Shown one piece after another: positions 1 to 64,000 of a stretch of DNA of 64,000 bases (position 1 is its first letter; each line of letters starts with the position of its first letter). Under the pieces are notes generated by a model that saw only the letters and a list, made by a program, of their open reading frames with translations, did no database searches and was not told the DNA's origin. The DNA is from Ectocarpus siliculosus (taxonomy: Eukaryota; Sar; Phaeophyceae; Ectocarpales; Ectocarpaceae), in NCBI GenBank assembly GCA_000310025.1, contig FN648450.1, positions 137,621 through 201,620 on the forward strand. Direction: 5' to 3'. Made by a program: the position numbers and the translations under genes.

Positions 1-904
1 GGATCCGGGCAACCCTAGAGTCACCGTGTCAATGTTTTGCCGGCTGATACATGGCGGGAGCTCGTCAAGCGTGCACAAAAAAACAAACAGACAGGGGTGG
101 TTTGGAGGGCACGGAGAAAGCGTGGTTTGTGTTTCCGAACGGCAAAAAGTCGGCTGCTTGAGAGGAGAGGTGAGCACAAAACTATCCAGCTCTCGTCCTC
201 TAGACCATCGATTCATGTTTTGTTTTCTTGGGTGTCTTCTCCATCAACGGCTCTCATCCGGGTGTGCGTGGTTCAGCAGTGGACGTACTCAACAGGCAGG
301 GAGGCGCGTCGCTGTGAACTCGATGTGTTGAAAAAGTCTTTTTTGGGACGGAGGAACAAGCCCTCTATATTTAAGTGAAAAAATAGACCGAAAAAAACGT
401 TGTGTCCACAACGTTGCGCGCACAACGATGTGCCTCCCTGCCGGCTGAGCGCGGCCACTGCCAACCCACGCACAACCGGATGAGAGTCGTTGATGGAGAA
501 GACACCCAAGAAGATAAAACATGAATCGATGGTCTAGAGGACGAGAGCTGGATAGTTTTGTACTCACATGTCCTCTCAAGCGGCCGACTTTTTGCCGTTG
601 GGAAGCGCTGACGCACGTTTTGGTCTCTTTTTGACACCGAGAACATTTTTTCTCGCACGCACGGAGCGCTATCGCCACATATTGGCGGGCACAGCATCAG
701 CTCAGTGCATCAAGGGTTGTGGGGAGCCCTTGCCGAGCTCGTTACATTCAGTTTCCATGACGCATTTGTGGTTTGTCTGTCACAAATCGTTTGGTAGCAG
801 TAGACCACGATTCCCGCCGCACGTGCGATGCATTTCGAGAAAACCACAAGATAAAGATTTGTTTGCCCATAAAAACGGTACTCAAATGTTCCTCTGGCAG
901 ATAT
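1..904. repeat. Foldback-like repeat block, copy 1 (left part)
   Basis: This block is present again at 7966-8943 with only scattered differences, beginning with GGATCCGG in both copies. It carries a long imperfect inverted repeat and no convincing protein. Short ORFs on both strands are a by-product of the palindrome. The block is interrupted at 905 by a LINE tail and resumes at 1536. It may be a non-autonomous foldback or MITE-type element, but no terminal duplication could be defined because the window begins inside or at its edge. Confidence 0.7.
135..601. repeat. Long inverted repeat (two arms of about 220-235 bp)
   Basis: The left arm runs from about 135 to 370 and the right arm from about 385 to 601. 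Reading the right arm in reverse complement reproduces the left arm with roughly 85-90% identity by eye, for example around the shared CTCTCGTCCTCTAGACCATC. The centre is a short A/T-rich loop. Transcripts through it would fold into a long hairpin. Confidence 0.8.
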
Positions 905-1535
905 CCAACGCTGCACCATTGCACCAACCCCCCAGTAGTGATTTCGTACCATTACAATGTATCGCTGGTTGGTGGCCATGTTTGCGTGTTTGCTTGTTCG
1001 TTAGTGGTCTCTCCACCGTGTGCCTTGTTCTGCCTCATACTTCTTGTTATTTTCGGCCTGGTCCCTCTTTGTCCTCGCCCTTTTTCATTTTCATTTATTT
1101 TCATTTTATTTCTTTTATTTCTTTTTCTCTTCTCCTTACGGTTTCCATTTTTCTCTTTTTTTTTTTTTTTCTCTCTTTTCTTTTTCTCTCTTTTTCTGTG
1201 CCAGATGGCCTTGTCTCTGCTTGCGTTGTGAAGTACCAAGATTGAACCAAGGGGGTGCACCTCTTTCTCTCCGGCCCATGATAGATAGTGACTGCTAGTC
1301 TCAGTTGATACCTCGCATAGCGCGAAGAGGGAGTGGAGGATTCCAGAATATCTGTCGTTGATTTCTATTGACTTGCGGACCCCTCGGGGCCAGTTTATTT
1401 GAGTGTACCTTTTTAGGGTAAGTTAACCTGTGACCACGGGAATCGACCGCGTCGAGTGTTGGATCAGTACGGACATACGAAGGTACTGGGTAGAGAGAGA
1501 TCGGAACGGTTTTTATGTGAAGACAACAACAACAA
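905..1535 (+). mobile_element. Non-LTR retrotransposon 3' tail (or SINE), copy 1
   Basis: The segment starts CCAACGCTGCACC and ends in a short (CAA)n tail after GTGAAGA. It holds a long pyrimidine tract near 1080-1200. A copy starting at the same base lies at 24985-25580, and a diverged relative at 28690-29077. The uninterrupted block at 8871-8880 shows the empty site, so the insertion edges are clear; at most 1-2 bases are duplicated. The identical 5' start in two copies suggests either a defined short element or a recurrent truncation point. Confidence 0.7.
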
Positions 1536-1742
1536 TTCGCGCGCAAATGTTTGATAACATTTGAAGATTTTTTTCAAAGATTTGGCGACCATAAACATGG
1601 GTCTTATGGGAGAAAATCTTCGGCGAAATATTCTCCAACATTTTGAAATGGGGCAAAAGTCGCTCGTTTGACAAAATATTCTCAAACATTTTGAAATGGG
1701 GCAGGTCGCGAAAATGTTTCACACCCTGTACAACTTTAACTA
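1536..1742. repeat. Continuation of foldback-like block and short spacer
   Basis: Bases 1536-1606 continue the block and match 8876-8943. The following spacer to 1742 contains two near-identical stretches around AACATTTTGAAATGGGGCA at about 1638 and 1687. No coding sequence is seen. Confidence 0.6.
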
Positions 1743-2095
1743 ACTAAGTTAGTTGTTTGCCAGACAACTACCGGCTAGTTGTTCGTAAACACCTAGGTGC
1801 GCGCGCTCCTGGAAGAGTAGTCATCTACAGCCAACTAGGTGCGCACCCTCCTGGAAGAGTAGGTGTCTGCAGCCAACTAGGTGCGCACGCTCCTGAAAGA
1901 AGAGTAGGTGTCTGCAGGCAAGTAGGTGCGCACCCTCCTGAAAGAGTAGGTGTCTGCAGGCAACTAGGTGCGCACCCTCCTGGAAGAGTAGGTGTCTGCA
2001 GCCAACTAGCTAGGTGCGCACCCTCCTAGAAGAGTAGGTGTCTGCAGGCAGTAGGTGCGCACACTCCTGGAAGAGTAGGTGTCTGCAGCAAACTA
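1743..2095. repeat. 42-bp minisatellite array 1, left part
   Basis: About seven imperfect units of 42 bp with the core AACTAGGTGCGCACCCTCCT followed by GGAAGAGTAGGTGTCTGCAGCC. The array is preceded by a near-palindrome, TAGTTGTTTGCCAGACAACT. Because 42 is divisible by three, open frames run through it, but these are repeat artefacts. The array is cut at the TA of 2094-2095 by the pogo element and resumes at 6326. Confidence 0.9.
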
Positions 2096-2120
2096 CCGTA
2101 GGTTGCATAAGATATCACAC
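2096..2120 (+). repeat. Left terminal inverted repeat of pogo element
   Basis: Starts CCGTAGGTTGCATAAGATA and differs from the reverse complement of 6301-6325 at one of 25 positions. A TA target duplication is immediately outside. Confidence 0.88.
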
Positions 2121-2339
2121 TTTCATTAGATACCACACCCCCTCAGAAAACGTACACAATACCACACCCGTGTGCTATTTTTTTTAGCCCCCCAAAAAAC
2201 GTTAATTGTATCACACGGTGACATAAGATACCACACCCCCTGAAGTTGGGCCGCATTAAATCGACGGAGCCCCTGCTTGTCACACGGTGTGACAACGTGA
2301 GGACAGAGATCACGACCACACCACCTGCTCGCAAGAGCC

Positions 2340-5300
2340 ATGAAGGCGGACAATGTCGTGGAGGGTGGTGCAGTTAGCAACCCTGCTGAAAGCCCCGCGG
2401 CTCAGACTGCAGTGGGTAAGACTCCGGCGGCGGCCCCACGCTCCATAGCGTCCTTCTTTCCACCCGCCCCGGGGGAACGTGGGGCTGCTCGGACGACTCC
2501 CTCAGCAGCCGCACATGACACCGCACGTACTGCTGAGGCCCGCTCAATAGAATCTACTGCTACTGAGACTCCCACAGCACCGGCTGCGCCTGCCACCGCG
2601 GGTGCCGCTGAAACCTGCGAAGCAGAACCTCTTGCTGAGAATCCCGCAGCACCCACACCCACACCCGAAAAGGCAGCTCTCCCGCCAACCACCAACACCC
2701 TGAGCGCGGCTACTGCTGAGAACCCTGCAGCAGCACCGCGCTGCGGAGAACCATCGTGCACCAACAAGCCCTTGTGGGCAGAGCCAGGGAAGGATATGCC
2801 GGAGTTTTGCGGCAGGCATGCGAAGTCTGGCGACGTCTACATCAAAATAAGGTGTGCGCAGAGCGTCTTGCAGTTTGCAGCACATGGGTGTTTGTGAGGA
2901 TTCTCATGGCTCAAGCAAACCAACGAACTTGCCACGCCTGATTGCCTGATCGATAACCAGATCGAAAAAATAGTGTGATTTTGACGTCGTGTCGTCGCGC
3001 TCGCCTCACTGTACATTGGCATGTACACACTACATTTACATGTAGTTCATATATTCTGGTGTGGCGAAATGTTTACTGGATTGTTTTTTTCACACACACG
3101 ACACGTTTCCGCATACCGTTTTTTGTGTTTGTGATGTTTCGGTAGGAAGACTGCGAAACCCGTACCCAACACGTGCAAATATGTAAACATAACCTCGACA
3201 GCAGTTCGTGCCTGTTTGTGTGAGATACGAAATAGGTGCCGTCAGCTGCTCACCCTCTGTACCTTGCAAGCGTGGACGCCATGACTCTCAACCTGGTGGC
3301 CGTTGTCAGAGCTATCCGCTAGCCATCGTATTTTTGGTACGTTTGCCTGATGGTCGTTGGAGCGAGCGCATTGTTACAGATACTGCACTTAACGACACGT
3401 ATGCTACATGTTTTGTTGCTTCCTCGAACTCATGCGCTTTTCAGGAACGTGCACCTGCCTGAAGCACCGACGACAGCAGCCGCAGCGGCGCCCGTCGGCG
3501 ACGCCATGTTTCCTGGAGAGTCAGAGGAGTGGACAGATGGTTTCGGTGGGCGTCTCGACGGCACGCCGGCCGAGGGCAAGGGCAAGGGCAAGAGGAAAAG
3601 AGAGCCGCTGGAACTGGAGCCACCAAACTTCCCCATTAAGTTTGGTGGTGGCCAGAAACGCAAGCGGTACGATTTGGAATTCAAAGTAAACGCCATTAAG
3701 TACGCGACCATGCAAAGCCCGGGGGCGCAGGGGCCTGGTGGAACCATCGGTGTGTCGTATGCGCAACGAGTGCTTGGGATTCCGGAGAAGATCACACTCT
3801 CTGCGTGGATAAAAGACAGAACAAAGTACGAGAAGCAGCTGGAACAGGCAGACCAGCTCGGGGCCAAACGCAAGAAAAAAGCCCGGAGCGTGAAGTCGTT
3901 CAACACGGGGAGGGTTAGGTCAAACGCTGAGGCCGAGCTCGAACTTCTCGACTGGATCAACGATGTTCGTTCGGAAGCCATCTCTGCCCGCGTCTCTACA
4001 AGGATGATCAAGAACAAGGCGGTATCGCTCAACTCGCTTTGGTTCGGCCCGAGGCCTGCAGCGAACGACCTGGAGGGCAGTAGAAAGTACCGCAACAAGC
4101 AGACTCACTGGTGCAGGAGGTTCCTTAGGAAGAACCGGTTGTCATTCCGGGCGGTTACCAGGCAAGGCCAGAAACTCCCTTCCGGGTGGCCTGCGATTGC
4201 CATGAAAGCCGTCAAGGAATGGAGGGCGCTTCGTCACGGAGGAATCGACGGTGGGGGAGGACGGAGCATGGGGGGGGCAACGAGCAGTGCGCCTTCGAAG
4301 CCACCTCTGTTGTTCAAGGAGGAGCAGAGCTACAGCATGGATGAAACTGCTGTGTGGATGGAGCCCGCTGGCACGTCGACCGTGGCGGTGAGTTCAATAG
4401 TGTTTCTTCGAGTCATGTGCCTGTCTGGTCGTTTCTTGGCATTCCGTGCAAACAGTGGGCATTGTGATGCAACATTTCTTGCCGTACCTACTCAGTGTCC
4501 AGCCAGTAAGGCACGACGTTGGTATTGTGCTTATGCCGGGTTAGAAGTTTCTTACCATTCGCATCCATCATCGCTGTACTGCAAAACCCATACGTTACTT
4601 TGTGCGTGAAGAGCTGTCATTCTCATCTACAAAATCAACTTTGTTCGTCGCCTCTGCTTTCTCTATTGCTTTTTGCTTTTTATTTTTGTCGTTCGCAGCA
4701 CACCGGTCAGAAAGAGGTGGCCATCAAAACCGGTGGAAAGGAAAAGTTGCGGATCACTGCCGTGCTTGCAGCAAACATGAAGGGCGGCAAACTCCCGCCG
4801 CTGCTCATCTTCAAGGGTAAGCCTACGGCGCCGGGCAAAACCCCCGCTGCCAACAGCATCGAACGAGAGTTCAAGGTGGGCAAGGACAAGAAGGGGATAG
4901 TATACCCTCAGAGCGCTGTGTACGCCGTGGACGACAAGGGGTGGCACACGCAGCGCGTCTTCAGGGATGTTTGGCTCCCCCAAGTGTGGAACCGGCGCCC
5001 GGGTCGCGAGGGGGTCCTGGGCAACTACCGTCAGCCGGACACGCTGCTATCGTGGGACGATTACACCGTGCACAAGACAGCCCTGTGCAAGGAAGCGATG
5101 GACAAGTCCAACACGACGCTGTTTTTTGTCCCCGGAGGCCTAACGCCCAAGATCCAGCCTTGCGATGGACTTATCAACAAGCTGTTCAACTCCAACATGT
5201 CCAGGCTCTACGATGACCACATGGCCTCCACCGACGCCGTGCGCAACGACCGCGGCTACCCGGATCCCCCATCGAGGGGATTGCTCGCGCAGTGGGTGAA

Positions 5301-5634
5301 GAAAGCGTGGGATGAAGTGGACCCTGAGAGCATCCGTTCGAGCTGGAAGAAGGCTGGCACGACCGTTGCCTTCGATGGATCTGAGGACGAGGCGTGGGCC
5401 AACAAGGAGCTCAACTCCGACGCCCAAGGGAAACCACTTCGTGCAGACGGCGACGCGGCCGCTGCCGGCGTGGAGGAGGCTGGCCCATCGGAGGAGGGGG
5501 AGACGATGGCCGACTTGTTGGAGGTGTTGGAAATCGACGACGATGACAGCTCGGGAGATGGCGAAGGCAACGATGACTCGGAGGTTGAGGTCATGGCAGA
5601 CTTGCCGGGGGCGGACGTTGTTTGCATAGACTGA
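2340..5634 (+). CDS. Pogo-like transposase with N-terminal EsV-1-7 motif (3 exons, 796 aa)
   Basis: Predicted exons are 2340-2851, 3445-4387 and 4699-5634, with GT-AG introns of 593 and 311 bp. Phases match at both joins (phase 2, then phase 0). Residues 1-130 are Ala/Pro/Thr-rich with PRSIASFF at 33-40. Residues 135-171 form one EsV-1-7-type motif (C135, C140, C157, H160). A basic stretch near 220 is followed by a psq-like HTH (about 241-310) and a CENP-B-like helical region containing a WCRRFLRKN segment. The DDE_1 nuclease core has candidate acidic residues D470 (MDETAVWM), D605/D606 (WDDYTVHK) and D641 (TPKIQPCD), a DD34/35D arrangement. The C-terminus is strongly acidic. The protein should cut and join its own terminal repeats at TA sites in the nucleus. 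All three catalytic positions are present, so it may be functional. The start codon is the first ATG of the open exon; an upstream exon cannot be excluded. Confidence 0.82.
2742..2851 (+). other. EsV-1-7-type cysteine motif within transposase exon 1
   Basis: Spacing is C-x4-C-x16-C-x2-H followed by about ten residues ending in DVYIK. This matches the published EsV-1-7 repeat, known from the phaeovirus EsV-1 and from brown algal proteins such as IMMEDIATE UPRIGHT. The codons end at the splice donor AG|GTGTGC, so the motif closes exactly at the exon edge. Its presence is the main taxonomic clue in the window. Confidence 0.75.
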
Positions 5635-6325
5635 GGTGTCTTGTCTGGTATCTACCTACCGTAGTTGGATGCCATGGTCAAGTCAACCAAAGCTGCTATT
5701 CGAGCCAATTTGTCCTGGGTTTCATATGTTTCGGTAGTCGCTTGTCCTCTTGGTTTCTAGCTTTGGTTGATATGTAGCTGGCACTTGCTTGCGTCCTATG
5801 TGGTTCCAGCTTGAGTGTTGGATGCAAGTCTTGCAAGTGGTTGCGTCGTCCAGGTACCTGTATGCTGTCGTTTTGTCGCACACAACACCGGCACAACCGC
5901 TATGAGGTATCGGTTCTACGTCTTCGTTGTGTACCTGTGCGAAGAATTTCCAAAGGATACTGCGAAAATGCACGTGGGAAAGCATGTACGTGATGGAGTG
6001 GTGTGAGCCATCCTAACTATCACACCTGTTTTACACCCCTTGACGCCCTTTGTACGTGGGTGCCTCCTGTAAGCGCACCGCATCACTCGAGCGACATTAT
6101 TATCACCCCCCCGTAGGTAGGGTCCTGTGAGCGCGTATCATCACACGGGCGAAGTTATCACACCCCCTTGTTATCACACCCCCTGTTGGTGAGACTCTGT
6201 GAGTACACTTTATCACACGGGTGACATAAGATATCACACCCCCTACAGAATACCACACCCGTGTGATAACTTTCGTCCTCCCGAAAACGTTATCACACGG
6301 GTGTGGTATCTTATGCAACCTACGG
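5635..6325. other. 3' untranslated and subterminal region of the pogo element
   Basis: No gene. From about 6015 it holds repeated TTATCACAC and GATACCACACCC motifs in both orientations, mirrored by similar motifs at 2107-2310. It ends in the right inverted repeat (6301-6325). Confidence 0.7.
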
Positions 6326-6377
6326 TAGGTGCGGACCCTCCTAGAAGAGTAGGTGTCTTCAGCCAACTAGGTGCCCG
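6326..6377. repeat. Minisatellite array 1, right remnant
   Basis: The 42-bp unit resumes with TAGGTGCGGACCCTCC immediately after the pogo element and ends after about one and a quarter units. Confidence 0.85.
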
Positions 6378-7317
6378 GGCAGTTGTCAATATAGAACATG
6401 TTCACGTTGTTTGTTGCTCGGGCAATTGTCAACCACATAATCGCACACACTAACACCCAAACACAGACAGGCACGGGCAGATGTCAAAATAGAACTTAGT
6501 ATTAGTTGCGCCACAGGTGCACTACAGGTACTGTACCGCACTACAATACCGCATACGTCACGCACACACACACAGACAGGCTCACTACCCACAGGTATAA
6601 ATAAAGAACAATTTGTTGCTGCCGGTACAGCAGGGCACTACCGCACCCCAAGTACTCGCACTCACATATACACACGGACGGGCAGGTGTCGATATAGAAC
6701 AGTTAGCTGCCGGCGGGGACTACTGCAGACCACGCAGCAGTCGCACACACAGATACACACGGACGGGCAGGTGTCAACAGTCAATACAGAACAGCTGCCG
6801 GCGCAGTAGACTACCACCGCACACCACGCACTCTCTCACACACCCAACACACCACCAAACGAGCGAACAAGCGCACCACATGGCGGCGGCTGTTCCACCA
6901 GCCGACCCAGCCGACCCTACACCAGCACCACCAGCAGATGGTGGCCAGCAAACAGACGGAGGGATTGGTTCGTCGGAAGAAGAGGCAGTGACGGTCGATG
7001 ATGCATGTTCAATTAGTTTTTTTCACGACCCAGCATAAGTGGATGTTGTTTGGCAGGTCTCCCTCGCATAGGAGAGAGCTCCTGGTCATCTGGCTAGGTT
7101 GGCGTGTCATGCTCGCGGATCATCAAACAGCATGCTTGCGTTTGTTGTGGTTCGTTTCACCAGGAATAGGTCGATAAAGGTTCACAAGGTGTAAGGTTTG
7201 GCTGATCTTCCTCGTCTGCACCCCTTTCTGCGCAGAAACGACCTCTCACTGCTACTACTACTGTTAATGCGTTCTCCGTGTAACTCCAGGACAGACTATC
7301 AACTCTAACTAATAAGC
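6378..7317. other. Spacer with diverged short repeats
   Basis: Degenerate copies of ACGGACGGGCAGGTGTC followed by AATAGAACA-like sequence occur near 6380, 6465, 6672 and 6758, so part of this stretch is an old tandem repeat. A small open frame at 6880-7038 (52 codons, Ala/Pro-rich start, acidic middle) has no recognisable domain. No other gene is seen. Confidence 0.4.
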
Positions 7318-7885
7318 CAGCTAAGTTAGTTGTTAGACAGACAACCACCGGCTAGATGTTCGTAAACACTTAGGCGCGCGCGATTCTGGAATAGTAGTCA
7401 TCTACAGCCAACTAGGTGCGCACAAATCTGAACCAGTAGGTGTCTGCAGCCAACTAGGTGCGCACGCCCCTGAAAGAGTAGTCATCTACAGCCAACTAGG
7501 TGCGCACCCTCCTGGAAGAGTAGGTGTCTGCAGCCAACTAGGTGCGCGCGCTCCTGGAAGAGTAGTCATCTACAGCCAACTAGGTGCGCACCCTCCTGGA
7601 AGAGTAGGTGTCTGCAGGCAACTAGGTGCGCACGCTCCTGAAAGAGTAGTTATCTACAGCCAACTAGGTGCGCACACTCCTGGAAGAGTAGGTGTCTGCA
7701 GCCAACTAGGTGCGCACCCTCCTGGAAGAGTAGGTGTCTGCAGTCAACTAGGTGCGCACACTCCTGGAAGAGTAGGTGTCTGCAGGCAACTAGGTGCGCA
7801 CAAATCTGAAAGAGTAGGTGTCTGCAGCCAACTAGGTGCGCACCCTCCTGGAAGAGTAGTTGTCTGGCAAACAACTACCACGGGC
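7318..7885. repeat. 42-bp minisatellite array 2, bounded by an inverted repeat
   Basis: About twelve units of the same 42-bp family as array 1. The left edge has TTAGTTGTTAGACAGACAAC and the right edge GTAGTTGTCTGGCAAACAAC; these are inverted relative to one another. The array therefore resembles a small inverted-repeat element filled with tandem units. Confidence 0.88.
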
Positions 7886-7965
7886 GAGATTAGTAGCCGA
7901 CCGCCCCTTCCGTCCTAACCACCAACCACTGCGCAGCGCACACTCAACGTAGCAAGCTCATAGAG

Positions 7966-8943
7966 GGATCCGGACAACCCTAGAGTCACCGTGTCAATGT
8001 CTTGCCGGCTGATACAAGTACTGTACATGGCGGGAGCTCGTCAAGCGTGCATAAAAAAACAAACAGACAGGGGTGGTTTGGAGGGCACGGAGAAAACATG
8101 GTTTGTGTCTCCGAACGGCAAAAAGTCGGCTGCTTGAGAGGAGAGGTGAGTACAAAACTATCCAGCTCTCGTCCTCTAGACCATCGATTCATGTTTTGTT
8201 TTCTTGGGTGTCTTCTCCATCAACGGCTCTCATCCGGGTGTGCGTGGTTCAGCAGTGGACGTACTCAACAGGCAGGGAGGCGCGTCGCTGTGAACTCGAT
8301 GTGTTGAAAAAGTCTTTTTTGGGACGGAGGAACAAGCACTCCATATTCGAGTGAAAAAATAGACCGAAAAAAACGTTGTGTCCACAACTTTGCGCGCACA
8401 ACGATGTACCTCCCTGCCGGCTGCGCGCTGCCACTGCCAACCCACGCACAACAACCGGATGAGAGTCGTTGATGACGAAGGCACCCAAGAAGACAAAACA
8501 TGAATCAATGGTCTAGAGGACGAGAGCTGGATAGTTTTGTACTCACGTGTCCTCTCAAGCGGCCGACTTTTTGCCGTTGGGAAGCGCTGACGCACGTTTT
8601 GGTCTCTTTTTGACACCGAGAGCATTTTTTCTCGCACGCCCGGAGCGCTATCGCCAAATATTGGGGGGCACAGCATCAGCTCAGCTGTGGGGAGCTCTTT
8701 GCGAGCTCGTTACATTCAGTTTCCATGACGCATTTGTGGTTTGTTTGTCACATATCGTTTGGTAGCAGTAGAAGACCACGATTCCCGCCGCACGTGCGAT
8801 GCATTTCGAGAAAACCACACGATAAAGATTTGTGTGCCCATAAAAACGGTACTCAAATGTTTCTCTGGCAGATATTCGCGCGCAAATGTTTGACAACATT
8901 TTAAGATTTTTTTCAAAGATTTGGCGACCATAAACATGGGTCT
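7966..8943. repeat. Foldback-like repeat block, copy 2
   Basis: Matches 1-904 plus 1536-1606 almost continuously. Its inverted-repeat arms lie at about 8111-8345 and 8360-8581. It lacks the LINE tail found in copy 1, so it provides the empty target site. Sequence homology stops near 8943, where a LINE reverse transcriptase fragment begins. Confidence 0.8.
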
Positions 8944-8945
8944 CA

Positions 8946-9960
8946 CACACTTTATTGAGCAACGCCCAAACACCCGCGGGTGCGCATGGACGGCGGAGAA
9001 CTATCGGACTGGTTCTTCGTCACACAGGGCGCGCGACAAGGATGTGTGCTATGTATCCCCACTGCTGTTCAACATCTTCTTCGCCGAGGTCCTCGAGGTC
9101 GTCGTTATCCGATTCAGCGAGGATGATGTTGTTCTGCGGAACCTGGTGTGCTTGGAGGAGGGGAAGACGGAAGCGGGGGGGGGGGAGGAGACGCCCCTTG
9201 ACCGAGTACGGAGGGCAGTATGGGGGATGCTGTATGCCGATGATGCCGGCGTCGTATCGAGGTCTGCAGAAGGACTGGCGAGAATGATGACCATCATTGA
9301 TGAGCTGTTCGGAGAGTTCGGGCTAACGGTGTCGGAGAAGAAGACGGAGACGCTCCTGATGCGCGCGAAGGACAAGTCGACTACAAGATCACAGCCCCCC
9401 CCGCCTCCGCCTCCACCGCTGACCATCGAAGCCGCGGGACATAAATACGCCCAGACGACCGAGTTCCGGTACCTCGGTGGCCTCGTCAACGAACATGGCG
9501 ACCTCACCCGGGAGATCAACTACAGGAGCAGAGGAGCATGGGCGTGCCTCAGGCGATGTGGCCAGGAACTCTTCGACAGACCGAGAGCGTCATTCCGACT
9601 CAAGATCCGCCTCTTCCAGACGGAGGCGATGGAGGCACTGCTGTACGGCTGCATGACATGGTCACCACTCAGCGGCCACTATCAGACATTGCGGTCGACA
9701 CACCACCGACTGCTCCTTCGAGTTATCGGGTACAAGCGCAAGAAAGACACCTCCAGGCAGCTCTCTTACGCCCAGACGCTGAAGAAGATCGAATGCCAGA
9801 CTTTGAAGCCACGATCCGACAACGACGCCTACTGTTCGCGGGAGCACTGGCAAGGCAGCCGGACGGGCGACTCCCGAAACGACTGATGCTCGGCGAGCTG
9901 GCGGGGGGGGAGAAGCCACGTAGAGGGGGACAGGAACAGAACTGCACAGGTGGCCGGTGG
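8946..9960 (+). pseudogene. LINE reverse transcriptase fragment, frame-disrupted
   Basis: The fragment begins within the reverse transcriptase domain: a GARQGCV-like motif lies in one frame near 9027-9050, and SPLLFNIFFAEVLE follows in the next frame, so one base-level disruption separates them. YADDAGVVSRS marks the catalytic centre (about 9232-9264), followed by a thumb region with FRYLGGLV and LLYGCMTW. Near 9795 the C-terminal part switches frame again to IRQRRLLFAGALARQPDGRL and LPKRLMLGEL. This order is typical of RTE/CFDP2-like and related clades. The endonuclease and 5' half are missing. A proline run is encoded by a CCN tract near 9397-9420. It is a 5'-truncated, inactive copy abutting the foldback block. 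Confidence 0.75.
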
Positions 9961-10364
9961 GGCACGTTATGGGAGGTTATGCCCGCGCATAACCTCCCCA
10001 GGTTGGATATACGCTGTATAACCTCTTCATGCTGGGTTACCAACCGCTGGTTTTCTATCGGATTAGGAAATCAATTTTAACCTTGCCTTGTCGGGCTGGC
10101 AACCTCGATCCAAAACAAATGGGTGCAAGCTCGCCCGCAGCTGGGTGACAATCACCCCACCCAGCGACGCGAGCCTTCGCGTCGAGGCCAGGAACAATCC
10201 CACACAAGGATTGCGAAGCACACACACAAGGAAGGAGCACACCACACGAGGATGATGATTGGGCGATAAACAAAAAAAAATGTGGTACTCCCTCAGGTCC
10301 GAAACGTGAGCTCGATCACGTAAGCCGGGGGATCCCGCACGCAGTAAAAGTACGCCGGGAAGAG
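9961..10364. other. LINE 3' flank with two small hairpins; no gene
   Basis: A perfect short palindrome lies near 9968-9999 (GGGAGGTTATG and its complement) and a hairpin near 10164-10183 (CGACGCGA/TCGCGTCG). The rest has no coding potential. It could be the untranslated end of the LINE copy. Confidence 0.4.
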
Positions 10365-10930
10365 GGGCGAAATTATCTCAAAGGCGAATGACATACATAC
10401 GCGCAGTAAGGAGGAGGTCGGGGGTTCGATCCCCGCAAAACATATAGTATATTTTTTCCCAAAAAAAACAACAAATTTTACGCGAAATTTCGAAATTTCT
10501 CGCGAGGGCATAGGCATATGATATGCGTAGTACGGAGGAGGTCAGTACTTCGGTCCCCGGAGAACATTTTTTTTTCTTCGCAAAACCAAAAAAGTAAGCG
10601 CGAAATTTATCGCGAAGACGTATGACAAGCGTAGTTCTGTAAGGAGGAGGTCGCGAGTTCGATCCCCGCAAAAGATGTTTTTTTTCCCCAAAACCAACAA
10701 ATTATGCGCGAAATTTCGAAATTTCCCGCGAAGGCGTAGGCGTATGATATGCGTAGTACGGAGGAGGTTGATACTTCGGTCCCCGCGAAAAAAAAAAATA
10801 TTCCCAAAACCAAAAAAAGTAAGCGCAAAATTTATCGCGAAGGCGTATGATACGCGTAGTAAGGAGGAGGTCGGGAGTTCGATCCCCGCAAAACATGTTT
10901 GTTTTTTCCCAAAACCAAAAAATACTCCAG
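10365..10930 (+). repeat. Alternating tandem array with tRNA T-arm-like cores
   Basis: Five units carry a GGAGGAGGT core at about 10408, 10532, 10641, 10758 and 10861. Odd units contain a GTTCGATCCCCGC core, close to the RNA polymerase III B box; even units contain CTTCGGTCCCCG. Spacing alternates (124, 109, 117, 103), giving a dimeric period of 220-233 bp. Units are separated by A/T-rich stretches ending in CCAAAAAA. No complete tRNA cloverleaf was found, so these are not called as tRNA genes. Confidence 0.7.
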
Positions 10931-12270
10931 GAGCATTTACAAAAAAACACACACACACGTTTAGGCCTCTCCGAGTGCTTCATTTTGCCAACCTGACGCT
11001 TTGCTTACGGTCAACGCCAAAGACAACCACGACAATCGAAAATGGCGGTCTACGGCCATACCGTAGTGGCTGTGCCCTTATCCTGCCATGACCTTCCTCG
11101 CGAAAATATCCCGACCCGCCTGTCCCCCAAAGAGGCTCTGGTGGGCCCGGAAGTGCTTTTTTCAGGCTGCCCCCGACAATACACGTCCTAAAGCAAGCAG
11201 AATCATTCTCCGCAGCAGCTCAGCCTCGCGGCGTGGCCTTCCGCCTCCATCCCGCTCCCATCCCGCACTCCTTGCGCCTCCCCCGCCCTCCCGCTTGACT
11301 CCGCCCAACGAGACCCGCGACTCGAGAAGTCGATAAAAAACAGGAGAAAATCTGTAGAGCACCGGAATGTCATCTACGCGTATCCCCATCCTGAGACCTG
11401 ATTGATTACAAAGTAGGAGCGCGGAATTGCGCGACGGAAGTGGAGGGAGGGGTACCTCGTCAGTAGGGTCCGAGAATCAAAGAGCGGTCTTAGCCTCCGG
11501 ATTGTTGTTGTTGCTGCTTGCCTCCAATATGGAGCAATCCCTACGAGTACAGATGGCGCGGACGACTTCCGTGGTCACAGCTTGGAAGCTACCTATATAC
11601 CCAAAGAGGGCACACTCTAGGACAAACCAAAGAGAACAACCAAACCCAGAAACAAACAGCACGAATGCGAAACAGCCCGTCGGGCGTAGACGGCAACATA
11701 TCCACGCCGGCGATGCAACTAAGCAGCAGAGCAACAGAGCAAAGACAACATGTTTTTATATTATCGGATTCCGGTACTCCATGCATGTACATCGAATGCC
11801 CTGGTAGTCGCAGAAAACGAGAGTAAAATACCAGACCAAGGCGAAACCTAGGACTCCATGTTTCCCACCGAGAATTTTCGAGTACATGACGGGGGATCAG
11901 GCTCATTGCAAGCGGCAACTGGTGCATGTTGCGTGTGTCAGAGAGGCAAAACAGTTTCCATAGTTGTAGCCACGATCCTTTGCCAGTCCCCCCCCCGTAG
12001 CCCAACTACTTCCGATGAAGAACCTAAACGTACGGTGGTATTCCTTCCTTGGCTTGCTCGATGCGAAGCAAAATGCCATTCAATTGCAGATTCTTTCCAG
12101 CAAACCACAAAACATCGATCGTCCGCGGCGTAGGAGGGAAATTAAACTAAATCACTAGATTGCCGTATGGCTCTAGGTTGCTCTAGGTTCCCATCTCAGA
12201 CAACTTGCGGAGGCAGGGGAGACAGAAAGGGTATGCATACGGTCAATCGCATACAACGAACCCGTCGTCA
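10931..12270. other. Intergenic stretch without a supported gene
   Basis: Open frames here are short and lack domain-like composition. A 15-base match to the start of many eukaryotic 5S rRNAs occurs at 11048-11062 but does not continue. Nothing further is called. Confidence 0.5.
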
Positions 12271-12278
12271 CTCACGGC

Positions 12279-13061
12279 TCAGGCGATGGAGTCCCGCAGA
12301 ACACTGTGGAAGTACTTGTTGAGGAGGTAGTTCGGGTTTCCTGTCAGGTTGCACCGCCACACCGGCCGCTTGCTCCCCTCGTCGACCAGGCGGCAGGCGG
12401 ATGTCCCAGTTGTGGAACAGGCATGCATCATATGCACTACGCGCCGGATGGCCGAGGCAGGGAAAAACGTAAGGGATGTGCGCATCCGAAGCATGTCCAA
12501 ACCGGTCACCGGATCGACCTTGCGCTTGTTACCAACTCCTGCTGCCACATAATCCGCCACCGCCACCCAAATGGTGAATTCTCCCTCCGGAATGGCGTTG
12601 CTGCTATCACCTCGTCTCCAGTCGTTGCCTTGGTGCTCGAAAAAATAGGCCACTTTCCCGAGAGTCGTGCGACCTAGCCCTCGGTTTCCAGCTCGCTGGT
12701 CTTCGGCCTTGAGGTATATCTCGACGTCATTGCCACGCGATGCCGCCGACCGGACCCACGTAGGGGTACCCGCGTCTTTCACCGGGCCGCCACGGATGGT
12801 GCCGATTCCAGCACTGACTTCCGCCGGAGCCTGGCCCCAATGGTTAAACACCACGACCGTCTGACGGACGATGCCTTGGCCTCTGTTCCTCCAGCAAAAA
12901 GAGCACGTCCGCCTACTACATGGCGCCTCCTGCGAGGTCCTACCACACCCAAGCGCATCGTCGTAGCGCTTTTCTAGTTGCTCGGCGGATGGCAATGTTT
13001 TCGATATCGCCTGCTGCCATGCCGGGGCGTCCAGACCGGTCTCGAGCCGAGTTGGACCCAA
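12279..13061 (-). CDS. Hypothetical protein (about 260 codons), family with a CW-type cysteine motif
   Basis: The frame is open for 260 codons and is similar by eye to the protein encoded in pieces at 45090-46066. Shared landmarks include a GCGR segment followed by C-x4-C-x2-CW (in the order GCGRTSQEAPC, then CSFCW), the hydrophobic LGKVAYFFEHQG, and FPASAIRRVVHMMHAC versus FPVDAIRRQVHIYHQC. The shared end has NPNYLLNKYFHSV against a YLLNEVHHSV segment. The C-x-C-x2-CW block suggests metal binding. It may be the C-terminal exon of a larger gene; a plausible upstream coding piece with VTKELTAGSL lies near 13120-13230 in a different frame. Function is unknown. The family is likely spread by duplication or carried by a transposon; neither is proven. 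Confidence 0.45.
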   Translation of the reverse strand: MGPTRLETGLDAPAWQQAISKTLPSAEQLEKRYDDALGCGRTSQEAPCSRRTCSFCWRNRGQGIVRQTVVVFNHWGQAPAEVSAGIGTIRGGPVKDAGTPTWVRSAASRGNDVEIYLKAEDQRAGNRGLGRTTLGKVAYFFEHQGNDWRRGDSSNAIPEGEFTIWVAVADYVAAGVGNKRKVDPVTGLDMLRMRTSLTFFPASAIRRVVHMMHACSTTGTSACRLVDEGSKRPVWRCNLTGNPNYLLNKYFHSVLRDSIA

Positions 13062-13905
13062 CCCGGCATCCCACTGTTGGTAACCGTGCGGCCGCCCCCC
13101 CCTTCTTCACGTCGTGCCGTCTTCCGAGCCTGCTGGAGTCGTCTGCAACGGCAAGATCTTGAACACCTCCTGAAGCACTTCCCGGCAGAGAGAGCCAGCT
13201 GTCAACTCCTTCGTGACCTCGACCCTGCCTACGCGACCTTTCGCACTCCACCTGACGGCCTGCAGACTATGGCCCATACCGATACAAGTATCTCGGTGAG
13301 GTTCGCCCAGGAAAAAAGCGGCTGCCTAGCGCCAAACCAGCAAAATTCAGATCTTCGCCGTCGACTACCTCTGCGTTAATGTATTCCTCGGTAAGTTTGT
13401 GCAAATGTCCCAGCCAGGGTGGTACCTTCGCCGACCCGTCGCTCGCTGGATCACCGGCTCCACTGCCGGCTTCACCCGTGGTGTCGTCACCTCCGGCATT
13501 GCCCTCAAACCCTTCGTCGCACGTACCGCTGCCGCCTGGCGTCGCGACTATAAAATGGCGAGTGGAGCAAGTTGTGTTAGCAACAGATAATCACGAGTCA
13601 ACTTGGCCAGGATGTGCCACGGAAAAGGGAAAGAGGACCAACCACGAGATTGACAGAGCTCACCAGCAGTATGCGATCGATACAGCAACGGAATATTCTT
13701 CGAAATCTGTGGGTGATGTTGTTCATCGCGCTCTCTCGTCCCCACAGGCCGATAGTGTTGCATACACTCAGCGGTACCGGCATCTCGTGTAGGATGTTGA
13801 CGGGGGAGGTCGAGAGCACACATCCGCCGTAGTGAACCCCATCGCGCGATTACTATTACAATTCAAGGGCATAGGACGCGGAGACTGTCCCCCCCCCCCC
13901 CAACC
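13062..13905. other. Flank of the reverse-strand hypothetical gene; no separate gene seen
   Basis: Several short overlapping open frames on both strands. None has a recognisable motif. Upstream exons of the gene at 12279-13061 may lie here. Confidence 0.3.
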
Positions 13906-14052
13906 TCATACCTCACGGCGCTTCGCGCTTGGTGATGTGAGAGCCTGGTCCGGTGAGAACCCGGCGTGCTCCGTCCCGGCTTAGTAGGGATGCGAGGTCA
14001 ATGGTCTAACGACTACGGCATGCACGACTATGAGTACACCCCCCCCCCCCCC
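13906..14052. repeat. Dispersed repeat of about 135 bp, copy 1
   Basis: Contains TTCGCGCTTGGTGATGTGAG and GGTCCGGTGAGAACCCGGCG, and ends GAGTACACCC before a C-run. It matches 19480-19612 with only a few differences. The minus strand has a GGGTTCTCACCGG segment vaguely like a B box. It could be a SINE fragment or structured RNA relic; identity unknown. Confidence 0.65.
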
Positions 14053-14716
14053 AACCTCGAATTGAGAGTGGTCATGCACGCCTATGCATGTGAAATGGCA
14101 AAAAAACGTGAGGTACTGGCAGTTGTAGCGCACTTCGAACGCAAGACTCAACTACTAGAAGCGACGCGACGAACGGCTAAATGCCCCCCCCTCCCTGCAT
14201 CGTGCGAGGCTATATCGTACAACATCAGCATCGGCCTCAAGCCTATCGCCTCGGCTTCTTTGTTCTACGTAGAAGTACGTATGACTTTCGAGACATTGCG
14301 TGAACCGTTCGAATAAAAGAGCAATGGTACACAAGAGGGTGAACGCGGCGTCATTGCTGCGAGGCAAGACGGTGTACCCCGGCAGTGGTAGAGTGCTAAA
14401 TTATACAATCCAACGAACCGAGAGGGACGTGTGCGTGTGTTCGTCACATCGCCAGACTTATTCCAGCGTCAGTAATCGAGCCTTGTCGTGTTCGTATGCA
14501 TACGTGAGGGAGGATAGTGCCGACTCCTGCTCTACCTGCCGCCCTCGACGGGTGTTTGTTGCCCACAAGAGATTGCAGCCCAGAGAGATATTCGAACAAC
14601 CTGTTGCCAGAGATTTGAGAGGGTCACCACCACACCACACAACGACGACCGAGTTGGTAGTGCGCACGCGAGGCAATACATAAGCCCGCAACTATATCTG
14701 ATTGTAGAGTGCTCAC

Positions 14717-15035
14717 CATCAGCGCTGTCCCTCCTAACCCTGTCCCCTCCACCACCGCGGTCGCTGACGTGCGATGCGGCGGAACTAGGTGTAGTGGCGC
14801 CTGACGGCGCTGAGGGCACTCCACATATCGCGACGTGCGCCCCACCGTTCTTCAACGAGCTGAACGACGCGCCACAGGCACTACACTCATAACCGCGGCC
14901 AGGAAACTTCTTGAGGCTCACCCTCCGCGGCCTCGTTTGGACCATGGGCTGCTGTGGTTCAATGAGACAGAGCCGACGGAGGGTGGGGCGTCGTGTGGGG
15001 GGGCGCATAGCTTGGTATTGAAGTACTGCTGACAT
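14717..15035 (-). CDS. Possible exon with a C2HC zinc finger
   Basis: The minus-strand frame reads an Arg-rich start, then YECSACGASFSSLKNGGAHV with a following AIC, which fits C-x2-C-x12-H-x3-C. After it comes a Ser/Ala-rich stretch ending RRDSADG at a GTGAGC splice donor near 14716. The finger suggests nucleic acid binding, and the exon could belong to a transposase or a transcription factor. No partner exon was identified on either side, so this stays tentative. Confidence 0.25.
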
Positions 15036-16145
15036 AATGGGGTAATCTGTTGATCCTAACAGCGTGTCCCCCTAAACAGCACCACACTCCAGCCTGTTCA
15101 CCACGCATGGACGTGTGCGCACATGGACAAGAGGGGGCGCATGGATACAAAGGATAACGCATGGTGCTGAGCATGCGTCAGCCGATGGCGAATGGTTACG
15201 AGGACCGAGGCCGGTTCTTCAGCAGCCGCATAGCCGAGAACCGAGACAACCATGTGAGCGAGTCACGATTTTTTTTGTGGCCTCCCGCGCTTCTGCACGC
15301 TGCTGTCACAGGTCTCAGCCCCCATCTACAGCAGTACGCCTCCAATCAGCGTGTACTGCTGTTTGTTTCTGCACACATGAAAAACCGACTTGTGCACCGT
15401 ATTCGATGTTGGGTTAGGTTTCGATGTTTGTTGGAGCGTGAGTGTCCCTAAGCATACCAGCTCTGGCCATGCACGCAACGCGGGGTGAGGGAAAAGGTAA
15501 TATCGCCGTTGGTCATTTTTTTTGCAATCACGGATAGGCACGCACATGCACTTCGCCATCGCACTGCTGCAGCGTGTATCATTCTTTCCTAACCCCAAAG
15601 GTAGCGGTGGGCAGCGCTGGGTGTCTTATGATCGGCTGCTGACCATTCCGCGCGGGAGGTTAAGGGCTACACAGCCTTCACGGTGGTAGACTTTGGTGTA
15701 GATAGAGGGTCTACACCGAATTAGTCCCTATTAGTGTACGTTTCCCACCTCCTCCGTAAAACACGAAGAGTATGTACGAACCAAGGCCTTTTGTAGTCGT
15801 CCACGGAAAACAACATTTGACGAGTACGAACGCTGGACGCAGACATGTAGACCCGGCTGGTGCTTAGGAAATTGGATTACAATAGACCATTCCCCAAACG
15901 CTAAGGGTCCCGAATGATGCAAACACCCACTGACGTATGAGACGAGTACGACAGCACGCCTGGACAATGCAACCTCCCAATGGGTTGCGATTCGAAAAGA
16001 TACAAGTAAAAATTGTAACGGGTTTTGGGGTCCAAAACATGAATCGCTTTCTCTGACGCTCTGAATTCACTGCTAGTCTATCTTAGACTCTTCTTAGCTA
16101 GAGATGGATTCGTTGGGTCATATCATATATGTCAAGAAAATTATA
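15036..16145. other. Intergenic stretch without a supported gene
   Basis: Only short frames on both strands, with no motif or codon pattern suggesting a protein. No repeats shared with the rest of the window were noticed. Confidence 0.4.
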
Positions 16146-16154
16146 TTAATAAAA

Positions 16155-17301
16155 GAGGAGTAACCAGAAACGGGTATACCCGGGTACTTTATCACCAATT
16201 TCGGGTACACCTAGAAATCAACGCGCCTGCACCCCCAGGTACCCCCAGGTAGCCGGCGGCATCTCCAGACCCTCTGGTGTAACCGATGCTGGTTACTGGT
16301 GTACCCGCAAGTGGTCGTTTTTGTACCCAGAAATGGTCATATAATCCCGGCGCCCAACGACTCCAAAACCCGCAGAAAAAACCGTGTACCGCACATACCC
16401 CCACGACACAACCGCACATACACATACCCCACAGTAGCCACACAAAACCACCAACGCTTGTTGACGGGCACATTGCCTCGAAGGATACCAATCTCTGACA
16501 GCCTCCTCCGTAGATCGCGGCGAAAAACCAACCGCCGTGCCCTGCCTTCCTGACCACACACAACACAACTCACCCACGCACCACACGGCGGTCATCATGC
16601 TGGCGAGCGGCAAACATTACAAAGACGCGTCGCCATTTATTTGCGGGTGTTGCGCCTCCTGTGTGCCCGTCGGCTAATTTCACCAGTCAGTCTAATTTCA
16701 CGTATTTGTCAACTCGTGGGCCCGGGCTCCTCCTCTCCTAGAGGGGATCGAACTCGCTCGATCCGCGACTTAGCTCGCTATGGTGCTCGTACATAAATAA
16801 GGTAATGACAGAGAGACAAAACGGGCACGACGACCTGCCTCATGCTTCCGAGGCACAACAGCACAGCAGCACAGCAGCAGCAGCAGCAGAGCACGGCGGA
16901 TGGTTTCGCCGCGATCTACGGAGGAGGCTGTCGGAGATTGGTATCCTTCGAGGCAATGTGGCTGTCAACGAGCGTTGTTGGTGGTTTGTGTGGGTGTGTC
17001 GTGCGGGTATGTGCGGTACACGGTTTTTTCTGCGGGTTTTGGAGTCGTCGGGCGCCGGGATTATATGACCATTTCTGGGTACAAAATCGACCACTTCCGG
17101 GTACACTAGTAACCAATATCGGTTACACCAGAGGGTCCTAATTCCAGCGAAAGGTGTACCCGATGGGTTTTTGTTCAGAAATGGGTACAATGGTGTTTCG
17201 GCCAATCAGCTGACAGCCTGGGCGTGCAAGCGTCTTGATTTCTAGCTATACCCGATATTGGTGATAAAGTACCTGGGTATACCCGTTTCTGGATACTGGT
17301 C
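16155..17301. mobile_element. Non-autonomous Mutator-like element (MULE) with long inverted repeats
   Basis: Two arms of about 380-400 bp (16155-16535 and about 16896-17301) are inverted copies; both outer ends carry CCAGAAACGGGTATACCC. The element is flanked by a perfect 9-bp duplication, TTAATAAAA, at 16146-16154 and 17302-17310. Long TIRs plus a 9-bp TSD are the signature of the Mutator superfamily. The 360-bp centre contains no transposase. Arms retain mirrored open frames that are not thought to be genes. Confidence 0.85.
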
Positions 17302-17556
17302 TTAATAAAACATGTGTGTTGTGTGTTGCCGAGACGGGAATGATATGTGTGTGTCTGCGGTGCCCCTTTTCAAATGCGTCCGCCAAACTCCGTCCAGAAA
17401 ATAAGCGCTTTGCTCTTTATTTGCCATGAAACAAAAGTGACGCCAAATACCAACGGCGGAGACCTGCCAGAAAAACACCGCTGGCAAACAATATCGGTCA
17501 TTTCTGTCCCAAAGGGCGCCTCGGACGAACAAACACCTACTATCAATGTTGCGCAG

Positions 17557-17719
17557 ATGGCCTTAGACAGAAAGATGCCCGATTATCAACGTTCCACAGA
17601 CCACCTCGGGCAATCCATAGCCATTCGTATGGCAGTCACATGGCCTCAGACAGAAAGATGCCCGATTATCAACGTTCCACAGACCACCTCGGGCAATCCA
17701 TAGCCATTCGTATGGCATT
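17557..17719. repeat. Tandem duplication, two units of 83 bp
   Basis: The segment from ATGGCCT at 17557 through CCATTCGTATGGCA is repeated from 17640 with two or three differences. No gene is associated. Confidence 0.85.
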
Positions 17720-18091
17720 CAGATTGCACGATGGATCTTGAGCGTGCGGACCCTCACCTGCAGTTTCCCATGCTTTCGGAACAGACGGGCATCGTTCTGA
17801 CGTCTCAATGCTATGTACAGCAGTAGTCCCTAACACGAACTTCAACTTTGCAGTGGGCATTGGTCAAGTACACTCAAGCGATGGATGCATTCGTACATTT
17901 CATTTCTTGTACTGGACTATTTTGTTTGTTGTACAAGTAACAAAAATCCAAAGTTTCCATGATCGGTGCGTTGTTTTTTTCTCAGCGTCGTGCAATCGCT
18001 CGCCCCACCCTCGACGCCCCTCCTCCACACAACATTCTCTCTCCTTTCCCTCAACCCTTCACCTCCGAATTTTTCACCTTTCCTTTTCGGT

Positions 18092-21000
18092 ATGTCTCAT
18101 TCAATAGGCGGTGGCAGCAGCAGCTCGGGGCGTGCCCGCTTGCCGCTCGGGGACCTCGGCAACGCGGGCTCCAACGCTGTCCGCGGCCGCTCCGAGAACA
18201 GAGCAACCTCCCGGAAGTACACCGAGGATGCTCCCATCCGCAGCAAGCGCAGCGCGCGCAGCTCTTCCACAAGCCACAGCCAGAGGCAACGGTCCACAAC
18301 GGCAAGCGCCGAGAACTCGGACCCCGTGGGGAGCGCCATCGCCCTCGCCATGGTGCGTATTGTTTGTCGTTTGCTTCGTCGATGAACGTATGTTGCCTTT
18401 AGTGAGTGTTGATTGCCGAGTGTTTCCCGAGCGTCGTGGGGTTACCCAGCCTCCTTCGTGTGCCATGGACCAACCGCATGAAATTTTCTGTGCTCTTTTG
18501 TGCCGAACAACCCTCACCATTGTTCGTGTTCATGCCAGCTGGATGGTTTCTCTTGGCCCCTCCAACCCCCCCCGCCCTCTTNNNNNNNNNNNNNNNNNNN
18601 NNNNNNNNNNNNNNNNNNNNNNNNNNNNNNNNNNNNNNNNNNNNNNNNNNNNNNNNNNNNNNNNNNNNNNNNNNNNNNNNNCTCCCCCATTCTAACCCCC
18701 CCCCCCCCCCCCCCCCCCACTGAACCCCGACCCCCACCACCACAACCACCCACCCACTACGGCGACTTTTTTTTGTTTTTATTTTTTGGATGCCGCTGAG
18801 GCTGCTGCAAGGTAGCTTCATAGCTCGGTCGACGCTAACTTAACGTGCACGGCTACCTAACACACTGCAAATAGTGTCGGTAGCGTTGATTTTCATTGCT
18901 TCATTGTGAATATGTTGATGGTATAGGTAAACATTTTGAGCTGCTTTCGGAAACGTAGTGAGGAAGGATTGGCCATCGGTGATCGCCCCTGTGTGAACAA
19001 TGGTACGTCTTGCGGAGGACCTGTGATCAATGCTTTATATCAACTACTTCAGCAAGACAGCATTCTGCCCCCGTACCCCACCTGGCCACCTAGCAAAAAA
19101 TCTCCAATTTGTTGGTGCATTTTGACCCTACCCCCACCCGATGTTTACCATCGCGGTTGGGTTCTCGTCGTTCGCAGATATGTAAAAAAGCCAATTCACT
19201 TCGTGAACTCGACAACCAGGTTACCGGGGTTTTTTTACCTCTGTTTTTTTATTGGCGGTAACCATGAATGGTGGTCGAGTAGATTATGTTGTGCGGGGTC
19301 GAGAACCCTCACTCCCCGCAAAGGCGATAATCGCACCACGTTGTGTTAATGTCTCTGGAAGTGAAAGCACCAGAAACAAAATTGAGTCATACGCAGCAGT
19401 CATCCATGCGCAAGGAAGTTAGCAAAGATGCCGAACACCCTTAGCAGGATGCAGCGCACCCTTCATGCGACGCGCCGAATACCTCGCCGCTTCGCGCTTG
19501 GTGATGTGAGAGCCTGGTCCGGTGAGAACCCGGCGTGCTCCGTCCCGGCTCTGTAGGGATGCAAGGTTAATGGCCTAACGACTACGGCATGCACGACAAT
19601 GAGTACACCCCCACCCCACCACCCCCTCGCTCACGTCGTTGGATCTTTCCTTGTTGTACGGGAAGGGGTTGGATTTTCTTGCTAGTGTTTTAGCGTGCTC
19701 TCACTCACTCTCCATGGGAGCAACTCCCCCCTTTTCTCACGTTGCCGTTCTTATTTTCGAAAACATCGCCTGACCGCGTAAAGCACCAAGACGCGGTCAC
19801 TTTCGGCCAACATACCCACTGCCGCGAAGGGTTTCCTCAAGAAGTCCAAGGACTGGCCTGAAGCTCTCAAGCTACAAGTAGGGTGCAGCCTGCTCAAGGC
19901 CCAAAACCTGCCGGTGCGTCTTTGGTGTGTCACTCTCTCGTGCGCTTGAGGCATCAAATCGAAGGTTGTCCCGTCTGGTTCCCGGTTGGATCTAGCAAGC
20001 TCGTTTCGAATGGCCCTTCATCTCCCGAGTTTTTCGAAGCGGCATGCCGCAGCAGTTTGACCCCCCGTTGCAAGTGGCGCTCCACACCCCATTGGCCACC
20101 CTCCCCCCTCCCCCCATACGCTACAGTTCTACGCTGGGCCGGCTGCGACAAGGGAGGCCACCAAGGGAGATACTACCGCCATAAGCGCCATTCTTCATCT
20201 GGTCTTCTAGTACTCCCCGGTGTTCGCAGCCAACCCGAGCTGGCGCACCTCGGCTTCTCTCGAGGAATATCCCATCCTCAAGATGGCCTACAGGGTGTAT
20301 CGGGCCCGCGGAGGCGTGTCAAGTGCACGCATGTTTGTCTGTGAGGCCATTTGTTGTGCACATTGCGTATGCATAGGTATGATTGAAAGACGTGAAGCTG
20401 AGAAGCTTGGGATGCCGTGATAGCCCCAGTTGTGGAATGGAATGATCCGGCTTGTCACCCGCACGAGCATACGAGCAGATATACTAGACAGTAAGCGTCA
20501 CCCTAATGCGGATTCTCTTGCTTCTCGTTTTTTTACCACAGGCAAGCTTGGCAAAAACCTGGCCGCCACGTGGTCGGAGTGCCACAAGCATGTCCGGATC
20601 ACGGTGTGCAAGCTCACCCTCCAGGCGGTCCGGTGCGTCGAGGCCAACGTCAAGGAGGGCGATGCGCCCTCGAAGCTCACGGCACGCAACCTGGCGAAGG
20701 CTTCTCGAAGGTCTCTTCGCGAATTGGTACGTACAACTCTCGTCCAACGCTGGCCCTAAGCTTTCTAGACGGTACTCAACTGCTTGACGACATCGCAACA
20801 AAACGATGGTGACTAGGGACAAACCCTAACCCAGAGCCCCCCCCCCCCCCATGTGTAACAAAATTAAGCGTTGCCCGGGGCCTTCGTGATGGCACACATA
20901 TAGGACTGTGTTTCGGTTTGATGCTTGTGAGCGAGCCTGACTCGGATACAGCGGTGTGGCCGGTAAACGTCACTCTAGTCAAGTCTAACTTATCTGTTTG

Positions 21001-22729
21001 CGTCTCTAGGGCGAGGGGATCTGTTTACATGGGTCGCGGTGGTGCCTAACTGTTTGTCCGAGCCATGTTTGGGGCACTTAGATTTCAGCTCTTTGGACCG
21101 GTTTGCACAGAGGATAGCAGCGTATCGGTCGTGTCGCTTTCTTTTCTGGCACACGAGGCAACGTGGGGTGTTCACTCCATCCCGCAAGACTCGATGTCAA
21201 CAGCGTCTAGCGCCCTCTTCCCTGCATACCGCCGTCCTGTGTGTCGTCTACAGCATGATGAGATGAAGACCGCGCTAGCCAATATGGCCCTGGCTCCGGT
21301 GCTTTCACCGGCCAAGCACTACGCCACCGCTCTCGGCGGCTCCGGGACCCCTTCTCTCTGGACGCAAGTACCGTGGCACGACGTCTTCGGCTGCTCGGAG
21401 TATCTTTTTTATGACATGGCGAGTTGGGCATGTGCTGAGAGCGTTTCCGAGCCGAAGTTTGGCGTGACGATGTTCTGTTTTGTCCCTCCGAATATGCAGG
21501 CTCCTGGCCCGGTTTGAGTTCCAATGTTCGCCTTCTCTACCTTAGTTCCCTGGCATTTGGTTGCTGCGACTCGTATTGCTCGTGTGTTTTTTGACACGAT
21601 TGCTCCGCCTGGTCGAGACATGTGTAGTCCGGGTTGTCTCGGCCTCCGGGTGACTTGATAGAAGCAGATCCAAGTCACTTTGGGGAGATCGCCGCACTGC
21701 TCACTATCGCCTTCAGACTTGGAGCTAAACTATTCGTGGAACAGAGCCTTCGCCCGAAATCAAAGCTGCTCCTTCCCGATGTTGTCTTCAGGCATATTGT
21801 ACTGTAGCAAAACGGACGTGGTGTCGTGATTAGGTCTCCAGTGCTTTGCTGTACTTTGTGCCCGGTTGTTCGGTCGTTTGGCGAGGATATCGTTTGGGTC
21901 ATCCATCCCACCCTTCTCCCCCGTGGATGAAACTGGTCGCAGGTCATTCTCCCCCTCGCCAAGGAGTTTCTGGACGAGATTGGCGCGCAGCTCGCGTCAG
22001 CGGTTAGCGTCTACCGGCAATCCCAGGGAGCGGATGACTCCGAGTCCGACGAGGATGACGGCACCGAAGACCCACTGGGCTTCAACACCCGTCGCACCAT
22101 CCGGGAGCTGATCAAGACGAAGGGAAAGCTTCCCCCGGGCGGCGGCGACAAGGACCACAAGGCCTTCCTCGCGCGGTAAGACTCCCTCGCTCGAACCTTG
22201 TTGCCTCTGTACAATTTTCGTAGTCTGTTGTTGAGCAAGTGCGTGTTGACACTCGTGGTAGCGGAGGGTTATCACGAGGTAGTTTTTGAGTCGTGTATGT
22301 CCTGAGCCTATCCAAGGGTGCAGCGGTGCAGCAACCGCGGACTTGTCCTTCCGCAATTAGATTTTTCGGCTCAGCATTCTTACCGCTGACTCTTCTTCGG
22401 TTGCCTCGCCCAACCCATATGCATCAGATCACAGGTTTAAGGTCATTATGCTCGACTTAGTCCAGGAAGCTCGGGGCGAACTGCCGGCAGCTATCAAATG
22501 CTCGCTGGAAGTCGCCGAGGATTTTTTTTTCCTTACAACTACACCGACGGCGTTCTGGGTGGCGACGACGCTGGCGGTGACGGTGGCGCTGGTGCTGGCG
22601 GCGTCGACGAGGAGAGCAGCCACGGAGAGGAGAGCAGCGATGAAGGGTCCGTCCAGAACGAAAAACGCCGACACCGAGTCGGAGTACGAAGAAGGGACGG
22701 GTGCCAGCGACACTGAGACGGAGGACTAG
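18092..22729 (+). CDS. Probable multi-exon gene of unknown function (model incomplete)
   Basis: Candidate exons with splice-like edges: 18092-18352 (Ser/Arg-rich start MSHSIGGGSSSSGRARL, ending at GTGCGT), 19784-19913 (contains AAKGFLKKSKDWPEALKLQ), about 20254-20317 (ILKMAYRVYRARGG), 20542-20726 (NLAATWSECHKHVRITVCKL), 21943-22175 (LAKEFLDEIGAQLASAVSVY, then an acidic DSESDEDDGTED run) and 22435-22729. The joins 20726/21943 (phase 0) and 22175/22435 (phase 2) are compatible; earlier joins are unsure, and one or more exons may lie in the N gap. The last exon has two overlapping plausible frames around a T-run at 22522-22530: one gives a Gly/Asp/Glu-rich tail, the other ends GASDTETED. A sequencing slip or a real frameshift is possible. 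No known domain was recognised. Confidence 0.35.
18582..18681. other. Assembly gap (100 N)
   Basis: Exactly 100 unknown bases between C-rich homopolymer flanks. The round size suggests an arbitrary placeholder length, and the gap lies inside the gene model starting at 18092. Confidence 0.99.
19480..19612. repeat. Dispersed repeat of about 135 bp, copy 2
   Basis: Matches 13906-14052, including CTTCGCGCTTGGTGATGTGA and CTAACGACTACGGCATGCAC, and is likewise followed by a C-rich run. It lies in a presumed intron of the gene model 18092-22729. Confidence 0.65.
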
Positions 22730-24566
22730 AAGATTCATCTAGGCGAGAACCGATGTTGTCTTGTGCAGTGCATCCTGTTCGTTCAACTTGTTTTTCCACA
22801 GTGGCTGTAGAAAGATACGTAGGGTGTCTCGAGGTGTCTCAAGGCTAGGAGGTTGGGTATGTGCATTCGTTGGCGATTATTTTCTTCGCAACGACCTTTA
22901 GTTCAGTGTATTCCAACTCTTCAATTTCGCGAGACAAGAATAATCCTTTGGAGCTTTTGGGTGGCTGACGACACCAGTTATTGACAGTACTGTACCCTTT
23001 AGTATGCTACATATGTAACACATTTCCACTGGAGTATTTTTGAACTTCCCGAGTTCTTTGGTAGCCCAAGGCCAAGCCCTTAATCGACACTTTTGTTCAC
23101 GGTGATCGGCCGACCGTCTGTAAAACCCTGTCGTTTCTACTCAAAACCAAATGGGCCGATCGATGACACCGTCCCCGGTTTGCTTGTTTTGAACTGGCTG
23201 TATGTTTTTCAGTCACGTAAGGGAAGAGTTAACGTCAGCGCGACAACGGCGTGGCGAACATCTTCTTCAAAAGGCCGGCGAGACGACCGGCGTGTGTTTC
23301 TTCGGTTCTCTGGCATCGGTCTGGCGCTACCGTCGCGGCACTTTTTTTCGACGGGTGGGGAAGGGGAGCATGTATACGCCCTATGCTTTTTGTGTTTTCG
23401 GTCAATATCCAGACTATATCGTATGTGCGGACGGATTGGGTGTTGACGATGGCCTGCGCCGTTGCTTGTTTGCGTTGCGGAAAGTCCAATTGTTCGGGTG
23501 GTACAGGTTGGTAGGGATTTTGTGTGGACCCTGGGTGAGTTGGGGAAAAGTGGGCCAGGGAGGGCGGCTGGGGGGGGGGGGGGTTCATCATTAAGGTTGT
23601 TAACGGTTGTTGAAAGCTTCAACCTCGGGCGGTGACTTGAAGCCCGCGTTAGCGACCGCCGTTTTTTTCGATTCGCTGGCATCTGTGACGTGCTCACACG
23701 TCGCCCAAGGGGCACGATTGAGGTCGTTTTGTCAAAGGCCAACTGCTGTGTTTTTTTATTTTTCTTGGGTAGTCGGTCAATCTCCGGACCGTATAGTATA
23801 TTCGGAGAAGTTTCTACGGGAGCGTGTTTCCTCACTCGTACCGACTTTACTAAAATGAACTTTTGTTCTTCTCTTGGCTTCCTTGGTGCAATTGCTTGTT
23901 TGTGCGGGAGGTCGAGAAGTGGTGAGCCGGTCGAAAAACTTGTGTGGAGCCGCTCATGGCTGTGTGGGGCTAGGTATGCACATTATTTTTTTTTGTACGT
24001 CATCACGGTTCTTTGTTCGGGAAGCCGCGGCCATCTTGTCCGCCCTCGTTTCGCCGTAATTATCTCGCGGTACACGTACAATCTATTTTGCGTCGTGTGT
24101 ACCCTAAACGAAGCACGGGCCACGATTGTGGTTGCTGGGACCTTGGTTTGAGGCGTCGTTTATTTGTGTCTGCAGAATAGGCTATTGTATAGTTTGTTTT
24201 TTGCCGGGGTGTCATGCGCTCACCACGGTGTTGACGCACGGGAACCTGCATATGTGCAACTACGCGCTAACGCATTATTAACGACCGACGAATTAATTCA
24301 AAAGAACACAAACCTGGTACTTGTTATCCGGCTGCGAACGTTTGTCCCGAGGGGCAGAACAACGTTGCATGATGAGAGGGCACAATCTGGCGAAGTTGTG
24401 AGCCACGGCTTTCTCTAACCCACGAGGTTATGCTGTGTGTGCTTACCTGACCCGGCCAGGTTATGCCACCGGGGTAAGCAACCTGACCAGGTTATGCCAC
24501 CGGGGTCAGCAACCTGGGACGTTGTATTAACTGAAAATAGAGTGCTTTTTTTTTCGGCATTGTACA
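22730..24566. other. Intergenic stretch; small tandem repeat near its end
   Basis: No supported gene. Segments near 23290-23440 and 23655-23815 share short words such as CTGGCATC and GGTCAAT with TCCGGACC/TCCAGAC, hinting at an old duplication. At about 24450-24512 a unit of some 33 bp with CCAGGTTATGCCACCGGGGT is repeated twice. Confidence 0.35.
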
Positions 24567-24959
24567 ATGGTGCATATAATGTGCACCTGGGCCACCTGTG
24601 TGACCGAAATGTGTGCTCGACCACCTGATGGCTTTCGGGGCCGACCACGGATCTACAAAACCGATCCATGTTGTCTCGGAATCCCCGTACCGAAAGACAC
24701 GGCACCGAAATTAAAGTGGACGGACGCCGCGAAGGTGGAGGGGGGAGTACCCTGGCATGCGGCGGTGCTGCAGGGAGCTGAGAGGTTCATGACCTCCTGG
24801 CACGAGAAGGAAGAAGAGGCCAGCCGACAACGAGCGCTCAAACGAAACCACAAGCCAACACCCAATGGGGCGGGAGGGGGGCAGGAGACGGACGAGACGA
24901 CGAGGGAAGAAAGCGAACGAGAAGAGACGGACCGAGTGGCACGATGCGTGCCGGATTGA
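24567..24959 (+). CDS. Hypothetical ORF, charged C-terminal half
   Basis: An open frame of 130 codons. The second half, from KLKWTDAAKVEGGVPWHAAV to a Glu/Arg-rich tail, looks protein-like and could form a coiled coil, while the first half does not. The stop lies just upstream of a LINE tail starting at 24985, so it might be the end of that element's ORF or an unrelated exon. No domain recognised. Confidence 0.25.
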   Translation: MVHIMCTWATCVTEMCARPPDGFRGRPRIYKTDPCCLGIPVPKDTAPKLKWTDAAKVEGGVPWHAAVLQGAERFMTSWHEKEEEASRQRALKRNHKPTPNGAGGGQETDETTREESEREETDRVARCVPD

Positions 24960-24984
24960 ACTTCTGTTAGCCAATTCCCCCCCC

Positions 24985-25580
24985 CCAACGCTGCACCATT
25001 GCACCAACCGCCCAGTAGTGATGACGTACCATTACAATGTATAGCTGGTTGGTGGCCATGTTTGCGTGTTTGCTTGTTCGTTGTTAGTGGTCCCTCCATC
25101 GTGTGCCTGTTTCTGCCTCTTATTTCTTGTTATTTTCGCCCTGGTCCCTTTTTGTCCTCGCTCTTTTTCATTTTATTTCATTTTATTTTTTCTCTTTTTC
25201 TCTCTATTTTTTCTCTCTTTTTCTGTGCCAGATGGCCTTGTCTCTGCTTGCGTTGTAAAGTACCAAGATTGAACCAAGGGGGTGTACCTCTTTCTCTCCG
25301 GCCCATGATAGATAGTGACTCCTAGTCTTAGTTGATACCTCGCATAGCGCGCAGAGGGAGTGGAGGATTCCAGAATATCTGTCGTTGATTTCTATTGACT
25401 TGCGGACCTCTCGGGGCCAGTTTATTTGAGTGTACCTTTTTGGGGTAAGTTCACCTGTGACCACGGGAATCGACCGCGTCGAGCGTTGGATCAGTACGGA
25501 CATACGAAGGTACTGGGTAGAGAGAGATCGGAACGGTTTTTAATGTGAAGACAACAACAACAACAACAACAACAACAAAA
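24985..25580 (+). mobile_element. Non-LTR retrotransposon 3' tail (or SINE), copy 2
   Basis: Starts CCAACGCTGCACC at exactly the same element base as the copy at 905 and ends in a longer (CAA)n tail near 25550-25577. The two copies are about 90-95% identical by eye, apart from the pyrimidine tract, which is shorter here. Confidence 0.75.
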
Positions 25581-25626
25581 ACAAACACCCAATACCTACG
25601 AAGGAGCACGGCGCCGGGAGATGGTA

Positions 25627-25982
25627 TCTTTTTGTTTTTTTGGGGGGGGGGTTCTTCACTTCAAGTCAGCGCTCACAGCACTAGTGCCGTTTTCTCCATC
25701 CCGTGGTCAGGAGTAAACGGCACTAGTGCTGTGGTCACACAGAAGAGCCCCTCTCTACCCTCCCCTCCTGCGGTACTTTGCCTTCGATTTTTAATGCGAG
25801 AAGAGTTCAGCACTCTCTTCCCTCTGTGTACACACGAACTAGCGCTATCCACTACGCCAGAAGCGAAAGCGAGAGAAAAACTCAATTTGCAAGAAAAGCT
25901 CGCTTACGCCGGGATTTGAACCCCTGACCTGACCTCAAGAAGGTTTCGAGGATACCAACTAGACCAATCCACCGGGGCGACT
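25627..25982 (-). mobile_element. tRNA-derived SINE, reverse orientation
   Basis: On the minus strand it opens GTCGCCCCGGTGG, carries an A-box-like GGTCTAGTTGG and a B-box-like GGTTCAAATCC, and has a body matching the SINE at 55519-55834. It ends in a mixed A tail (25627-25643 on the plus strand). The tRNA-related head spans about 75 bases. No clear target duplication was found. Confidence 0.8.
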
Positions 25983-28689
25983 CTTAGTTTGCTGTATATA
26001 TGTGATTGAAAAAAATCCCCCAGCACCAACAGCAGCAGTTGAAGACGAGAGCACCACGCACTGCCTAGTTTTGGGCCAAGAACGGACTGAACGCCGCTTC
26101 TGCCGCTTGTTCATCTCCACAACAGACCTGGACGTGAGTCTGGCAGGTCTTTCTAGCGTTCTCAGTGACGTTACAGCGCCCGCGGTGCGCTTGTCCGATG
26201 CTTCTGTCAAAAACACGGATTCGGGAAAGTAGAAAGCCTCAAAAAAACCCGGCTCCTTCTTTTTACGTTTTCGGGGGAAAACGCCTCCATATATGTTCAA
26301 GAAAACACGGTTCCGTTTTGCTTCGTGATTTATTGGTTGATAAATAACCATAGGCCGATCACAGCGGGGAGGGGGTGGCCGGGGATGCCCGCAATGCGCG
26401 CCCGCTTTTTTTTTTTGTCAGCAGCACACATGAATTCCGCCGCCTGACCTAGGGCAAGGAGTACCCCGGCAACAGATCAACATCTCTTGGGACCTGCCTA
26501 CCTGTCGAGGGTGCCGGTGTGCTCAATGGATGAAGCTACTCGTACTCCTGCTGCGGGTAGCAGCTTGGACTGTGAAAGGTGAGGTAGCAAACGTTTTCGA
26601 CTGTGTAGATGGTGTGACTCTTCGTTTCGTACTCCGCCAGCAACCGACTGGAGTCTACTGCAGTGCGCCTGGCTTGGCTTTGGGGGTGTACCGTACGCAA
26701 CGGGTCACATGCTCTGTATGTGTGAGAGTCGAACGCTTTTTACGGTTTGCCAAATGATGGAGTATTGACGGAATGGTGGCGACTTGTCTCACACCAAGAC
26801 ACCATCCCTGTATCCTTGTACCCTGGCGAACCCGCTGGACGACACGCCGCACGTATTTTTAAATCATAAGAGACCGACATCCCCCCACATGACGCACATG
26901 ACGACGTGGCACGGTTTGTTGTGCGCTATTTCGTGAGCAGAAACCTTATAAACCTCGTGCACACGACATATCCAAGCATTTCTGGAGTTTCTGAAATGCA
27001 AAACGCTGAGTATCTTGCTGTTGGCGGCAGATTGCGGTGTCTTCTCCCATCACGACCCCACAGCAACCGGGACAACGTCCCAGGCGAAAAAATCTTTTTT
27101 TCAGGGATGGGTGGTAACCTCTGTCCACACACGTGTGTTGTGTCTGCGATAGGTAAAAAATTGCAGTTTTGCCAACACCCGGTCTTTTTCGGATTCTCTG
27201 TCCCCGCGTGTCCGCCAGGTATGGACATGGACATCCATCGTATCTCCACTTTTATATACGTGGCGAAATCTTAAGAGAGAGTTGCGGTTGCAGAGTGTGG
27301 CTGGCCTCTTGGGGGTACCGGCCGGCTTGGTTAGCGATCAAGCGAGCGTCGTTCGTTTTGCTCGTTGCCACGCACAAGCAAAGGGTGGAGCGGTGGCGAC
27401 GGCGAGAAGCGAAAGCGCCCCCGTTTTTCCGGGGCGCCAGAGCTTGGGGACTCGTTCTGCCGTCACACCGACACAATCGGCCAAGAAGAATGAAGGCGAG
27501 AGACGTAAGCGCCGAACATCCGGACCGTCCAACGCTGGCACAGACTCTCTGCAGGCCACACCCGACCCCACGAAGGTGCGCCAATCGAAGTATTTGTTTT
27601 GTCCAATACTGACGGCGTACGACGTTGATGACACTCAGTTTAGTCTCATAGTCGCAGGTTGAAGTCGATGGTCGCTCGTTATTTTTACGCAACACAGCAG
27701 TGGAGCCCCAATAACGCGCATATAAAAGCCAAAGAGGATCGTCGGGCACTGTCTTAACAAACACACGTGATTTTGTTTTATGCGGGCAGATGGTCCGAAA
27801 TACCCTCGGGGGTTTCGACCGGGCAGGGAGGGAAGCGACGGGGCGAAGCTGCCTGTGTACGTGTTCCTCGAGCAAGGCTTCCTGGAAGAGGGCGTGCCAG
27901 AACTACTCACCAAGGACATGCACGCTGTCATTGTCCGGTGGTGGGCTAGTACGGTGGACAGCAATGAGGACCACGGATTTACTGGTAACCCTACGTCGAC
28001 CGGCAAAGTCTTGTCAAACAAGTAGACGGGAAGGCGACCCGCTTCATATATCCACGCATGTTTAGCCAGGTAACGACCGCTTGCTGCTTTTTTTTTTTGC
28101 GTAAACCAAAGTACATGATCACGGTCGTTACGGTGTTGACCACTAGGACGCGGCCGTGCTGGTGAAAATCGGTTTTCGTCAATTTGGGGCTTATGTGTTT
28201 TTTCTGAGGTTTGTGTCTGTGTACATATTTTTGTTGTTGACTGTCGCTACAATACCGTCGTGTGTTGCTGGTGTCATGTCGGTCCGGCTTAGGTATTTCA
28301 TGTCCGTATGTTCGATTCCCTCGACGCGATTGACTGCCCCTTGTATCCTTGCGTTTCACCCAGGACATTCTCGAAATGAGGTTTGCACACATACGGGCTG
28401 GAATGGAGACGCACAAGGCTCCTACGGCATCCCAGGCGGCCCAAGCTGGATATGCACGGAGATACTTGTCGGCTGTCTCACGGTGAACGGCGCCGCAATG
28501 CGTCGAGACAGGGCGGACAGACAGCCCTTCGGTATCCAACAGGGAGAAACTCTGCCCGTGGCATTACCAGTATCCGCGAAAGAGCGAGCAGAGGTAGTGA
28601 GAGCCGCCACGTGGCGCAATGCAGACCATGTGTATGAGACGCGCTCGGTGTGAAGGACTGCTGTCGTCGTGTGCTGTGTCTATAGATTG
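25983..28689. other. Low-support region with possible isolated exons
   Basis: Possible plus-strand pieces are a start exon at 26526-26578 (MDEATRTPAAGSSLDCE before GTGAGG), a piece near 27384-27578 (GTRSAVTPTQSAKKNEGE before GTGCGC) and one near 27790-28025 (LEQGFLEEGVPELLTKDM). Their phases do not all agree, so no gene is called. The remainder shows nothing recognisable. Confidence 0.25.
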
Positions 28690-29077
28690 TGATTGTGGTG
28701 TATGTCTTTTGTTTGTCTTGTGGGTTTGTTTTATTTTTCCTGCCTCGTTTTCTTCGTCTTTCTCTTCTTTTCCCATAATTTTCCATCTCGTTTGTCCTTT
28801 TCGCGTCTGCCTCGGATGGCCCTCTCTCTATCTCTGTGAAGTAGCAAGATTGAACCAGGGGATGTACGTCTCTCTGACCGTGTGTGTAAACGGGAGCGGA
28901 GGGCCCCAGATTTAGGGTCGTTGATTGAAATTGGCTTGTGGACCGGTGGGGTCCATTTTCTTTAGTGTACCTTTTGTAGGTAAGTTAGCATGGGACGGCG
29001 GTAATCACTCAGTCAGTTGAGAGTGTTTTCGAATGAGAGATCGGAACGGTTTTTTATTGTGAAGACAATAACAACTG
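28690..29077 (+). mobile_element. Diverged LINE 3' tail, copy 3
   Basis: From about 28814 it is similar to 1205-1535, with shared landmarks GTGAAGTA.CAAGATTGAACCA, TTAGTGTACCTTTT.TAGG and GAGATCGGAACGGTTTTT, and ends GTGAAGACAATAACAAC. It is clearly older than, or from a different subfamily to, the other two copies. Confidence 0.6.
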
Positions 29078-30292
29078 TATGGTGTGTGTGCGATGAGTTC
29101 CCGATTGGTTTACCTTGGTTTAGCTGTTTTTTTGTTCGTGCCGTTGAAGGGAGGGGCGGCCGTTGCGTGTACGGTTGAGGAGTACACCAGCGTGGTCTTA
29201 TCTTACCAATGTCTACAAGGAGGGTTTGTGTACCGGTAATGCGCCTATGTCTCATTGTAACGGCTACATCTTTTAGGGAAAAGCCCGGTTTGTATCCGCT
29301 ACGTGGACGTCTGTGGAGAGAATAAACAGGGTTCCGTACAGGACGACAACGAAATGTTTCAGGGTTGCTCCGACGACTGAAGACATTTTGTGCAGCATCT
29401 TCAGGAAGGCTAGTGGTGTCAAGTTGGCACACCAACGACATAAGGCGCCACTTCTTGAAACCCACCGACTGATGCTTGTACGAATGTACGGATCCCGTCT
29501 TGCCTGTTGCACCAAGGCTCTCAAGGTGCCGATCTGATCTTATTTGTTTGAAGGATTGACTCCCTCTGAGGGGGATATAGGTCCCATACACACAACGCGC
29601 GAAATGTTGGCGATCACGTGTTAACCACAAGGTCATGGGAGAGATCGATCCTTGCTCGGATGACCTTTTTTTCCCCGAAGGTGACTTTTTTTCTACCAAA
29701 ATTTATTTTTTGGTTCTCCCCTACGTTCTTTGCTCCTCATTTGCGCCACCCTCGCGCTATTCTCCCAGTCCTCACCAAAGACGAAGGACCAACACTTGAA
29801 AATGGCGGTCAATAGATTTCAACGAAAAAAACAACAACAATCGGGAATATTTATTCTGGGGCCGGGAAAAAAAAGGACACACTCGACTCCTTAGTGACGA
29901 TGTTAGTTTGAAAACATGAACATTCTCGTTTGGTTCCTGAGGCAGCGCGTATCCTACGCGAACACACCAAATATATTGTCCAGAAAAGGACCACAAATAA
30001 ATACCACCGAAACTACAAACCGACTCGAAATCCGTTTTTCCGATCCGGCCCTGCATTCCCGTACTGAGGGAGTGTACTTTTTTTTTTTCAAATCACGTAC
30101 AACCGAACTCGTATCTGATTTGTGCCCAATGTGCGCCTTCCAGTCGTCGGGGGTGAAAAACAAAAGAACACACACACAAACATGTGGTCACGGCCCCTCA
30201 ACTCCCTTACTTCCCCCTCCCACACCCCACTTCCCCACCAAGGTACACATCGCCCCCCACTCCAGCTATCTATGTGTACTCATTCTCGCCAG
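29078..30292. other. Intergenic stretch without a supported gene
   Basis: A 228-codon minus-strand frame (29013-29699) begins inside the LINE tail and lacks protein-like features. The words CAAAGAC and GAAAATGGCGGTC near 29774-29812 also occur near 11024-11050. Nothing else is called. Confidence 0.35.
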
Positions 30293-32689
30293 CTATCCGG
30301 AACGACAATTGCTGGTCTGTGTAAGGCCAGACTCTCGTCGTCGTCTATCTATCCCCTCTCGTGGTGAGAAGTAGCGCAACATTTTCTGAAGTTGCATCTT
30401 GTTGTACTTGGACGGCGGGTTGCCACTGCATTCTTGGATGTACTCTCTGAGGTCGGGGACCCTCAAACTCCGCCAAGCGCTCGAGCCGATAATCCGGTTA
30501 AGCTCCAACTGGCGATCTCTCTGCGCGACAGTGTAGACTTTGATCGGCCTGGGTGCCTTTGGTTGTTTCGTAGTCGACCCCTTACCGCCAACCCCCGCCT
30601 TCAACTTGTCTCTAAGCGCCATCTCTGCTTTGCGGTTTTTTAAGCGCTTCGTCAGGTTCGTCAGTCCATTCGTGAACGCGAACATGCGGCAATTGTGCCA
30701 CTTCTTCAAAACGAAATCGAACAGGTCGTCACATTGCTTTGTGCAGCCCTTCCCCCCTTTGGGTCCGAGGTGAGGTTCTTCGACGAGACCCACACACCTT
30801 GACCATGCCGCCTTGACGGGCTCAGCCGTGGAAACCACCCGGTACATTTCCGACGGCAAATCACCCAGATACGTCGCCAACAGGGCGGGGTTGAGCAATG
30901 CCGATCTATACCCCATCTCTAGCGCACGCACGGAAAGATAGAAATCAGCCTATGCGAAAATGATACCCTTCCCTTCCCACGGATTGTTCCTCTCCTCGAC
31001 CACGAATTCAAAGCCACTGAAATGAGGGTAAGCCTCCCGGAACTCCTCAGCGGATGCAACTTTGTGGCTGTTGACAAATGGCAAGAACGCCGAACCGAGA
31101 GAACGCTGTCTGTTCACGCGTGAAAGGGCGCTACATATAAAATTGTCACCCAGCAAAGTTGTACACTAGACGCCGTTGATGAACGTCCAGATCAACGTCG
31201 CAGGCAGGATACGCCACTTTGACAAGATGGGCCTCGTCCAAACATTGCGTGACAGTCTTGTCAACGACCTGCTCGGAATATGTATCACGGGGGGGGTGTA
31301 GCGGGTTGATGGAATCATTGTCACGCCCAAATACAAAAACACCCTAAACACCAAACGAACTGGTACACCGGCAAGATTATCGCACCCATACGACTCTACC
31401 TTCCTTCCACGTGCCAACCATTCGAGGCAGACTCACCCCGAACACGCAAGTGAGTGTGTGAGCGACACGCCGACTCTCCACTCCTAGCTCTTGAGCCTTG
31501 CGGACGATGCTCGGCTCGGTTCTGAACTCCAGTTGCTTCGGAAAGCGCTCGTCCTCCCACTTCTTCTCGTACGCTAGTGCGCACGTCGACGAAGGCGGTT
31601 GTTTGGAATTTTTACCAGAACCCCCCACCACCCAAGAATCGCGTCCTTTACTCCCTGAACCAAGAGTCAACCTACGACGATATGCTTGAACTGCTTGTCT
31701 TGCCCTAGCCAATGTTCCCGGAGATGTTGCCCAACCAAGCCTACCATCCTCTGGCCTGTCGGGAGCTTGCTGATGATGAAGTCGGCCAGGGCTGCATAGG
31801 TCTATCATGCAAGGAGCATACAACGAGCGTGGCGGCGACAGCTGAGAACAACGCATATTAATGATTGCTTTGATGACGCCCCTCTCCTTTCATGGTTGAT
31901 GATACCAAGCAAGGTCATCTTAACCGGATTTTGAAGAGACCCCAGAAAAAACACGATGTTAGCGCGAAGTCGAGACGGTGGCGGCCTTCCCTTCTCACCT
32001 GCTGTTCGGCTTGAGGAGTACCCGTCTCTTCTGCTTTTGTCTCTTCATCCTCTTCTTCCTCATCTCCCCTGGTGAATGCATCCAGGCATTCATACAGGCG
32101 GTCGAAGTCCTCGAAACCTTCATCGTCTTGATCAATACCCTTGATGCCTGTGTCACATACGAAGGATTTGCGGGCGCGGGGGTGGGGGGGGTGGGAGGCA
32201 CACATGCCTAAGGTGTCAGTGAGCAACCGCAATATATTCCCTATAAGCCGGAGATGGTCTTGGTGTTCCTGGCCCGCGTGACGACCGCCCAGCCTCCAGG
32301 GTACCGCTACCATTCAAGACTCCTCATTGCAAGGCAGCGATTGGGTCTGCTTGATAAAAGTCACGAGCTGTGCGGCGAAGAGTTCTTACCGCGCATAGAC
32401 TCCGAGCGAGCCATGTATCAATAGCAAAATTACGGTGACATCGTAAACTACAAGTTCGAACACTCATGTCGGAGTCTTTGAGGAAAAATCTCGAACATGC
32501 CCAGGCATCAGTCCTACGGAAACCGCAGTGCACGCGTACGAAGCTAACCTTACCCAAGTCTTCGTCGTCACTCCCATGTTGCTCGGGATTGCTGTGGACT
32601 TTCCCCTCTTCTTCCCCTCCGGCGATCCTGAGCGAAGGCATGGGTGCGGCATCAACAGAGGGCAAATTAGCACCAAGTGCTACCACCAT
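30293..32689 (-). pseudogene. Multi-exon gene of unknown function, possibly decayed
   Basis: On the minus strand, a first exon from 32689 ends DDEDLG at a GTAAGG donor near 32552. The next, about 32149 to 31999, is in a compatible phase and reads GIDQDDEGFEDFDRLYECLD, then a Glu-rich run, ending QAEQQ at GTGAGA. Later pieces include ADFIISKLPTGQRMVGLVGQ (near 31770) and YEKKWEDERFPKQLEFRTEP (near 31560). Also seen are VDKTVTQCLDEAHLVKVAYP (near 31260), then, one frame over, SRVNRQRSLGSAFLPFVNSH, and a last piece (30931-30293) with CTKQCDDLFDFVLKKWHNC and a possible SAP-like DLREYIQECSGNPPSKYNKM. An in-frame TAG near 30950, just before ADFYLSVRALEMGYRS, and the frame change near 31140 suggest decay, though a short intron could explain one. 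It might be a transposase; no catalytic motif was recognised. Confidence 0.35.
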
Positions 32690-33252
32690 GACACTACTTT
32701 ACGTCGACGGCGTACACAATCACATCGTGCGCTATCAAAGTTGTCCTCATGCTAACCCTACCCTGCAAATATGCATACCTCTCCCAGAGAAAAACCACGA
32801 AGGCGATGCACGGGCGCAGCACAGACGTCCTCGTCTTCGTCAGAACCATCCCACCCCCCCCCTCCCGCCGCCCCGCGCAGGTCGCCCATGATTTCGAAGC
32901 GCGATTACCCACCTGTTATGGTTTTTAATTATACCTTGGTGAATGGACAGGCATGTATATAGCCTCGCATTCCCTTTGAGCCCGAATATCTACCATGTAT
33001 CAACATAGTGGCGGGCACACTCATAAATAAATGCACATCCGTACGAGCAATGATATTGCGGTCGCGTCCTGTCGTAGTCTCGCCGTCAAGAGGAATTCCG
33101 GACACGATTGCACACGCCGGAATCCACCAGACAAAACAGGATACAACCAGGTGACAGACCTCGCGCTACACTGCCGTGCTTTGGTGCCCCCCTGTCCACC
33201 TACCCTCCTACCCTCCACCAGACTCTGCGTTGGTCGGGCTGTTTTGACGGGT
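32690..33252. other. Intergenic stretch without a supported gene
   Basis: No coding frame of note and no repeat shared with the rest of the window. Confidence 0.35.
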
Positions 33253-33478
33253 ATCGGGTAGGTTGCATGAGAGACCACACACACCCGTGCACGCTGATTT
33301 GAAAGCAACGATTACTCCACGGCGAAGAAGATGCATAAATGTAACGATACGTTTCCGGAAAGCTCTCTAGGAGACAGCTTCAACGTGGCCGTTTTTGCCA
33401 CCGTCACGCTTGATATCATGGAGAAATGGAGCTGTGATACCCGGTTCAGGGGCGTGGTATCTTATGTCACCTACCTGT
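33253..33478. mobile_element. Small MITE with pogo-like ends
   Basis: The left end GGGTAGGTTGCATGAGAG and the right end (reverse complement CAGGTAGGTGACATAAGATA) are imperfect inverted repeats resembling the pogo terminus at 2096 and 6325. The body of about 180 bp is non-coding. A partial right end with TTCAGGGGACGTGGTATCTT lies alone near 46558-46585. The exact edges and TSD are uncertain. Confidence 0.5.
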
Positions 33479-34029
33479 TGACATACGTTGCCTCCAGCGT
33501 CGAGTTTGCAACGTCCAAATCAGGCACCCAATTAATGCCACACAGCAGAGAGTATAAGAGCAAGTCTCTATTTGGGTCATCTCCCACGCCCCTGAGGGAC
33601 GTCGGCGATACACAAACCCACAGGACGTGACATGTGTCAACTGCTGTATCCTTGCGGGACCACTGAATTTGACTTGAAACAAACAAGTTTTCTCACAAGT
33701 ACGAAACGAGTTGATGATCAATTGCCGTGAACTTTGCAATATCAGAGGAATCGTAGTTGACTACGGAGGGACAACAACCGTTGCGTACGGTATAGCTTAG
33801 TTGCCGAGAGCGGCAGAGAAGGGCCCTAGCACCTCGCTGCTGCTGGTTTGAACTGAGCTGTAACATTTTTCAGTTTTTCTCCCCGCACCTGTTGCGGATT
33901 GAGCCCAACCCTCCTGCACGACGTTACCAGGTGTATGCAGGCACGTTCTCGCACCCTAGCGAGGACAATCACTCTCCTGGTGTGCTCCACTTCTTGCATT
34001 TGTGGGGCGGCGTGGGGCCAAGCCGGGGG
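33479..34029. other. Intergenic stretch without a supported gene
   Basis: Short open frames only. The right part may already belong to the 5' LTR remnant of the plus-strand Copia element. Confidence 0.35.
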
Positions 34030-34545
34030 GTTTCGTATGTTTTTCGAAGCTTTTTTTGGGGGCAAAAATCCGGCGCGCATTGCGGACAGCTTTTATATTG
34101 GAAATTTGGGAGTGATCGGCCTATGGTTATTTATAGTCATAGTCTTTGGCAGCAGCCCTGCTGCCACTCCTCCTTTCTGAGCACGACAGCGCCCGGGCGT
34201 TGTCTCCCCCGTCTGAAGTTAATACACTACACAAACAATACCCGGTAAGTACGCGGAGTGCAGGCCTATAAACACTCTAGAGTATAGAATTTGTCCCTCG
34301 AGGGATAGCCGCATCGGGTGATGGCTGCGTCGGACAGCGGTTCAGTCGAAGGGCTGGGGGAAGAGACCTCAGCCACGCAACAGCAACACGCCGAGCACCC
34401 GGCGATTGCGAGGCTGGAGGGCCAGTTATAGCAGCTGATGAGCATAGTGATCGAGCTGAAGACGAAGGAGCCTGGCGACGCCGTGGCGGGCGATGCCAGT
34501 AGGGCTGCCGTCCCAACCCAGAGAGAGCCCTTGCCGTCGGAGGGC

Positions 34546-34802
34546 TGTTTGCGGCCTACGCCACTTATTTATCGAGTGAGACTGTTTCGGTGATGTATTA
34601 ACTTCACGAGAGGTAGGCGACCGTCCTTCACACGGACGAAGGAGGGAGTGCTCCACACAGAGCAGCTCCAACGCTCCAACAGCAAGGAGGGGCCCCGTGA
34701 CTCATCACGGTGCCCCCTACCAAACGGCAGTCTTACCAATCTGCGTGACACCAAATCATACAGCACGTGTATCCAACACCAAAGTTCGCAGACTCTCGAA
34801 CA
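34546..34802 (-). repeat. 3' LTR of the nested Copia element
   Basis: Starts TGTTTGCGGCC and ends CTCGAACA on the plus strand; it pairs with 40374-40632 and abuts the AGGGC duplication. Confidence 0.9.
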
Positions 34803-37800
34803 CCCTCCCTGGTTCTTCACGCGAGTGACTAACCATTAATGGGGCAAGAACGCCCCTGGATACATCAGAAATACCAACATGGTAATATGTGGAGGGGAAA
34901 CCCGGCGTCCGGGCAAAACCCCTCGAAAGAAACCCTAACACCACAAAGAAAAACCGTCGCTATCACAGCGGATCACAACGGCCGCACTTATCAGAAAATC
35001 CAATGCAAGTTCTAAAAAAGAGCTACAGCTTCTCCGGCAAATTCATCAACTTGCGCCGGTGGTACTGCAGACTGGCCCTGCTACGGGCCTTGGTTAGGAG
35101 GTCCGCGTGTTGCTCCGTTGTCGGAACGAACTTGACCGAAATATCCCCCGACCTAAACAATCCGCGGATAACATGAAACCTCACGTCGATGTGTTTCGTG
35201 CGGCCTGAGCTGAGGGGGTTCTGCACCAACGCTATGGCCCCCTGGTTGTCCTCAAGGACCTGGATGCTGCTACCACAGGTCTCTGGGGCAACAAACGAAA
35301 GCACAGCACGCACAAACAACGCTTCCTTGAGGCCCTCCCCGGCAGCAATGTACTCGGCTTCCGTCGAAGACAAAGACACGATGCTCTGTGTCTTGCTACC
35401 ATGGCTGACTACGGTACCTCCAACCGTTGCTGCCAACCCTGACACCGAACGCCTATCCTCCGTGTCGGCGTAGCTAGCGTCTACGTACACGGCCAGCCCT
35501 AACCCCCGATCCCCGTTGGTAGGTGATGCCGAGGCCCCTCGTCTGCTTTAGGTAGCCGAGTATCTTCTGTATCGCGTCCCAGTGCCTCTTCGCCGGGGAG
35601 TGGGCGTGGCGCGCTACCGCACGCACGGCGAACGATACGTCTGGACGCGAGAACGTCGACACGCACATCATGCTGCCGATGGCCTCCCTCACCGGCCACT
35701 CCCCTCCCTTCTCATCATCTCGCTTCGGTCCTAGGTCGGCACCGGGGGTAGCGGGGATGTGAGAGGTCGATTGCACATCAAAGGGTTTCACCATGCTGTC
35801 AATGTACGCGGTCTGGGAGATTCTAAGAGTCCCAGCTTCTACATCTCTCTCGATGGCACACCCGTCAAACCATTCACACTCTCCAAGGTTTTTGGTGGGA
35901 AATTTCTTGTTGAGAGAAACAAGCAACTCCTCACAATCCTCGTCAGACCCAGCCACCAAAATGTCATCCACATAGATCACGATAATCATCACCACGACTG
36001 CGTCTACCATCTTGCGGAACACACACGGGTCCGCTTTGCACTGTTCGAACCCGTTCTGGACTAGGGTATCAGCAGCGTGGTACCCCCACTGCCTACCGCT
36101 CTGCTTCAGACCGTAAATCGCACGCTCAGGCTTAACAATTTTATGCGATTTGTCCCCGCACCCAGCGGGGAGCCTCGGAAAAACCTCCTTGTCTAGCGTG
36201 GCGTGTGTGTACGCCTGCTTCACATCCCAATGATTGAGGTTCATGCCCTCCTCGTTTGCTACCGCAAGCATCAGCTTAATGGATGCGGATGAGGGGCAAG
36301 GGGAAGACGAATGGAAATAATCGACGTTCGGGATTTGCGAAAACCAGCTAGCGACCAGACGCGCTTTGAACTTGTCTATCTTCCCTTCCTTGTTGGTCTT
36401 CCAACTAAAACACCACTTCGAGCTCACAGGCCTGCGCCCCTCTGGCGTGCCGTCTACGAATGAAAACGTCCCCGTGCCCAAGTGCCCTTCAAATTCTTCC
36501 CTCATGGCCCGTTCCCACCCCTCTCTGTACACAGACTTGGAAACGCCGGCTACGGTCATGGGGGGGGGTTCTACATCACTCGGACGCTTGCCTATGGGGG
36601 GTTCACTTGGCTCGTGGGACGCCAGAGCCGTCTCGAAGGCGTCTGGTGAGTTGAGCATGAGGTCCACCGCGCCCAGCAGGAAGTCCTCCGCTTCTTGGCG
36701 CGCAGCGTGGGCCTCCTCGGCGCGCTCGAACAGCAACTCGCACACCACCCTCGCCTCTAGCCCTTCCGCCACGTGGAATACCGCCGAGAGCATCCAGCGG
36801 GTGAACTCCTCCGTGCTGCTGACGGGCAGGCTCGCCACCGAGGCGAGCAGGGCTTCGGCACTTGTCGGCGACGGGGGCGACTCCTACCTCGGGTTTCTGC
36901 GAGGGTTCTCTCTGGTGCGGCGGTTGGTGAGTTCCGCCAGCTTGTCGAAGCGGGCGAGCCGCCGGGCCTCTGGCCCGCGGAGCGCCAGGAGATCCGTCTC
37001 GCTGTCGCTGTAGCTATCATTGCCGCTGCCGCTGCCGCTGTTGCTGCCGCTGTCGCTGCCGCTGCCGCTGCCGCTACCGCTGCCTCCGCTACGGCGGCTG
37101 CTGCTGCGGCGGCGGTCGTCCTCGCCGCCGCCCACATCGGCCATGCCGGCCGACGTGGTAGATGGGGCGACGCTCGCGCCCTCCCTGCTCGAGGGGGCAC
37201 CATCGCTAGCGTCGCCTGCGCCCGACTCCTGGGGCGCGGCCAGCGGTGCCGCCGGCGCTACGCGCGCGGGCGGCTCCGCGGGCCCCGGGGTTACCGTCGT
37301 GCCAAGGTTGAAACCTGATCCTCCATCCACAGGTTCTCCCTCCGCCCTCCCTCCACCTTGGCTCGACGCGCCCTCCCCAACCTCGTCCTCCTCAGTCGCG
37401 AATTCCTCTTCCTCCTCTGCGATGGGAGGCAGCGACTGGGGCAGGGCGGTGGGGGCGGCGGGTACGGATTGCCAGGTGAAGTTGCGAGAGTATATCGCTT
37501 GGCGTTTTTCGTTCAGGATGCGCACGCAATCACGGTTGGTGTTGATTCCCGGGCCGAGGTAAAAGCACTTTTGGGCTTTCGGCTCGGACTTGTGTGTGCG
37601 CTTGAGCTTGTATACGGCAGGTTTGAGGAACGAGTACGTCGCCCCTGGCGGGGGAGGGTGCCCGTGCCACATCCCGTACGGCGATTTCTTCTCTGGGTTG
37701 GATGTGGTGGAGGTGCAATTCAGGGCGATGCATGCCCAAGCTATGGCCTCGGCCCAAAGGGAGGGGTAGTTCGGTGCTCCGGGGTAAAGAGTTGGCGCTT

Positions 37801-40373
37801 GGATACGGGCGGCTAGTGCTGCATCCTTGATCAGACCCAGTGCTCTCTCAGCTACACCGTTGTATTCTGGGCTGTGAGCGGGGGTAAACTCCTGTTTGAT
37901 GCAGTACTTCCGGCACACCTTGCCGAACTCTCCCTAAAAAAACTCTCCTCCATTGTCGGATTTCACGACCTTGACATCGGACGGGGCACCGTCTGCCCGG
38001 TTTTCTGCAAGGTACCTCTCGAAAGCCTCAGCGGCGTCTGATTTGTGCTTCAGGAAATAGACCCGGTTCCACCTTGTGTAATCATCCTTGACAATGAGAG
38101 TGTACCACTTCCCCCCCAAGCTCTGCACCCTAGCTTTTCCACTCAAATCCACGAAAACTCGCCGCAGTTTCTTACCTGCTCGGGTCGACGTCTTGTTGGG
38201 GATGGGCTTGGAAAGCTCCTTCGCCGTCGAGCACCCCAGGCACTCCCGGAGCTCGCCCACCATGGTCGTTCCCTGCTGCTTCGCCGTGGTCCTCAGCAAC
38301 ACCTCGTGGGAGTGGCCGTGCGCGCAGTGGAAGTCGTTGATGTCAACGGGGGTGTTGGGCGCTTTCGCGTTACCAGGAGCAATTGCGGCATAGGCTTGTT
38401 CGGAGTGTTTGCGGAGACCGTTATGAACGTACAGGTTACCGCATCGGGGGAAGAACACCGACTCCCCCCCCCCTCTCTCCAATTCCAACTCGTGTTTATT
38501 GAGGGTTCTGGTTTCGAACCCGTCGTCGAAGAGGGACGTGAGAGATACTAGGTTCTAATTTAGTCGGGGAACGTGTGCAACCCGTTTCAACAACAGGTCG
38601 GTTGTACCGCCGCGCGAGCTAAAGGTTACCGTCACGTCGCCATACCCTACAATAGGGAAGGTTTCTCCTGCGGCGACGCGCACACGTCGATCATACTCTT
38701 CGTAACGAACGAACCCATCTGAGTTCGCGAACATGTGGGTGGTAGCGCCGGTATCGGCAACATACCTCCCCCGCCTAGCCTGCTCTACACCCCGTCGACC
38801 AACGACTCTGTGACACTCGCCTGAGATGTCACCGACCACCAGCGCCTCTTCTGCCACATCCAGGGCTGTGGCGTCCGCAGATGCCCCCCCCGCCGGCACT
38901 TTCACGACGAGCACCGCCTCCTCGGTCGGGCACTTGCTCTTGTCGTGTCCGTAGCCCTCGCATGTCTCACATCGCACGGGCTTGCTCTCTGGGCAGTTGG
39001 CCACCTGGTGGCCCTTCTTGCCGCACCGGAAACAGCGACCGCGCATGCTACCCGCATCGTCGTCGACGCCTCCGCCGCCGCCACCAGCCTTCGCGCCGCC
39101 CACTCTCCCCTTCTGGTTGCCGCCGCCGCCACCGCCGCCCTTGCGGCGGCCGCTATTGCCGCGGCCCGGCGCTCCTCCCCCGCCGCTACCATCGCTCGCG
39201 AGGAGAGCATGCTCCGCCCTACGCTGGGCCTTCAGGGCCTTCCTCCCCTCCGGGAGGCTCGCGTGCACCGTGCTCACGATCCTGACGATCTCGGCTCTAT
39301 CCAGCGCCGTCGCTGTCTCCAACAGGAACTTCGCTTGTTGGTACTCGGGTGGGAGGGAACCAACGAAGTGGGCGAGAACGAAGGGTTGTTCAGCATTGAG
39401 CCCTTTTTCGCGTAGGTGGGCATACAGCAGCTCGAGTGAGTAGAGGTGCTCGATGGGGTTGCTGTTGCTGTGTGTGGGGATTGCAAAGTCGAACATCTTC
39501 CGCATCAAGGCCTGTTTTGACCCCTGTGACTCTGGATCGTAGACCTTTTCCAGTTCCGCGAGGACCTCTTTCGCTGACGTACAGTTACTGATGATTGCTT
39601 TGTCAGCTTCGTTTACCACAGCAGTAGTGATAAAGTGGAACGCCTGAAGCCCTCGTTGGACTTCTGCTCTCGTGTGCCCCCTACGGAACAGTTCGGAGGT
39701 CGGCAAGTTTGGGTCGCCCACGGGGATACTGCTCTCTGCATCCCCTATAAACTGCCCGACCAAGTCGATGGTCTTCGCAGCTTGTATGAACGATTTTCGC
39801 CACGAATCAAATCCGTGGCTACGGCTTTTTCCGTCTAGAAGCGGGGCATTGACCGTCACTCTTTTCTGGTGGCTACTGCTGTAGCCGTCGAGGTATTCTC
39901 CATTTCCTCGAATCACGGGTATCTCACCTGGGGGGGTTAACCCCCCCGCTTCCCCGTAGTCCGGTCCTATGCCTGGGCCCACTCCGGCTGGTCTCGCAGG
40001 GTTCGCTCCCGATCTGCTGGCCCAGCCGCCTTCCAGCAGCTGCCGTGGTCCTTGCCCACCATCTCTTGCTTGCTGCTGGAGAAATCCCCCGCCTCCGCCG
40101 TGCGGCTGCAGGGGCTGATCTTGGCCTCCGGTGGCGGCAACCCAGCCGCCACTACTGGCTGCATCCGCCACGACGCTGCCAGGCTCCTTCTTCTTCATCG
40201 ACTCCTCCACCAGGGCCACTAGTTGCGAAATCTGCAGCTGCAAACTTGCAAGCTCTTCATCGCGGCCCTCCTCCACCGGCGGGCGGATCTGTTCTCAGCT
40301 CGCAGCAGTGGGCACCTCGTCTCCGGTAGAGCTCATCCCGATGTGGCTTCCCTCGAGGGTCAAAACTCTAGAG

Positions 40374-40632
40374 TGTTTGCGACCTGCGCCACTTATTTAT
40401 CGAGTGAGACTGTTTCGGTGATGTATTAACTTCACGAGAGGTAGGCGACCGTCCTTCACACGGACGAAGGAAGGAGTGCTCCACACAGAGCAGCTCCAAC
40501 GCTTCAACAGCAAGGAGGGGCCCCGTGACTCATCACGGTGCCCCCTACCAAACGGCAATCTTACCAATCTGCGTGACACCAAATCATACAGCACGTGTGT
40601 ATCGAACACCAATGTTCGCAGACGCTCGAACA
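40374..40632 (-). repeat. 5' LTR of the nested Copia element
   Basis: Starts TGTTTGCGACC and ends CTCGAACA on the plus strand, immediately followed by AGGGC and the resumed gag of the host element. Confidence 0.9.
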
Positions 40633-43600
40633 AGGGCGGCGGGGCATTTTCCGGGAAACGGCCCGTGATGGGCCAAATCACCCGTGGCAAAGTCGCTGGG
40701 ACAACATACCGGGAGCGAGTCCTGGGGTTCCAGCGAGAGTGGGGCCTGGCGTAGGAGCTGACCGCTGGGAAGAGAGGGGGGTAAACCCCCCAGGTGAGAC
40801 ACCCGCAACTCGTGGTAACGGTGAATGCATCGATAGCTTCAATCACTCGAAGAAAGTGAACGTGGTGGCCCCTCGCCTTGAGGGGGGCCGCAGCAGCGGA
40901 TTTAGCACGTGGCGAAAAGCTTTCATCCAGGCCGCTAAGACCGTGGAACTAGACGGTCAATTCATCGGGAGTACTGAGAGACATGCCCCCGTGAGCGACC
41001 CGAACATGCCTACCTCCACACTTAACAACAACTTGCCCTACTTAAGGAGCGAGGTCGCACGTGGGCTCGCCGCGTTCCACTTCATCACTACCGCCGTGGT
41101 GAAAGAAACCGACAAAGCGGTCGTCAGTAGTTGTGTGACGGCGAAGGGGGTCCTCACGGAGCTTGGGAAAGTTTACGACCCCGAGTCGCAGGGATCCAAA
41201 CAAGCCCTGATGAAAGAGATGTTCCACTTCTCGATCCCGGCACACAGCAGCAGCAACCCAATCCGGCACCTAAGCAAGCTCGAGCAGATATACATGCGCC
41301 TACGCGAAAAGGGGCTCAACGCTGACACACCATTTGTCCTCGAACACTTCGTCGACTCGCTTCCACCCGAGTACCAACAAGCGAAGTTCCTGTTGGAGAC
41401 GGCGACGAAGCTGGACAGGGGCGAGATCGTCAGGATCGTGAGCACGGTGCACGCGAGCCTCCCGGAGGGGAGGAAGGCCCCGAAGGGCCAGCGGAAGGCG
41501 GAGCATGCTTTCCTCGCGAGCGACGGTGGCAGCAGGGGCGGAGCGCCCGGCCGCAGCAGCGGCGGCCGCAACAAGGGTGGCGGCGGCGGTGGTGGCGGCC
41601 AGACGGGGAGATGGGGTGGTAGCAAGGGCGGTGGGGGCGGTCGTGGTGGCAACAGCGGCGGAGGCGGCGGCGGCGGTGCAAGTAGCATGCACGGCCGCTG
41701 CTTCCGGTGCGGAGAGAAGGGTCACCAGGCGGCCGCCTGTACCAAGCCCGAGCCCTTGCGATGCGAGAAGTGCCTGGGCTACGGACACGACAAGAGCACG
41801 TGCTCGTCCGAGCAGGTGGTGCTCGCGGTGGAACTACCGGTCTTGGACGTCACCGCACTGGACGTGGCAGAGGAGGCGCTAGTGGTCCGTGACTTCACAG
41901 TCGAGTGGAACAGAGTCGTTGATCGAGGGGGTGTAGAGCAGGCCAGGCAGGAAAGGTTTGTGGCCGATACCGGCGCAACCAACCACATGTTCCCGAGCGC
42001 TAACGCGTTCGAAAACTACCATGAGTGCGATCGACGTTTGAGTGTCGCCGCAGGGAAGCAAGCCTTCGCCATCGTAGGGTACGGCGACGTGAGGGTGACC
42101 ATCGGTTCTCGCGTTGGGACCACAGACCTGTTGTTGTAACGGGTCGCTCATGCGCCGGAGCTCAACTACAACCTCGTGTCCCTTATAGCCCTCTTGAAAC
42201 AAACCAAGGGCCGCCTAGCCGCAGACGAGCACGAGTTGGAGGTGTTCGTTGGTGGGGGGGAGTCGGTGTACTTCCCTCTATGGGGGGACCTGTTCGTTCA
42301 GACTGGTCACCGCATAGAGTCGGGTAGGGAACTAGCCTGTGCCATAATTGCTCCTGGTAACGCGAAAGCGAACCGCACCCCCGTTAACAACAACGACTGC
42401 CACTGCGCGCACGGCCACTCCCACGAGGTGCTGCTGAAGAACACGGCGAAGCAGCAAGGGGTGACGCTGGTGGGCCAGCTCCGGGAGTGCATGGGGTGCT
42501 CGACGGCAAAGGGGCTATCCAAGCCCATCCCCAACAGGACGTCCACCCGAGCACCGCTGCCTCCCATTGCAGAGGAGGACGAAGAGCTCACGACTGGGGA
42601 GCACGAGGGCGGGGAGGGTGCGTCATGCCACCGTGGAGCGAGGACGGAGGGAGAACCTGAGGATGGAGGAACCACGTTGACACGACGGTAACCCCGGGGC
42701 CCGCGGAGCCGCCCGCTAGAGATGCGCCGCCGGCGCCGCCCGCCGTGCCCCAGGAGTCGGGCGCAGGCGACGCTGGCGATGGCGCCCCCTCAAGCAGGGA
42801 GGGCGCGAGCGTCGCCCCATCTACCACGTCGACCGGGATGGCCGATGTGGGCGGCGGCGAGGACGACCGCCGCCGCCGCAGCAGCCGCGGTGGCGGCAGC
42901 AGCAGCGGTAGCGGTAGCAGCAGCGCCAGTGACAGCGGCAGTGACAGCGACAGCGACAGCGGCACGGATATCCCGGCGCTCCGCGGACCTGAGGAACGGA
43001 AGCTCGCCCGCTTTGGCGAGTCGGCGGAACTCACCAGCCGCCGACTCAGGGAGAACCCTCGCCGGACCACGAGGTACGAGTCGTCGCCGTCGCCAACGAG
43101 TGCCCAAGGTCTGCTGGCCCGCCATTCGTCGGCGGCGGGGCTGCCCACCCTGCCCGTCAACAGCACGGAGGAGTACACCCACTGGATGCTCGCGTGTGTG
43201 GTCGACGTGGTGGAAGGGCTAGAGGCGAGGGCGGTGCAAGCCCTGCTGTGCGAACGCGCGAAGAGGCTAACATCGTGCGCCAAGAGGCCGAGGACTTCCT
43301 GCTGGGATCAGAGGACCTCGTGCTCAACTCTCCAGACGCCTTCGTGAGGGCCCTGGCGTCGACCGAGCTGAGTACAGAATCCCCCATAGGCAAGCATCCG
43401 AGTGACGTTGAATCCCCCCCCATGACCGTAGCCGGCGTTGCCAAGTCTGTGTACAGAGAGGGATGGTAACAGGCCATGAGGGAAGGGTTTGATGGGCACT
43501 TGGACACGGGAACGTTTTCATTCGTAGACGGTACGCCAGAGGGGCGTAGACCTGTGAATTCTAAGTGACGTTTTACTTGGAAGACGAACAAGGAGAGGAA

Positions 43601-44104
43601 AATCGATAAGTTCAAAGCGAGTCTGGTCGCTACGGGGGTTTTCGGAAATTCCGAATGTGGACTCTTGCCCATCATCCGCATTCATTAAACTGATGCTTGC
43701 GGTAGCCAATGAGAAATCATTGAAACTCAACCACTGGGATGTCAAGCAGGCGTTTACACACGCCAACTTGGACGAGGATGTGTTCTTGAGGCTTCCCGCG
43801 GGGTGCGGAGAAAAATCCCACAAAGTTGTGAAGGCTGAGCGTGCTATTTACGGCTTGAAGCAGAGCAGCAGGCAGTGGGGGTACCACGCTGCTGACACGC
43901 TTGTAGAAGACGGGTTCGAGCAGTGCAAGGCGGACCCGTGCGTCTTCCGCAAGATGAAGGACGATATCGTGGTGATGGTTATAGTGATTTATGTGGATGA
44001 TAGTTGGTGGCTGGGTCTGATGATGATTGCAAGGAGTTTCTCGCTTCCCTCAACAAGGCATGCCCCACCGAAGACCTTGGAGAGTGTGTGTGGTTCGATT
44101 TGAG

Positions 44105-44700
44105 TACGGATGAGGGGAGAACGACTGTCAGTGAAGAACTGCTGTTGTAGGGGTAGTAACGAATCAACCGGTATGTGTACCTGTGGTCTACAGCAGTAGT
44201 CGGGAGGGAGACTACAACTTTATCCGTTTGCATGTTTGCTTCGCTGGCTGCCCTTTTGATACTGGTTCTTATCGGGACGCGTCTGTCAATAGTTTAACCG
44301 CTTCCATGGGCGTAGGGCTTGAGAGAGGGCTTGAGAGAGGGCTCCATGGCTCCATCTTCATCTGTTCTCTTTCCTCACAGCCTGCAACTTGATCTTCCTT
44401 CCAAGAGATTTCTTCCATCGAACTATCCTCGTTCCTGATGGCGACGGCAAGTAGTAGTAGAGCCAGAAGTAGCAAGTTGAAAACCCATGGGGGTAAAACC
44501 GAACGAGATACTGCAGTTCTGCATGTGGTTGGTGCTATGTATCGTTTTTCCCGCGGGGTAATTGTTCACATAGCAGAGTGGGCGTACCTGGGATGGACAA
44601 TTATATATACAACACCCCCTCAACAACAATAATTTGGGTGGGACTGCTCTGGGAAGATACTTTTACTTAGACCCTCACAAAGTTGCTTCCTCTCCACCCA
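44105..44700. other. Flank of the old Copia element; no supported gene
   Basis: Contains a CTACAGCAGTAG word like those in repeat R and a Ser-coding AGTAGTAG run near 44450. No protein or clear element is recognised. Confidence 0.35.
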
Positions 44701-46066
44701 CACCCTCCCCCGTATATAGGGACTGTCCCGGACGCGAGTTCCGGGGAATTCGCGCACCAGCAGAACAAGTCTGGCGCCAAGTCGGACGGTGGACGTAACC
44801 CTCCACTGCACTATGCTGTGCGCGCCAACACCAATGCCGCCATATTGGCACTCGCCAACGGCCTGCAGTACGAAGTGACGAAGTACAACCACAGCACCAG
44901 GACGCACGAGATTGTCTGGGTCAGCCCCGGTTCTGGGTGCGTTCGGATGTTGCAACGGCTCGACCCTAGCCTTGGCCACGATCGCGTGCCTACAGACATC
45001 AAAGCAAATTCAGCCAGTCGCCAGGCGAGCTAAAGGGACAGTTCCCGGGCTCGGCAGTATGGGCGGCGACTCTGTTCGAAGACGGGGACGTGTGCAACGT
45101 CGCTGGGACCTGGACAGATCGTGTCGCGTCAGGGCATCTCCGACCCGACGAAGAAGCTTTGTCTAGGGCTTACGAGACGTACTACGGATGTGGAAGGGGA
45201 GAGCCGTGCGAGAACCTACGATGTCCCTCGTGCTGGGACGATGGTCATGCCTCAGCGCTCGAAGTCAACCAGATCGCGTGTTCTACATATATACGCGTCC
45301 ACCTCGTGGCGAGTTGCGGTCAGGGTCGCTTGAAGGGCGGCGATGCCAAAACCGCGGACAGACCCAGGCCACGCGATGACTGGGCATTGGGGGGCGGAGG
45401 TGGTGATAATGTTGAGGTATACAATGGACCACCGCCACCACCTGACGTTGGAACTGTTGCACCGGACCAATTGACATTGGTCAAGATTCTCTACATCTTC
45501 CTGCACGAGGGGAACCTCGTTCCCTGAACGGGGAGCCGCCTCCGCTTACCTGGTGGGTGCTCGGGTACGAGTATGTGGGGGTTGGTGAAGGAAACGAACG
45601 TGTGCCCGATTCCATCACGGGGCACCCAACCTTGCTCCTGCGTGGTCTGGGGCGTCCGTTGGTCTTCCCCGTGGACGCCATCCGGCGCCAAGTGCACATC
45701 TATCACCAATGCCCTAGGAGAGGAGATGGCGACCCGGAAGAGGCTTTTGTTTGCGAACAAACCCAAGAGGAGGGTCGCACCACGCGCGCTTGGCAGCACA
45801 GATTCAGGCTGGCACATCCGGGCTCTCACAATGGCTACGATAGGTACCTTTTAAACGAGGTTCACCACAGCGTCAACCAGGCAGGACACTTTCGTTTGAG
45901 GTGGGAACGGATCTATATGTTCTCAATATTCGGATGTTGGGCGGCCGCGTCCAAAGGCCCTCATTGTACGAGCCACGCATTAATTTTTCGTCGACGTAGA
46001 AATTGTACGGGCCCTGAATTCACTGTATATTTGTACGAGTACACGTCGCCGCCGCCGAGCTTGTAG
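44701..46066 (+). pseudogene. Hypothetical gene, paralogue of the minus-strand protein at 12279-13061
   Basis: A possible exon from about 44721, after a TATAG acceptor-like site, reads GTVPDASSGEFAHQQNKSG and HYAVRANTNAAILALANGLQ. Further on, in another frame, come DEEALSRAYETYYGCGRGEP and RCPSCWDD (45140-45240), then LTLVKILYIFLHEG (about 45474-45515). The continuation WWVLGYEYVGVGEG and FPVDAIRRQVHIYHQC (45550-45720) is in a third frame, and YLLNEVHHSVN is near 45850. The order matches the paralogue. The frame change near 45515 has no intron-like sequence, so this copy looks disrupted, or an assembly error is present. Likely a metal-binding protein of unknown role. Confidence 0.45.
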
Positions 46067-46974
46067 ATGTTGTTTTGTCGTCTTCCTCTTTGACAACGAC
46101 ACGTTTCGTCCTGTCTGTGTGCATTGACGTCACAGGATCGACGTTTCTGATGGACTCGACGCGGTGGAGACAAACCCCGAGGGAAAGGATAAATAGTGCC
46201 CTCGTCTTGGACGCTTAGGGATCGGCCTCATGCTCATCATCAACAAAGCACCACATGTTTGGTTGTATTCGCGCGTTGTACGAGCCGTTGTTTTGATTTG
46301 CGCCAAGTGTCGTTCATCGAAGCTTTTTTGCGTATCCTTGCGTGCAGCACACCTTGTATTTAGCAGATTATACCGCGTTCACCGTGTGACATCTGAACTA
46401 CTGTACCTCTTGTTAGGGAATTTCATTGATATCTGTGTGGGTGTCTGTTAATTGTTTTTTTCTTTTTTTTTGGTGGATATTGCATATATGGAACGCCGCC
46501 GTTTTCGGCGCTGCCACTAATTCTGTTTTGCGGAGAAAAATCGATCTCTGAAAAGCGGTTCAGGGGACGTGGTATCTTGTGTCACCCCCGGTACGTGCTG
46601 CGGATCTTTTTTTTTTTCCGTACGTACTCACTCGTAGACTGCCTCTGGAAATCAAAACACATCGTACCCGGAGTATGCATATTCTGATACCATATGTAGT
46701 ATAATACGAACACATTACATATCGTCGGGTGAGGACTCTTGAATGGTGGTGCCTCTTTTGGCACTCTAAATACATGCCATGGTGGCACAGGGTATAGGCA
46801 ATGCACCCCTGACCAGGGTGGTCTCTCGACAAGGTCTCCAGTAGGCGACCTTGTAGAACAAATGTCCCTGGCAGGGTCTCGACTTACTCGACAGGGTCTG
46901 TACGGGGTGTGTACAGGGTGTTGGTCCCGCAGGGTACGCAAAAGGCGGAGCAAAGTGGCTACGTGTGAGATGCG
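46067..46974. other. Intergenic stretch with short satellite-like words
   Basis: Near 46558-46585 is a lone MITE end (see 33253-33478). At about 46815-46945 words such as GACAGGGTCT, GTACAGGGTG and CGACAAGGTCT recur irregularly. No gene is supported. Confidence 0.35.
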
Positions 46975-47428
46975 CACGGCTACCGCTACACGAACGAGCA
47001 GACTGTTGTCGAACCTGACAACGATAACCTTCCGACCGTTGTGCAGCACATTCCAAGCATAACAGCAGCAACAACCCCAGCATCAACCGCACGTATGTGT
47101 ACAACGGTCAAACAACGCAAACAAAAAAAAAGTGTGGCGCGCAGCACGCAGGACCCTCTTCCGCTATTCAACCGGTCGTTTCCATCGCGAAACAGGCAAG
47201 GAACAGTCAAGGCCCACTCTTACCGGCCACAGGAGGCGGAGGCTGCTCAAAGTCGGGGACAGCTCATGATTTGCGATTCCACACCGAACCATACTCGAGG
47301 CGCCACGAGATTTTCACTGTAGCTCGAGATCAGCATTTTAGACCGGGTCGGGCAAGGGGTGGGGCATGCGAATGAAACTTCCAGGGATATCGAACGATGA
47401 GACTGAAGCTAAAGCTTCAGAATATATG
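46975..47428 (-). repeat. Repeat X, copy 3 (reverse orientation)
   Basis: Read in reverse complement it begins with AAGCTTTAGCTTCAGTCTCA and continues through GACTGTTCCTTGCCTGTTTC and ACCGGTTGAATAGCGG, matching 54690-55110. No ORF of substance. Confidence 0.7.
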
Positions 47429-47961
47429 GACAACAACAGCGAACGATGCGGTTCTATGTATGTATGGTGTTACATGTATCATTTGCACAACATGTTGCTG
47501 ATCTTTTGACGACGTCAAGGCCTCGAAACATCTGGCTGCCTGTCTGTCATGGACTTTGATTGGAGCGCTACGGGCCCCGAACAGCCAACCCGACACTCTC
47601 AGCGACACGTAGAATGTATCCGAGCGCTGCTGCACTGGACTGGAGATGCCTGGTCTCGCCGAGTGTCGACAACCACAGTGGGTTGGCTCGCTACTCCGTT
47701 CGAATATTTTTCCGGTTCTGAGGCTTTGGCTTCAGTCTCATCTTTCATGGGTGGGTGGGTGGGTGGAACTTTTATTCGCATAGCCCACCCCTTGCCCGAC
47801 CCTGTCTCAAAGGCCGATCTCGAGCTACAGTGTAAATCTCGTGGCGCCCGAAGTATGGTTCGGTAGGCAATCGCAAACCATTACCCCGAGTTTCAGCAGC
47901 TTCCACCTGCTGTGGCAGACACGACTCGGCCTGGACTGTTCCTTGTCTGTGTCGCCATGGG

Positions 47962-48226
47962 AAACGAAGGATTCGGTATAACCGTGAATCCGTGGTTTGT
48001 GGAAGTGTTCCGGAAATTTCGTGAAAGAGCGGCGAGAAACAAAAAAGGGTACACGGGGGTATAGCTATGTACAGGGTACAGAGAAGAGAGAGAGGTTGGC
48101 AGAAGCTTTTGGGATCCTTGGGAAGCCGAGGACCTCGAAGGGAAAAATGTTGCATCGCCCGCAAAGGCAGTGCAGCAAAGCAGCAGCGAGAGGAAAGAGT
48201 TTTCGTTTGGGACTTGATCGAATTTT
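47962..48226 (+). repeat. Split direct repeat A1
   Basis: Begins AAACGAAGGATTCGGTATAA and ends CTTGATCGAATTTT; repeated as A2 at 53121-53417, where an internal stretch of about 38 bp is present twice. Confidence 0.88.
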
Positions 48227-48960
48227 ATCGACTCTTGTCCTAGACACGCCAGAGTGATGAACTCCCACTGGAAAGGGCAAAAGTGCACCCGCCCGCATTG
48301 CGCCCTCAACCACGTACAGGTTCACCCCAGCGTCGCTCCCCCCGGTCCGCCGCCCGGTCCGCCGCCCATAGCGCCAGTCCGGGCCCCCGCACCCGCCCCC
48401 GCCCTTGCCCCTGCCCCCGCCCCCGCCCCTGCCCCCGCTGCATCACGCCCCGTAGTCGCCCGCTACAGCAACAACCACAGGCCACACGGAGCAGCAGGTG
48501 CCAACTCCTGACAATACGGGCCCCATCCAGAGGTGGGGCCAACGCGGGCGAGGAGGGTGGATGACCCCACGGTAGCAGCTTTTGTAGACAGGAGCAGGAC
48601 CGTGACGCTAACTGAAGCGCCTCTTCCCGGCTTGGTGGCACCGAACGTGTTCTACGGTGAGAGAAGAAGTACCCGCCCGAGTAAATCAAGTACCAATAGT
48701 GAGGAACTTGAAATTACTGCAGACCCAGAGCTGATAGACCCCTCTCACCAAGGAGTAGAACAACCGTGTACTCGTAGAAGTACCAGCCGAAGTAGACCAC
48801 GCACCAATAGTGATGAACATGAAATTACTGCAGAACCAGCGCTAATGGACCCCTCTAACCAAGGAATAGAACCACTGTGTGCTAGACTTGAACAAGTGAG
48901 AGAAAAAGACCCCCGTAACACGCGAGAAAATAATAGACCCGGCGTGAACGCTGGAGAAGA

Positions 48961-49530
48961 CCCCCGTTACCGGGGAGAAAAAGACCCCTCGCACCAGGGA
49001 GAAGATCGCAAGAGTGCTACACCCAATACGTGTATTGGAGACAAAGACAGAGAAAGACCTAGTGGGAACACTAGAGAAGACCCCCGTTACCGGGGAGAAA
49101 AATACCCCTCGCACCAGGGAGGAGATCGCAAGAGTGCTAGACCCAATACGTGTATTGGAGACAAAGACAGAGAAAGACCTAGTGGGAACACTAGAGAAGA
49201 CCCCCGTTACCGGGGAGAAAAAGACCCTCGCACCAGGTAGAAGATCGCAAGAGTGCTAGACCCAATACGTGTATTGGAGACAAAGACAGAGAAAGACCTA
49301 GTGGGAACACTAGAGAAGACCCCCGTTACCGGGGAGAAAAAGACCCCTCCCACCAGGGAGGAGATCACAAGAGTGCTAGACCCAATACGTGTATTGGAGA
49401 CAAAGACAGAGAAAGACCTAGTGGGAACACTAGAGAAGGCCCCCGTTACCGGGGAGAAAAAGACCCCTCGCACCAGGGAGAAGATCGCAAGAGTGCTAGA
49501 CCCAATACGTGTATTGGAGACAAAGACCCC
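48961..49530 (+). repeat. Five tandem units of 120 bp inside the gag-like region
   Basis: Units start CCCCCGTTACCGGGGAGAAA at about 48961, 49081, 49201, 49320 and 49440 and include CCCAATACGTGTATTGGAGA, itself a short palindrome. They encode a charged 40-residue repeat. Near identity between units implies recent expansion or homogenisation. Confidence 0.9.
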
Positions 49531-52500
49531 TACGGCAAGAGGGACTCGGATAGTGACGGGTCGGCAGCCTTGCCACCTCCTTATGGGAAGCTACTGGCTG
49601 AAATGTGGAGAGACCAAAAGGAATGCCTAGCACGTGGTACACGACTTGACGAAAAACAGGAAATCATTCACGAACTTGCGAAGACTGGTAGCATGCTTCT
49701 AAAAACGAACGACGGAAAGTTGGGAGACGTCGCGAGGGAAATCGACGGCACCTTGGTGTCACCGCCGCGAAACCTGAGCGACCTCCAACAACACTTCGGA
49801 ACCAAAAACCACTTTCCAGACTCAGCGAATCTCATAGACATCGTAGACAACGGTGTGCCAGCAAAAACGCACGACAGCCCGCCTAACCTTGAGAGCGCTC
49901 TTCGATACGGAAATCACAGTACGATAGACGCCCACACGGAACTGGTGTGGAAGAAGCTGATAGACGACGTCGAACAGAACAGATGCCTCGTATTCGACCT
50001 AGCGGACGCGGCTCGCATGAAGGGCGTTCGCGTATCGCCGCTAGGAGCTGTGGTAGGAAAAAAAGTCAGAATCATCAAAGATTTTAATTTTGACCCAAAA
50101 CTACTGCGCTGACAGAAGGGAGGAGTCAATGTGGATACGGTAACAGAAGAAGTACCCGACTGTTTGTGAGGAGGGACTCTACCTGCTTTCCTTGCTGAAA
50201 TAACGCGCTTGAGAGTCAAATGGCCTGACAAGAGGATACTAGTGTCCACAGCGGACGTGAACAACGCTTACCGAAACGTGAGAGTTGCGCCAGACGATGC
50301 ACAAATATTCTGCTATGTGATAGGAGACGTACTAGTCGCCGACTTCAGACTGACGTTTGGATGGGCAGGTTCGCCCGGTTTTTGGGGAGTCATGGCGTCC
50401 GCTGCTGAACACTCACACCGCAACACCAACGTACACAACGTACAACTAGTAGACGAAGGGATCGAAATGATGTCACATGTAAAAATAGTCGAGCCGTGGG
50501 AAGACGGACCACCCGCCCGAGTGCCCCGAGACGCCAACGTGAAACCGCATGACGGAGGCGGACCACAAGACGATTTCTCGTGCAGGGTGTACATAGACGA
50601 TTTCGCTTTACTGAAAGTACAACATGCGCCAGACGACGCTTCAGCGCTGGTAGCCTCCGCGTCATTAGCGTCTGACCGTGTGAGACTCTTCGGACCAGCA
50701 GAGGCGGGCCAAACGCCCATTCTCACCCCGAAGAAAAGCACAGACTGGAACACGAAAGTGGACTTTCTTGGACACACGATAGACACCCATAAAATGGCGA
50801 TCGCAACAACACGTGAGAGGATCGATGCGATAAGGATCGCGCTAGAGAACGATTGGCCACAGACCAGAGAATTCGCCAGTGTGCAAAAAGTGTATGGCTG
50901 GAAAATTCTGGAACCTGACATATGTCATGAGGGCGGGGAAATATTTATTATGGCACCTCTTACGCCTCACCGGCCTACACGACAAGGCTAACAGACAGTC
51001 GAGAGAGAAGAGGCAGGTACGTCTCGGTTGGGAGTTACACGGAGACCTAGACTTCTGGAGATGGGCGCTGGAAGTTAAACTGGCGGAGAAAGGAGAGTCA
51101 CTTTGCGCGTTTTTCTTTAACCACGTCCAACACATGCCTTTCCGTCACTACCTATCGGATGCTAGCTTCGACGCAGTCGGCGGACACTGTCCCGAACTAA
51201 AGGTATTCTGGCGGTATCGATTTAAACACGCGTTTACCGCGGAGCTGAAAAGGAAAGCAGAAGCCAAAGAGACCAGCGAAATCACGATCAACACGCTAGA
51301 ATTACTCGGAATGATAATTACATGCTGGGTGGTCCAAATGGTCGTGGGAGAAAAGCCGACGCAACACGGACAAGCTATCATGATGAGGGGAGACAATATG
51401 TCGGCTGTATCGTGGGTGAACAGATGCGGGGGCTCGAGAAACAGGCGAGCGGGACTGCTCATGAGACTGCTTGGTCGCATGGAGATTGAAAACGGATGGT
51501 GTCATGTGGCAAAACACATCCCGGGACGCGAGAATACCCTCGCGGACGGGATATCTAGATGGAAGTCAGAGGACGTAGAAGTCAATGTGGAAAGACTCAC
51601 GCATGATGATAACTGGCGAATGCAAGACATCGGAGACACCGGAAGAGAGCTAATTGAAGTGATACGGCAAGAGAAACTCCAGAACCAAAGAATGGATGGC
51701 CTCGTATGGAGCCGCATGGCAAGCGTGTAAAGAGAAGAAGTAATAAGAGTAAGACGACAATGATGAGCAAAAAAACTAAAGAAGGTGTAATGACCCTAAC
51801 GTGTTCAAGTACAGGAAGCGAACACGGGACGAAGGGAACGAGCGATGAAGGCGAAAGGCTCCTCAGGATAATGGAGCACGGCTCCCTGAACGCGAGCACG
51901 CTGAAAGGATACCACAGCAAGTGGGACACGTGGACAGATGAAAGAGCTAAAGCGAATCTGAGTCCATGGTTGTACGAGGAGGACGCGGTGTGGATAGCGC
52001 AGTGAGAGAGCTGACTATGTTTATGGCGTCGAGGTGCTTAGTGTACGAGAACCAGAGTCAAACGGTGAAGGGGTACCTCGCGGCTATCAAGTACTTCCAT
52101 AAACTGTACGCAGGCTGGGAGCTGCCCACGTCGCACTTCAGAGTGGCAGCTGTATGGGAACGCAATAGACAGACTGCATGCGAGAGCAGAGACGAAACCG
52201 TTGGTAAGGCAACCGCTCACCGTGCCGATGCCTATAGCGGGGAGAGAAAGAGCGCAGACGGATGTTTTCAGACTAGTGACGTGGATGGGGATCGCTCTCT
52301 CGTATTTCCTGCTGTGCCGAGCGTCTGAGCTGTGGGCCTACTACAACGGATTAGTACACCCCGATTTTTGTCTTACGAGAGGGAACCTCGTATTCTTCGA
52401 AGGATTGTGTCGGCTAGCGTGGGACGAAAGAAGGCGGGCAGACAGAGTAGAAGTGACTTTTCGCGCATCGAAAGCGGACCAAAAGAGGCGAGGCGCGGTA

Positions 52501-52946
52501 GTGACGAGAGAGAGAGTAATGCGGGACGAGGGAGTGGGACAGATGGCTGAGAAGATGGGGGCGCTCGAGATTTTGCTGAATCTGCTTGACGTGCACCCAG
52601 AGTTAGGAATTACCGCGCCGCTCATACAGTCGGTCAAGCAGAGACGGTGGGCAGTAGTGTCGAGGTCGGAAGCAACAACAGCGTTGAGAGACATAGCGAG
52701 AAGAGTAGGAGAAAACCCAACGCACTTCGCGCTACATTCAGGGAGGATAGGTGATGCGACGCAACTAGCAAAGCAGGGCGCATCGGTTATTCAGATTCAG
52801 AGGGCGGGGAGGTGGAAGTCAGGAGCCTTTATGACGTACGTTAGGGCAGGAGGCGAAGGCGCTAATTATGTATCGCGCGCACTAGCGTCTAGTTGAAGGG
52901 GAGAAATAGCGTGGACAAGAGCGCCGAATATCGGGCCGCGCAATTG

Positions 52947-53115
52947 GATATGACCTGGGCATAGACGTCGGGTTGGCCCGATAAGTAGTACCTAGTGAGT
53001 CCGAGAGGAAGTCTATGGTTCGGCTCATAAGTTGGATTTTGGTCTTGATATTTCTTGGTTTCGGCGTTTCGGATTTCTTGTCGCTTTTTCTAATAATCCA
53101 AATTTCTTGAGCAAA
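52947..53115 (+). repeat. Split direct repeat B1
   Basis: Contains CTGGGCATAGACGTCGGGTT and TCTAATAATCCAAATTTCTT; repeated as B2 at 53532-53697. Confidence 0.88.
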
Positions 53116-53120
53116 TCACA

Positions 53121-53417
53121 AAACGAAGGATTCGGTATAACCGTGAACCCGTGGTTTGTGGAAGCGTTCCGGAAATTTCGTGAAAGAGCGGCGAGAAACA
53201 AAAAAGGGTACACGGGGGTGTAGCTATGTACAGGGAAGAGAGAGAGGTTACCAGAAGCTTTTGGGATCCTTGGGAAGAGAGAGAGGTTACCAGAAGCTTT
53301 TGGGATCCTTGGGAAGCCGAGGACCTCGAAGGGAAAAACGTTGCATCGCCCGCAAAGGCAGTGCAGCAAAGCAGCAGCGAGAGAAAAGAGTTTTCGTTTG
53401 GGACTTGATCGAATTTT
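53121..53417 (+). repeat. Split direct repeat A2
   Basis: Second copy of A1, directly joined to B1 on its left as the family plan predicts. Confidence 0.88.
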
Positions 53418-53531
53418 CCCACCCACCCACCCTGTCGCTCAAGAGAGGAGGGATCAATGGAAAGAGAAAAATCTGTCTAGTACTAAATTTGTTCTCCAAT
53501 ATGCGTTGAGTTTTGTGTTTTCTTGTCAAGA

Positions 53532-53697
53532 GATATGCCCTGGGCATAGACGTCGGGTTGGCCCGATAAGTGATACCTAGTGAGTCCGAGAGGAAGTCAA
53601 TGGTTCGGCTCATAGGTTGGATTTTGGTCTTGATATTTCTTGGTTTCGGCGTTTCGGATTTCTTGTCGCTTTTTCTAATAATCCAAATTGCTTGAGC
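53532..53697 (+). repeat. Split direct repeat B2 and right end of the element
   Basis: Second copy of B1; ends CTTGAGC where repeat X resumes with AACGGCCGG. Confidence 0.88.
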
Positions 53698-54140
53698 AAC
53701 GGCCGGTCGAACAGCGAAAGAGGGTGCTGCGTGCTGCGCGCCACAATCTTTTCTTTTTTTTTGTGATTTTTTTCTTGAGTGACCATGCGGCTGTTGCTGA
53801 ATTGCTTCAGTCTCTGTCGCTTTGGGCTGCACGCGTTGCTCGCGTAGGCGTTGCTCGCGTAGGCGTTGCTCGCGTAGTAAGCGATGCGCGTCACTTACTT
53901 TTCGCCTGTTGCAACAGCAGCACAACAGTTGAAGAGACAGACAACAGCAGGCCTTTTTTTCTGTTGCTGCATGTGCATGGGTGGTATGCATCGCACAGTA
54001 TCAGCGGCATATATATGCATGTGGTGCGGAATACATCGTATTATAAGCGTGGTGCCTTTTTGGAGTCACTGCGTAGTCAGTCGTAACTTGAGCCATAAGG
54101 TAGATGGCAGCACAATCTTATTTACAAGGGTGAGGTGTGT

Positions 54141-54689
54141 GGCAACGGATTTCCCTCCTTCGTGCAGCGGTGCACATCTATCGCGGACGGACTTGATACT
54201 ACTGCTGTAGTTCGTCCGTGTACAGCAGTGGTCATGTTCTTTTTCTTCTCACTTCGTCACAGGAGATGAAAGTCCGCACTGTTCTTTGGTTGTGTTGCTG
54301 AGAGCCCACATCGGATACCGCCATCCGCTACACATGTCTGACAGCCTGCGGTGGGCCAAAGGGACGAGAGTGAGTGGGTGTCTTTTCGAGAGTGGATCCC
54401 TTGTCTACTCTCCGCTCTCCTCTTGTTTGTTGTGTACCTACAGTACCTGTCTCTCTCTCGCCTTTCGCCGGTTGGTGGGGTCCCAACAACATCGAACCAC
54501 GTCAACCGCAGGTGGTTTCGGTGCTTGCTCAGTAAGAGGCTACCCGTGCACCCGGCTGCTGCATGTGAGGCGATTTGCGCTACCTGTTTATGTCAAGCGA
54601 TGGACTTGGGCCCTACCTGATACTGGCCATGCAGTGGTAAGTGACAACTTCCAACGGCCCAGAGCGAGCAACGAACAGGTTGGGTTTTC
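54141..54689. other. Spacer between two X copies; no supported gene
   Basis: Open frames up to 159 codons are present, but composition and motif content do not support a protein. An inverted pair around ACTGCTGTAGTTCGTCCG and its surroundings lies near 54200-54230. Confidence 0.3.
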
Positions 54690-55380
54690 TAAAGCTTTAG
54701 CTTCAGTCTCATATCATCGTTCGATATGCGTTGGTGGAAATTTCATTCGCATCCCCCACCCCTAGCCCGACCTGGTCTCTAGCCCGACCTGATCTCAAAT
54801 GCTGATCTCGGGGCGCCTCAAGTATGGTTTGGTAGGGAGTCACAAACCATGACCCCTCCCCGAGTTTGAGCAGCTTGCCCCTCCTGTGGGCGACACGACT
54901 CGGCCTTGACTGTCCCTTGTCTGTTTCGCCGTGGGAACGGCCGGTTGAACAGCGAAAGAGGGTCCTGCGTGTGCTGCGCGCCAAACCTTTTCTTTTTTTT
55001 CGTTTGTGATTTTCTTCCTTAGTTTATACTGACCGTTGTACACATGCGGTGGCTGCTGTTATGCTCGGAAGATGCTGCAAAGGTCGTAAGGTTATCGTCT
55101 CTGTCGCTTTGGCTGCACGCCGTGCTCGGGTAGGAGATGCTTATTCCTCATTTTTTTCTCTGTGCCGATATCCACGAAGAAACGGAACGGCAGCACGGTT
55201 GAAGATACAGACAACAGACGGTCCGCCATAGTTTTTTTTTATTTTCTTCCCTTATTACATGCATGGGTGGTAAAGCATCGTAAGCGTGTTGCTGCCTTAC
55301 CTTTAGTGTGCTGCGTAATCGTAATTTGAGCGATAAGGGGTAGATGGCAGCACAATCTTATTTGCGTAGTGAGGTTTGAC
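54690..55380 (+). repeat. Repeat X, copy 2 (uninterrupted)
   Basis: Begins TAAAGCTTTAGCTTCAGTCT, passes the empty DIRS-like insertion site near 54936-54940 and ends near AGATGGCAGCACAATCTTAT. It shares its whole length with copy 1 and about 430 bp with copy 3. Confidence 0.75.
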
Positions 55381-55404
55381 AACTGGTCGTTCGTATCATG
55401 TTAT

Positions 55405-56170
55405 CATGTTATATATATACTTACAGGATGGTCCTCGTGACGTGACACATTTCTTGTTATTAGTATGAAAAAAAAAAAAAAATGGCTGTGATAATTTTTT
55501 TCGTACAGCGGTATGGACGGTCGCCCCGGTGGTCTAGTTGGTAGCCTCGTAACCTTCTAGAGGTCAGGTCAGGGGTTCGAATCCCGGCGTAGGCGAGCTT
55601 TTCTTGCAAAGTGAGTTTTTCTCTCGCTTCCGCTCCTGGCCAAGTGGATAGCGCTAGTTCGTGTGTACACAGAGGGAAGAGAGTGCTGAACTCTTCTCGC
55701 ATTAAAAATTGAAGGCGAAGTACCGCAGGAGGGGAGGGTGGAGAGGGGCTCTTCTGTGTGACCACGGGTTGGAATAAACGGCACTAGTGCTGTGAGCGCT
55801 GATTTGAAGTGAAGAACAAAAAAAAAAAAAAAAAATGGACCAGACGCCGACTGTACATAGAAGTTGGCGAGTGTCGACTGAGTTGTGTTGTAACGGCATC
55901 TTCCACGCACTTCTGCCAGCGCTGCTTTGTTGTTTGGAGTCTTGTAGGTCGAGATACAGCAGTGGGATTCTCGAGTTGTGGAGGCAAAAGTATGCCTGCA
56001 GCCACAGCAAAAAATTGCATGCATAGCTCGACTACCGTGCTGCTGTGTTTTTACTACAGACCAACTGGATGGGATACTTCCTGCCACGGCTAACCATACT
56101 ACAACGCGATGAAAACATCCGTTCTTGTGTCGTGCGGCTGCTTCGTGTATCGACGACAGATACACACGCA
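55405..56170. repeat. Repeat R, copy A, carrying a SINE
   Basis: Left part 55405-55518 (ACAGGATGGTCCTCGTGACG) and right part from 55841 (CAGACGCCGACTGTACATAG through GGATGGGATACTTCCTGCCA) match 62085-62193 and 63633-64000. Diverged internal units recur near 56255 and 56795, each with GAGTTGTG.TGT.ACGGCAT-like sequence. Confidence 0.75.
55519..55834 (+). mobile_element. tRNA-derived SINE with poly(A) tail and 6-bp TSD
   Basis: The head GGTCGCCCCGGTGGTCTAG includes an A-box-like TGGTCTAGTTGG and a perfect B-box-like GGTTCGAATCC near 55574, resembling a complete tRNA outline with weak anticodon-arm pairing. The body ends in about 18 A residues. ATGGAC flanks both sides (55513-55518 and 55835-55840). 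A second copy lies at 25627-25982 in reverse. Transcription would be by RNA polymerase III from the internal boxes. Confidence 0.87.
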
Positions 56171-57919
56171 GGGCTCTCGCGACGTTGTCGTTATCGCGCG
56201 GGAGGACCCCCCCGAGATCTTCCACATATATGGTGCTCCGACGACGGCAGTACTACTGTGCATAGATGTTGTAGGAGAGTGGAGTTGTGCTGTCACGGCA
56301 TCTTTCCCGCACTCTCCTACCGGTGCTTGCGTCATGCAGTCTTCTACGCCGGAAGACGAGAGTGGTTTGGGTTCCCGTGTTGGTTGTGCAGCAAACGTGC
56401 CTGCAACAACAGAGGATACGGTGTTCTTTTTATTGTTATCCCGCTCACCTTTTTTTTTTTTTTTGCGACATCATGCAATATATTTTTTTTCTGAATATGA
56501 CACAACGAATCCATCTCTGTAATAGGTAAGAGTCAGAGTCAGATTAGCAATGAATTCATAGCGTCAGAAAAAGCTACCTGTATGTCTACGATTTCCCAGA
56601 CAGCATATAGGGACATGTATGTCCCCTGCGGCATTTTTCCATTGTCCTTTGGCACTTCTAAGACGACCGCCGTATCTTTACGCAGTCCAACTTTTGCTTT
56701 TATAATTTTACATCGAACGACGGGGGACGGGTCGCGACCTTCATCATGCCCACCTGCGACTATCGTATCGACGAGAAGCCGACTGATCATGGTCGTAAGA
56801 GTGTGGAGTTAGCTGTGTTGTGACGGTATTTTCTACGCCCTACCCCGTCCGATACATACAGCGGCGACTAGCAAGCAAGTGTCCGTGCAACAACGACAAA
56901 AAAAAAACGCGTCCATGCATATGTAGATAAGTCGATATAGTCTATATATCTGTTTTTGCTTCACAGCAGGACAACTTCAGGTTGACATTTTTGTTTGACA
57001 CCACCGGAGGCCGGTGGATCTTTACGAAGTCCATGTTCCGTTTTATTTTTTTTAACGATTTTCCCCCGGAGACGCAGGAAAGGATAAAATGAATGGCAAC
57101 ATGTACCACTTCGTGACGTCACATAGATAGGATGACAAAAGAAAAGTTGGAAAAGAATAATACGGTAACCTGTAGTCTATTTCACATTTAATTTGTTAGT
57201 ACACGCCGGACTTCTTCCACACATCTGGGTTCGAATCCAAACACCAAACTGAAATAATACCCTAATATTATCGATCGCCCTCGACAATTTGGGATGTTTG
57301 CCACCAGTTCGTCGTGCTCCGGCGTCCGACCCATTGAATATACCTCCTGGAGTGAGTACGCGAACAACTCATCACAACAGTACACCGTAGTTCTCCACCA
57401 TAAGACCCAAAAACGTGTCGCAGGCGCTGCCAATTGAAATGGCTTTCTTCTTTGATGTACCCGCGAAGATTGGCATCTTTTGGGGACGGCTGCAGTGGTT
57501 ATTCAATCAACTGCCATCACAGTAGACACCCCGTGAGGATGATGGGTACTGCGGAATTACAGGAAAGACCGAGTACGTGTTGGAGTCCATGCCAACTGCA
57601 AAGGGCAACAAAAACCATGATCGTGCGCCTGAGTGTCCCAAACATGTAATACTATCAGGTTGAAACAGCCGGACGCCAAGTGTGGAAAAAGGCTCGTATG
57701 ACCCGACTTTCGGTGCACATCAGCATCAACTGATGAAGTAAGCAGTATGACACCGACACAGCAATCGGGAAAATTGGAATATTTTTATTAGGCCTTCCTA
57801 AAGATTCCGAAAGACGCCACGCACGTCGTTCACACGTCCAGCCCCACCAATAGGTTTCTAGCGCTCAACCCTACCACACAGCAACCCAGTGCTTTACCAC
57901 GCACTGTACACCCCAACTC
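56171..57919. other. Diverged R-like units, then an unassigned stretch
   Basis: From 56171 to about 56900 diverged R units and T-rich tracts are seen. From 56900 to 57919 nothing is recognised apart from short frames; part may be the 5' end of the Helitron. Confidence 0.35.
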
Positions 57920-60469
57920 ATGACCGATCCAAGAGATCGCGGCAACAACCGCCGTCGAGACGACACAAACACAAGGAACCGCCGGTACCGAGTAGTCAAC
58001 GCCACCGACATAAACACGCGTCGGGGGGCTCAGCGTGCTGCCTCCGCCGATGCCCTCAACGCCCATCGTAGAGCACAATATTCCGCGTCGGCAGAGGCCA
58101 TCAACACCCGTCGTAGAACTCGCCATGCCGACAGAGCACAACAGCTCAACGCCGCACGTCGACGGCGTAGAGCGACCGTCATCAACAACAAAAGGGGGTT
58201 GCCCTTCAACGACATCTTTCACGCCGAGGACGACTCCACCTCACTACGAGCCATTGTTGGAGACCGCCAGCGAGCCTTGGAGGAGGCGCGACGAGACCAG
58301 GGCATCACAGCGCAGACCGGAGATCCTTGCCGGCATTGTGGCGCCAAACTGTTCGCTAAAGAGTCCAAGGGCATTTGTTGCAAGAATGGGAAGTACATCC
58401 TCCCGCGACTGCCGCCACTACCCCCTTCATTGAAAGAATTGTACGATTCTCCGGAGCCATCAGCGCAGAGGTTCAGGAAGGAATCGAGGATGTATAACTG
58501 CCGATGCAACTTCGCCTCGCTCAACGTGGAGGATGGTGAACTCAAAAAAATGTTCGGTGGCCATCTCTTGTCCGTCCAAGGGAGGTGAGATCGATTCACA
58601 TGTGCAACGATATATGCTACAATTGTATAATGAGGTATAGATTCATTCGTGTGGTCTTTCATTTCTATTTTCCTTCGTGGTTTAAAACACGTTTGATTCG
58701 TTCGATAGCATATAATCATATAATTGAGTGTAGATTAGTTCGTGTGATCTTTATATCTTTATTCGTGTTACGAAATACAATACATCCATATAAAAGCGTA
58801 TTTTCGTCTTTTCTTCTGTACGACGCAATACCCGTACACCTTCCGATACAAAAAACAATGTCACTAACATCAACAATAATTTCCCTCCTCCGTTCATATT
58901 CCATTCACACACCGCATCACAAGTTCGTACATCCTGCGCTCTCCCCCATGTACACCGTTCCTGCCCATCTCTTTCGCCAGAACTTACCATTCTGTTCGAG
59001 ACGGCGGCCATTCCAACGTTCAATGGCTCCTACATGACCCCAACTTCGTCTCTAGCCAACTTGACAAAGGGACCATGACGACGATACTGCGCGAGTTGCG
59101 ATCCACATCACCCTATGTCGGACGCCTCAAAGACGCCATGAGCACTCGGTGGGTGCCTACCGTCACGACCTATGCTAAACGTTAGACTACAGCAAAATAT
59201 TCGAGTATCATTTGGCTCTGTTAGACATGTCGAACGTGCTTCCTGCTGCCAACATCCCCACTTACCACTTCGTATCCATATTGTGCATATGTTTCTATGA
59301 TATGTTGGGGAGGTGCAGAACGGGAGTTTTGTTTGATCCATCCATTCTACTTCTCACGTATCTGGTGCGAATCATTCTACATCATTTCCACTTCCACCGT
59401 TCCTTTTCCAGGACTGAATCGGCTGCTATTTCGAGCACCTTGGCATTCTCCGCGCCTGGTGCACCGTCGTCAGAAATGATAGCTGTGGACACCCGCAGCA
59501 GGGGGGTCATGTCTACAGACAAGACCACCATGACGAGGACGCTCACAGGGGAAATAAACACCATCAGTTACCTCAATCGTAACTATTTCCCTTTGACATA
59601 CGTCCTGCTGTTTCCGCACGGTGGGGAATCCGGATGGCACCCCGACCTGAAGAGCACGACCGGTCGCAAAATCACGTTAGCACAATGGGTAACCCAGTTG
59701 TTGTTCAGGGAACCACGATTCGAGAAACTGGGGCCATTGGTCAACGAATTTCTCATCGACGTCTTCAGTTGCATCGAAGATCAACGACTCTCGTTCCACG
59801 CACATAACCAAGACAAGTACCGGACGTCGATGCACCACGCGTCTGCAGTTGCGCGACGTCACCGGCAACCGCAGCCCCACCACGATCCCGTCGATGCCAT
59901 CATCGTCCCATCGAGTTTTAGCGGGGGATTCGCCGACCAAGCGAAGAAGCTGACGGAGTCCATGGCGATTCTACGCCACTTCGGGCGGCCATCATACTTC
60001 CTCACCGTCACGTGCAACACAGTGAGTCCTTACGGTACGAAAGCGTGTACGACACAGGTATACCGACAGACAAAACCTTCCTGTTTGTATTCACTAAACA
60101 TCCACATATCTATCTCATCCTTCGCTCTCCGCAGGAATGGCCGGAGATACAAGAACGATTACATCCGGGACAGACGGCTTTCGATCGCGCCCAACTTTGC
60201 GCCAGAGTGTTCAAACAGAAACTCGATGCCCTGCTCAAGGTGATTACATGCTTTCCTTGCGTTCTGCCCCATCGATTATTCGTGTCACGACTCATACGAC
60301 GTCCATAGACACTCCGCCTATCGCTTCCACATCGTGTACATGTCGCATATCTCCTGGCGGAAACATTTTCACTCACAGATCATTCCTACCCCCCCGAACT
60401 TCGACCCCACAGATTTTACCTCAAGTCTTCGACAGAATCATCTTCAGGATCGCGGTCATTGAATTTCAG
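57920..60469 (+). CDS. Helitron replicase N-terminal half (five exons; incomplete)
   Basis: Exons 57920-58584, 58981-59148, 59412-60021, 60135-60239 and 60413-60469 have GT-AG borders and compatible phases (2, 2, 0, 0). Exon 1 has Arg-rich 16-residue repeats (INTRR, ALNAHRR, AINTRRR), then a zinc-binding-like CRHCGAKLF...CC and the typical YNCRCNFAS. Exon 2 holds WLLHDPNFVSSQLDKGTM. Exon 3 holds FPLTYVLLFPHGGESGWH, IEDQRLSFHAHNQDKYR, IIVPSSFSGGFADQAKKL and YFLTVTCNT. Exon 4 holds EWPEIQERLHPGQTAFDRAQ and ARVFKQKLDALLK. Exon 5 ends VIEFQ, just before the place where other Helitrons read KRGLPHxH. The HUH nuclease motif, the tyrosines and the helicase were not found downstream, so the copy is probably truncated. 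The protein would initiate rolling-circle transposition. Confidence 0.8.
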
Positions 60470-60651
60470 GTGAATTCCTCCGCTACCAACGTCTGTCTAC
60501 GTCATTTTGGGAGCGTACCGTTCCGTCCACGATCTATATCCCACCACCTCTTCCTAACTCCTCGGCCAACCCTCATCGCGAGTCCCGCCCCCATCGCGCG
60601 CCGCAACGTGTACAACCGCATGTCCATGCATTCTTCTCCTTGTCGAGTCTT

Positions 60652-61830
60652 GCCGTTGCAATTTCCATCGTCGCTTGGGCGTTTGTGTTTTCAAACCTTT
60701 TCGACCGACCTTCAAACTTCTTCCTGGTGAGTCTCCGTGTGAGTCTCCGTGTCACTTTTTCTGCGCTTGAGTCACATGTAGTTATGACCTGCGCTTTGAC
60801 TTTCACGATGGGTATTTCACCCCGTCTTGCATTGGTGAGTACGTGTGTTATATAGAGGAGCGTTCAAGTCCTACTTTTCCCCCCTTGCGTTTCCTTCCCC
60901 TATCCTTCTTTGCGTGTCGCAACTGGGTGAGTCCTCGTCGTCGGCCTCCTCGATACTTGTGCATTACTTGTTGGAAATTGTGGGAATCCCTTCCCTTCAT
61001 TCCGAGAGAGCCATAGGTCGGCATCCGACCTTTTCATTTCAATTTGCATAGTTCCCCTCGTCATGTTTGCCGTTACGATTACCATCGGTGCTTAAGCGCG
61101 TATGTCTTCAATCTTCTTAGCCGGCCTTCCGACTCCTCCCTGATAAGTCTCCGTGTCAGCTTCTCCGCGCGTGAATCATGTCCAGTTATGACCTTCGCTT
61201 TGACTTTCACAATGGGTATTTTACCTCCGGGTCTTGCATTTCTACTGTAGTGTAGGTACCTGCGTTTTGAGGAAGGACTGCGTTCAAGTACCATTTTTTT
61301 CCCCTTGCGTTTCCTTCCCCTGTACCTCTTCGCGTACCACATGTGTGTCCTTCATCGTCGTCGGCTCCATACTTGTGGATTGCCTCTTGGAAATTCTGGG
61401 AATCCCTCCATTCCAAGACAGCCATAGGTCGGCATCCGGCATTTTCATTTTTTGTATGCATTTTTCTTCTTGTGCACTTTTTCCGTTGCGCTTGCCATCT
61501 TCGCTTAAATACATGTTTGTGTCTTCAAACTTTCGCAGCCGGCCTTGAAACTTCTTCTTCATGAGCCTCCGTGGTAACTTCTCCGCGCACGGGTTATATG
61601 TAGTTATGTCCTGCGCTTCGTCCTTCATGATGGGTATTTTACCTCCCCGTCTTGCATTCGTGAATACCTTCGTCATACAGAAGGTCGTTCCACGACGCAA
61701 ACATCGACGTCTCTTTTTTCTTTTCTTCCCTTCGCACTCCTTCCTTCCGGCACGTCTCACACCAACTTCGAACGTGGGGTGCAATATTCCTCTCTTCGTA
61801 CCTTCTTGTCGGCAATCTCCATCATAATGT
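60652..61830. repeat. Three tandem units of about 415 bp downstream of the Helitron exons
   Basis: Units start near 60652, 61069 and 61482 at a GCCGTT/TCCGTT word and share GTTATGACCT.CGCTTTGACTTTCAC-like sequence, GGTATTT.ACC and AGCCATAGGTCGGCATCCG. The third is partial and more diverged. Pyrimidine-rich, with GTGAGTCTCCGTG words, the units resemble repeated intron-like sequence. Open frames within them are not conserved between units. Confidence 0.75.
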
Positions 61831-62084
61831 GCATAATGTGTACTTCGGTTTTTCGGCTTTACAATTTCCGATAGACCAGACTATGGACTCACACGTCCCT
61901 TCCCCCTCCGCAGGACCGCGCGCTCGTCGAGTGCCGAAAATTCTTCACAAATTCCTTACCTCTCCACTTCTTCCCCCTACAAATCTTCTACCCTTCTTCT
62001 TCTTCTTTGCTTCCCCACGGACACTCACTACCATCGGACCGGGATGTTGGCCCCCAGGCCCATTGGGGGGCGGGGGGCCAATCC
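61831..62084. other. Spacer, no gene
   Basis: Pyrimidine-rich, with a GGCCCCCAGGCCCATTGGGG-like G/C inverted stretch near 62050-62080. The Helitron 3' end, if present, was not identified. Confidence 0.35.
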
Positions 62085-64000
62085 TTAACCCTAGTATATA
62101 TACTCACAGGATGGTCGTCGTGACGTGATACATTTGTTGTTAGTAGTATGGGAAAAAATAAAAAATAAGATGGCTCGATCTTTGTATTTCTACCAGTGTT
62201 GGATATTGGTCGGGCAGAAGGGTTCGATACAATACGCCAATCGTATCGAGAAAAAAACACAAATACCGATATTTTGTTCGATATCCCGAAAATGGCTCGA
62301 TACGTATCGAGTATCGATACTCGATATCGATACGGCTGTTTTGAAGGCCTCGGTTACAAGAAGAGCGAGCGTTACGCAACTACACGTACCCTGGCACACC
62401 CGAACCCTTATCTGAAGTAGACAGCTGTGCGCAAGACGTGCGCGCATGGTCCGGCGGCATGCAAGTAGTGGTGTTTGCCAGGTGCCAGGTGTGTGCAGTT
62501 AGTTAGTTGAACATCACGGGCACAACAACAGCGGGCACACGTTGTGGCGTGATGTCGCGCATACAAAATAAAAAAAAAACTGCATCGTGCAAGAGGCAGG
62601 AGTTGGTTGTGTAGCTATGTCCACCAGATATATTTTACATTTTACAGTCAGTGTGCATGTGTGTATACACGTACACACTATAACACCGCCGTACGGTTGC
62701 GATCGAATCAGTGCAAGCTCGGCTGCGAGCAGGATTTCATGACAAAAAAACGCGAAAAAAACTCGAACACTTACTTGGTTTTATATTATTATCTTACCTT
62801 CAAAGTTATGCATGCAAAATTCCACCCACCAGTTGTGGGTGCCCAACAATCAGCAATGCACCTCGAGCGAGTATCAACTCTAGAAAAACCAACAGCCAAA
62901 AGGAAACAAAAGAAAAAACATGGCGAAAACATTATGTGCGAAAATCAAACGCTTGCCAAACTTGACCACGACGACATCACCTACCTCTATTCATCACACG
63001 CCCAACCAAGTGGTCGGACATGAAATCAAGCACACCTTGCCATTCATTACGTATTACAAGTCCCAAAACCAAGTTCACACAGCATAAATTGTCCGCAGGA
63101 GGTACGGCCTCTGTTCGCACTAATGTAGCAGTTCTACTGCTGAAACTGCGGGAAACGCCAAATCTACGTAAGGAGGCAAGCTGACTCTAAAATTAACGGG
63201 GATGACTGCTACTACTCATTCGGCAGAGGCAGCGCTATCGCCGGCGACAAAGCCGAATTCTTGAAGGCTCATGTTGCACACCGATGTGGTTCTCAGGAGC
63301 TGAGACACAGGCGCTGTTGGCGTGGTGTGTGGCTGGCAGGGGCTGGTGTGTGTGTGGTGTGTGGTTGTGATGGCAGTGGGGGGCGACAGGAGTAGGCGCG
63401 TAGCAGGCGCCTCCGGGGAGCGAAAAAAGGGGGTAGACAGCTGGGAAACTGACCCCCCCCCCCGGTAAAAAGGGGGCCAAAATATCGAGTATCGAATACC
63501 GATATAAATACCGATACCGATTCGTATCGACAAATATCGGCGTGGAAACCGGCAATACCGATACTGCGTATCGGCGATATATATCAGTTTTGTATCGATA
63601 TTCGATACCCAATATCCAACACTGATTTCTACAGCAGTATGGACTAGACGTCGGCTGTACAATGAAGTCGTACGAGTGTCGACTAAGTGGTGCTGTCACG
63701 TCATCTTCCACGCACTTCTGCCAGGGCTGGTTTGTTGATTGGAGTCTTGTAGGTCGAGATACAGCAGTGGGATTCTCGGGTTGTGGAGGCAAAAGTGAAC
63801 CAGAGCAAAACAATTCACGCATAGCTCGATTACTGCTGTGTTTTTGCAACAGCAGTATGGACTATACGCCGAACGACGTCCGCGTACTACCGCAACGACC
63901 TAACTGGATGGGATACTTCCTGCCACGGCGAACCATAGTACAATGCGATGCATTCGTCCGTTCGTGTGTACGTCTGCCACATGTGTCGACGACAGGTACA
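62085..64000. repeat. Repeat R, copy B, carrying a hAT element; runs off the window
   Basis: Left part 62085-62193 (ACAGGATGGTCGTCGTGACG) and right part 63633-64000 match copy A at 55405-56170, with the hAT element between them. The match continues to the window end. Confidence 0.75.
62194..63624. mobile_element. Non-autonomous hAT-type element, 1431 bp, 8-bp TSD
   Basis: Both ends read CAGTGTTGGATATTGG inward, a typical hAT terminus, and a perfect 8-bp duplication ATTTCTAC flanks the element (62186-62193 and 63625-63632). The 100-150 bp next to each end are packed with TATCGATA/CGATATCG words on both strands, probably transposase binding sites. The interior has only short frames and no transposase, so it depends on another element for movement. 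Confidence 0.88.

Follow-up and report, generated by a model that had tools for sequence, protein, structure and literature searches.

An EsV-1-7 motif encoded ahead of a pogo-like transposase moves along with its transposon in a brown algal genome

The small, cysteine-rich EsV-1-7 motif is familiar chiefly from brown algae and the viruses that infect them. A motif of this kind lies ahead of a transposase in the 64-kb stretch of DNA analysed here (the window), and the locus raises the question of whether the two belong to one mobile gene, where the motif came from and what it may contribute. We identified in the window a pogo-like DNA transposon (Tc1-mariner superfamily) of 4,230 bp, whose single gene runs from an ATG at 2340 to a stop that ends at 5634 and is predicted to encode 796 amino acids in three exons. 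The features of the element are as follows; a slash marks a splice point.

2096..6325, + strand: pogo-like (Tc1-mariner superfamily) DNA transposon, with exact inverted ends, flanking TA and copies elsewhere
2094..2095, no strand: left target-site duplication TA; TA also left of the element in 15/15 other copies
6326..6327, no strand: right target-site duplication TA; TA also right of the element in 13/15 other copies
2096..2120, + strand: left terminal inverted repeat, from an inverted-repeat search
6301..6325, - strand: right terminal inverted repeat, from an inverted-repeat search
2340..2851, + strand: exon 1, Ala/Pro-rich arm and EsV-1-7 motif; donor AAG/GTGTGC
2436..2459, + strand: PCNA-box-like peptide (residues 33-40) that lacks the usual Gln; the sister family and P0009-P0012 have related peptides
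2742..2843, + strand: EsV-1-7 cysteine-rich motif (residues 135-168); Pfam PF19114 match
2852..3444, + strand: intron 1 (predicted); splice sites common to 20/21 aligned rows
3445..4387, + strand: exon 2, with the helix-turn-helix region and D470, presumed to be the first catalytic Asp; acceptor TTTTCAG/G; HTH_Tnp_Tc5 18.3 bits
4388..4698, + strand: intron 2 (predicted); GT...AG, frame open once joined
4699..5634, + strand: exon 3, DDE_1 domain (D605 or D606, and D641), then an acidic tail up to the stop; DDE_1 E 1.5e-18

Exon 1 matched the Pfam profile PF19114 (EsV_1_7_cys) with 35.6 bits and an E value of 8.2e-9, above the curated gathering score of 25. The match covered profile positions 1-34 of 35, with the four ligands at the set spacing, C-x4-C-x16-C-x2-H. 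The match to this spacing at 2742 was the sole one in the six frames of the 64-kb window, and when residues were shuffled 200 times within 500-residue blocks, matches averaged 0.16 and never exceeded 2. The profile match and the shuffles led us to reject a chance match. An earlier note on this DNA had read exon 1 as encoding a single motif with exact EsV-1-7 spacing, and the profile search bore this out. Through its C-C-C-H residues, the motif may fold round zinc. A fold model made from the single sequence had a mean pLDDT of 51, too poor to use, and a PDB search with a host EsV-1-7 repeat protein (P0028) turned up no related sequence at E values of up to 1.

Splicing was predicted from consensus and reading frame. 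Exons 1 and 2 join in phase 2, and after splicing the frame runs open through all 796 codons; the earlier claim that a phase-2 donor of exon 1 fits a phase-2 acceptor of exon 2 was correct in coordinates and phases.

In pogo, Tigger and CENP-B transposases, a helix-turn-helix region stands ahead of a DDE_1 core. The window protein shows this order with a putative helix-turn-helix region. DDE_1 matched exon 3 with 67.4 bits (cut-off 22), and D470, D605 or D606, and D641 supply the three acidic residues of a pogo or Tc1-mariner DDE_1 core, the second and third being 34 or 35 residues apart as in those transposases. The HTH_Tnp_Tc5 match to exon 2 was weak and under its cut-off of 22.2; four of eight relatives also matched, with 15.0 to 21.5 bits, all under the same cut-off, and P0019 carries a precomputed CENP-B/Tc5-type helix-turn-helix domain. 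The helix-turn-helix region would bind the terminal repeats and the DDE_1 core would cut and join DNA. The element also shares the TA target with pogo, Tigger and CENP-B transposases, and differs from them in the EsV-1-7 exon added in front and in a candidate PCNA-box-like peptide near the N-terminus.

The inverted ends of the element (CCGTAGGTTGCATAAG) match each other exactly over 16 nt (2096-2111 and 6310-6325) and are bordered by TA, and the left and right terminal inverted repeats (TIRs) form an inverted pair of 28 nt, 96% complementary, when TA and one further base are counted in. The window copy has both the TIRs and the TA target-site duplication that characterize pogo and Tc1-mariner elements. 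No further occurrence of CCGTAGGTTGCATAAG was detected in the 64-kb window with up to 2 mismatches allowed. The insertion site is an array of 42-bp repeats, and by eye the flanks, minus the element and one TA, make up one unit of the surrounding tandem repeat.

Two such 42-bp arrays, with the unit TAGGTGCGCACCCTCCTGGAAGAGTAGGTGTCTGCAGCCAAC, occur at 1744-2095 and 7321-7877, and within them lies a perfect 22-nt inverted pair (1750-1771 and 7856-7877). The arrays are flanked by a 0.9-kb stretch duplicated at 93% identity (1-904 and 7966-8875), and each copy has a long inverted repeat within it (133-604; 8110-8582). Just past the second copy is a 330-aa open frame (8894-9886) that looks reverse transcriptase-like by eye (YADD). 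Perhaps the pogo copy sits within a larger DNA element that has the 42-bp repeats in subterminal position.

We searched the genome (189,456,909 bases, 492 contigs) with exon 1, which returned at least 52 matches (366 candidates, best 150 scored). Twelve of them, the window copy included, contained the entire exon 1 (171 residues) at 95-100% identity, and one of the twelve (L008) had a stop. The four presumed zinc ligands were intact in 11 of these 12 copies, L011 being without the motif His. Both ends were fetched for 15 further copies. The left TIR was present ahead of exon 1 in all 15 (14 exact), the right TIR in 14 and TA on both sides in 13; copy C27 contained an additional G ahead of the right TA, and the right end of C457 was not found within the fetched stretch. 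The left flanks of the 15 copies were all different. Two copies, C33 and C93 (L068 and L070), had a common right flank and different left flanks, a pattern that may reflect recombination or an assembly error. When the window was aligned with 20 loci (L002-L020 and L022, the latter the same copy as L015), the donor and the acceptor were unaltered in 20 of the 21 rows, the exception being the deleted copy L018. Damage was also found in L013-L017, L019 and L020, which were shifted or rearranged in exon 1. These results show that exon 1 moves along with the element, and the earlier placement of this exon (2340-2851) within the transposon boundaries (2096-6325) was right. Two of the conditions that the earlier note had named as refuting its reading, a missing profile match and the lack of exon 1 in all other copies, do not hold.

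Shortened derivatives were also found. L018, L021, L024, L026 and L027 retained roughly the first 680-690 nt together with the terminal portion of the element, and were cut inside the motif; L026 had a break within its retained 5' part, and L023 was of the same type and more rearranged. Both ends were kept in L018, L024 and L027, with TA on either side, and in L021, without TA. These derivatives look like non-autonomous elements. In the 5' part, L018 was 91% identical to the window copy and L021, L024, L026 and L027 were 82-87% identical, indicating that most of the derivatives are old. The left breakpoint inside the EsV-1-7 motif was nearly identical across the five.

The earlier note had stated that no transposase with this motif was known to have been described. 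The fusion is already known, however: Dinatale et al. reported in 2025 an autonomous Mariner-Tc1 element of Ectocarpus sp. 7, TcMar-2_Ec32, whose transposase has an N-terminal EsV-1-7 domain (PMC12477816). Judged by its published description, the window element is very probably TcMar-2_Ec32 or a close family. Both are Mariner-Tc1 elements of about 4 kb from a brown alga with an N-terminal EsV-1-7 domain, and both are autonomous, the window element by inference from its open frame. They differ in length, 4.4 kb in print versus 4.23 kb here, and the genome searched here comprises 189.5 Mb versus the 200.2-Mb assembly behind TcMar-2_Ec32 (PMC12477816). The same report describes a 217-bp MITE, TcMar-N1_Ec32, which relies on TcMar-2_Ec32, and Gypsy families of Ectocarpus with a chromodomain or a Tudor domain (PMC12477816). 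The Gypsy families are likewise mobile elements that gained extra reader-type domains in the same alga, but they are retrotransposons and their domains are known chromatin readers. Overall, we are highly confident that the locus is a recently active, motif-bearing pogo-type transposon that moves by cut and paste in an Ectocarpus-like brown alga, and that it very probably represents TcMar-2_Ec32 or one of its close relatives.

To place the transposase among its relatives, we compared it with database proteins. The first search returned 8 proteins, the exon 1 search 4 and the profile search 20, six of which were already among the earlier ones. The closest named proteins were from Ectocarpus sp. 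CCAP 1310/34 (seven of the eight of the first search), and a fragment, P0020, was 98% identical to the transposase across 40% of the protein. Relatives of a sister family include a protein labelled Undpi1, a label that presumably stands for Undaria. PF19114 was absent from the 12 database proteins scanned and from the annotated rows, a weak negative since exon 1 is a separate frame that gene models may miss, and the transposase alignment gave no confirmed relative in genome contigs. In the EukProt gene model P0008, a Noc2 domain is joined to a sister-family DDE_1 domain, which is probably a gene-model error or an insertion.

The sister family comprises loci L061-L065, whose DDE exon shares 67-69% identity with that of the window element. 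A search that allowed 14 to 18 in the middle spacing found the EsV-1-7 motif in none of the five loci; an N-terminal reading frame (METPNNMNVQ...APQQITSFFGRA) was found in four of them and not in L065. Upstream of the transposase at three more distant loci, stretches of 2.2 to 3.7 kb also contained no motif. In a midpoint-rooted tree of 21 protein rows, which the window entered with exon 2 alone and in which P0023 forms a long branch, the window fell into a group of 8 rows (support 100/100) together with P0001, P0020, P0021 and P0023-P0026, separate from 13 sister-type rows; rows known only as proteins carry no motif state. The simplest reading is that the motif was gained in the window lineage after its split from the sister family, and its loss in the sister family is a possible alternative.

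Near the N-terminus, in an arm otherwise scarcely alignable between the families, lies a short SFF peptide. It reads PRSIASFF in the window, P0009 and P0010, PRSITSFF in P0012, LRSIASFF in P0011, PQQITSFF in the sister family and PKEITSFF in P0004, and is similar to the PCNA box Qxx[ILM]xxF[FY] with the Gln absent. PRPTSPFF in L066 and PQQIASCF in P0006 are poorer fits. Judged from these letters, the peptide may have a PCNA-box-like function.

Does exon 1 belong to the transposase at all? That it is part of a separate host gene, or falsely joined, would be compatible with a splice prediction that rests on consensus and frame, but exon 1 follows the left TIR in all 15 other copies, 14 of which also have the right TIR, the donor is common to other copies, and TcMar-2_Ec32 also has an N-terminal EsV-1-7 domain (PMC12477816); we regard such an arrangement as extremely improbable. 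An origin of the exon in another gene was rejected on the basis of the shared donor and the TIR linkage. The earlier note had further suggested that mobile copies spread the EsV-1-7 family between algae and their viruses. The motif is indeed mobile within the genome, and EsV-1-7 genes have a patchy distribution with possible horizontal transfer, according to a review (PMC7457493). EsV-1-7 motifs abound in the genome, in line with its brown algal origin: at least 150 matches exceeded the PF19114 cut-off (880 candidates, best 150 scored), and none was found in 14 control genomes. However, when the transposon motif was compared with 131 distinct host motifs from the 30 highest-scoring loci, a sample with some overlapping loci that leans to typical motifs, its best identity was 17/34, under the value of any sampled host motif, each of which has a host neighbour of at least 20. 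The TIR end was detected at none of the 30 host EsV-1-7 loci with up to 2 mismatches, and nine host loci inspected contained 3 to 16 motifs per reading frame, whereas the transposon has one. Neither the transposase alignment nor host EsV-1-7 proteins picked up a confirmed relative in scans of viral contigs, a weak result since these scans recovered no EsV-1-7 gene either. The suggestion thus found no support, and a role of the transposon as vehicle of EsV-1-7 motifs between algae and phaeoviruses is very improbable.

The remaining question is whether the motif does anything for the element. Among the 12 recent copies (L008 with its stop counted), pN/pS was 1.00 in the arm, 1.05 in the motif and 0.79 in exon 2 (to 4345). 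Across 19 copies, with frame-shifted ones counted, the values were 1.13 in the arm, 0.86 in exon 2 and 0.33 in the motif, the last resting on 4 synonymous and 5 nonsynonymous variants and not relied on. No constraint is visible on the motif of the recent copies and little on the transposase, and the copies are too alike for such a test. A third lineage, L066 (C43:269982), has a diverged exon 1 with a related motif and donor, and no transposase exon was found in the ~5.6 kb fetched downstream. Its DNA is 80% identical to the window across 143 nt spanning the motif and the donor, and the rest of exon 1 is alignable only in short pieces of 35 and 53 columns. Over 38 codons, the pair differs by 11 synonymous and 18 nonsynonymous changes (dN/dS 0.37, Fisher p 0.039, one pair), and the L066 motif has lost its second Cys, a presumed zinc ligand.

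The motif might therefore be a passenger, captured once from a host EsV-1-7 gene and retained without function. The neutral pN/pS of the recent copies would fit, as would the loss of a ligand in L066, a sister family that manages without the motif, and deletion derivatives cut inside the motif in several places and presumably mobilised in trans. Against this, no part of exon 1 is well preserved over a greater length between two diverged lineages than the motif and donor, with the dN/dS given above, and exon 2 is nearly as neutral as the motif among recent copies too similar to reveal constraint. We consider a passenger possible, though on balance unlikely. The element moves as one unit into TA sites, and in the mechanism we propose the motif would be an added zinc-folded module that makes contact with DNA, with chromatin or with a host protein, and which the lineage may have acquired after its divergence from the sister family. 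Contact with protein or chromatin is somewhat likelier than added end recognition, because there is only one motif and the motif-less sister family kept the rest. A more specific version, in which the motif, gained after the split, acts with the neighbouring SFF peptide as a targeting module and tethers the transposase to the replication clamp or to host chromatin, is doubtful and offered tentatively. If it is true, the element would be a natural one-motif construct for probing EsV-1-7 domain function.

IMMEDIATE UPRIGHT (IMM) was reportedly presented as an EsV-1-7 domain protein by Macaisne et al. in 2017. This description of IMM recurs in later work (PMC7457493, PMC12993054, PMC12629598), and EsV-1-7 domains are expanded in brown algae and tied to development through IMM (PMC7457493, PMC12993054). 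The transposon motif resembles those of proteins such as IMM in its C-x4-C-x16-C-x2-H spacing and in exceeding the Pfam cut-off, and differs from the host proteins as a single diverged motif. To the published statement on TcMar-2_Ec32, our analysis adds the exon structure, the mobility of exon 1 in many copies, the conserved SFF peptide and the finding that the sister family lacks the motif; these are additions of detail and not of kind. The single-motif transposase and its sister family without the motif together provide a clean comparison for EsV-1-7 function.
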